The notes under the pieces were generated by a model that did no database searches, was not told where the DNA came from, and worked only from the letters and a program-made list of their open reading frames with translations. The translations under genes and the position numbers were made by a program. Of a stretch of DNA of 42,353 nucleotides, positions 1-42,353 are shown piece after piece; the first letter of the stretch is position 1, and each line of letters starts with the position of its first letter. Source of the stretch: Calditrichota bacterium (GTDB lineage: Bacteria > Electryoneota > AABM5-125-24 > Hatepunaeales > Hatepunaeaceae); contig VGIQ01000009.1 in the NCBI GenBank assembly GCA_016867835.1, forward strand, positions 1-42,353, written 5' to 3'.

Positions 1-1221
1 GCGGTGATGGGGGTGATGACAATAGCATCGCTTATAGTCACGCTCTCCTGCATCATTGACCCAAAGACCTGCTTCGGTTCCTGTCCAACATTCTATTTTG
101 AAGCAGACAGCAGGGGGGGCATTCTTGCTGAAGGCTTTTCGTCGAGCATCGCCCGACCGCTTGAGGCTACCGATGTCGATGCCTTGACCGGTGTGCGTCG
201 AAGCGGAGGAGATTTTGGACTGGTGATGACTAACGAAGCGCTCGAGACGCACCGCGTAAGGGCGCTGAATCTTCTGGCAGTGCCGGTTGAGGAAGGTGAA
301 TCTGCCTATCACGCGACTGACAGAAGGTTCTATCTGGCGGGTGCTGGAACTTCGCCGGCATCATTTGACGGACCTCTAAAGAATGGCCTCGAACTGCTGT
401 CAAGCCTTGACGGCGAAGAGTATTTCACGCTGGCAAATGAGCGCGATCTGCTGGCTAAGGAAGAATTGTGCGTGACCTTTCCTCCGATGGAGGGTGCAGT
501 AGGACTGGTGATCTCAACCCGCAACACCCTGCTCAATACCTATCTCTTCTATCAGGGACTGGCGCATCTGGGTTGGAGCGCCGGGGAGTTCTTTGCGCAA
601 CTGGAACGCGAGCCCCAGTCACTGAAGGCCGAATTGATGCCCCTGCACGATCTTTTCGGCCGAATTGAGGTATATGCCAGGGATTCTGAGGGCATGTGGG
701 TCCGGCAAGGATTTGCCGGTGAGACCGGACCCATAGCCAGGGAGGTCGCACTAGTGCCGCTCTCAGGTGTAACAGGTGGCGATTCGCTACGCATCAAACT
801 GGTCTTGTCCCAGGGATTTTGGCGCATCGACCATCTAACTGCCGTTCCCCTTCGGAGAGAGATAACACCGATTCGGTTGTCACCGGTTTCAGTGCTGTAT
901 AAAGGCGAACCCGATGACCGGGCGCTGGCATTACTCCATGATCCGAATGTCTTTCTCGATACCTATCCGGGTGATACCTATCGAATCGGGTTCGACGTTC
1001 CGGAGCGGGAAGGTGACTACGAATACTTTCTCGAAGCAACCGGCTATTACCTTGAATGGATGCGCGAGTCATGGCTCGCCGAGACCGACCTGTCGAAAGC
1101 CGGAATGATTCTGACCGATCCCCGCCGGGCGGTTCAGGATATGGCTGCTGGATTTAAAGCCATCGAATATAGAATGGAAGAGGATTTCTGGAGCAGCCGC
1201 TTTGGGAGGAACGAACGATGA
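1..1221 (+). CDS. Conserved SCPTFY-motif protein, probably 5'-partial
   Basis: The reading frame is open to the window edge, with in-frame GTG/ATG codons at 4 and 7. The visible start may therefore be internal and the true N-terminus upstream. About 25 residues in, a short hydrophobic run leads into DPKTCFGSCPTFYF, then LAEGFSSSIA, LEATDVDAL and TNEALETH. I recall this combination from conserved, functionally uncharacterised proteins of FCB and Gemmatimonadota-type genomes; the comparison is from memory. No catalytic motif is recognisable. The cysteines and the preceding hydrophobic stretch fit an envelope protein, but this is inference. The stop overlaps the next gene by ATGA, so the two are probably co-translated. 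A G7 run lies at 113-119. The coding call is strong; the function is unknown. Confidence 0.8.
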   Translation, partial: AVMGVMTIASLIVTLSCIIDPKTCFGSCPTFYFEADSRGGILAEGFSSSIARPLEATDVDALTGVRRSGGDFGLVMTNEALETHRVRALNLLAVPVEEGESAYHATDRRFYLAGAGTSPASFDGPLKNGLELLSSLDGEEYFTLANERDLLAKEELCVTFPPMEGAVGLVISTRNTLLNTYLFYQGLAHLGWSAGEFFAQLEREPQSLKAELMPLHDLFGRIEVYARDSEGMWVRQGFAGETGPIAREVALVPLSGVTGGDSLRIKLVLSQGFWRIDHLTAVPLRREITPIRLSPVSVLYKGEPDDRALALLHDPNVFLDTYPGDTYRIGFDVPEREGDYEYFLEATGYYLEWMRESWLAETDLSKAGMILTDPRRAVQDMAAGFKAIEYRMEEDFWSSRFGRNER

Positions 1222-1727
1222 CCATCGCGACTATGATTGCGGCACTTCTGCTTACAGCTACGCCCGATAAGTCTGCGACGACCGGCTATGCGGTCGGAGA
1301 AGTGCCGGTGAAAGGGCGGATCATAGAAGTTACATACCATGGTTATTACGGCCGGACGTCACGCAAAGGTGAACTCCTGGCGGTAACTTCCGATTCACTC
1401 TACTTTCTGCTTAACCGCTATGTAACGGCTTTACCGCAGACGTCCATAACGAAGATCGAGATGCAGGTGCATAACATTACCGGCAGCAAGATCATGCTCT
1501 GGACGCTTGGAGGTATGCTCAGCACGGTGTCCCACGGCTTTGTGCTTGGCTTGACAGCGCCGTTATGGCTCATCGTCGGCAGTTTCTCCGCGGTCAGTGC
1601 TGCGCATGGTAGTTGGAAGGCTTACAAACTTGCGGACTGGGACAATCTTCGAGCCTTTGCCCGGTATCCGCAAGGACTCCCGGAAGGGTTTAACATGCCT
1701 CGTGGCCGGCTGCGTGTAAGGGAATAA
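1218..1727 (+). CDS. Small hypothetical membrane protein
   Basis: A 169-residue protein starts at the ATG of an ATGA overlap with the upstream SCPTFY-motif gene. It begins with a hydrophobic segment (about residues 4-14) that could be a signal or anchor. A soluble stretch follows, containing KGELLAVTSDSLYFLL and a predicted beta-strand region. Two adjacent hydrophobic segments lie at roughly 95-107 and 110-128, and the C-terminal tail is basic. The arrangement of a small beta domain followed by a glycine-rich membrane hairpin recurs in small FCB envelope proteins, but I cannot name a family. Its coupling to the upstream gene suggests the two act together at the envelope. No function can be assigned. 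Confidence 0.75.
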   Translation: MTIATMIAALLLTATPDKSATTGYAVGEVPVKGRIIEVTYHGYYGRTSRKGELLAVTSDSLYFLLNRYVTALPQTSITKIEMQVHNITGSKIMLWTLGGMLSTVSHGFVLGLTAPLWLIVGSFSAVSAAHGSWKAYKLADWDNLRAFARYPQGLPEGFNMPRGRLRVRE

Positions 1728-1757
1728 GGGGGGAGAATTCTGGAATATCCGCCACCT

Positions 1758-3260
1758 GTGTCCATTCTGATTGCCAATCGCGGTGAGATCGCTGTCCGGG
1801 TGATCCGCGCCTGTCACGAACTTGGTCTAAAGGCTGTCGCTGTCTATTCGGACGCTGACCGGACTGCAATGCATGTCCGTGAAGCCGATGCCGCCTACCC
1901 CATTGGCCCGGCGGCGGCGACCGAAAGTTACCTCCGGCCGGAGGTGCTGATCGATGTCGCCCTAAAATCTAACTGCAAAGCCGTCCACCCCGGCTACGGC
2001 TTCCTGGCTGAAAACGCGGAGTTCGCCCGGCAGGTCATCGAAGCGGGGCTTGTCTATATCGGCTCTTCACCGGAATCGATCCGTCTCCTCGGCGACAAGG
2101 TTAAGTCGCGAGCGCTTATGGCAAGGGCCGGCGTCCCGCTCACGCCTGGCATCACCTCTGGCGAAGACCTCACAGACGAACGCCTCGCTGTAGAATCCGA
2201 ACGGATAGGCTTTCCGGTGCTCGTTAAGGCCGCCGGCGGCGGAGGCGGCAAGGGAATGCGGATCGTCCACCACCCCGACGACCTCATCTCCGCGATCGCC
2301 GGTGCTCGTCGCGAGGCTCTGGCTGCCTTCGGCAGCGGCGCGGTTTATATAGAGAAGTTCATCACCCGACCGAGACACGTCGAGTTCCAAGTCTTCGGCG
2401 ACCAGCATGGCCACCGCGTCCATCTCTTCGAACGTGAATGCTCGATTCAGCGCCGCCACCAGAAAATCATCGAGGAATCGCCATCCCCAGCCTTGGACGA
2501 CGACCTTAGGCACCGGATGGGAGCGGCGGCTGTTCAGGTCATCACCGCAGCCAACTATACTAACGCGGGGACGGTCGAGTTCCTCCTCGACGAAGATCGC
2601 AGTTTCTACTTCCTTGAAGTCAACACCCGCATTCAGGTCGAGCACCCGGTTACGGAGATGGTAACCGGCATCGATCTGGTCGCCGAGCAGATCCGCGTTG
2701 CCTTCGGGGCGGAACTCTCCTTCGGCCAAAACGATCTCCATCAGCATGGCCATGCCGTCGAAGCCCGCATCTATGCCGAGGATGCCCGCCACAATTTCCT
2801 GCCTTCGGCCGGGCCGGTGCATTATCTGAAAGAACCTCGCGGCCCTGGCATTCGCTTCGACGGTGGTGTCGAATCCGGCGACGAAGTGACAGTGCACTAT
2901 GACCCGATCGTCGCCAAGTTGATCGCCCATGCTCCGACCCGCAAAACCGCTGTGAACCGCCTCTCATTCGCATTGAAAGAGACCGCCATTCTTGGTCTGA
3001 CAACCAACATCGACTTCCTGCTGGCTGTCCTTGAGCATCCCGCCTTCCGGAGCGGCGACCTGACGACGAATTTTATCGCCGAACACCTTGCCGGCTGGAA
3101 ACCGCCGGTTTCTTCAGGCGACGAGCGGAATATAGCCCTTTTGCTGGCAGGACTTGCGGCGTCGAAGCACCTCCCTTCCGAAGTAACCGCATCGGACAGC
3201 ACCCTTCCCGATCCTTGGGCTGTCCTTGGCCGGTGGGAGATAGCCTCAGGTGCACGGTGA
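1758..3260 (+). CDS. Biotin carboxylase subunit of an acyl-CoA carboxylase
   Basis: This enzyme carboxylates the biotin of a carrier protein using ATP and bicarbonate. The ATP-grasp fold is complete. The N-terminal ILIANRGEIA, the glycine-rich ATP loop GGGGGKG (160-166), the ECSIQRRHQK segment (227-236) and the catalytic EVNTRIQVEHPVTE (287-300, with E287, N289 and R291) are all present. The length of 500 residues fits stand-alone AccC/PccA-type subunits, and sequence alone does not tell acetyl-, propionyl- or methylcrotonyl-CoA carboxylases apart. The GTG at 1758 is the usual start call, but the strong GGGGGGAG (1728-1735) sits 22 bases upstream of it. An in-frame CTG at 1740 lies 4 bases after that site and may be the real start. 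The stop overlaps the carrier-protein gene by GTGA. No carboxyltransferase gene is nearby. Confidence 0.95.
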   Translation: MSILIANRGEIAVRVIRACHELGLKAVAVYSDADRTAMHVREADAAYPIGPAAATESYLRPEVLIDVALKSNCKAVHPGYGFLAENAEFARQVIEAGLVYIGSSPESIRLLGDKVKSRALMARAGVPLTPGITSGEDLTDERLAVESERIGFPVLVKAAGGGGGKGMRIVHHPDDLISAIAGARREALAAFGSGAVYIEKFITRPRHVEFQVFGDQHGHRVHLFERECSIQRRHQKIIEESPSPALDDDLRHRMGAAAVQVITAANYTNAGTVEFLLDEDRSFYFLEVNTRIQVEHPVTEMVTGIDLVAEQIRVAFGAELSFGQNDLHQHGHAVEARIYAEDARHNFLPSAGPVHYLKEPRGPGIRFDGGVESGDEVTVHYDPIVAKLIAHAPTRKTAVNRLSFALKETAILGLTTNIDFLLAVLEHPAFRSGDLTTNFIAEHLAGWKPPVSSGDERNIALLLAGLAASKHLPSEVTASDSTLPDPWAVLGRWEIASGAR

Positions 3261-3763
3261 AACTGCACCTTTCCCACTTTGGAGACCTGTTTGAAGCGAC
3301 CTTCAAGCGCGATGGCGAGCGGCTCACTATCAACTCGAATGACAAAAGTCTTGAAGCGCGGCTTGTTCTTGCGCGTGATCCGCAATTCATCCTCGATGTA
3401 GGGGGACGCCTTCTAACCGGTTATGCCTTAAAACGTAACGGCCGGACCTTTGTGTCGTTTGAGGGACGAACCTGGCAGTTTGATGAAGCGACTCCCGGCA
3501 CACGTTCCACAGGTGCTGCCGGAACCGGCGATCTTTCGGTGGTCTCGCCGATGCCGGGAACGGTGATTAAGGTGCACGTTTCCATTGGCGACCGGGTCGT
3601 TCGAGGGCAATCCCTTGCCATCGTGGAGGCGATGAAGATGGAAAACGAGGTTCGTTCACCCGGTGATGCATTGGTGCGGAACATCCTCGTGGCTCCCGGC
3701 CGTCAAGTCGGCTTCGGCGAAACACTGCTGGAATTGGTTCCGCCGGAGGAAGCGGTTGGCTAA
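3257..3763 (+). CDS. Biotin carboxyl carrier protein subunit
   Basis: The product carries the biotin that shuttles CO2 from biotin carboxylase to a carboxyltransferase. Its C-terminal 75 residues form a biotinyl/lipoyl domain with SPMPGTV (97-103) and EAMKME (124-129), where K127 is the expected biotinylation site. The first 80 residues form a beta-rich region such as precedes the carrier domain in propionyl- and methylcrotonyl-CoA carboxylase alpha subunits. The GTG at 3257 overlaps the stop of the carboxylase gene as GTGA, so the pair is a split version of the usual fused alpha subunit. A longer ORF reading from 3215 lies inside the carboxylase and is unlikely to be used. The length is 168 residues. 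The 3' end overlaps the Fe-S protein gene by 8 bases. Confidence 0.93.
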   Translation: MKLHLSHFGDLFEATFKRDGERLTINSNDKSLEARLVLARDPQFILDVGGRLLTGYALKRNGRTFVSFEGRTWQFDEATPGTRSTGAAGTGDLSVVSPMPGTVIKVHVSIGDRVVRGQSLAIVEAMKMENEVRSPGDALVRNILVAPGRQVGFGETLLELVPPEEAVG

Positions 3764-4997
3764 ACCGCTCCCGTTGGCCGAAAGCGCTGCAGTGGCCGGG
3801 GAATTGGCCAAGTGCGTAAACTGCGGACTGTGCCAATCGGTATGCCCGACCTATATCGTCGATGGTCACGAAGGCAAGACCGCGCGTGGAAAGATCGAAC
3901 TTATGAAGGGGATGCTAAGCGGACGGGTCACACCGTCAAGCAGCATTGCCGACCTATTCGACGACTGCCTCACCTGCTATGCCTGCCAAAGCGTCTGCCC
4001 GGCAGGAGTCCGCACAGAAGCCCTCTGGACTGCCGCGCGTCAGGACCTTGCGCCGATCGCTTCGACACGCTCGCGCAAACACCGCCTGCTTAAGTTTACC
4101 GTAGGCTCGCCTGCATTGCTGAACGTAACGGCCCGGTTGGGAGGGTTCGCTGCCGGCTTTTCGCGCAAACATCCCGAGCGCGCCCGACTTGGCCGATTCG
4201 GTTTGCCCCTCTTTCGTGGCGCACCCTACCTACCCCGCTTACCCGATGTTGTAGAACCGGAAGGCGAGACCATTGGAACAGTTGGGCTGCTGCTCGGCTG
4301 CAGTACCAACTTTAGCGCTCCATGGGCCGCCGATGCCGCCATAAGTCTTCTTACCCGAGCCGGCTGGAGAGTCGTCATTCCCCATACACAAGGCTGCTGC
4401 GGGGCGCCGGCAATCAACAATGGCGAATGGCCACTGGCGCGTAAACTCGCGCAGCGCACTATCGCGCTATTCAGCGATCCCTCCTTCGACCGCATCACTT
4501 CCCCCGACGCCACCTGTCTGTCGGCCATTAAATCCGATTATGGTCATATCTTTGCAGGATGCGATGACAAGCCCGAGGATCTCTCCATTCTGCAAGGCAA
4601 AACCCGGCAACTTGGCAACATCGTTGCGGATGCAGCATATGGTCGCCAACTCAATTTCGGAAGGGTGCGGGCGAAGGTTACCATTCACGACTCCTGCCAC
4701 GCAACGCATCTCGGCGAGCCTGCCCGGTGGCGCGAAGTCTTAGCCCGCGTGCAAGGCTTGGAACTTATCGAGATGGAGGCGAGCCGACACTGCTGCGGCT
4801 TCGGAGGAAGTTACGCTCTCTTTCACCGCGAGGTATCGACCCGCATCGCCGGTCGTAAGATGGATCAGGCCCGGGCAACCGGCGCAGCGACACTGCTCGT
4901 CGGATCGCCGGGTTGTCAAATTCGCCTGCAAAGCCTCGAAGGCGAACGGCTTGAAGTACGCTATGCCGGGGAGTTTTTAGCCGCGACTATCGTCTGA
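3756..4997 (+). CDS. GlcF-like (Fe-S)-binding oxidoreductase subunit
   Basis: The protein should bind two [4Fe-4S] clusters, through C20/C23/C26/C30 and C71/C74/C77/C81, each ending in CP. Two cysteine-rich CCG domains of the heterodisulfide reductase/GlcF type follow, marked by QGCCGAP and later by HDSCH and HCCGFGG. This is the architecture of glycolate oxidase subunit GlcF and related electron-transfer proteins. The TTG at 3756 was chosen because GGAGGA at 3745-3750 is spaced 5 bases from it; this gives 413 residues and an 8-base overlap with the carrier gene. The usual FAD partners GlcD and GlcE are absent. Its place between biotin-carboxylase and acyl-CoA dehydrogenase genes hints at electron transfer from acyl-CoA oxidation, which is inference. 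LldE- or FadF-like roles are alternatives. Confidence 0.9.
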   Translation: MAKPLPLAESAAVAGELAKCVNCGLCQSVCPTYIVDGHEGKTARGKIELMKGMLSGRVTPSSSIADLFDDCLTCYACQSVCPAGVRTEALWTAARQDLAPIASTRSRKHRLLKFTVGSPALLNVTARLGGFAAGFSRKHPERARLGRFGLPLFRGAPYLPRLPDVVEPEGETIGTVGLLLGCSTNFSAPWAADAAISLLTRAGWRVVIPHTQGCCGAPAINNGEWPLARKLAQRTIALFSDPSFDRITSPDATCLSAIKSDYGHIFAGCDDKPEDLSILQGKTRQLGNIVADAAYGRQLNFGRVRAKVTIHDSCHATHLGEPARWREVLARVQGLELIEMEASRHCCGFGGSYALFHREVSTRIAGRKMDQARATGAATLLVGSPGCQIRLQSLEGERLEVRYAGEFLAATIV

Positions 4998-5086
4998 ATC
5001 GAATGCCTGCCTTGCGAGCCGTGTAGGGGCAGGTTAACTTGAAATGCGGTCTTCCGGTTTCGACATTCGATGCAACCGGCCCGCAA

Positions 5087-5111
5087 GAGCCTCGAAAACC
5101 GTTCGAGCCTC
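5087..5111. promoter_or_regulatory. Inverted repeat upstream of acyl-CoA dehydrogenase
   Basis: GAG-C-CTCGAA and TTCGAG-C-CTC pair around an AACCG loop, giving nine base pairs with one C/C mismatch, 28 bases before the acyl-CoA dehydrogenase ATG. No T-run follows, so it is not a simple terminator. It could be an operator for a TetR/FadR-type regulator or a leader hairpin. The rest of this 142-base gap shows no convincing promoter. Confidence 0.35.
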
Positions 5112-5139
5112 CTTCCTGACAATCCCAACCCGAGGCCTT

Positions 5140-6276
5140 ATGTTCCTGACCGATGAACAGCAGATGCTCCGCGACATGGTGCGTGATTTCGCGCAGAGTG
5201 AAGTGAAGCCGATCGCCGCGGAGATCGACGAAACGTGCCGGTTTCCGATGGAGAATGTCAGGAAAATGGGAGAGTTGGGCTTGCTGGGCATCGTCTTTCC
5301 CGAGCAATACGGCGGCGCCGGGATGGACTATGTCTGTTATGCTATTGCCGTGGAAGAAATTTCCCGCGTCTGTGCTTCAACCGGCATCACCCTCGCTGCG
5401 CACGTCTCGCTCGGCGTCTATCCTATCTATGCCTTTGGAAGCGAACTCCAGAAGCAAACCTGGCTGCCCCGGCTATGCACCGGTGAAATCCTCGGCGCTT
5501 TCGGCTTGACCGAACCGAATGCCGGGTCCGACGCCGCCGGAACCGAGACGACGGCGCTTCGAGGCAGCAGCGGATGGACCGTTAACGGCGCCAAGCGGTT
5601 CATTACCAACGCCTCTGTCTCCGACATCTACTCCTTAACCGCGGTAACCGATCGCGCCAAGAAAACCCATGGCATCAGCGCCTTTCTCGTGCCGCGCGGA
5701 ACGCCCGGTTTTGCCGTCGAACGCAAGGAGAACAAACTTGGCATTCGCGGTTCCGACACTGCCGGACTCTCCTTTACCGACTGTCAACTGCCGGACGATG
5801 CCATTCTTGGCACCGAAGGCGAGGGCTTCAAATACTTCATGGACACCCTCAACGGCGGGCGTATTTCGATCGGGGCTATGGCTCTCGGTATTGCACAGGG
5901 CGCTTTCGATCAAGCCCTCAAGTTTTCCCAGGAGCGGCACGCCTTTGGCAAGCCGATCAGCGAGTTTCAGATGACCCAGTTCAAACTGGCCGATATGGCG
6001 ACTTGGATCGAAGCCGCCCGGCATCTGATCTACCATGCGGCGGAACTAAAGCAGCGCGGCCTGCCTTTCGTCAAAGAGTCGGCAATAGCAAAACTCTACG
6101 CCTCCGAAGTGGCGACCAAAATCTGCGAAATGGCCATTCAGATTCACGGCGGTTATGGCTATTGTCAGGAGTATCCCGTCGAAAGGATGTGGCGGGACGC
6201 GAAACTGTGCGAAATAGGCGAAGGAACGAGTGAAATCCAACGGCTCGTCATCGCGCGCGAACTTCTGAAGGCATAG
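5140..6276 (+). CDS. Acyl-CoA dehydrogenase (short-chain type)
   Basis: This FAD enzyme oxidises an acyl-CoA to the trans-2-enoyl-CoA and passes electrons to electron-transfer flavoprotein. The 378-residue protein has the whole fold: the N-terminal helical domain with [11 protein letters not shown], the [11 protein letters not shown] flavin-binding motif, GERxxFGxPI-like [10 protein letters not shown], and [15 protein letters not shown]. The catalytic glutamate is expected at E361 in IGEGTSEIQ, where the usual tyrosine before it is replaced by glycine. The ATG at 5140 has GAGG upstream and fits homologue N-termini; the frame is open back to 5044, but those residues look like untranslated leader. 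It is related to the enzyme at 9302 and to butyryl/isovaleryl-CoA dehydrogenases. The exact chain-length preference cannot be read here. Confidence 0.95.
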
Positions 6277-6281
6277 CGCGG

Positions 6282-7049
6282 TTGATTCAAGAGGGGGAGT
6301 TTGCCGTAGTCGCCGATGGCTGGCTGAAAATCGTAGCCGATGACTTTAGGGTCGGCTTGCCTGTTGGACAGAAAAGTCGGCTGTTAATCGGTCTGAATCA
6401 AGTCGTTTTGCGCTTGGCCGGTAAGGTTGTCTTAATCGACACGGGACTTGGTGACTGGCGCCGACCCGAGGATGTTGGATTGCTCGACTTTGAGCGACCT
6501 CGTAAGTTGATTTCAGGTCTTGCTGCAAATGGAGTTACCGCCTCCAGCATAGACCTCGTGATCTTCAGCCACTTGCACTACGACCACTCCGGCGGCGGCG
6601 TGAGATGGGCGGGCGACCGCTTCGTTCCGACCTTTCCAAATGCCGATTACCTGGTTCAGAATAATGAATTTCGCTTTGCGCTTGAACCCGATGATGCCCG
6701 GCGGGACGATTATTGCAAGAGCGATGTTGAGACCCTTGTCAATAATGGAAGACTTCGCATGTTGAAGGGTCCATCGGAGATCCTACCCGGTCTTGAAGTG
6801 CACCCGACAGGAGGGCATTCGCCCGGGCATCAGATTGTCGTCGCCCACCTTCCGGGCGGGACGCTTTTCTGTCCCGGCGACTTGATTTCTACCCGGCAGC
6901 ATGCCAACCTGCAGGTTACGATGATCTATGACCAGGATCGGGAGCAAGTCTTGTCCGAGCGCCGAAGGTGGATTGAGAAAGCGAAAGCCGGGCGGTGGCA
7001 GGTGATCTTTTGCCATGCCCATCGCAATATGGTAGGCTGCCTGGCTTGA
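6282..7049 (+). CDS. MBL-fold metallo-hydrolase
   Basis: The product is a metallo-beta-lactamase fold hydrolase with the full two-metal ligand set: HLHYDH (H97, H99, D101, H102), H179 in GGHSPGH, D200 in CPGDL and H245 in FCHAH. The 255-residue length and the HSPGH motif resemble AHL-lactonase-like and glyoxalase II-like members, so a thioester or lactone substrate is plausible. Lying 5 bases after an acyl-CoA dehydrogenase gene, it might hydrolyse a CoA thioester or remove a toxic by-product; this is inference. The start is TTG at 6282. An SD-like GAGGGGGAG lies just inside the frame at 6291-6299, with no standard start after it, so the exact initiation site is uncertain. Confidence 0.88.
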   Translation: MIQEGEFAVVADGWLKIVADDFRVGLPVGQKSRLLIGLNQVVLRLAGKVVLIDTGLGDWRRPEDVGLLDFERPRKLISGLAANGVTASSIDLVIFSHLHYDHSGGGVRWAGDRFVPTFPNADYLVQNNEFRFALEPDDARRDDYCKSDVETLVNNGRLRMLKGPSEILPGLEVHPTGGHSPGHQIVVAHLPGGTLFCPGDLISTRQHANLQVTMIYDQDREQVLSERRRWIEKAKAGRWQVIFCHAHRNMVGCLA

Positions 7050-7129
7050 CCCTTGCTGCTTCAACTTTGCACAAGTCCAACTGCTAATCAATCGATCGAC
7101 ACAATTACAATAACACATCGGATTCTCAA

Positions 7130-8326
7130 ATGAACGACGTCGTCATTACTGCAGCCAAACGAACCCCGATCGGCTCTTTCGGAGGTGCCTTCGCGTCGCT
7201 TCCCGCCGTCCGGCTCGGTGCCGCCGCCATCAAAGGTGCGCTTGCCCAGAATAGTGTTGCTCCCGGTGAGGTCGATGAGGTCTTGATGGGAATGGTCCTG
7301 CAAGGCGGAACCGGCCAGGCGCCAGCCCGTCAGGCGGCGATCTACGCCGGGCTGCCGCATTCGGTTCCCTGCACGACGGTGCATAAGGTGTGCGGCTCGG
7401 GCTTGAAGGCGGTTATGCTCGGAGCCGACAGCGTTCGCCTTGGCCGTGCCAAGGTCGTCGTCGCCGGGGGAATGGAGTCTATGTCCAACGCGCCTTACTA
7501 CCTATTGCAAGCCCGTTCCGGCTACCGGATGGGGGATGGCAAGGTGATCGACGGGATGATTTATGACGGCCTCTGGGATCCTTACGGCGATATGCATATG
7601 GGGATGTGTGGCGAGATCTGCGCCGCCGATATGAACTTCAGTCGCGCCGAGCAGGATGACTATGCAGTGCTCTCCTACAACCGGGCTATCGAAGCCCAGA
7701 AAGCCGGGAGGTTCGCCGCAGAACTGACAACAGTTGAGATCCCCCAGCGTGGAGGTGATCCGATCGTCGTCAGCGAAGACGAGGAACCGAAAAAAGTCCG
7801 CTTCGACAAAATCCCGATCCTTAAGCCCGCGTTCAAGAAGGATGGCACAATCACCGCTGCCAACGCCTCCAAACTCAACGATGGCGGTTGCGCACTGGTC
7901 TTGATGACTTCCAACGAAGCAGTGCGGCGCGGCATTAAACCGCTCGCCCGGGTTCATGGACAGGGTGGATTCGCGCAGGCGCCGGAGTGGTTTACCACAG
8001 CCCCCGATCAAGCAATACGGCGGGCTGTCGAAAACACTGTCAAGGCTGACGGCTCGCATCTAAGCCTCGACGAAGTCGATCTCTTCGAGATCAATGAGGC
8101 ATTCGCTGTGGTTGCGCTGGCGAATATCAAACTGCTTGGCATCGATGCCGGGAAGGTGAATGTGAACGGCGGCGCGGTAGCGCTCGGGCATCCGATCGGC
8201 GCTTCCGGAGCGCGCATCCTGACGACACTCATCTATGCTCTGGCTGACCGAGGTAAGACCTGGGGCGTCGCCGGCATTTGCCTCGGCGGCGGCGAAGCCG
8301 TGGCATTAGTAGTGGAGAGGCTATAG
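7130..8326 (+). CDS. Acetyl-CoA acetyltransferase (thiolase)
   Basis: Thiolase either condenses two acetyl-CoA to acetoacetyl-CoA or cleaves 3-ketoacyl-CoA. The 398-residue protein keeps all three catalytic elements: nucleophile C88 in [11 protein letters not shown]354 in [10 protein letters not shown] and C384 in [13 protein letters not shown], which helps form the oxyanion hole, is also present. Length and motifs match AtoB/ThlA-type enzymes rather than the longer FadA partners. There is no strong SD; the 80-base leader contains an A/T-rich element shared with the leader of the next gene. With the dehydrogenases downstream it fits a butyrate-type or beta-oxidation route, whose direction cannot be told from sequence. 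Confidence 0.95.
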
Positions 8327-8423
8327 GTTGACTTCTGATTTGCGACTATAGGTCACTGCGTGAGACAAGTTCGTCCGCGACCGAAATAGAACCACCGACC
8401 GATACAATTACACAGGGCTTTCA

Positions 8424-9275
8424 ATGGACATCAAACAGATCGCCGTCATCGGAGCCGGAACGATGGGCAACGGCATTGCCCATGTCGCCGCCGCCAGCGG
8501 TATCGACGTCACACTGATCGACGTCAAGCCTGAGTTTCTCGACAAGGCACTCAAGACCATCACCGGGAATTGCGACCGGATGATCAAGAAAGGAGCCCTT
8601 ACCGAGGATGATAAGAGCGCACTCCTCAGCCGGATCAAAACTGCGACCGGCCTCGACGAAACTGCCTCGGCTGATCTCGTGATCGAAGCCGTCAGTGAAA
8701 ACGAATCGCTTAAACTTGGCATCTTCAAACATCTCGATGCCATTTGTCGTCCCGAGGTGATGCTCGCAAGCAACACCTCGTCGATTTCTATAACCGCCCT
8801 CGCAGCGGCGACCGGGCGCCCCGACCGGGTCATTGGGATGCACTTCATGAATCCCGTCCCGATGATGAAACTGGTTGAAGTGGTGCGCGGCATAGCCACT
8901 TCTGAGGAGACGACCGGACAGATTGCCGCCCTTTCCGAACGTCTCGGCAAGACGCCGGTAGTCGTCGAAGACTATCCCGGATTCGTCGCCAATCGCATCC
9001 TGATGCCGATGATCAACGAAGCGATATACTGCCTGATGGAAGGGGTTGCCGACGCCGATGCCATCGACACCGTGATGAAACTCGGTATGGCGCACCCGAT
9101 GGGACCCTTGGCGCTCGCCGACCTGATCGGCCTCGATGTCTGCCTGGCAATCCTTGAAGTGCTCCACGACGGGCTGGGCGACGACAAGTATCGGCCCTGC
9201 CCCTTGCTGAAGAAGATGGTAACCGCCGGTCACCTTGGGCGTAAGTCCGGTCGCGGCTTCTTCGCATATAACTGA
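8424..9275 (+). CDS. hbd: 3-hydroxybutyryl-CoA dehydrogenase
   Basis: This NAD(P)-dependent enzyme interconverts acetoacetyl-CoA and 3-hydroxybutyryl-CoA. The N-terminal Rossmann motif GAGTMG (10-15) is followed by the catalytic histidine region MHFMNPVPMMKLVEV and the C-terminal helical domain ending in GRKSGRGFFAYN. The length of 283 residues is that of the single-domain Hbd/PaaH family, not the fused FadB type. The ATG has AGGG upstream. Its place between thiolase and an acyl-CoA dehydrogenase reproduces the usual thl-hbd-bcd order but lacks crotonase between them. An enoyl-CoA hydratase must lie elsewhere if the pathway is to run. Confidence 0.96.
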   Translation: MDIKQIAVIGAGTMGNGIAHVAAASGIDVTLIDVKPEFLDKALKTITGNCDRMIKKGALTEDDKSALLSRIKTATGLDETASADLVIEAVSENESLKLGIFKHLDAICRPEVMLASNTSSISITALAAATGRPDRVIGMHFMNPVPMMKLVEVVRGIATSEETTGQIAALSERLGKTPVVVEDYPGFVANRILMPMINEAIYCLMEGVADADAIDTVMKLGMAHPMGPLALADLIGLDVCLAILEVLHDGLGDDKYRPCPLLKKMVTAGHLGRKSGRGFFAYN

Positions 9276-9301
9276 TCGCTATCTCTACAGCAACACTGAC
9301 G

Positions 9302-10447
9302 ATGGACTTCACCTACACCCCGGAACAGCAGATGGTGCGAGACACCATCCGCGACTTTGCACTGGCCGAATTAGCCGCCGGTGCGGCTGAACGTGACGAA
9401 AAGGAAATCTTTCCCCACGAAGCCATCAGGAAGTTGGGCGAACTCGGCTTTATGGGCGTCACTGTGCCTCCCGAAGAAGGCGGGTCGGGTCTCGATATGA
9501 TCTCCTATGCCATTGCCGTCGAGGAGTTGGCGCGAGTCGATGCCTCGTGCGCCATCATCGTATCGGTCAACAACTCGCTGGTCTGTTACCCCCTCGAAAA
9601 GTTCGCTACTCCGGAGCAGAAAGAACGCCTCCTGAAGCCCCTCGCTTCGGGAGGCAAATTGGGCGCTTTCGCCCTCTCCGAGCCAGGCTCGGGCTCCGAT
9701 GCCGGGGCTATGAAGACAACTGCGGTCCGCGACGGCGATGACTACATCCTTAACGGCACCAAGAATTTCATCACCACCGGAGCAAACAGTGACGTGATGA
9801 TAGTCTTTGCCGTGACCGATGCCAACAAAGGCTCACGCGGGACATCGGCCTATCTCATCGAAAAGGGGATGAAGGGGTTTGAGGTAGGAAGACATGAGAA
9901 GAAACTCGGCATCCGGGCGTCCGACTGCGTGCAGATTTCTCTGGTCGATTGCCGGGTGCCGATCGCCAATCTGCTTGGCGGCGAGGGTATGGGCTTCAAG
10001 ATTGCCCTTACGACGCTCAACTCCGGCCGGATCGGAGTCGCCGCTCAGGCCCTCGGCATTGCACAGGCATCGCTCGACGAAGCCGTAAAATACAGCCAGG
10101 AGCGCAGGCAATTCGGGCAGCCGCTTTCAGCTTTCCAGATTACCCGTGCCAAGATCGCCCGGATGGCAATGGAGATTGAAGCCGCTCGATTGCTGCTTCA
10201 TTCGGCTTGTGCAAGGAAGGATCGCGGCGAGTCCTTCATCAAAGAGGCAGCGATGGCCAAACTCTACTGCTCGGAATTGGCTGTCCGCACTGCGCTTGAA
10301 GCCGTCCAGATTCATGGCGGTTACGGCTACATCAAGGAGTATCCGGTCGAGCGCTATCTGCGCGATTCCAAGATCACCACGATCTATGAAGGCACCAACG
10401 AGGTGATGCACCTCGTGATTGCGGAACAGATTCTCGGGCGGGAGTGA
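9302..10447 (+). CDS. Acyl-CoA dehydrogenase (butyryl-CoA type)
   Basis: This second FAD-dependent acyl-CoA dehydrogenase of the cluster has 381 residues and a complete domain order: FTYTPEQQMVRD at the N-terminus, FALSEPGSGSDAG, then QERRQFGQPL, IHGGYGYIKEYPVERYLRD and IYEGTNEVMH. The expected catalytic glutamate is E363 in the YEGT motif. Unlike the enzyme at 5140, it keeps the usual tyrosine before that residue. It begins 26 bases after hbd, so the pair probably forms one transcript and the enzyme likely acts on a C4 or branched short-chain CoA. No etfAB genes accompany it here. Confidence 0.95.
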   Translation: MDFTYTPEQQMVRDTIRDFALAELAAGAAERDEKEIFPHEAIRKLGELGFMGVTVPPEEGGSGLDMISYAIAVEELARVDASCAIIVSVNNSLVCYPLEKFATPEQKERLLKPLASGGKLGAFALSEPGSGSDAGAMKTTAVRDGDDYILNGTKNFITTGANSDVMIVFAVTDANKGSRGTSAYLIEKGMKGFEVGRHEKKLGIRASDCVQISLVDCRVPIANLLGGEGMGFKIALTTLNSGRIGVAAQALGIAQASLDEAVKYSQERRQFGQPLSAFQITRAKIARMAMEIEAARLLLHSACARKDRGESFIKEAAMAKLYCSELAVRTALEAVQIHGGYGYIKEYPVERYLRDSKITTIYEGTNEVMHLVIAEQILGRE

Positions 10448-10522
10448 TTCCGCGCTGAACGATCATCTCATCAGGGGCGGAAGGGGCAGGCAAGGTCTGC
10501 CGTGCCGCCGGGAGGAACGCTA

Positions 10523-11476
10523 ATGTCCGGCTTCGACGAAAGCCTTAAGATATGGTATTCGGGGCGGTGGATTGACTGGCACGAGGCAACCGTCCACGTG
10601 ATGTCCCACGTCGTCCACTACGGTTCGTCCGTCTTTGAAGGCATGCGCTGCTACTCGACGCCGCAGGGATCGGTTATCTACCGCTTGGGCGACCACATCC
10701 GACGCCTCTTCAACTCAGCCAAGATCTACCGGATGGCAGTGCCCTACACCGAAGCCGATGTATGCAACGTCTGCGTCGAACTGCTTAAGGTGAATCATCA
10801 GCCGGAGTTCTACCTGCGGCCGGTGATCTTCCGCGGCTATGACAGCCTCGGTGTGGCACCCGGAAACTGCCCTATCGAGGTCGTTGTCGGCGGTTGGCGC
10901 TGGGGCAAGTATCTTGGCCCCGAAGCGCTTGCAAGCGGGGTCGATGTCTGCGTCTCGTCGTGGACTCGTATCGCGCCGAATACCCTGCCGGCGCTGGCCA
11001 AGTGCGCCGCAAACTACATGAATTCACAGTTGATCAAGATGGAAGCCCTCGCCGATGGCTACGCCGAAGGCATCGGCCTCGATGCGCAAGGCTATGTCAG
11101 TGAAGGTTCCGGCGAGAATCTATTTGTCGTCTTCAATGGTAAGATACTAACGCCTCCACTGGGCGCCTCAGTCCTACCCGGCATAACCCGCGACTCGGTC
11201 CTGGCCCTCCTGCGCGATCTCAAGGCAGAAGGGAAAATCCATCACGACATTCAGGAGTCGCTCATTCCGCGGGAAATGCTCTACATTGCCGATGAGGTCT
11301 TCTTCACCGGATCGGCAGCCGAGATCACGCCTATTCGCTCGGTCGATCGTATCACTATTGGAGGCGGTCGCTGCGGGCCGGTCACAGCGATGCTCCAGGA
11401 ACGGTTCTTTGCCGTGGTGAACGGCGAGGTTCCCGACCAGCACAATTGGCTCACCCGCATTGCCTTCGACGACTAA
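10523..11476 (+). CDS. ilvE: Branched-chain amino acid aminotransferase
   Basis: This class IV PLP aminotransferase interconverts leucine, isoleucine and valine with their 2-oxo acids. K160 in ALAKCAANYMN is the Schiff-base lysine. VHYGSSVFEGMR (32-43) and YVSEGSGENLF (191-201) are the family signatures around the cofactor. The ATG at 10523 has GGAGGA at 10511-10516, six bases away, giving 317 residues. Following acyl-CoA dehydrogenase and biotin carboxylase genes, it would fit branched-chain amino acid breakdown to acyl-CoA. It could also simply be the biosynthetic transaminase. The stop overlaps nusB by 17 bases. Confidence 0.93.
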   Translation: MSGFDESLKIWYSGRWIDWHEATVHVMSHVVHYGSSVFEGMRCYSTPQGSVIYRLGDHIRRLFNSAKIYRMAVPYTEADVCNVCVELLKVNHQPEFYLRPVIFRGYDSLGVAPGNCPIEVVVGGWRWGKYLGPEALASGVDVCVSSWTRIAPNTLPALAKCAANYMNSQLIKMEALADGYAEGIGLDAQGYVSEGSGENLFVVFNGKILTPPLGASVLPGITRDSVLALLRDLKAEGKIHHDIQESLIPREMLYIADEVFFTGSAAEITPIRSVDRITIGGGRCGPVTAMLQERFFAVVNGEVPDQHNWLTRIAFDD

Positions 11477-11990
11477 ACGCGTTCCGCCGGACCCGGCTCT
11501 GCTCCTTGAAGATGATGACGACGACGGCCTCCCGGCAGCGACCTGTCACCCCGGCGATAAGCCTACGCGTCGTTATTCCCGTGAGATCGCTCTTCGGGCC
11601 CTCTATGCACGGGAACTGAAGGGAGACAGCGCTGGCGATCTCCTTACCGACACGCTGGTAAATGCCGGCCAGCCGACCCCCGACTATGCCGTGCGACTGA
11701 TTGAACTCGTGGCTGCACATCAGGTGCAGGTTGACGACTGGATCCGGAGCCGGGTCGAAAAATGGGAATTTCACCGCATCGCATTACTTGACCGCTTGAT
11801 CCTAAGGCTGGCGATTACCGAGATGCTTTTTGTTCCGGATGTTCCCTTAAAGGTAGCGCTTGACGAAGCCATCGAACTGACCAAATTCTATTCGACAGAC
11901 CAGAGCGGCCGTTTCGTTAACGGTATCCTCGATACACTCTCAAAGGAAGCCCGGGAAGGCAGGCTGATCACTTCTGGAGGCGCCGCATAG
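11460..11990 (+). CDS. nusB: Transcription antitermination factor NusB
   Basis: NusB binds boxA RNA with S10 in rRNA antitermination complexes. The C-terminal 140 residues are the all-helical NusB domain, recognisable by SREIALRALYARE near the start and the closing GRFVNGILDTL. The first 35 residues are an acidic, proline-containing extension (LLLEDDDDDG) not found in short NusB proteins. The start is assigned to TTG 11460, which overlaps the end of ilvE and has no obvious SD. A later start that would trim the acidic tail is possible, though no better codon is visible. A metallophosphoesterase follows after 5 bases. Confidence 0.92.
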   Translation: MPSTTKRVPPDPALLLEDDDDDGLPAATCHPGDKPTRRYSREIALRALYARELKGDSAGDLLTDTLVNAGQPTPDYAVRLIELVAAHQVQVDDWIRSRVEKWEFHRIALLDRLILRLAITEMLFVPDVPLKVALDEAIELTKFYSTDQSGRFVNGILDTLSKEAREGRLITSGGAA

Positions 11991-11995
11991 CCGGA

Positions 11996-12676
11996 TTGAG
12001 ACTCGCCATCATTTCAGACGTTCACAGCAACCTCCCGGCTCTCGAGGCGGTCCTTGACTCTGCTTACCGGGAAGGCTGCCAAAACGTTGTCTGTCTCGGC
12101 GATGTTGTCGGCTATGGCGCAAGTCCCATCCAATGCCTCGATCTTCTTGAAGAAAAAGGCATCCCGGTTATTTTAGGCAATCACGATGCCGCCGCCGCCG
12201 GACGCCTTAGTCTCGACTACCTTAACGAGCATGCCCGAACAGCGATCGAGTGGACGATTCATGAGATCGGTCCGGCTCGCCGGGAGCGGCTCGCCCGGTT
12301 GCCGGCAACTCTCGAAAGGGAGGGTATGCTCTTTGTTCACGCTTCCCCCTTTGAACCGCTCAACTGGCATTATATCTTTAACCAGTCTGAAGCCCGCGTC
12401 GCTTTCCGCGAGTTCGTCCAGCCTGTCTGTTTTGTCGGACACACCCATTTCCCCGTCAGTTTCCAGAATCCGTCGGACGGCCGGCGTCTCATCAACGTCG
12501 GCTCGGTCGGACAGCCGCGCGACCGCGATAACCGGGCTTGCTACGGTATCTTCGATACAACAACCGCGACTTTTCGCTGGGAACGTGTCGAATACGACAT
12601 CGGAACGGCTGTCAGGGCAATAATCCAGGCTGAACTGCCTCGCTATCTGGCTGATCGGCTCCGGATGGGAGTATGA
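11996..12676 (+). CDS. Metallophosphoesterase (calcineurin-like)
   Basis: The protein has all five metal-binding blocks of the calcineurin-like fold: D8 and H10 in SDVHSN, GDVVGYG (35-41), GNHD (61-64), H115 in FVHASP and GHTH (148-151). The 226-residue length and the GDVVGYGASP pattern match the YfcE/MJ0936-like group of small phosphodiesterases with unknown physiological substrate. The start is TTG 11996, and GGAGG lies 15 bases upstream, which is longer than ideal. Its coupling to nusB suggests housekeeping expression only and does not indicate a substrate. Confidence 0.92.
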   Translation: MRLAIISDVHSNLPALEAVLDSAYREGCQNVVCLGDVVGYGASPIQCLDLLEEKGIPVILGNHDAAAAGRLSLDYLNEHARTAIEWTIHEIGPARRERLARLPATLEREGMLFVHASPFEPLNWHYIFNQSEARVAFREFVQPVCFVGHTHFPVSFQNPSDGRRLINVGSVGQPRDRDNRACYGIFDTTTATFRWERVEYDIGTAVRAIIQAELPRYLADRLRMGV

Positions 12677-12776
12677 TTCATTATTACCGGGACGTTGTCC
12701 TTTCAACTTTATTGTCGAAACCAGTTAAAAAATCAGGCCGCTTGCTCTCTTCTCTACTTACTCACGTGACCGCTGA

Positions 12777-15776
<3,000 letters not shown>

Positions 15777-15801
15777 TCTCTCATCTTCACTAAGGGACAG
15801 G

Positions 15802-16275
15802 ATGGAACGTCATATCGTCGAAATACTCGTTATCCTCATGCGCGAATACCCGGAAGGCGCTATTCGCCCCGAGGAGTTTGAACCCTTGGCCAACAACCTC
15901 ATCGGCCTCGGATATACCCAAAATGAAATCGAATCGGCGCTCTTCTGGTTCTACAATCGTCAGGAAGTGAACCGCTCGACGCCGACCCAGGCCCATGGCC
16001 TAATGCCTGGTGCTGTGCGAATGCTGCACGAGGTCGAACGTTCGGTGATCACTCCCAAAGCTTACGGCTATCTCATCGAACTGAACCAACTGGGGCTGAT
16101 CACTCTCGAGGAAATGGATTCCATCATCGAGCGCTCGGTTGTAATGGGTGGGCGCAAGGTCGATATCGATGACATGAAGATGTTCATAGCGGCACAGATT
16201 CTCGACCGCAGCAACGAAGCCGGATTCGTTGCACCGGGCAATTTCGCCAAAAACCCAACCGAAACCGTGCATTGA
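15802..16275 (+). CDS. smg: Smg/DUF494 family protein
   Basis: The sequence MERHIVEILVILMREYPEG at the start and the helical body with FWFYNRQEV and YLIELNQLGLI match the Smg (DUF494) family, whose molecular role is unknown. The ATG at 15802 was chosen because it aligns with family N-termini and has AAGGGA just upstream; the frame is open further back but those residues lie inside secA. It gives 157 residues, the normal length. The gene is coupled to topA by a TTGA overlap, echoing the enterobacterial neighbourhood where smg sits next to a topoisomerase-like zinc protein and dprA/smf. No dprA is present here. Confidence 0.88.
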   Translation: MERHIVEILVILMREYPEGAIRPEEFEPLANNLIGLGYTQNEIESALFWFYNRQEVNRSTPTQAHGLMPGAVRMLHEVERSVITPKAYGYLIELNQLGLITLEEMDSIIERSVVMGGRKVDIDDMKMFIAAQILDRSNEAGFVAPGNFAKNPTETVH

Positions 16276-18641
16276 GTCCTGCCGGATCGCCGAAGAGCAA
16301 AGCCTCCCGAACCACATCGGGCCGCAGTCGCAACTCAGCCGGCCCTGCTTCAACTTCGACTCCGCCGTCGCGCCGCCCGGCTGCAACCCGGGACGGAGCG
16401 CTCGTCATTGTCGAATCGCCGACCAAGGCGCGCACGCTGACTCGCTACCTGGGGTCCGGTTATACCGTCCTAGCCAGCGGCGGGCACGTTAGAGACCTCC
16501 CGGAACGGGAGATCGGTGTCGATATCGCGCGCGGCTTCGAGCCGAAGTATGTCGAACTGCCCGACCGTGCCAAGATCGTCGGGACGCTGCGAAAAGCCGC
16601 ACGGGAAGCCAAACAGATCCTGCTCGCCACCGACCCCGATCGCGAAGGCGAGGCTATAGCCTGGCACCTCTCAGAGTTGATCGGAAGGCCCCTGTCCGAC
16701 TTCGGCAGAGTGCAGTTTCACGAGATTACCCGCCATGCCGTCGAAGAGGCTATAAATCACCCCGGTGCTATCGATATGCAAAAAGTCGATGCGCAGCAGG
16801 CTCGCCGGGTAATGGATCGCCTCGTCGGGTATCAAGTAAGCCCGATCCTCTGGAAGACTGTCACCGGAGGTCTCTCGGCTGGACGGGTGCAATCGGTCGC
16901 TCTGCGTATCCTCTGCGAGCGGGAAGCCGAGATCGAGGCTTTTGTTCCGACTGAGTTCTGGACCATCGATGGTCGATTCAAAGGCGGGGGGGGGGTGCCC
17001 TTCCTCGCCCGGCTCAGCGAGTTTGACGGTAAGAAGGTCGAGATCGGCGAGGAAGGGGCTGCCAAATCCGTCGTCGATCGCCTGAAGCCGCAGACTTACT
17101 CGGTCGAATCAGTCAAGAAGGTGCGCCGCAAACGTGCCCCCTATCCTCCCTACACTACCAGCACCCTTCAGCAAGATGCCGGCCGGCGGCTCGGCTTCAG
17201 CGTCAAGCGGACGATGGCGGTTGCACAACGGCTCTACGAAGGCGTCGAACTCGGCAGTCGCGGTGCCGTCGGGCTGATTACCTACATGCGCACCGACTCG
17301 ATGCGCGTCTCAAGCGAAGCCATCGCTGCCGCTCGCGACTACATCGCATCGCACTTTGGAACTCCAGCGGTATCGCGCGAACCGCGGGTCTATCGCAACA
17401 AGAAAGGTGCGGTACAGGATGCTCACGAAGCGATCCGGCCGACCGACGTCAGACTTTCGCCGCAGGAACTAAAAGGGCTTCTTGGCGGTGACGAAATGAA
17501 ACTCTATGACCTCATCTGGCGCCGCTTCGTAGCCACCCAGATGAAGGATGCCGAATACGACCAAACCACAGTTCGAATCCACGGCAGCGAAGGCGCCCTT
17601 TTCAAATCTACCGGCCAGGTGCTGATTCTGCCCGGATTCCTGCAGGTGATGGCCGATCTAAAGGTTTCGGATGATAAAACGGATGAGGCTGACAAGTCGG
17701 GAGAGCCTCCCGATACCGCGCTTCCGCCCGGCCTCGTCGAAGGGATGCCTCTTGCGCTACTTGATCTAATTCCGAAGCAGCGCTTCACCCAGCCGCCTCC
17801 GCACTACTCGGAAGCAAGCCTCGTTAAGGAACTCGACGAAAAAGGCATCGGCCGGCCTTCTACCTATGCCGCCATCATCTCGACTCTCTTTGACCGCACT
17901 TATGCCGAGCGTAGAGAAAAGGTCCTCCACCCGACACCACTCGGCAAGACCGTGAACCGCATCCTCGTCGATCTCTTTCCGCAGATATTCTCCGTCGAGT
18001 TCACAGCCCGGATGGAAGAGGAACTCGACCGGATAGAAGAAAAGGGGGACGAGTGGCGCAAGGTCATGGGCGATTTCTATGGCCCTTTCAGCACTGCACT
18101 GGCGGCTGCCGATAAAGCCAAGGGCGACTTGAAGAAAGAGACGCTGGAGCCGGTTGGGCGCGACTGCCCGCAGTGCGGCAGCCCGCTCGTCTATCATTTT
18201 GGCCGGCGTGGCCGGTTCATCGCCTGCACCGGATTCCCCAAATGCCGCTACAGCGAGGGCATCGAAGAGAATGCGCCTCCCGTCGAGAGCGATACGCCCT
18301 GCCCCCTTTGCGGAGGCAAAATGCTTGTCCGCAGCGGCCGGTTTGGCAAGTTCCTCGGATGCATCAACTATCCTAAATGTAAGGGTCTTCTTCCACTCAA
18401 GACCGAGCACGCTTGTCCCAGGGAGGGCTGCACCGGGCACATCGTCGAGCGACGTTCAAAGTCCGGCAAGGTTTTCTTCGGATGCTCGCACTACCCCGAC
18501 TGCGATTTTGTGACCTGGGACTCACCGACGGCAGGACCTTGTTCGCAGTGTAAAGCTCCTACGCTATTCGAAAAAAAGAGTAAAGCCGGGACGCAGGTCC
18601 ACTGTCGCCGCTGCGATTGGAAGGGCGAAGCCGGTGGATAG
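16272..18641 (+). CDS. topA: DNA topoisomerase I
   Basis: This type IA topoisomerase relaxes negative supercoils. The Toprim domain shows VIVESPTKA (46-54) and the metal motif DPDREGEA (121-128). The catalytic tyrosine is Y338 in GLITYMRTDSMR. The C-terminal third carries four to five four-cysteine zinc ribbons (CPQCGSPL, CPLCGGKM, CPREGCTG, CSQCKAP), fitting the 789-residue length. The first 40 residues are a serine/proline/arginine-rich, probably disordered tail preceding the fold. The start is TTG in a TTGA overlap with smg. A run of ten G (16986-16995) encodes glycines near residue 240, and slippage there would truncate the enzyme. Confidence 0.97.
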   Translation: MSPAGSPKSKASRTTSGRSRNSAGPASTSTPPSRRPAATRDGALVIVESPTKARTLTRYLGSGYTVLASGGHVRDLPEREIGVDIARGFEPKYVELPDRAKIVGTLRKAAREAKQILLATDPDREGEAIAWHLSELIGRPLSDFGRVQFHEITRHAVEEAINHPGAIDMQKVDAQQARRVMDRLVGYQVSPILWKTVTGGLSAGRVQSVALRILCEREAEIEAFVPTEFWTIDGRFKGGGGVPFLARLSEFDGKKVEIGEEGAAKSVVDRLKPQTYSVESVKKVRRKRAPYPPYTTSTLQQDAGRRLGFSVKRTMAVAQRLYEGVELGSRGAVGLITYMRTDSMRVSSEAIAAARDYIASHFGTPAVSREPRVYRNKKGAVQDAHEAIRPTDVRLSPQELKGLLGGDEMKLYDLIWRRFVATQMKDAEYDQTTVRIHGSEGALFKSTGQVLILPGFLQVMADLKVSDDKTDEADKSGEPPDTALPPGLVEGMPLALLDLIPKQRFTQPPPHYSEASLVKELDEKGIGRPSTYAAIISTLFDRTYAERREKVLHPTPLGKTVNRILVDLFPQIFSVEFTARMEEELDRIEEKGDEWRKVMGDFYGPFSTALAAADKAKGDLKKETLEPVGRDCPQCGSPLVYHFGRRGRFIACTGFPKCRYSEGIEENAPPVESDTPCPLCGGKMLVRSGRFGKFLGCINYPKCKGLLPLKTEHACPREGCTGHIVERRSKSGKVFFGCSHYPDCDFVTWDSPTAGPCSQCKAPTLFEKKSKAGTQVHCRRCDWKGEAGG
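16986..16995 (+). repeat. Homopolymeric G10 tract inside topA
   Basis: Ten consecutive G residues encode the end of the FKGGGGVPF stretch of TopA. Such tracts are prone to replication slippage and to sequencing length error. The reading frame is intact at the length shown. Confidence 0.9.
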
Positions 18642-19587
18642 CGACCTTATTAGAGGCTTTCTGAATATTCTAAACACCCGCCGGTTCAGTCCTCACACCC
18701 TGCGCGCCTACGAGAAAGATCTGCTGGAGTTCGCCGCGTATCTGGACGAGCGCAAGAAGGATTCACTTCTCGCCGACTTCCGCATCATCCGCGATCATCT
18801 TTACAACCTGCACCGGCGCGGTCTTGCACCGCGATCGATCGGTCGCAAGTTCGCCGCCATTAAAGCCTACTATCGCCATCTGATGCGTGTTGGAAGCATA
18901 TCCGACAACCCCACCCGTCCGGTTCAGGCGCCCCGCGAGCGGCGAAGCCTTCCCAAACCGCTTCCCCGTGAGGAATTGGCAAAGGCCCTTGACAGGCAGA
19001 TTGAAGATGCCCTTGCCATTCGCGACCGGGCAATGGTCGAACTACTTTATGGCTGCGGGCTGCGCATATCGGAGTTGACCGGGCTAGACATCGTATCACT
19101 TAATGACAAAGTCCTCCGCGTTTACGGTAAGGGAGGCAAGGAGCGAATCACTCCGCTGCCCGGTAAGGCCATTAACGCCTTGGCAGCTTATGTTCCTGTT
19201 CGTGCAATCCTTTCAACCGGCCGGTCGGATGAGCCGGCCTTGTTCCTGAGTCGTAGTGGAAAACGGCTCACTGCGCGCGATGCCCGTCGGAGGGTCGAAC
19301 TGTATCTTGACGCGCTGAGTGACGGCCGAACGCCCCATCCCCATCGCCTCCGCCATTCCTTTGCGACGCACCTCCTCGACAACGGCGCCGGCCTAAGGGA
19401 AGTGCAGGAACTGCTCGGGCACGCCAGCCCGCAAACCACCCAAATTTACACTCACGTCGGTATCGAACGGCTGCTCAAGGTCTATCGTCAGGCTCATCCG
19501 CGGGCGGGTGAGCCGGTGGAGACCACTGACGCTTTGCTCAGCCCTGTACCGACACCCACCCAGGTCAAAGCGGGAGACATAGAATGA
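18634..19587 (+). CDS. xerC: Tyrosine recombinase XerC/XerD
   Basis: Xer recombinases resolve chromosome dimers at dif. The catalytic set is complete: R144 in CGLRISEL, K166 in VYGKGGKE, H237 and R240 in HRLRHSFATHLL, H263 in LLGHAS and the nucleophile Y272 in IYTHV. The N-terminal SAM-like core-binding domain occupies residues 1-90. The length is 317 residues, slightly above the usual 300 because of a proline-rich C-terminal tail. The position directly after topA, overlapping by 8 bases from a GTG start, is the same order as the topA-codV (xerC) region of Bacillus, so XerC is preferred to XerD. No integrase-type extra domain or att-like repeats are seen, arguing against a mobile element. Confidence 0.92.
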   Translation: MDSDLIRGFLNILNTRRFSPHTLRAYEKDLLEFAAYLDERKKDSLLADFRIIRDHLYNLHRRGLAPRSIGRKFAAIKAYYRHLMRVGSISDNPTRPVQAPRERRSLPKPLPREELAKALDRQIEDALAIRDRAMVELLYGCGLRISELTGLDIVSLNDKVLRVYGKGGKERITPLPGKAINALAAYVPVRAILSTGRSDEPALFLSRSGKRLTARDARRRVELYLDALSDGRTPHPHRLRHSFATHLLDNGAGLREVQELLGHASPQTTQIYTHVGIERLLKVYRQAHPRAGEPVETTDALLSPVPTPTQVKAGDIE

Positions 19588-19874
19588 AAGTCACCATATC
19601 CGCACGGCACTTCGAAGCCAGCGACAAACTGCAGACCTTTGCGGTCCGTGAGGTTGAGAGACTTCGCAAGTTCTTCGACGGTCAGGCGACCGCTGAGGCA
19701 ATCCTCGAAGAAAATGGGTCGCAGAAGTCCGTTGAACTGCGCCTGACAATGCTCGGTAAACTGCTGCCGGCGCGGGTCGAAGGCGCCGACTTTTACGCCA
19801 TTATTCCTCAGGCGGTCGAAAAGATCGCCCGGCAGGTAAAGGCTACCAAGGAAAAAGTCTATTATCCCCGATAA
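19584..19874 (+). CDS. hpf: Ribosome hibernation-promoting factor, short form
   Basis: HPF/YfiA proteins bind the 30S decoding centre and stabilise idle ribosomes. The 96-residue sequence has the beta-alpha-beta-beta-beta-alpha pattern, the N-terminal VTISARHFEAS and conserved helix residues VEKIARQVKATKEK. It lacks the C-terminal dimerisation domain of long HPF, so it belongs to the short class. It starts in an ATGA overlap with xerC. Its last codons (CCC CGA TAA) form the left arm of an inverted repeat whose right arm covers the hprK ribosome binding site. Confidence 0.93.
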   Translation: MKVTISARHFEASDKLQTFAVREVERLRKFFDGQATAEAILEENGSQKSVELRLTMLGKLLPARVEGADFYAIIPQAVEKIARQVKATKEKVYYPR

Positions 19875-19927
19875 GATAAATTGCCAGGATAGCATTTCGC
19901 CTGAACATATGAGCACTTATCGGGGGT
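19864..19927 (+). promoter_or_regulatory. Inverted repeat sequestering hprK ribosome binding site
   Basis: ATCCCCGATAAG (19864-19875) can pair with CTTATCGGGGGT (19916-19927). Ten of the pairs are perfect; outside them are one G-U and one A-U pair, and the loop is 40 bases. The left arm covers the hpf stop codon. The right arm contains the GGGGG that is the only SD candidate for the TTG start of hprK five bases later. Ribosomes finishing hpf would open the stem, so the geometry suggests translational coupling. Confidence 0.55.
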
Positions 19928-19931
19928 TTAC

Positions 19932-20894
19932 TTGCCGCTGACCATCCGCGACTTTCTCGCGGATAACCGCGAAGCACTGGGACTTAGGCTCGTGGCCGGC
20001 AAGTCTGGTTCAGGCGCAGTCCTGACCGATGCCGAGCCGCGCCGCCCCGCATTTGCCGGACGAAAGCTTGAAGACGTCAGCCCGCCGGTTGGCGTCGTCC
20101 TGATCGGGGATGAAGACTATAAGCATCTTAGCGCGCTATCTGATGCGCAGCGCAGCCGGTTATTGCAGGGTTATATCCGTCCGCCGCTCGAGTGCATTAT
20201 CCTTGCCGGTGAATACGCCAGGATAGCACCCATAAGACCGCTCGCTAACCAGCGGGGCATCGCACTGATTCAAACCTCGCTGCCTGGAACCGAAGTCCTG
20301 CGGACGCTCTTCGACTACCTTGCCCGCATGCTCGCACCGACCGAGCAAATACACGGGACTTTGGTTGATATTCATGGCACCGGCGTCCTCTTCATTGGAC
20401 GCGCAGGCATCGGCAAAAGCGAAATTGCCCTTGATCTGGTCGAACGAGGGCATAGGTTGGTAGCGGACGATGTGGTGATCCTCCGGCGCTACTCGCCGGG
20501 GATTCTGATCGGCAGCGGCCCGGAGTTGCTGAAGCACTTCCTCGAGATTCGCGGCATCGGCATCATCGATGTGCGCAAGTTGTTCGGGGTTCGAGCGATC
20601 CGTCTCCAGAAACGGGTCGAGACGGTCGTCGAACTTCTCGACTGGGACGGGAGCGAAGACTACGAGCGGCTCGGCCTTGATGAGCGGACGATCAGATTCA
20701 TTGGTGTCGATCTACCGTACGTGAGGCTTCCGATCTTCCCGGGCAAGAACATCACCGTGCTGGCAGAAGCCATCGCGCTCGGACTGCATCTGAAAATCTA
20801 CGGTGAAAGCCCGGCGGCAGAGTTATCGAGTCGGCAATCCGAACTGATGCGCCGCCGCCGGATCGAAGGCTATCTTCGCAGCGATCCGGAGTAG
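19932..20894 (+). CDS. hprK: HPr kinase/phosphorylase
   Basis: HprK phosphorylates and dephosphorylates HPr on serine in response to metabolites. The C-terminal kinase domain shows HGTLVDIHGTGVL, the Walker A loop GRAGIGKS (156-163), RLVADDVV and the signature EIRGIGIIDVRKLFG (205-219). The loop has RA where GES is more usual. The length of 320 residues is normal. The start is TTG 19932, preceded by GGGGG at 19922-19926. HPr (ptsH) and PTS enzymes are absent from the window. In diderms HprK often acts with a reduced PTS, so a regulatory rather than sugar-uptake role is plausible. Confidence 0.95.
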   Translation: MPLTIRDFLADNREALGLRLVAGKSGSGAVLTDAEPRRPAFAGRKLEDVSPPVGVVLIGDEDYKHLSALSDAQRSRLLQGYIRPPLECIILAGEYARIAPIRPLANQRGIALIQTSLPGTEVLRTLFDYLARMLAPTEQIHGTLVDIHGTGVLFIGRAGIGKSEIALDLVERGHRLVADDVVILRRYSPGILIGSGPELLKHFLEIRGIGIIDVRKLFGVRAIRLQKRVETVVELLDWDGSEDYERLGLDERTIRFIGVDLPYVRLPIFPGKNITVLAEAIALGLHLKIYGESPAAELSSRQSELMRRRRIEGYLRSDPE

Positions 20895-20942
20895 AACATT
20901 TCGACATTTGGACGAGGAGTGTATAAAGGGGTGCATCAAAAA

Positions 20943-21023
20943 TGTCATCCTGAACGAAGTGAAGGATCTCGTCTGGAATTGCCTAACTTCGGGTCGGGGT
21001 GCTTCACTGTGTTCAGCATGACA
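20943..21023. repeat. HPERSEGS-type palindromic repeat (MITE-like)
   Basis: Two 22-base arms (20943-20964 and 21002-21023) are inverted copies matching at 19 of 22 positions, beginning TGTCAT and ending ATGACA. The left arm is the widely distributed intergenic repeat whose spurious translation reads CHPERSEGS. It is non-coding and could fold into a long hairpin. It may have been mobilised in trans, which is inference. Confidence 0.8.
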
Positions 21024-21050
21024 AGTTTTCTTGTTGACACTCTTTTTCAA

Positions 21051-21084
21051 GTGGTGGGTGGACGCCCCCGTCAGCCCACACCAC
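21051..21084. repeat. Imperfect hairpin repeat
   Basis: GTGGTGGGTGGACG pairs imperfectly with CGTCAGCCCACACCAC around a short C-rich loop. It is the second of three inverted repeats packed between hprK and ade, with no coding potential. The composition resembles intergenic repeats of uncultured FCB genomes. Confidence 0.6.
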
Positions 21085-21096
21085 ACCAACACGTCT

Positions 21097-21122
21097 TGCG
21101 CCGGACGAAGGCGTCCGGTGTG
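21097..21122. repeat. CCGGACG hairpin
   Basis: CCGGACG (21101-21107) and CGTCCGG (21112-21118) form a perfect seven-pair stem with an AAGG loop, extended by wobble pairs. No T-run follows on either strand, so it reads as a repeat unit rather than a terminator. Nothing else is visible in the rest of the 297-base gap before ade. Confidence 0.6.
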
Positions 21123-21191
21123 CATAAATGAAACTCACGCACTCTTTACATATTCTATGGGGGGAAAGAACGTCTTTGGGGGAAGGGAGTA

Positions 21192-22916
21192 ATGAACATC
21201 ACGGTACTTTCGACCTGGCAAAGCCTTTTGAAGGCAGCGCGAGGCGACCATCCCGCCGATCTTCTTATTCGTAATGCGCGCATTGTTAACGTTTTCACCG
21301 GGCAGGTCGAGGAAGAATCGGTAGCGGTCCACCGCGGAGTGATCGTCGGGATTGGGGAATACGAAGCCGACCGGATAGTGGACTTGGCAGGCGCCTTTCT
21401 GGCTCCCGGCTTGATTGAAGGCCATGTCCACATTGAGAGTTCCAAACTGACGCCGGCCAGGTTCGCCCAGGTTGTGGTGCCGCGTGGGACGACGACCGTT
21501 ATCGCCGATCCTCACGAGATCGCCAACGTCTTCGGAATCGATGGCATTCGGTATATGCTGCGCGGTTCACTGGGTCTGCCGCTCGACGTTTTCTATATGC
21601 TTCCATCCTGCGTTCCGGCGACGACAATGGAGACCGCCGGCGCGAAGCTCTCAGCGGATGACTTGAGACCGCTGCTAAGCGAACCGTCTGTCCGCGGAAT
21701 CGGCGAATTGATGGACTTCCCCGGCGCCTTGAACGGTGATCCGAGAGTCCTTTCAAAATCCGCGCTTGCGGGTGGCAAACGGCCGGTCGATGGGCACTCG
21801 CCCGGACTAACTGGCAAGCAGTTAGCCGCCTACTTGATTGCCGGGCCAGCCACCGATCATGAGTGCAATGCGCTCGCCGAAGCCGAAGAGAAACTGGCCC
21901 GCGGGATGCGTATCATGATCCGCGAAGGCAGTGCCGCCCGCAATCTCGACGCCTTGATCGGACTGGTAACGCCGGCCAACGAACGGCGATGTCTGCTCGT
22001 CAGCGACGATCGGCGCCCCGGCGACCTGATGGAACAGGGTCATCTTGACCACTTGCTGAGACGGGCGACAGCAGCCGGTCTCGATCCGGTTACGGCGATC
22101 CGGATGGTAACGCTCAATGCCGCAGAGACATTTCATCTCTTCGACCGTGGCGGCATACGGCCTGGTTGGAAGGCCGATCTCGTCGCTTTCGACGACCTCA
22201 AGTCGTTCAAAGTGCAGGCTGTTTGGAAAGACGGCATTGAAGTCGCTCGAGATGGGCGGCTTATGGTACCATTGACCTTCGATTCAGAGCAGCGACCATC
22301 GCCATTGCCGGTTCCGCCGCTGCCGGGCGATGCTTTCGACATCCCCGACCACAGCCAGCCGGTGCGGGTGATCGGCATCGTACCGGATAAGATCATTACT
22401 GAGTCGTTGACTATGAGCTTTGACGGCATAGCCGGTCGTCTCGATTCCCATCCCGAAGAGGATGTTCTGAAATTGGCGGTGATCGAACGGCATACCGGCC
22501 AAGGTCGTATGGCACTCGGCTTCGTCAAGGGTTTGGGTTTGCGAGAGGGAGCCATAGCCTCGACTGTGGCTCACGACTCGCACAACATCATCGTCGCCGG
22601 TGCAGATGACGAGTCAATGTTTGTGGCCGTCAACCGGCTGGTAGCGCTTGGCGGAGGCCAGGTGGTGGTTCGCGACGGATTGCCGATTGCCGAAATGCCG
22701 CTGCCGATTGCCGGGCTGATGAGCAACAATGCTCCTGAGTTGGTTGCAAAGTCCGAATCGGCACTGCTAAATGCAGCAGCCAGCCTCGGAAGTCCGCTCG
22801 CCGATCCCTTGATGGCGCTCAGTTTCCTGGCTTTACCGGTGATCCCCCAACTGAAACTGACCGACCACGGCCTGGTCGATGTAGATCGGTTTGAGTTAGT
22901 ATCGCTTTACTCCTAA
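21192..22916 (+). CDS. ade: Adenine deaminase
   Basis: The enzyme converts adenine to hypoxanthine and ammonia in purine salvage. It is an amidohydrolase-fold protein. The metal motif GHVHIESSKLTP (H78, H80) is diagnostic of the Ade family, and PHEIANVFG, HSPGLTGKQLAAY, SDDRRPGDL and the C-terminal domain with VAHDSHNIIVAG are all present. The 574-residue length is normal. An AAGGGAG lies just before the ATG with short spacing. The gene follows the repeat cluster and precedes a phosphosugar mutase gene 17 bases on. No other purine gene is nearby and no purine riboswitch is recognisable in the leader. Confidence 0.96.
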   Translation: MNITVLSTWQSLLKAARGDHPADLLIRNARIVNVFTGQVEEESVAVHRGVIVGIGEYEADRIVDLAGAFLAPGLIEGHVHIESSKLTPARFAQVVVPRGTTTVIADPHEIANVFGIDGIRYMLRGSLGLPLDVFYMLPSCVPATTMETAGAKLSADDLRPLLSEPSVRGIGELMDFPGALNGDPRVLSKSALAGGKRPVDGHSPGLTGKQLAAYLIAGPATDHECNALAEAEEKLARGMRIMIREGSAARNLDALIGLVTPANERRCLLVSDDRRPGDLMEQGHLDHLLRRATAAGLDPVTAIRMVTLNAAETFHLFDRGGIRPGWKADLVAFDDLKSFKVQAVWKDGIEVARDGRLMVPLTFDSEQRPSPLPVPPLPGDAFDIPDHSQPVRVIGIVPDKIITESLTMSFDGIAGRLDSHPEEDVLKLAVIERHTGQGRMALGFVKGLGLREGAIASTVAHDSHNIIVAGADDESMFVAVNRLVALGGGQVVVRDGLPIAEMPLPIAGLMSNNAPELVAKSESALLNAAASLGSPLADPLMALSFLALPVIPQLKLTDHGLVDVDRFELVSLYS

Positions 22917-22933
22917 CCTGCCATGTTCCGGGA

Positions 22934-24334
22934 ATGAACAGATTGGACGTTGTGTTTGACGGATTGATGACGAGCGTCTCGGGGGTTCGCGGCATCGTCG
23001 GCGAGGGACTGACTGTGGAGACGGTTGTTCGCTGGGCGACGGCATTCGGGGTGTTTTGCAACGGCGGACGGATTGTCCAATCGCGGGACACCCGTCCCAC
23101 CGGCCCGATGATCGCGGATCTTGTCGCCGGTGCATTAGCCGCAGCCGGTTGTGACGTCGATGATGCCGGTGTTCTTCCGACTCCGGCCGGAGCGCTCGCC
23201 GTTCATCGTCGCGGCGCCGCCGGGGGGATCATCATCACCGCCAGCCATAATCCGCAGGAGTGGAACGCCATGAAGTTCGTCCGTGCCGATGGGCGAATGC
23301 TGACTGCTCCCGACTTTGCCTCCTTGAAGAGCCTATATGACCGGGCACACCTGCCTGCTGCACGTTGGGACGGCATAGGCCGCCGGATCGCCTGGAATCG
23401 AGCGGGTGAGATTTACATCGGCGCAGTGCTGGGACTTGGTCTGCTCGACCTCGACCGGATCAGACGCAAGCGGTTCCGCGTCGCATTCGACGGCGTCAAC
23501 GGCGCTGGAAGTGAACTCTATCCACTTTTGCTCGAGTCCCTCGGCTGCGAAGTGAAGACAATACATTCATCGCCTGATGGTTACTTTCCGCGACCGCCTG
23601 AACCTTCACCCGATAACATTGCCGACTTGCGACGACTGGTTGTCGAGGAAAAGTGCTCAATCGGATTTGCCGTCGATCCCGACGGGGATCGTCTTGCCGT
23701 TGTCGATGAACGCGGCGCGGCACCGGGCGAGGAGCGAACCCTGGCGCTCGCCGTCGGTGAAGTCCTTCGACTCCGTCCCGGTCCGGTGGTGATAAACGCT
23801 CTCACCTCACAGGTTATTGTCGATGTGGCCGGGTCTTTTGGGGTAACCTGCCAGCGCTCCAAAGTCGGTGAGGCAAATGTGGCGGACCTCATTGCCGACA
23901 CCAACGCCGTAGTCGGAGGTGAAGGCAATGGCGGTGTGATGCTTGCCGAACTTCATCTGGTGCGCGATGCCGGAGTCGGCATGGCGCTGTTGTTGAACCG
24001 GCTCGCTTCGGGCCGGAAGCCCCTGTCGGAGCACCTTGCAGTTTTGCCCGAGTATTCCATGCGCAAAGCGACCTGGCCGGTGGAGGGCTTCGATCCGGCT
24101 ATATTACTTGATGAACTCGCTGCCGGATTCCCCGCTACTCAGGTCTCGCGTCTCGACGGAGTGCGTATCGAGAGCAGTGATGGCTGGGTGCAGGCAAGGT
24201 CGTCCAACACCGAGCCGATCCTGCGCATCTATTCCGAAGCCAGTCAACCCGCTGCAGCGGATGCGATGCTGAGCGATATGTTAGCCCGGATTGGTAGTTT
24301 CATCGGACGAAAGGCTTCCCGTGTTGAAACTTGA
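22934..24334 (+). CDS. glmM: Phosphoglucosamine mutase-like phosphohexomutase
   Basis: Alpha-D-phosphohexomutases move phosphate between C1 and C6 of hexose phosphates. The active-site serine is S104 in ITASHNPQEWNAMK, the metal loop is DPDGDR (248-253) and the phosphate-binding loop is RSSNTEPILRIYSEA near the C-terminus. The N-terminal SVSGVRGIVGEGLT resembles the Bacteroidota/archaeal type of GlmM, which would supply glucosamine-1-phosphate for peptidoglycan and lipid A. A phosphomannomutase or phosphoglucomutase role is not excluded. The length of 466 residues is typical. The 3' end overlaps the next gene by 14 bases. Confidence 0.88.
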   Translation: MNRLDVVFDGLMTSVSGVRGIVGEGLTVETVVRWATAFGVFCNGGRIVQSRDTRPTGPMIADLVAGALAAAGCDVDDAGVLPTPAGALAVHRRGAAGGIIITASHNPQEWNAMKFVRADGRMLTAPDFASLKSLYDRAHLPAARWDGIGRRIAWNRAGEIYIGAVLGLGLLDLDRIRRKRFRVAFDGVNGAGSELYPLLLESLGCEVKTIHSSPDGYFPRPPEPSPDNIADLRRLVVEEKCSIGFAVDPDGDRLAVVDERGAAPGEERTLALAVGEVLRLRPGPVVINALTSQVIVDVAGSFGVTCQRSKVGEANVADLIADTNAVVGGEGNGGVMLAELHLVRDAGVGMALLLNRLASGRKPLSEHLAVLPEYSMRKATWPVEGFDPAILLDELAAGFPATQVSRLDGVRIESSDGWVQARSSNTEPILRIYSEASQPAAADAMLSDMLARIGSFIGRKASRVET

Positions 24335-25919
24335 TGCCGGACACATTCTTGAACTGATTGAGAGCGGTGCCGACCTGCCGACGGTAGCGCCGGTGATGCG
24401 CAGTCTGCTTGCGCTTCCGGCGTCGAAATCTGATAATGCCGCTCTCGTCGAGGTCCTTAGGGTCGATGCTACACTGGCTGCGCGGCTCCTGCGTGAAGCC
24501 AATGCTCCCGACCAGTATCAGGACGAGGTGCTGGATCTATCGACTGCCGCCGGCCGGATTGCCCGCGGCAGTCTGCGCAACCTTTTGATCGCGACCAAGT
24601 TCACCGATGACAGCGACAGTTCCGACGGGGAGTTGGTCGAACACGAACGGCTTCGCTGGCTATGGGAGCGCAATCTATGCTGCTCTCTGGCAGCCCGGTT
24701 GACTGCTGAGCGAGTAGCACCCGGTCGTCAAGACGATTATCAAACCCTCGGTCTGCTGATGCACCTCGGTCTCTTCTACGTCCTGCATCACTATCCGGCC
24801 GAGTATGGACCTTTGATAGACCGCTGGCGACTCGAAGGCGGCGTCTTACGCGACAAGGAAGAGGACGAATTCGGCGTCGATCACCATATCATTGGTCAGC
24901 AACTGGCGCGGAAATGGCGGCTCGGCGTGGCGGTGGAATGGGCGGCAAGGCACATCGCTGATTCGGACGCCCCCCCCGTCGGCGATCTTCGCATCGACAT
25001 ACTGCGCTTTGCGGACCATGTGGCAGCACTCTTCTACGAGCAGAATAACATTACAGGCCTGGAGCGGGCGCTCCACTTCGGCGAAGTGAATCTCGCTCTG
25101 AGTAGGGATGCCTTGCTCGGCTTGATACAGCAAATTACCCTCGAGACCGAATCGCGCGTGGCGTTGCTCGCGGTGCAGAGCGGCCGGCGGGTGCCCTATA
25201 TCGAACTGTTGCAGCGAGTCAACCGCGAACTGGGTGCGGCTACGCTCAGTTATGAGCAAATGGTGCGGGAACTCGACGCCGCGATCCGCAAGGCTGAGCA
25301 ATTGGCTGAGCGGCTCGAGGAGACCAATCGCAAACTGCGTAGCGCCGTCAATATCGATCCCTTGACCGGGATCCATAATCGCCGCTACTTTGAGGAATTC
25401 CTCGCGTGGAACTGGAACCGCGCCGATCGCTATGGCACGACGCTCGGCTGCCTGATGGGCGACATCGACCACTTTAAGGTGGTCAACGACACTTATGGGC
25501 ACCTGACCGGCGACCGGGTTTTACAGGTTGTCGCCGAGACGCTCAAGAGTCGTCTCCGCAATACCGACGTCGTAGCTCGCTACGGCGGTGAGGAATTTGT
25601 TATCTTGCTGCCGGAGACTACCCCGACGGCGGTAGCGCATATCGCTCAGAAGTTGAACAATGCCGTCCGCGAGCAAGTCATATCCCTTCCAACGGGCGAC
25701 CTCCGCGTTACGATGAGTATCGGCTATGCAATCCATCCTGCCGGTGGCGAACATACGCAATCTGCTCCAACCGATCTGATCCGGGAAGCCGATCAAAATA
25801 TGTATCATGCCAAGCACAATGGCCGGGATTGCATCTGGCCGCCTGAAGCTAAATCGGGACAGTCCGGAAAGTCCCGTAAGTCCACTAAGACTCGTTCCGC
25901 GAAACCGACGGACGGGTAG
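24321..25919 (+). CDS. HDOD-GGDEF diguanylate cyclase
   Basis: The N-terminal two-fifths is an HDOD domain, an HD-like helical module lacking catalytic ligands, which often scaffolds signalling. A coiled coil (about 315-345, ELDAAIRKAEQLAERLEE) leads into a GGDEF domain beginning DPLTGIHNRRYF. The active-site motif is GGEEF (422-426). An intact I-site RNTD (413-416) lies five residues before it, so the enzyme should make c-di-GMP and be product-inhibited. The start is assigned to GTG 24321, with GAAAGG upstream, giving 532 residues. The tail is basic and serine-rich. There are no membrane segments, so it is likely cytoplasmic. A C8 run lies at 24970-24977. Confidence 0.92.
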   Translation: MLKLDAGHILELIESGADLPTVAPVMRSLLALPASKSDNAALVEVLRVDATLAARLLREANAPDQYQDEVLDLSTAAGRIARGSLRNLLIATKFTDDSDSSDGELVEHERLRWLWERNLCCSLAARLTAERVAPGRQDDYQTLGLLMHLGLFYVLHHYPAEYGPLIDRWRLEGGVLRDKEEDEFGVDHHIIGQQLARKWRLGVAVEWAARHIADSDAPPVGDLRIDILRFADHVAALFYEQNNITGLERALHFGEVNLALSRDALLGLIQQITLETESRVALLAVQSGRRVPYIELLQRVNRELGAATLSYEQMVRELDAAIRKAEQLAERLEETNRKLRSAVNIDPLTGIHNRRYFEEFLAWNWNRADRYGTTLGCLMGDIDHFKVVNDTYGHLTGDRVLQVVAETLKSRLRNTDVVARYGGEEFVILLPETTPTAVAHIAQKLNNAVREQVISLPTGDLRVTMSIGYAIHPAGGEHTQSAPTDLIREADQNMYHAKHNGRDCIWPPEAKSGQSGKSRKSTKTRSAKPTDG

Positions 25920-25965
25920 ATTCGTAGAACATTCTGTATCCAAACCAAACCTAACCACAGTTAGA

Positions 25966-26478
25966 ATGAACCAGTTTCGAGGCTCTCACTCAAGCCTTCA
26001 AAAGGCAGCCACAGTGTCCATGCCTGTGATTGTCGCGCTTCTATTTGCCGTGACGGCCGGGTGTGGAAACCCCGGCGATACACCCCGGCGAGGCTTCGAG
26101 CGCGGCAAACTGCCCGAGAAGTTCGATCACCCCAAACCCGGTCGGGCTTCCTACATCGAGCCGAAGCAGTTGATAGACACCCTCAACGCCGGCGCTCAGT
26201 TGCAAATCTACTTCATCGAAGATGTTCCCCCACCCGAGCCGCTGTATGTCGTCCATCTGCCCGGGATGAACTTCATTCAGTATGGCGAGGTCTTTTCCGA
26301 CTTTAACAAGCGGGACAAGTCCCGACCTTACTATTTCATATGCCTCTATGGGGACGACTCTAAACGCGCCGCCGAGAATCTCGTCAAGGATGGCTTCACC
26401 TCTTATTACCTTGATGGCGGAAGTTTTCGACTGGTGAGTGAGATGCGCAAGCATGGTTGGTCCGTTCAGTGGAGATAG
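25966..26478 (+). CDS. Rhodanese-like exported lipoprotein
   Basis: A basic N-terminus and the hydrophobic PVIVALLFAVTAGC form a signal sequence ending in a possible lipobox cysteine; TAGC lacks the usual leucine, so lipidation is uncertain. The remainder resembles a rhodanese domain. YYFICLYGDDSKRAAENLVKDGF matches the active-site loop and following helix, with a cysteine at the catalytic position, and YLDGGSF matches the conserved GG turn. Starts at ATG 25966 or ATG 26020 are both plausible; neither has a strong SD. The ORF extends further upstream into the GGDEF gene, which is unlikely to be used. A sulfurtransferase activity is possible but unproven. The gene lies between the diguanylate cyclase and a secreted protease. 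Confidence 0.75.
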   Translation: MNQFRGSHSSLQKAATVSMPVIVALLFAVTAGCGNPGDTPRRGFERGKLPEKFDHPKPGRASYIEPKQLIDTLNAGAQLQIYFIEDVPPPEPLYVVHLPGMNFIQYGEVFSDFNKRDKSRPYYFICLYGDDSKRAAENLVKDGFTSYYLDGGSFRLVSEMRKHGWSVQWR

Positions 26479-26521
26479 GTGCAACTGTCATGATCAGCGG
26501 TCTGGAAGTCAAGGCAGCATA

Positions 26522-29089
26522 ATGCGGAGCGTGACTCTATTGGGCTTTGCTGCTGCCGCATGGCTAATTGGATCGTTTGGTCATCCATTTCAAGCAGCGA
26601 CTCCCACGCCCGATGAGGCCTATGTGCCTTATTGGATCTACTTCCACGACAAGGATTTCGGGCGCGGTGAATCGCTTGCGTCGAGGGTAGCCGATCACGC
26701 CGCCGCGCAACCGCTGCGGGCGCACATCCGTCGCACCCGGGCGGGAGCCTCGTTCGAGGTTGCGGACCTTCCAGTTCCGGACTCTTTCGTCCGATATGTT
26801 GAATCTCGCATCGGTCGAAAGGTGCGGACGGTGAGCAAATGGCTTAATGCCGTTTCGATAAACCTGAACATTGCGGAATTACAGGCTCTTGAGCGCGCTA
26901 TAGGCGCTCCCGGGTCGCCCGTAGCACGCGTCGGCCCGGTTGCCCGGTGGAAGCGCGAACCCCCCATGCCCGTGATCGAACTCCCCGTCGAACCGCCTCC
27001 GCGCCGTGATCACTTCTACGAATACGGCAATTCACTTACCCAGAACCGCTTCCTGAATCTTCCTGAACTGCATGACCGGGGATACCGCGGTCGTGGCGTC
27101 CTGATCGGCCTCTGCGACACCGGCTTCGACAACCTCGAACACAACTGCTTCCGGACTATCGACATCGTCGCCACGTGGGACTTTGTCAACGACGATGAGG
27201 ATATCGATAACGGCGACGACATGGGGGTGGGTGATCACGGCACCAAGACGCTCTCGATCATCGGGGGCCTCGAAGCGGAGCGGATGGTCGGTGCAGCACC
27301 GGAAGCGACCTTTCTGCTTGCCAAGACCGAAAACACCGAGTGGGAGCGGCCGGTGGAAGAGGATTACTGGATCGCCGCAATCGAGTGGATGGATGGCTTT
27401 GGGGTGGAGGTGGTTTCGTCGTCGCTTGGCTACAGCGACTGGTATGAGTATGAGGACTATAACGGCGAAACGGCACCGATCACACTTGCTGCCGACCGGG
27501 CGGTGCGAATCGGCATTGTGGTGGTCAACTCCATCGGCAACGCCGGGCTGAACAACTATCCCCGCAACAAGTTATCAGCCCCCTCGGATGGCTTTGGCGT
27601 TCTGGCGATCGGCGGAACCAACCGGGACAGCACCCATGCGCGATTCTCATCGCACGGGCCTTCCTTCGACGGGCGGATCAAGCCGGACTTCATATCCTTT
27701 GCCAACGGGACGATCTTTGCATCGTCGCGCAATCCGACCGACTACGGCGCGGGACTCGGGACTTCGTTTTCATGCCCGATGGTTGCCGGTCTCGCTGCAT
27801 TGCTGATTCAAGCCAACCCCTACCTTTCGCCTACGGACATTCGCGACGCCCTCCGGGCCGCTTCGACGCAAGCCGATAACCCCGATACTTTGCGTGGTTG
27901 GGGCATTCCAGACGGCTGGCGAGCCGTGCAGAGCGTTCCGCTTGGGCGCTCCGAACAGGTTGTCCCGCTCCGGACCGGCTGGAACACTGTATCGCTCAAT
28001 CGATTGACAGATGCCCGACGCTTCGAAGACTATCTTGCCGATCTCGTCGAACGTCAGAGGCTCCTCTTTGCCAAGGACGGTCAAGGGCGATTCTACAGCC
28101 CGCGGATCGGCTTCACGAACATTATCGTCTGGGAGCAAAAAGCCGGGTATCAATTACAGTTAAGCGATCCTGACACCTTACGCTACGAGAACGACCTGAT
28201 CGATTACAGGGTGCCGATTTCACTTGTCGAAGGCTGGCAAATCGTCGCCTATTTTCCGGAATTTCCGCTATCTGCACCAGCCGCCTGTCAAAGTCTGATC
28301 GCCGACGATGCCTTGCACGTCATAAAGGACGACCGGGGGCGGTTCTTCTTGCCGGAATTCGATTTCAGCAATATGCCGGCAATGCGCCCGGGACGCGGAT
28401 ATCACATCCGCCTCCATCACGATTCTGAGTTGATCTATCCGCGCTTCAGACCGGCCTCTGATGGCAATGAAGACTACGACCCACGCTTCAGTGAGACCAT
28501 AACCGTTTCAGGCGAACGCAGCATGAGCGTACTGCTGATTGGGGGCGAGGGAGAAGTCGATGGCAGCGAGGTCAGACTTGAGAGTCAGCGCGGCGAGGTG
28601 TTGGCAACAGGCTGTCTTTCAGATGGCATGTGCGGGCTGGTGGTATGGGACAGACCGGAAGGAGAGCCTATTGAGGTTAGCCTTCTATCCGGCGTTAGGA
28701 ACCGTGAGCGGCCGAGATGGGAAAGAAAGACCGCTGAAGTTGAACTGGTGGAAGGTGAACTGAAGTATCAAGCCGACGGCGTTGTCGTAGCGCGGTTGAA
28801 AATTCTGGCCGATCATTCAGGAAATCGACCTTCCCAAGCAGTTGTCGTCATACCTCAACCGTTCAATGACCGGGTTCGAATATCCTTTGGAGCGGCGCCT
28901 TTATCAACGGTCAATGTGTCGCTTCACAATCTCGCCGGACAGCAACTGGTATCACTGCTTGTTTCGACCGGGACGACCGGGTTGGTAAACGCCAGTCTAA
29001 GCGCCAACGATCTACCTTCCGGCATCTACATCCTCGCCCTCGAAGGCGCAGGTCTATCCTACCGCAAGAGGCTTGTTCATTTACGGTAA
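26522..29089 (+). CDS. Secreted subtilisin-family (S8) serine protease with T9SS-like tail
   Basis: A signal peptide (1-26) is followed by a probable I9-type propeptide (about 35-130) and the catalytic domain. The triad is D199 in CDTGFD, H239 in GDHGTKT and S415 in GTSFSCPM, and the oxyanion asparagine N340 is in SIGN. Two beta-rich domains of unknown role follow the protease. The last 80 residues (PQPFNDRVRISF through LPSGIYILALEG to RKRLVHLR) resemble type IX secretion C-terminal sorting domains, or the related FlgD-like Ig fold. The ATG at 26522 has AAGG upstream and gives 855 residues. Its 3' end overlaps the convergent tatD gene by 13 bases. Extracellular protein degradation is the likely role. 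Confidence 0.93.
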   Translation: MRSVTLLGFAAAAWLIGSFGHPFQAATPTPDEAYVPYWIYFHDKDFGRGESLASRVADHAAAQPLRAHIRRTRAGASFEVADLPVPDSFVRYVESRIGRKVRTVSKWLNAVSINLNIAELQALERAIGAPGSPVARVGPVARWKREPPMPVIELPVEPPPRRDHFYEYGNSLTQNRFLNLPELHDRGYRGRGVLIGLCDTGFDNLEHNCFRTIDIVATWDFVNDDEDIDNGDDMGVGDHGTKTLSIIGGLEAERMVGAAPEATFLLAKTENTEWERPVEEDYWIAAIEWMDGFGVEVVSSSLGYSDWYEYEDYNGETAPITLAADRAVRIGIVVVNSIGNAGLNNYPRNKLSAPSDGFGVLAIGGTNRDSTHARFSSHGPSFDGRIKPDFISFANGTIFASSRNPTDYGAGLGTSFSCPMVAGLAALLIQANPYLSPTDIRDALRAASTQADNPDTLRGWGIPDGWRAVQSVPLGRSEQVVPLRTGWNTVSLNRLTDARRFEDYLADLVERQRLLFAKDGQGRFYSPRIGFTNIIVWEQKAGYQLQLSDPDTLRYENDLIDYRVPISLVEGWQIVAYFPEFPLSAPAACQSLIADDALHVIKDDRGRFFLPEFDFSNMPAMRPGRGYHIRLHHDSELIYPRFRPASDGNEDYDPRFSETITVSGERSMSVLLIGGEGEVDGSEVRLESQRGEVLATGCLSDGMCGLVVWDRPEGEPIEVSLLSGVRNRERPRWERKTAEVELVEGELKYQADGVVVARLKILADHSGNRPSQAVVVIPQPFNDRVRISFGAAPLSTVNVSLHNLAGQQLVSLLVSTGTTGLVNASLSANDLPSGIYILALEGAGLSYRKRLVHLR

Positions 29090-29844
29090 AAGAGCCGCCG
29101 GGCGTTTCCGGCGGTCAATTGCTCCGACGCCTCAGCATCCAGTCCGATCAGTTCTCCAAGATATCCGGCGGTGAATTTCACAAATGCCGGTTCGTTGCGT
29201 CGTCCCCGCTTCGGAACCGGCGTTAGATAGGGGGCATCGGTTTCAACGAGTAGCCTCTCGCGAGGCACCCCGGTTGCGACTTGACCAAGATAGCCTTTCG
29301 GGTAGGTAAGGTTACCCGCAAAGGAGATGTAGAACCCGCGCAGAACGGCCGCTTCCATAAGTGCCAGGTCGCCGCTGAAACAGTGCATGACTCCGCCTTC
29401 CCGAAACCCCATCTCATCGATTGCTTTGATGATATCCACTCCAGCCAGGCGGTTATGGATGACGACCGGCTTTTGGTGCTCGCGAGCCAACTCGAGCATG
29501 TTCCGAAACAGACCTTGCTGAGCGTCCCTAAGGTCAAGTCCCTCCTTATAGTCGAGACCTATCTCACCAACCGCCAGGCATGCCGGATCACTCAGCATTT
29601 CGCCTATAACTTTCAGATCATCATCGGAAAAGTCGGCAGCCGAATGGGGATGGATGCCCGCAGTGAAGGGCAGTTCGTAGCGGTGGGCAATCTCTGCCGC
29701 AGTAAGAGCATCGTCGGCATCGAGTGCGATCACCAGGATATCGCTCACTCCCGCGTCGCGAGCGCGTTCAATGACCTCTGGAAGGTCGGGCTTGAACTCC
29801 TCGGCGGTCAGGTGGCAATGTGTATCGAAACAACTCGAACTCAT
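29077..29844 (-). CDS. tatD: TatD family metal-dependent hydrolase
   Basis: TatD proteins are TIM-barrel nucleases implicated in DNA repair and quality control. The metal ligands are visible: H9 and H11 in DTHCHL, the glutamate in VGEIGLDY, histidines in VVIHNR and MHCFSGD, and the aspartate in VETDAPYLTP. The 255-residue length is typical. The ATG is part of an ATGA overlap with the end of the upstream acyltransferase gene, so the pair is coupled. The gene's 3' end overlaps the convergent protease gene. The physiological substrate is not defined by sequence. Confidence 0.94.
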   Translation of the reverse strand: MSSSCFDTHCHLTAEEFKPDLPEVIERARDAGVSDILVIALDADDALTAAEIAHRYELPFTAGIHPHSAADFSDDDLKVIGEMLSDPACLAVGEIGLDYKEGLDLRDAQQGLFRNMLELAREHQKPVVIHNRLAGVDIIKAIDEMGFREGGVMHCFSGDLALMEAAVLRGFYISFAGNLTYPKGYLGQVATGVPRERLLVETDAPYLTPVPKRGRRNEPAFVKFTAGYLGELIGLDAEASEQLTAGNARRLFYRK

Positions 29845-30653
29845 TGAGATTCGACTTCAACCGCTTCGACGGATTCCGTCACCTTCAATTGTGATCCGTT
29901 ATAGACTGGAACGACTCCCCAGGTCTTCTGAACGATCTCCCGCTGTTCACGAATCGCATCCATCACCTTGCCGGCGATGATGCGCCAGGTTGCCGGGCTG
30001 TTATCCATCTTGAGTTCCGTATCGAATCGGATCGGCTCCCCGATAGCGACGTAAATCTGACGACCGATGCGCGGCACGCCTTTGCCGATGGGAAGAACAT
30101 GCTCAAGACCCTGGTGATACATCGGTACGACCGGCGCGCCGGACTCATAGACGATTCTCCCAATGCCGGCTTTGACCGGCCCGATGTCGCCGTTGCGGGT
30201 CCGGGTTCCTTCCGGGTAGATGTGGAGTATCCCACCTTCACGCACCGCCGCAATGAGGCGATCGACGCCCTCCTGCTGCAGACCCTTGCCTCTCAGCACC
30301 GGGATCGACTTCGTCATCCGCATGAACCAGGAGATCAGGCGATATTTATAGAAGTTCCGCTCCTCCGGAGCATGGTAGGGGAAGTAGCGATAGGGCCTAA
30401 GGAAATAGGGACCGAAGACAATTGGCCCCAGAAAGAGGTCATCAAGCAGGCTTATATGATTCGACATCAGAAAGTAAGGCCCGTCGAGGCGTTTAATACG
30501 GTCGATTCCGATTAGCCGGGTGCGATTCAAGATCCGCATCAGGAAGTGAATCGCCGGGTAGATAAGGCCGTTGATAAGAAGCCACGACTTTACCTTAAAG
30601 AGAAGCGAAGGATGGCGCGGTGGGAAGTTTCGCCCGTTCCCGATATCGTTCAT
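29841..30653 (-). CDS. plsC: 1-acyl-sn-glycerol-3-phosphate acyltransferase
   Basis: The enzyme transfers an acyl chain to lysophosphatidic acid to make phosphatidic acid at the inner membrane face. The catalytic H66 and D71 lie in SNHISLLDDLF, and IYPEGTRTRNG supplies the glycerophosphate-binding block. The N-terminal hydrophobic segment (WLLINGLIYPAIHFLM) anchors it. The 270-residue length and PlsC motifs fit; a lysophospholipid acyltransferase of another specificity remains possible. It starts at ATG 30653 with a weak SD. The 152-base gap upstream contains no convincing terminator or full promoter. Confidence 0.92.
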   Translation of the reverse strand: MNDIGNGRNFPPRHPSLLFKVKSWLLINGLIYPAIHFLMRILNRTRLIGIDRIKRLDGPYFLMSNHISLLDDLFLGPIVFGPYFLRPYRYFPYHAPEERNFYKYRLISWFMRMTKSIPVLRGKGLQQEGVDRLIAAVREGGILHIYPEGTRTRNGDIGPVKAGIGRIVYESGAPVVPMYHQGLEHVLPIGKGVPRIGRQIYVAIGEPIRFDTELKMDNSPATWRIIAGKVMDAIREQREIVQKTWGVVPVYNGSQLKVTESVEAVEVESQ

Positions 30654-30805
30654 TCGTCCGGTGAGTTGCTGGAATGATTGACTCTATAGAAAACCTACAA
30701 ATATACGATTCATCACCTTGAGGGTGTTGTGTCATTGGTCTCTAACCTTGCAGGTGGTTGCATTTTCCTGCTCGAACGACCGGCCTGTTGCTGCCCGACC
30801 TCTGT

Positions 30806-31447
30806 TCACTCCTGAAGCGCGATGACTGCAAGCAGGTTGTTACCCGCATGCAGCGCAACTGCCGGATAGATCGAACTGCACCTTATTGTCAGATAACCTG
30901 CAATGAGCCCCAACAACACCAGTTGCCCGTATTGCCATGGCGTCGGGTGGAATAGTGCGAAGACGATCGCTGAGATCGCCACCGCACCGGTTGGCAAAAG
31001 ACGTGTCTTCAGATGCTGCAACAGCAGTCCGCGAAAAATCATCTCTTCGACGACTGGCGCGACAATGACGATGCGCATAACGACCCCGAAACCATCCTGG
31101 ATGCTTCCGATCTGCACTGAACTGCTCAACAGTCTGGCAAACTCATCCGGGGGTGATAAGAGCGAGACCATCATACGATCGATCAGTGCGATCAACACAA
31201 CGCTGCCCGCTAACACTGTCACAAGTATAACCTTCCGCATACCCTTTGTCGGACCGAGCCCGAAGGAACTCACCGGCTCAAGTCCCCGGATGCGAACCCA
31301 TGTGTAGCCGGCAAGAAGCGCTATTCCCGTCGTCAGGATCGCGCCATTGGGGCTGCTTCGCGTCAGCAGCGGCCCTGCGAAGAGGTAGATGACTGCCAGC
31401 ATCCAAAGGAGCAGCCCGGTTTCCAGATAGAAAGCCGCCTGTTTCAT
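30806..31447 (-). CDS. CPBP family intramembrane metalloprotease
   Basis: The protein has about seven hydrophobic segments and the CPBP/Abi (CAAX protease-like) motifs: E134, E135 and R139 in VVEEMIFRG, H167 in FALFHPTP, and H200 with N204 in LHAGNN. These residues form the predicted intramembrane metal site. The ATG at 31447 gives 213 residues; an in-frame TTG at 31474 would add nine polar residues. Family members process prenylated or membrane proteins or give bacteriocin immunity, and the substrate here is unknown. It is transcribed divergently from an ECF sigma gene 101 bases away, so a role in envelope stress signalling is conceivable but not shown. Confidence 0.9.
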   Translation of the reverse strand: MKQAAFYLETGLLLWMLAVIYLFAGPLLTRSSPNGAILTTGIALLAGYTWVRIRGLEPVSSFGLGPTKGMRKVILVTVLAGSVVLIALIDRMMVSLLSPPDEFARLLSSSVQIGSIQDGFGVVMRIVIVAPVVEEMIFRGLLLQHLKTRLLPTGAVAISAIVFALFHPTPWQYGQLVLLGLIAGYLTIRCSSIYPAVALHAGNNLLAVIALQE

Positions 31448-31490
31448 TTTAGTCTCAATTCTCGTCGTTTTCAATTGGGTTCACCGGGAG

Positions 31491-31519
31491 TTGACAATAC
31501 CTGCTCTTAACATTGTGAT
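31491..31519 (+). promoter_or_regulatory. Sigma-70-type promoter for the ECF sigma operon
   Basis: TTGACA (31491-31496) is a perfect -35 box, and TGTGAT (31514-31519) is a four-of-six -10 box at the optimal 17-base spacing. The predicted start of transcription is near 31526. That would make translation from ATG 31528 nearly leaderless, or give a 23-base leader for ATG 31549. Confidence 0.5.
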
Positions 31520-31548
31520 TCCCGTTCATGTGTCTTAAATTGCAACCG

Positions 31549-32190
31549 ATGGATGACCAACTGCAATTGCCGCCGGAGCGTATCTCTAATGAGGAGGAAG
31601 ATCCGCTCAATCCCGATGCCGACCTGATCGAACGAAGTCAGGCCGGGGACGATGCGGCCTTCCAAGTGTTGGTGGAACGTTATAGGTCCCGGGTCGGAAG
31701 CATCGCCTATCAGGTGCTCGGCAACTACGAAGACGCGCGCGATGTGGCGCAAGAGGTCTTCATCAAGTTATATCGCGGCATCGGCAGTTTCGACCCGCAT
31801 AAGAAGTTCTTCACCTGGCTCTACCGGCTTACCGTAAACGCCTCCATCGACTATCTTCGTGCCAAGCGCCGTCGCTCGTATGAGAGTTCGATCGACGAGC
31901 GCCCCGAACAGTATTTCAACATCCCTTCGGCTGACAGCGACCTTGCGAGCCACGACATCGAACGTCGTGAACTTCGCCAGTTGTTCATCGACCTCGCGGC
32001 GAAACTGAATCCCAAGCAGCGGGCGGTCTTCGTCCTCTGTGACTTGCAGGGGTTCACCGCCGATGAAGTGGCCGAGATTCTGAACTGTCCGAAGGTAACC
32101 CTTAGGTGGTATTTGCACGAAGCGCGACGGCGCATACGCATCGCCATTGCGCGCGACCACCCGGAGTATTGGAGAGGCAAACCGAAATGA
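31549..32190 (+). CDS. ECF RNA polymerase sigma factor
   Basis: This extracytoplasmic-function sigma factor has region 2 (AFQVLVERYRSRVGSIAY through DVAQEVFIKLY and FFTWLYRLTVNASIDYLR) and region 4 (LNPKQRAVFVL through CPKVTLRWYLHEARRRIR), joined by a short linker. Region 1 and region 3 are missing, as expected for the class. ATG 31549 gives 213 residues; ATG 31528 is an in-frame alternative, and neither has an SD. The stop overlaps the anti-sigma gene by ATGA. It resembles RpoE/SigW-type regulators that respond to envelope stress. Its target promoters cannot be predicted here. Confidence 0.94.
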   Translation: MDDQLQLPPERISNEEEDPLNPDADLIERSQAGDDAAFQVLVERYRSRVGSIAYQVLGNYEDARDVAQEVFIKLYRGIGSFDPHKKFFTWLYRLTVNASIDYLRAKRRRSYESSIDERPEQYFNIPSADSDLASHDIERRELRQLFIDLAAKLNPKQRAVFVLCDLQGFTADEVAEILNCPKVTLRWYLHEARRRIRIAIARDHPEYWRGKPK

Positions 32191-32711
32191 TCTGTCTTTG
32201 GGTTCGACGCAAGATGTTGACGATGTCGGGACGGGCGCTGGCCCGGCCAGCATCGGCATGGATCCGAATACACCTCGAACGCTGCCCCGGCTGCGAAGCC
32301 GAGCGGCGCGCCTGGCTGGCGCTCGACCACGACTTGAAAGTGGCTTCATCACCTTCGCACCCACCGGTGATAGACCTCGATCGCGTCAAGACCGGGCATC
32401 GCACACTGGCCTCGACAGGCTCGCTGCGCCGGTGGCTCGACTGGATTCTGATCCCTGAGATGACCTTGCGCTGGGGAACGGTGGTCGTTGCCCTGCTCGC
32501 AATCGGACTCGGCGCAACACAGTTTGGTGGTCGAGGCTCAAGCGCGGCAACAGGCGCATTTCCCAACGATGTTGTGCTCTATCCCGATGCCGTCTTGATC
32601 CGCGAGCACCCCGACACCGGGATCCGGCTGACCCCCGGAGCCGTCAGTTTTCGCCCCGACTTTCGTAGTTCAGATGCGGGTGATTCGCAATCGACTGGGG
32701 CGTCGATTTGA
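32187..32711 (+). CDS. Zinc-type transmembrane anti-sigma factor
   Basis: The N-terminal cytoplasmic part carries a ZAS-like motif: a cysteine at residue 3 and H-x3-C-x2-C in HLERCPGCEAE, the pattern that binds zinc and the cognate sigma factor. A single membrane segment (WGTVVVALLAIGLGATQF) separates it from a short extracytoplasmic tail of about 60 residues. The ATG at 32187 sits in an ATGA overlap with the sigma gene, the standard layout for a cognate pair. The length is 174 residues. The outside tail has no recognised sensor fold. Release could follow proteolysis or zinc-site oxidation; both are inference from the family. Confidence 0.85.
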   Translation: MICLWVRRKMLTMSGRALARPASAWIRIHLERCPGCEAERRAWLALDHDLKVASSPSHPPVIDLDRVKTGHRTLASTGSLRRWLDWILIPEMTLRWGTVVVALLAIGLGATQFGGRGSSAATGAFPNDVVLYPDAVLIREHPDTGIRLTPGAVSFRPDFRSSDAGDSQSTGASI

Positions 32712-33760
32712 TTCGACGTAGTTCAATGAACCGGTCAATAGCCGCTCTTTCCGCACTGGTGGGAGTAAGTCTGTTGATTGCCGGCTGCACTGCGCGGGAT
32801 CCCATGACGACGCTCCAGGACGGCGTTAGGAGCGCGATCGACGCAGCCCGGTCGGGATCGGTTTCGATCGAGGTTTCGCTCGTCGATTCGGTGGCTGAAA
32901 GTGAAGGTGAAGCTAAAAGGCTCGGTGCCGGAGTGGTCATCGACCCGTCGGGCACAATCGTCACCACCCAGAACACCGTCGAGGGGGGACGTTCGTTCGT
33001 AGTGATCTTCCTCGATGGCTGCCGGTATCGAGGGCAACCGACAGGAATCGACCGCGAGACAAACCTCGCCTTCTTAGCGACTGCACAGCATGAGCACGGC
33101 TGTTACCCCGTCACACTGGCAATCGATGTTCGTGCAGAACCGGGCACCATCGGTGTCGTCATCGGTCATACGCCAATAACACGGGGCGTAGCCGCCGCAT
33201 GGGGTGTCTTAGCCTTGACTTGGATGGGCGGAGATGACTACTTAAGCGATCCACTCTATTTGATTCAAGCCGGGGACCTGCTTATGGCGAGCGGTTCCGG
33301 CGTGATCGACCTAAAGGGGCGTCTGGTTGGCATCTGTGACAACTGGATCACCGGGCATCCCGGTTCCTGGACCGTAATCCCGACTGCAACGATCGACCGT
33401 GTCGGACGGCATTTGAAAGCCAACGGGGTCATTCAGCGCGGCTGGATCGGCCTCTGCTGCAGCGAAGTGGCCGGTGGTGAAAGCCGGAGTGCAACCGCAT
33501 TGCGCGTGAACGAAGTGATGCCGGGAAGCCCTGCAGCATACGCCGGAATCCTCTCCGGGTCCTTAATCACAGCCATTAGTGGAGAGCCGGTCAATAACCT
33601 TAACGACTTGCGCCGTAAGATAACTGGAGTTCGTAACGGAACTTCACTGAAGGTTAAACTGCAGATGGAAAACGGCACCGACTGCGAGGTTGAGATTGAC
33701 CCGGTGCAACTCGCCGACGATCCGACCCGCGATCGCCGCTGCTCCAGTCGCTCGATCTAA
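32708..33760 (+). CDS. HtrA-like PDZ lipoprotein with degenerate catalytic triad
   Basis: A lipoprotein signal ends at LLIAGC (C27). A trypsin-like HtrA domain follows (GAGVVIDPSGTIVTT, then DRETNLAFL, then a LVGI strand), and a PDZ domain (about 245-330, GWIGLCC through PGSPAAYAGI and GEPVNNLNDLRRKI). The HtrA histidine position (TNNHVV in active enzymes) reads TTQNTV, and the aspartate position (DLAVL) reads NLAFL. The serine remains in MASGSG, but the GNSGGP loop is altered. The protein is therefore probably an inactive protease that senses or scaffolds. It overlaps the anti-sigma stop by TTGA from TTG 32708; ATG 32726 is an alternative. The 350-residue length is near that of DegS. Confidence 0.85.
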   Translation: MIRRSSMNRSIAALSALVGVSLLIAGCTARDPMTTLQDGVRSAIDAARSGSVSIEVSLVDSVAESEGEAKRLGAGVVIDPSGTIVTTQNTVEGGRSFVVIFLDGCRYRGQPTGIDRETNLAFLATAQHEHGCYPVTLAIDVRAEPGTIGVVIGHTPITRGVAAAWGVLALTWMGGDDYLSDPLYLIQAGDLLMASGSGVIDLKGRLVGICDNWITGHPGSWTVIPTATIDRVGRHLKANGVIQRGWIGLCCSEVAGGESRSATALRVNEVMPGSPAAYAGILSGSLITAISGEPVNNLNDLRRKITGVRNGTSLKVKLQMENGTDCEVEIDPVQLADDPTRDRRCSSRSI

Positions 33761-33867
33761 GTAAAACGAGAAAGTTGCATTCCGGGAGCAAAAGAGGCTA
33801 ACTTATTAATTCGGTATCTACCGGCTGAATCATAAACCACCACATCGTTGATACTCTGGAGCACTCG

Positions 33868-34929
33868 ATGACCCGCCGCCTTGCGCTGGCCGCGCTCGCT
33901 ACGACCGTTCTTCTTGCCGCCTGTGCCAAGGGGCCGGATAATATTCCCTATAACGAAGCCAAATACGCCCTCAGCCTGCTATCCCGGACGACCACCCGAG
34001 GGGTTGCTACCGACGTCTGGGTTTCGGGATCGCGGGCTTATGTTTGCGACAGCGAACAGGGGGTTACGATTTGGGATGTGTCGAATCCGGGGGCGCCGGC
34101 CTGTATCGACACGCTGAGAACTTCTGCGTCGCCGATTATAGCGCTCTACTCGCCGATGACCAACCTGCTGGTGGTCAATGAGCGCAATCCGGCAGGACTT
34201 ACGCCAGCTTATGACATGACGACCAAGACCGCGGCGGCGATCCTGCCCTGGGACTCCGGCATCAGCGACATCGACATGATTGAATTCCATCCCGATACGC
34301 TCTTTCTGGCGCGGGTCGATGGCGGAAGTTCGACTCAGCGCGGTGAAGGTTTCGGGCTGGTGAAGTTGTATCGCTTTCCCGGCGGTCTCTGGGAGACCGA
34401 TCTTAGGACCCGGTTCGAGCAGCCGCCTTTTGGCAACTATCGCGGACTTAAACTCTGGGGTCTGCAAAGCGACACTATCTTCGTTGCATTCGGCAGTTAC
34501 GGGCTTCACGTCTTAAGGGTTGACTTTTCGACCTTCGACAACTTCCCGTTTGCCCCGATCGGTTACCTCGATACCCCCGGATCGGCGGAGGACATCGACC
34601 TTAACAGAAGCGGCACCCACGCCCTAATCGCCGACTCGCACAACGGTCTGCAGATCGTTGATGTCAGCGACCGGACGAACCCGCGCCTTGGGGCTTCGAT
34701 AATTCCCGAAGGCTTCAATCAGACGATCAAGGTAATGGCGGTGGGTGACACGGCTTACTGTCTTGAAAGGCTCCGCGGCATCTGGGCGGCAGATGTCAGC
34801 ATCCCGAGCCAGCCGCGATTGATAGCCGTCTATCGCACCAGTCGGCCGGAAGGACTATTCGTTACCGACAATCATACGATATATGTGGCAGACGAATACG
34901 AAGGCTTGATGATTCTTCGCTGGAGATAG
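33868..34929 (+). CDS. LVIVD-repeat beta-propeller lipoprotein
   Basis: A lipoprotein signal ends in LLAAC (C19). The mature protein is built of beta-propeller blades with the LVIVD pattern: AYVCDSEQGVTIWDVSNP, ALIADSHNGLQIVDVSDR and IYVADEYEGLMILRW. These repeats are frequent in surface proteins of FCB and related phyla and have no enzymatic residues; binding or scaffolding is likely. The ATG has CTGGAG six bases upstream. The 107-base gap from the HtrA-like gene holds at best a weak promoter. A gingipain-type protease follows 29 bases later, so the two may share a transcript. Confidence 0.88.
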   Translation: MTRRLALAALATTVLLAACAKGPDNIPYNEAKYALSLLSRTTTRGVATDVWVSGSRAYVCDSEQGVTIWDVSNPGAPACIDTLRTSASPIIALYSPMTNLLVVNERNPAGLTPAYDMTTKTAAAILPWDSGISDIDMIEFHPDTLFLARVDGGSSTQRGEGFGLVKLYRFPGGLWETDLRTRFEQPPFGNYRGLKLWGLQSDTIFVAFGSYGLHVLRVDFSTFDNFPFAPIGYLDTPGSAEDIDLNRSGTHALIADSHNGLQIVDVSDRTNPRLGASIIPEGFNQTIKVMAVGDTAYCLERLRGIWAADVSIPSQPRLIAVYRTSRPEGLFVTDNHTIYVADEYEGLMILRWR

Positions 34930-34958
34930 GCCCGACCTCCCATCACTCAGAGGATAAC

Positions 34959-37900
34959 ATGTTTCATATCAATGACATACTAAACGCCCGTCGCGTTGCG
35001 CTGACTTTGCTCTTTTCCGCTTTCGTTGCAATGCCGCTTCATGCAGCAGACTGGTTTGCCTTAGGCAGCGGTGGTTCATCACGCGCTCCTGACTGGAACC
35101 TGCTCGAAGAATCGAGCGGACATTTGGTGGTCGAGGTTACGCATAATGGGTTCTACCTTGAGCGCATGTCAACGTCGGAAGGCGCTTTCGAGCGGATTTC
35201 CTACACCGGACGTCCGCCGGCTTCCCGAGCCGCGCTCGGATCGCCTGAACTGACGGCGGTAACGACTATGATTCGCCTTCCGGAAGGTATGACCGGCCGG
35301 GCGGAGATAGTCTCAGCGGAGTGGGAAGAAGCCGGCAATCATCGCATCTATCCTCTGCAGTTACCCCGTCGTGACGGCGAACCGGCACCGAACTTCGCCT
35401 ATGATCCGAAGGTCTATGCTTCCTCTGAACAACTTCCTTCTGAATCGGTTCATCTGACTCAACCTCAAGGCTGGATGGGGGTTCCGGTGGCATCGCTCGG
35501 CGTTGTGCCGCTCCGTTACCGACCCTTGGATGGCGCTCTGCAGGTAGCCCGGCGAATGGTGATCCGGATCGAATTCGAGGCTGCCAACCTGCCGCCGCTC
35601 GTGAGACCGCGCCGGCTTGAGCCGGTGATGCAGAAGAGCCTCGAAGCGGCACTGGTCAATCCTCCGTCGCCCGATGTCCGGCCTCTCGAGAGCGATGAAA
35701 ACGAACCGGTCCGGACGCTCGTGCTGGTGCGCGAGTCGGCGCTTGAAACCGTGATGCCGCTCATCGACTACTACCGCAACAGCGGCCTCCGACCCGAGAT
35801 TTGGCTGATTGAAGGCGTCCCACAACCGACTACGATCAAGAACCGCATCCGGGCGATGTATGAGGAGGGCTTGCTCTATGTCCTCTTCGTCGGCGATGCC
35901 TACCCAACCAACGCCCAGCGCATCCCACAAATCCTCTGGGATCAGGATGATCCAGGTCCCCAGCAGGGCTATTCCGACGCCTTCAGCGACTCGTGGTATA
36001 TCTGCCTCGATCCGGCAGTGGATGGCTACGACGACCACCTGCCCGACCTTGCCATCGGTCGAATTCCCTACGATCGCGATCAGTGGGCGCAACTTTCGAT
36101 TCAGATTGCCAAGTCGGTCGAATACCGCCAGTGGGCTTTTCCGCAGCGGGACGGCGGCGAATGGCTCGACCGGTCGCTTCTGATTGCGCACAAAGAACTC
36201 TATGAAGAGGTTTACACCTACATTTCCTGCAAAGAGTGGATTGAGGGCTTCAACTACCGCCTTGACCCGCCGGAGTTCATTACCGCTTATGGGACAAGCC
36301 AGCAGGCAACCAACGCCTTCCTGCGCAATACCATCAATGGCGACGGCTACGGCATTGTCAACTACCGGGGGCACGGGCTCGCGACGACCTGGGGCGACTG
36401 GAATGTGAACTTTGAGGAATGGACTACCGGAAGTTGCACCTTGCTCAACAACCGTAACCGGCCCTTCATCCTGATTCTCTCCGCCTGCTACAACAACAAC
36501 CTCGTCCGGCATAACGGCACTTCAATGGGGGAGGCGTTCCAACGTCGTCCCGGCGGATCGGTGGCGGTGCACGGTTCGACCGAATCGACTTTCACTGATG
36601 GCAACACATTCTTCGACGAGACGGTCTTCACCGCCTGGTTCCATCACGGCATCTTCGACATTGGATATGCCGGCAACTTCGCCGCGACGCAGATGGTGCA
36701 GGAGTTCGATCAGCATCGCTTCACGATGATTGGGCGGTTCAACCTCCGTTCTTATACCTGGCTGGGCGATCCGGCGCTCGAATATCGCCACGGTCGGCCG
36801 CGTGAAATGGTGCTCGAAGTTTCGGAGATTGTGCCGGTTGGGACGGAATCTATCGAAGCAAGAGTTACTGCCGCGGGTCAAGGCGTCGAAGCGGTTCGGG
36901 TAACGGCTCGCACCATCGATGATGTTAGTTATGTCGTATCGTCGACGAGCCAGGACGGCCGGGTGCTACTCAGGTTCGACCCGCCGCTTGAGGGTCCTGC
37001 CGAGTTGATCGTAGCGGCGGTCAATCGCAACGATATACCAGTTATCGACACGATTCTGATCGCCGACGGCCTTGGCGTTGTCGAAGGTCGTGTCGTTGCG
37101 GCCCGTGACAATCGGCCCGTGGCAGGAGCGACAGCAACTTTATCCCGATTCGCGTTAAGGGCCGTGACCGATGCCAACGGGCGTTACCGCATGGAGGGCA
37201 TTCCGGCCGGGAACTATTCCCTCACCGCGACGGCGCCAAGATGGCTTCCGCTGTCGAGCGAAGTTGAGGTCGTCGAAGAGGAATCCCGGACGGTTGACTT
37301 CAGTATGCGCTACAGCGAGTTGGTCATCGACCGCCAGGCGGCGAACGGCAACGTCCCGGCGCAGTCGTCCATCGTATTGCCGATGCGCATTACCAACCGC
37401 GGCGATGGGCCGCTCGGCTGGACGTCGTCGCTCAACGTTCCGGGCGACTTGGCTCCGCTCACCCGCACGGAGGAATTCTACTTTTCTCTTGATGTGGATG
37501 ACTCCCGCCTGCACGGCGCGGCTATGGCCGGTGAGCACTTCTATGTCGCCGGTGGCAACAATAACGCGGATCCGAACTACATCTACGTCTTCGATCGCGA
37601 GGGCCGGTATGTGCGCCGGTTCGAGCAGCCGCAAGGCGCGGCGGGACTCGGATTGCGCGACCTAGCTTGGGATGGAATCTATCTCTACGGCGTCAGCCAG
37701 AATACCATCTACCAGATGCGCACCGATGGGGAACTGATCCGCAGTTTCGCCAGTCCCTTCCCGGGCAACTTCGGTATTGCCGTTGCAGGCGACGGGACGA
37801 TCTTCGTCAGTGATAACAACGTTCAGACCCGGGTCTCTCATCTCGATCGTAACGGGAATGAAATCGTCCGCTTTAACACCGGCCTCACCGTCAAAGGTCT

Positions 37901-38645
37901 GGCTTGGAATTATGAAGTGCCGGATGGCTATAATCTGTTTCTCTATGTTCGTCCGGCAATCGGTGGAATCCAACTCTACGCAATGCATCCCAATAGCGGC
38001 GCACTGAGGCTGATTGGCAGCCTTCCAATCGAAGTCGGCGACACGCCCATCGAGGGCTTGGAACTGACGACCGACTACGCACCGCCCTACGGCTTGACAT
38101 TGCTCGGAGCCGTCGCCAATGAGGACTTGCGCCGGATCCAGACCTGGCACCTCGATTATCGCCGTTACTGGGCTCGCGTATCGCCGTCGCAGGGGAGTGT
38201 CCCATCCGGGGCTTCCGCCGATGTGAGCATCATTCTCGATGCGATTCGCCAGCGTCAAGGGTATGAACTGACCGGCGAGTTGATCCTTGCCAATGACGGC
38301 GTAGAGCCCGTCGTTAGGGTTCCGGTGCGGATGAACGTCGGGCCGGAGTCTATTGAAGATGACCTGGATAGTGGGATACCGAACGCATTCCGGTTGGCAA
38401 GCGTCCATCCCAATCCTTTCAATGCCCGACTCACGGTGGTAGTCGAACTACCCCATGCCGGACAACTAAGGGTCGGCCTCTTTGACCTCACCGGTCGAAG
38501 TGTCGGATCCGCTTTCGAGTCAAGAGTAGGACCCGGACAACAGACCTTCGCTATCAACGGTGGAGGACTGGCAAGTGGCGTCTATATCTTGGGTGTAGAG
38601 TTTGGCAGCCGGCGTGCGACACAGAAGGTCGTGTTGCTGCGTTAA
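34959..38645 (+). CDS. Gingipain-type (C25) secreted cysteine protease
   Basis: This 1228-residue exported protein starts with a signal peptide (about 1-29) and a long propeptide-like region. The C25 catalytic domain spans roughly 250-620, with catalytic H472 in IVNYRGHG and C510 in ILILSACYNNN. A carboxypeptidase-regulatory-like beta domain follows at about 705-775 (GRVVAARDNRPVAGA), then a BACON/Ig-like stretch and a propeller-like region (about 840-1065). The last 80 residues (NPFNARLTVVVEL through LASGVYILGVEF to TQKVVLLR) look like a type IX secretion sorting domain. AGAGGA lies before the ATG. Extracellular proteolysis is the likely role. A strong terminator follows the stop. Confidence 0.93.
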   Translation: MFHINDILNARRVALTLLFSAFVAMPLHAADWFALGSGGSSRAPDWNLLEESSGHLVVEVTHNGFYLERMSTSEGAFERISYTGRPPASRAALGSPELTAVTTMIRLPEGMTGRAEIVSAEWEEAGNHRIYPLQLPRRDGEPAPNFAYDPKVYASSEQLPSESVHLTQPQGWMGVPVASLGVVPLRYRPLDGALQVARRMVIRIEFEAANLPPLVRPRRLEPVMQKSLEAALVNPPSPDVRPLESDENEPVRTLVLVRESALETVMPLIDYYRNSGLRPEIWLIEGVPQPTTIKNRIRAMYEEGLLYVLFVGDAYPTNAQRIPQILWDQDDPGPQQGYSDAFSDSWYICLDPAVDGYDDHLPDLAIGRIPYDRDQWAQLSIQIAKSVEYRQWAFPQRDGGEWLDRSLLIAHKELYEEVYTYISCKEWIEGFNYRLDPPEFITAYGTSQQATNAFLRNTINGDGYGIVNYRGHGLATTWGDWNVNFEEWTTGSCTLLNNRNRPFILILSACYNNNLVRHNGTSMGEAFQRRPGGSVAVHGSTESTFTDGNTFFDETVFTAWFHHGIFDIGYAGNFAATQMVQEFDQHRFTMIGRFNLRSYTWLGDPALEYRHGRPREMVLEVSEIVPVGTESIEARVTAAGQGVEAVRVTARTIDDVSYVVSSTSQDGRVLLRFDPPLEGPAELIVAAVNRNDIPVIDTILIADGLGVVEGRVVAARDNRPVAGATATLSRFALRAVTDANGRYRMEGIPAGNYSLTATAPRWLPLSSEVEVVEEESRTVDFSMRYSELVIDRQAANGNVPAQSSIVLPMRITNRGDGPLGWTSSLNVPGDLAPLTRTEEFYFSLDVDDSRLHGAAMAGEHFYVAGGNNNADPNYIYVFDREGRYVRRFEQPQGAAGLGLRDLAWDGIYLYGVSQNTIYQMRTDGELIRSFASPFPGNFGIAVAGDGTIFVSDNNVQTRVSHLDRNGNEIVRFNTGLTVKGLAWNYEVPDGYNLFLYVRPAIGGIQLYAMHPNSGALRLIGSLPIEVGDTPIEGLELTTDYAPPYGLTLLGAVANEDLRRIQTWHLDYRRYWARVSPSQGSVPSGASADVSIILDAIRQRQGYELTGELILANDGVEPVVRVPVRMNVGPESIEDDLDSGIPNAFRLASVHPNPFNARLTVVVELPHAGQLRVGLFDLTGRSVGSAFESRVGPGQQTFAINGGGLASGVYILGVEFGSRRATQKVVLLR

Positions 38646-38666
38646 ACCGGCTTCAGCGAGACGAAT

Positions 38667-38704
38667 ACGGGGCTTCCTTCGGTACGGAAGCCCCGTTTCA
38701 GTTT
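38667..38704 (+). terminator. Intrinsic terminator after the C25 protease gene
   Basis: ACGGGGCTTCC (38667-38677) and GGAAGCCCCGT (38686-38696) form a perfect 11-pair stem with an eight-base loop, followed by TTTCAGTTTT. It stands between convergent genes and could act on both strands, but the T-rich tail favours the plus strand. Its distal edge abuts the lpxB stop codon. Confidence 0.85.
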
Positions 38705-39810
38705 TGTGAAGTTATCATTTGAGTGGCGATTCGGGCAGTGCGCAGCGCTGCTCCCGGTTGACCGAGCACTTCGCGGACGCGTTGGTATCCGGCAGCGATG
38801 CGGGTGCGAGTGGCGGCGTCGTTAATCAGTTGTTCCAAGATCCCGGCAAGACGCTTTGGGGTAAAATCGTGCTGGATCAGTTCGGTTACGATTCCGCCGC
38901 TGCCGATGATGTTGACGAGCGAAATCTGCTTCAGTTCGACGACCCGGCGGGCGATCAGGTAGTTGAGCGGCGACGTCCGATAGACGACGGCCTGCGGTGT
39001 TCCATAAATAGCCGCTTCGAGAGTCGCTGTTCCGGAACAGACCGCCGCCGCTGTCGCCTGGCGGAGGAGGGCACGACTATCGGCTGTAATTTCGATACCG
39101 CTGTTGCTTGCGGCTGCAAAGAGCGCAGCAGGCAGACCGGGTGCGGCAGCCAGCGCAACTCTCATGTCCGGCAGGCTCTTACGCAAGATTCTCACCGCTT
39201 CGATCATCGCCGGCAGGTTGCGCTTAAGGACGCCGGCGCGGCTGCCGGGCAGAAGTGCGAGCAGCGGCACTCCCCCTACCTCCCTTCGAGGCACATCAGA
39301 AAGTTCGTCGAGCAGCGGATGCCCGACGAAATCAGCAGCAAGCCCCCGCGACCGAAAATACTCCTCCTCAAAGGCAAGCACGACTGCCATTCGATCGATT
39401 GTCCGGCGCATTCTCTCTACTCGGCCCGGTCTCCAAGCCCAGACCTGCGGCGCGATATAATAGAGCACCTTGGGCGGATACGGAAGTAGCCGGAGCGCTT
39501 CGGCAAGATTGAGGTTGAAGCCGGGATAATCGACAAGCAGAACCAGTGCCGGGCGATTATCCCGTGCCCTGGCGATGAAATCCTTCCTCAGTCGAGCCAG
39601 GCGGGGCAGAAGTGCAGGCAGTCCGCTGAAGCCCATCACTGCCAGATCCTCAATTGTGGCCAGCAGTTCTACTCCGGCTTCCCGCATTTGGACGCCACCT
39701 GCGCCATAGAAGTGAAGTCCGGGAAGGGTCTGCTGCAAGGCTCTAATGACTGGAGCGGCGTGGAGATCGCCAGAAGCCTCACCCGCCACGACCAGAACTT
39801 CACCATCCAA
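38698..39810 (-). CDS. lpxB: Lipid-A-disaccharide synthase
   Basis: LpxB joins UDP-2,3-diacylglucosamine to lipid X to make the lipid A disaccharide. Family landmarks are VVAGEASGDLHAA at the N-terminus, HFYGAGGVQMREAGVELL, VLLVDYPGFNLNLA, YYIAPQVWAWRPGRV and DFVGHPLLDEL, with the GT-B C-terminal half intact. The length of 370 residues is normal. The start appears to be TTG 39810 with no clear SD, 13 bases after the methyltransferase gene, so reinitiation is likely. Its presence shows a lipid A-type outer membrane. Confidence 0.95.
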   Translation of the reverse strand: MDGEVLVVAGEASGDLHAAPVIRALQQTLPGLHFYGAGGVQMREAGVELLATIEDLAVMGFSGLPALLPRLARLRKDFIARARDNRPALVLLVDYPGFNLNLAEALRLLPYPPKVLYYIAPQVWAWRPGRVERMRRTIDRMAVVLAFEEEYFRSRGLAADFVGHPLLDELSDVPRREVGGVPLLALLPGSRAGVLKRNLPAMIEAVRILRKSLPDMRVALAAAPGLPAALFAAASNSGIEITADSRALLRQATAAAVCSGTATLEAAIYGTPQAVVYRTSPLNYLIARRVVELKQISLVNIIGSGGIVTELIQHDFTPKRLAGILEQLINDAATRTRIAAGYQRVREVLGQPGAALRTARIATQMITSQN

Positions 39811-39823
39811 TATGCGATACCAT

Positions 39824-40399
39824 TTATGGAGAAGGCAGGTAATTCATTCGCACTGCGAGCAGAAGCCACGAAAGGCCAAGCCCGAGCAGAGTTGAACGTT
39901 CTTCGATGAGTGCATCCCATAGCGAGAAGCGAGCCTGGGCATTCGATTCTGCCTTAAGACGTGGAAGAAACCGCGGAACTTCACGGCAGTAGGAGTCGTA
40001 TTCGGCGCCAAAGATACGCCGGAGGATCGACTCCTCAAGCGATATGATTAGAGCATATTGCAGGGTGAAGAAGAGCGCCACTCCGATGGCAAGATGAGGA
40101 AAAAAGGCTCCCGAGCCTATCGTGAAGCCGGTATAAAGCAGCAGGTTGGCGAGGTATAGCGGATTGCGCAGCCGGGAATAGGGACCTGTCCGGGCGAGGA
40201 ACGGCGCACCGACGTTGCGGGTGCGGGTCGCGCCTCCGGCATGCCTGATCGCCCAGATGCGCAGCAACTCCCCCGGGAGCGCGATAGCCAGCCCGGCAAT
40301 AATGCGAACAAGTGCATAGTCCGCCCAGATCAGCGCTGCGAGCAGGAAGGGAACCGGCGTCCAGCCACGCAGCCGAAATACAAGGTCGCGCAGGTTCAC
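39824..40399 (-). CDS. Isoprenylcysteine methyltransferase-like membrane protein
   Basis: The protein has several membrane segments and the C-terminal signature of the ICMT/phospholipid methyltransferase superfamily: GPYSRLRNPLYLANLLLY and EESILRRIFGAEYDSYCREV with PRFLPR. These residues bind S-adenosylmethionine in homologues. The GTG at 40399 with AAGG upstream gives 191 residues; the ORF open to 40483 would overlap the upstream gene by 71 bases. It lies between a GnnA-like oxidoreductase and lpxB, so a lipid substrate is plausible but not established. Confidence 0.85.
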   Translation of the reverse strand: MNLRDLVFRLRGWTPVPFLLAALIWADYALVRIIAGLAIALPGELLRIWAIRHAGGATRTRNVGAPFLARTGPYSRLRNPLYLANLLLYTGFTIGSGAFFPHLAIGVALFFTLQYALIISLEESILRRIFGAEYDSYCREVPRFLPRLKAESNAQARFSLWDALIEERSTLLGLGLSWLLLAVRMNYLPSP

Positions 40400-40412
40400 G
40401 GGTGCTGCGCCT

Positions 40413-41417
40413 TCATCCGGAGACGGATGTGCTCGCCAGGGACGGGACGGCGGCTTCGATCTCCGCCACGACGGCTTCGGCAAGTTGCAGTGCAGCGAGT
40501 CCCTCGGCGCCGCTGACGACCGGTGATAGTCCTTCCTCGACGGTGCGCTGAAATGCCGTTAATTCAAGTCGCATGGCATCATCCTCCGGCGCATCGGGAA
40601 TTTGACGCCAGACCCGTCGCCTAAGTCCTCTTAACTCCATTTCTCCAAGTGGTATGGCACCCTCAGGGATTCCTTGAGTCCCGTCATCGACGCCGATCAC
40701 TTCGCAAGCGCCCTTGCCGAGGTCGAGCGATATGTATTCACTCGCGCCGAAGAGGCGCATCTTGCGCATACGCTTCAGCGATATGCGACTGGCGGTTACA
40801 TTGGCGACCAGCCCCGACGGGAAGGTGAGGCGGGCATTCGCGATGTCGATGGTGGAGGTAATAACCCCTACGCCGCTCGCTTCAATGCGGGAGGGTCGCT
40901 CGCCGGCAAAGTAGAGGATGAGGTCGAGGTCATGGATCATTAGATCGTGCACCACGGCGACATCGACACCGCGAGGATTCCATTCGGCGAGCCGGTGCGC
41001 TTCTATGAAGCGCGGTCTGAGTGCCCGACCTCCCAGGCTGCGCACCGCCCGGTTGAACCGCTCGATTTGACCGACCTGTATCGGAACGCCAGCCTTCAGC
41101 GCGGCTGTGACAAGCCGCTCCCCTTCTTCGGTCGTCGCACAGATCGGCTTCTCAATGAAGAGCGGCCTACCCGCAGCGACGACCTTCATCCCGATATCGA
41201 AGTGAGAAGTCGTAGGCGACGCTACGAGCACGGCATCGGCATAATGGATTGCCTCTTCGAGTGATGATGCAATAGGTAGCCGATACTCATTTACGACCCG
41301 CGAGCATGCTGCATCGTCGGGATCGAAGACCGCGACGACTTCGACCCCCTTCATTTGGGCGAGATGCTTTAGATGCCGGCTGCCAAGATAGCCGGCGCCA
41401 ATCAGCGATATCCTAAT
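40413..41417 (-). CDS. Gfo/Idh/MocA oxidoreductase, GnnA-like
   Basis: NAD(P)-dependent oxidoreductases of this family oxidise sugar carbons. The stretch from FIEAHRLAEWNPRG through VVHDLMIHDLDLIL to NVTASRISLKRMRKM matches, from memory, the oxidoreductase found beside lpxA/lpxB in many diderms. In some species (GnnA) that enzyme makes the 3-keto intermediate for 2,3-diamino lipid A. EKP at 89-91 is the catalytic lysine motif. The first ATG (41354) would remove the Rossmann loop. The frame is open upstream and encodes RISLIGAGYLGSRHL (GxGxxG at 7-12), with a TAG six bases before an ATT at 41417. That ATT is taken as the start (CTG 41405 is an alternative), giving 334 residues. No GnnB aminotransferase is nearby. 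Confidence 0.88.
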   Translation of the reverse strand: MRISLIGAGYLGSRHLKHLAQMKGVEVVAVFDPDDAACSRVVNEYRLPIASSLEEAIHYADAVLVASPTTSHFDIGMKVVAAGRPLFIEKPICATTEEGERLVTAALKAGVPIQVGQIERFNRAVRSLGGRALRPRFIEAHRLAEWNPRGVDVAVVHDLMIHDLDLILYFAGERPSRIEASGVGVITSTIDIANARLTFPSGLVANVTASRISLKRMRKMRLFGASEYISLDLGKGACEVIGVDDGTQGIPEGAIPLGEMELRGLRRRVWRQIPDAPEDDAMRLELTAFQRTVEEGLSPVVSGAEGLAALQLAEAVVAEIEAAVPSLASTSVSG

Positions 41418-41485
41418 GGTCTAACCAGGGCTATAGGTTGGAGACTATGACGGACCAGTTCCCGGTTAATATAACCACGCTGCGC

Positions 41486-41525
41486 AAAAATCGAACGGGG
41501 CAAGCCGGATAAGGCCTGCCCCGTT
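41486..41525 (-). terminator. Intrinsic terminator of the primary sigma factor gene
   Basis: AACGGGGCAAGCC (41494-41506) pairs with GGCCTGCCCCGTT (41513-41525) over 13 positions with one mismatch and a GGATAA loop. Read on the minus strand, the hairpin is followed by CGATTTTT, a T-run at 41490-41486. It lies 30 bases after the sigma gene stop. Confidence 0.85.
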
Positions 41526-41554
41526 GCAAGAGTCTCCATATTGAACATATGCCG

Positions 41555-42353
41555 TCAACTGAGATAGGCTCTTAGCGGTTTCGACCGCGAGGGATGGCTC
41601 AACTTGCGGATGGCTTTCTCCTTGATCTGGCGAACCCGCTCGCGGGTCAGTTTGAAGAGTTCGCCGATCTCTTCAAGGGTCTTCTGGTCCTTGTCGATGC
41701 CGTAATAATACTGGATTACTTCGGCTTCGCGGGGGGTGAGCGTCTTCAGAGCCCGGCGCACTTCGATCTTCTGGGATTCGACCATCAGATGCGCGTCGGG
41801 CGGGGGCTGCATCTCATTATGGATGATGTCGAGCAGGCGATTGTCTTCGCCCTGGCTGAACGGCGCATCCATCGAGAGGTGCCGGCCGGCCATTTTCATC
41901 GTATCGGTTACTTCCCAGAGGTTCATGTTCAACTCCTCGGCGATCTCCTCTGCCGACGGCTCGCGCTCGTAGGACTGCTCGAGGGTGCTGAATACCTTGC
42001 CGATCTTGTTGAGCGCACCTACGCGATTGAGCGGCAGGCGAACGACACGCGACTGCTCGGCCAGAGCCTGCAGGATCGACTGACGAATCCACCAGACGGC
42101 ATAGGAGATGAACTTGAATCCCCGGGTCTCGTCGAACCGTTGAGCGGCTTTGATGAGGCCAAGGTTGCCTTCGTTGATCAAGTCGCCGAGCGAGAGCCCC
42201 TGGTTCTGATAGTGCTTGGCTACCGAGACGACAAAGCGGAGATTGGCTTTCACCAGCCGGTCGTGTGCTGCGAGGCATTCGGCTTTGGTATATTTGAGCA
42301 CCCCGGTGGCAACAAACTCAGGGTCTTCGTCAGGCTTGTAGTTTATTCTCCGT
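41555..42353 (-). CDS. rpoD: Primary RNA polymerase sigma factor, 5'-partial
   Basis: Regions 2, 3 and 4 of a sigma-70 protein are present: [26 protein letters not shown] (2.1-2.2), [20 protein letters not shown] (2.3-2.4), a region 3 with [10 protein letters not shown], and region 4 with [14 protein letters not shown] and [16 protein letters not shown]. These are the highly conserved residues of primary sigma factors. The frame stays open to the window edge, so the gene starts outside the window; an in-frame GTG at 42301 is not the start. The short C-terminal portion resembles the short SigA of FCB bacteria. A terminator follows the stop. Confidence 0.95.

Follow-up and report, generated by a model that had tools for sequence, protein, structure and literature searches.

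HtrA proteases such as DegS cleave the anti-sigma factor and thereby activate ECF sigma factors. The algU-mucABCD operon of Pseudomonas joins an ECF sigma factor gene to that of the HtrA protein MucD and also contains mucB and mucC; MucD and AlgW are active proteases, unlike the predicted pseudoprotease described below. RseB has a fold different from that of HtrA proteins, and CnrX, to our knowledge, is not HtrA-folded. AlgW is a Pseudomonas HtrA with a PDZ sensor (PMC8545111). In M. tuberculosis, sigE is followed by rseA-htrA-tatB; the genes sigE and rseA do not share a transcript, and control of RseA is described as acting through its redox state and through phosphorylation/ClpC1P2 (PMC10027907). 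In the CnrYXH system, metal exposure frees the sigma factor from the membrane complex (PMC4803752).

The window, which is the whole stretch of 42,353 nucleotides that was analysed, encodes an ECF sigma factor, an anti-sigma factor and an HtrA/DegS-like PDZ lipoprotein (here called pseudo-HtrA). These products had been named in an earlier, sequence-only reading, and all three open reading frames were present. The sigma factor gene (31528..32190, forward strand) matched Pfam Sigma70_r2 (3e-20) and r4_2 (2e-12) as well as NCBIfam sigma70-ECF. Its product consists of regions 2 and 4 only and scored 113.5 bits with the ECF superfamily model TIGR02937 (cut-off 42.9); orthologues 46-81% identical were present in 15 other genomes. 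Upstream, the sequence-only reading had placed a promoter, TTGACA (31491-31496)-N17-TGTGAT (31514-31519). This sigma-70-like candidate (31491..31519, forward strand) can be read directly and matches at 10 of 12 positions, a score equalled by 0.5% of shuffles of the 150-bp upstream stretch, but it was absent from the output of a stricter promoter scan and its conservation across relatives is incomplete. A sigma-70-type promoter that is not kept in all relatives is plausible here and, if real, would make ATG 31549 a more likely start for the sigma factor than 31528.

The anti-sigma factor gene (32187..32711, forward strand) is joined to the sigma factor gene by an ATGA overlap. From the signature and hydropathy, its product was assigned an N-terminal ZAS-type zinc domain, one TM helix at about residues 91-113 (the single hydrophobic segment lies around residues 92-110) and a short periplasmic segment that is poorly conserved. 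The zinc signature of the window protein, C3-x25-H29-x3-C33-x2-C36, has spacing identical to that of the orthologues, and the C-x25-H-x3-C-x2-C signature of ZAS class I was found in seven of the eight anti-sigma orthologues, the window included. A zf-HC2 match was obtained for six of the eight; the window protein was not among them and alone gave no Pfam match above cut-off, and its NCBIfam antisigma match (2e-4) fell under that model's cut-off. AlphaFold modelled it as helical, though overall confidence was low (pTM 0.35), and because of this weak model comparison with PDB folds returned no usable match.

The third gene (32726..33760, forward strand, with an alternative TTG start at 32708) encodes a lipoprotein that was classed as a pseudoprotease of the HtrA/DegS fold and has a single PDZ domain (Pfam Trypsin_2 5e-11, PDZ_6 7e-10). 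Stop-to-start overlaps had been reported for all three genes, and both the ATGA and the overlap of TTG 32708 with the anti-sigma stop exist; however, ATG 32726, which gives a clean lipobox LIAGC, is equally plausible. The anti-sigma/pseudo-HtrA junction varies among relatives, overlapping in G014 and G009 and elsewhere leaving a gap of about 6-28 nt, which means that conservation does not extend to the overlap. The lipobox Cys21, expected of a bacterial lipoprotein, is invariant across the eight members of the family; so are R238/G242, where the PDZ domain begins, and Arg342 of the C-terminal tail. The AlphaFold model of pseudo-HtrA reached a pLDDT of 80 and a pTM of 0.80, and its best PDB fold match by Foldseek was DegS 4rqy (E 3e-23, TM 0.7-0.8). 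Scores with the DegS equivalogs NF008147 and TIGR02038 were 72.6 and 71.3 bits, below the respective cut-offs of 408 and 422.95. The C-terminal tail RDRRCSSRSI (33728..33757, forward strand) follows an RRCxxRS-hydrophobic pattern found in most of the family and, standing after the PDZ domain, looks like a possible ligand for its own or another PDZ.

Alignment to DegQ/DegP structures and 39 relatives placed N83 at the His position and N113 at the Asp position, in agreement with the replacement of both by Asn that had been described, and S189 at the Ser position, a retained residue that the sequence-only reading did not mention. The window protein has the predicted trypsin-like and PDZ fold of the HtrA/Do group (MEROPS S1C) without its His-Asp-Ser triad. 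His and Asp are lost in all eight members of the family, and H-D-S is intact in 39 of 39 aligned ordinary HtrAs. The Asp position is Asn in every member, within an invariant E-T-N, and the His position reads N, E, G, G, V, G, with Ser or an adjacent small residue, depending on the alignment, in the two f2 members. An alternative His that would restore the triad had been considered as an objection, and none is conserved across the eight members in the family alignment. The catalytic His and Asp required for a site-1 protease role of the DegS/AlgW type are missing from the sequence, which supports the earlier description of pseudo-HtrA as a protease homologue predicted to be unable to cut.

The pseudo-HtrA family profile was run over 386 genomes, and a four-member alignment also served as a query of genome contigs. 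Eight genomes scored 408-504 bits with the profile, and the next matches, which were intact HtrAs, reached at most 202. The seven orthologues besides the window come from phylum LCP-89/Electryoneota (six) and a KSB1-labelled MAG. All eight form a single clade (SH-aLRT 100) and all are intact open frames, so pseudo-HtrA is not a decaying gene; loss of the triad in every member of one clade indicates that the inactive form is old and has been maintained. Homologues with an intact triad and no linkage to a sigma pair would have spoken against the module, and intact HtrAs do occur, also in genomes bearing pseudo-HtrA, but the score gap and the tree mark them as clearly separate paralogues. In 47 loci, no intact HtrA gene had such an anti-sigma gene as a neighbour.

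A gene-neighbourhood search in related genomes, as the sequence-only reading had proposed, found pseudo-HtrA immediately 3' of a TM anti-sigma gene and near the sigma orthologue in 8/8 genomes, representing four family-level groups; it was never found apart from the anti-sigma gene. The same sigma orthologue precedes the pair; in G039 alone it is separated from the anti-sigma gene by a cation-efflux gene. Since the remaining neighbourhood differs among the four groups, the sigma factor, anti-sigma factor and pseudo-HtrA are what stays together. The sigma tree and the pseudo-HtrA tree give the same family groups, as would be expected if the genes were inherited together and lost later in some lineages.

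At a sigma orthologue threshold of 1e-35, 16 genomes were informative. The TM anti-sigma and pseudo-HtrA were both present in eight and both absent from the other eight (8/8 versus 0/8, Fisher p = 1.6e-4 with kinship ignored). On the sigma tree the co-loss represents about four changes on the best tree, or 2-3 on well-supported branches, and with so few independent changes it stayed below significance by independent pairs (sign test not significant). In five genomes of the window's family (G001, G003, G004, G006 and G007), an LVIVD-repeat lipoprotein gene comes straight after the sigma gene, with no anti-sigma or pseudo-HtrA there, and a profile search of these genomes found no anti-sigma of this kind elsewhere. 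In G018, G021 and G024 the anti-sigma is a soluble zinc-domain protein of 80-106 aa without a TM segment, and pseudo-HtrA is absent; this short gene adjoins PurN, which in G013 and G030 neighbours the complete anti-sigma/pseudo-HtrA pair. Because pseudo-HtrA is present only with a membrane anti-sigma, the tie is to the membrane/periplasmic part of the anti-sigma and not to the sigma factor. The coupled module put forward from the window is therefore well supported by linkage in eight genomes of four groups and by joint absence from eight genomes that keep the sigma factor.

One member departs from this arrangement. The anti-sigma of G014 is without the zinc signature, its TM segment and pseudo-HtrA still being there, and a terminator-like hairpin with a T-run lies immediately 3' of the sigma gene (L061 1592-1626), between sigma and anti-sigma. 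This state suggests that, at least in G014, the membrane protein with pseudo-HtrA has a task additional to, or different from, retention of the sigma factor. Either zinc is dispensable for the inhibitory domain there or the pair serves a second purpose.

Several observations concern the surroundings of the locus. The gene after pseudo-HtrA (33868..34929, forward strand) encodes an LVIVD-repeat lipoprotein; in family f1 it keeps its place next to the sigma gene, also in members that lack the anti-sigma and pseudo-HtrA. Together with a gingipain-type C25 peptidase bearing a Por_Secre_tail it follows the sigma locus at 33868-38645, and the LVIVD/C25 arrangement was seen in all examined members of the window's family whose contig extends far enough. 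A subtilase with the same kind of Por_Secre_tail is encoded at 26438-29089; the sigma factor may serve a secreted-peptidase (type IX-like) neighbourhood. Five sigma orthologues without an adjacent anti-sigma (L034, L048, L049, L050 and L051, in G003, G004, G006, G007 and G001) are 67-74% identical, and 28-245 bp separate them from the LVIVD lipoprotein gene that follows. These are apparently unlocked ECF sigma factors within the window's own bacterial family. An autoregulated ECF promoter before the sigma or LVIVD gene was rejected, as alignments of the upstream regions gave no conserved motif. Divergent from the sigma gene, on the reverse strand at 30806-31474, is a gene for a CAAX/Rce1-like (CPBP) intramembrane protease, and its position is kept in six same-family relatives, also where the anti-sigma is absent.

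We consider pseudo-HtrA to be probably a dedicated non-catalytic, lipidated periplasmic co-regulator of the ECF sigma/TM anti-sigma pair, derived from a DegS/DegP-type protease. The co-loss with the membrane anti-sigma, the best functional clue, favours such a role. Since the protein keeps its PDZ domain and lipid anchor but not its catalytic residues, the simplest reading is that it would bind and modulate the anti-sigma in the periplasm, by analogy with RseB/RseA and CnrX/CnrY. In the cytoplasm, the zinc domain of the anti-sigma would hold the sigma factor, and the single TM helix would carry a short segment into the periplasm, where pseudo-HtrA would bind it via the protease-fold body, the PDZ domain or both. 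A periplasmic ligand would alter this contact, and the state of the contact would decide whether the anti-sigma holds the sigma factor or is exposed to ordinary site-1/site-2 proteases. These genomes encode intact HtrA paralogues and a site-2 protease of the RseP type, so proteolysis could fall to others. We infer the binding to the anti-sigma, the direction of its effect, the ligand and the absence of cutting in vitro; gene linkage by itself does not prove that pseudo-HtrA binds the anti-sigma, and the small number of independent co-losses, the state of G014 and the poor conservation of the periplasmic segment count against this reading.

Pseudo-HtrA might instead be a periplasmic chaperone or envelope lipoprotein that only shares the operon or the sigma regulon and exerts no control over the anti-sigma. 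Plain operon membership fits a regulon member, and HtrA proteins have chaperone roles that are independent of cutting. The regulatory meaning of rseA-htrA co-transcription in mycobacteria is unexplained (PMC10027907). We regard this explanation as unlikely, given that pseudo-HtrA occurs beside an anti-sigma in 8/8 genomes and only where that anti-sigma is of the membrane/periplasmic type, not wherever the sigma factor is. Far less probable is a residual or unusual protease that cuts with Ser189. The Ser position reads S, E, S, S, S, G, P, P by alignment row, so that Ser is retained in four members (the window, G027, G039 and G013), but Glu, Gly, Pro and Pro replace it in the other four, and the GNSGG motif around it is altered to MASGS in the window protein. 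With His and Asp both missing throughout and no conserved alternative His, a residual Ser protease was rejected because half of the family is without Ser.

A third explanation is a specific form of the co-regulator reading and does not exclude it: pseudo-HtrA could be a CnrX-like periplasmic sensor of metal or thiol stress that signals to the anti-sigma, which we hold to be possible but doubtful. Six of the eight mature pseudo-HtrAs contain 7-9 Cys, whereas the corresponding region has 0-2 in 39 ordinary HtrAs (p = 1e-4, kinship ignored), but the two f2 members have only 0-1. The window protein carries a His/Cys-rich loop HEHGC (residues 122-126; 33089..33103, forward strand), matched by HQCGC in G005, and such loops also occur in G027 (HHQCKH), G013 (HDDDCEHYQH) and G039 (HDPCHCRGECTC), although they occupy different alignment positions. 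In G039 (L055 5359-14001), the gene inserted between sigma and anti-sigma encodes a cation diffusion facilitator, an OEP/CusB-like (heavy-metal-binding domain)/AcrB-type efflux set lies 3' of pseudo-HtrA, and ArsR and SBF-type transporter genes lie upstream. In G021 (L100 1879-2091) and G018 (L102, about 1824-2072), the short anti-sigma gene and PurN have a small HMA-domain (heavy-metal-associated) gene as neighbour. MamO is a precedent for a metal-binding pseudoprotease of the HtrA fold (PMC4794232). The Cys-rich composition of six members and the location of the G039 trio in a metal-efflux cluster thus make a metal or thiol signal possible, but there are no metal genes in the window's own neighbourhood, and disulphide stability also explains Cys-rich periplasmic proteins. 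More speculatively, a DegS-type protease may have been converted once, early in the lineage, into a metal/thiol-responsive pseudoprotease serving as the sensor subunit of an ECF switch, that is, a dead DegS in a CnrX-like job.

The co-regulator reading sets pseudo-HtrA against several described systems. The sequence-only reading knew of no system with this architecture, which holds for the inactive version: a search of the open-access literature found no report that links an inactive HtrA with a sigma/anti-sigma pair. The order of ECF sigma, anti-sigma and HtrA-family genes is known from the sigE locus of M. tuberculosis, where HtrA is called an essential serine protease (PMC10027907), whereas the pseudo-HtrA family is without the triad throughout. 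The gene order is thus already known, and its inactive version appears to be undescribed. Among HtrA pseudoproteases, MamO of magnetotactic bacteria is alike in its degenerate triad, its non-catalytic function and its maintenance as a clade; it differs in acting in magnetosome formation, in its C-terminal transporter domain and in having Thr for the nucleophile, and the available text of PMC4794232 reports no sigma/anti-sigma link for it. The CnrYXH locus of Cupriavidus metallidurans is similar in encoding a sensor alongside an ECF sigma factor and a membrane anti-sigma (PMC4803752), and G039 resembles it further in its tie to an efflux operon; CnrYXH is metal-responsive, whereas no metal response is known for the pseudo-HtrA family. 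In the RpoE-RseA/RseB/DegS system of E. coli, the protein closest in fold to pseudo-HtrA is DegS, which differs in being an active, membrane-anchored site-1 protease (PMC8103513). At this locus a DegS fold seems to take the place that RseB has there, and to do so without cutting. If so, an HtrA fold would sense and regulate by binding alone, and the related genomes with and without the anti-sigma/pseudo-HtrA pair are natural comparisons that make the question testable.
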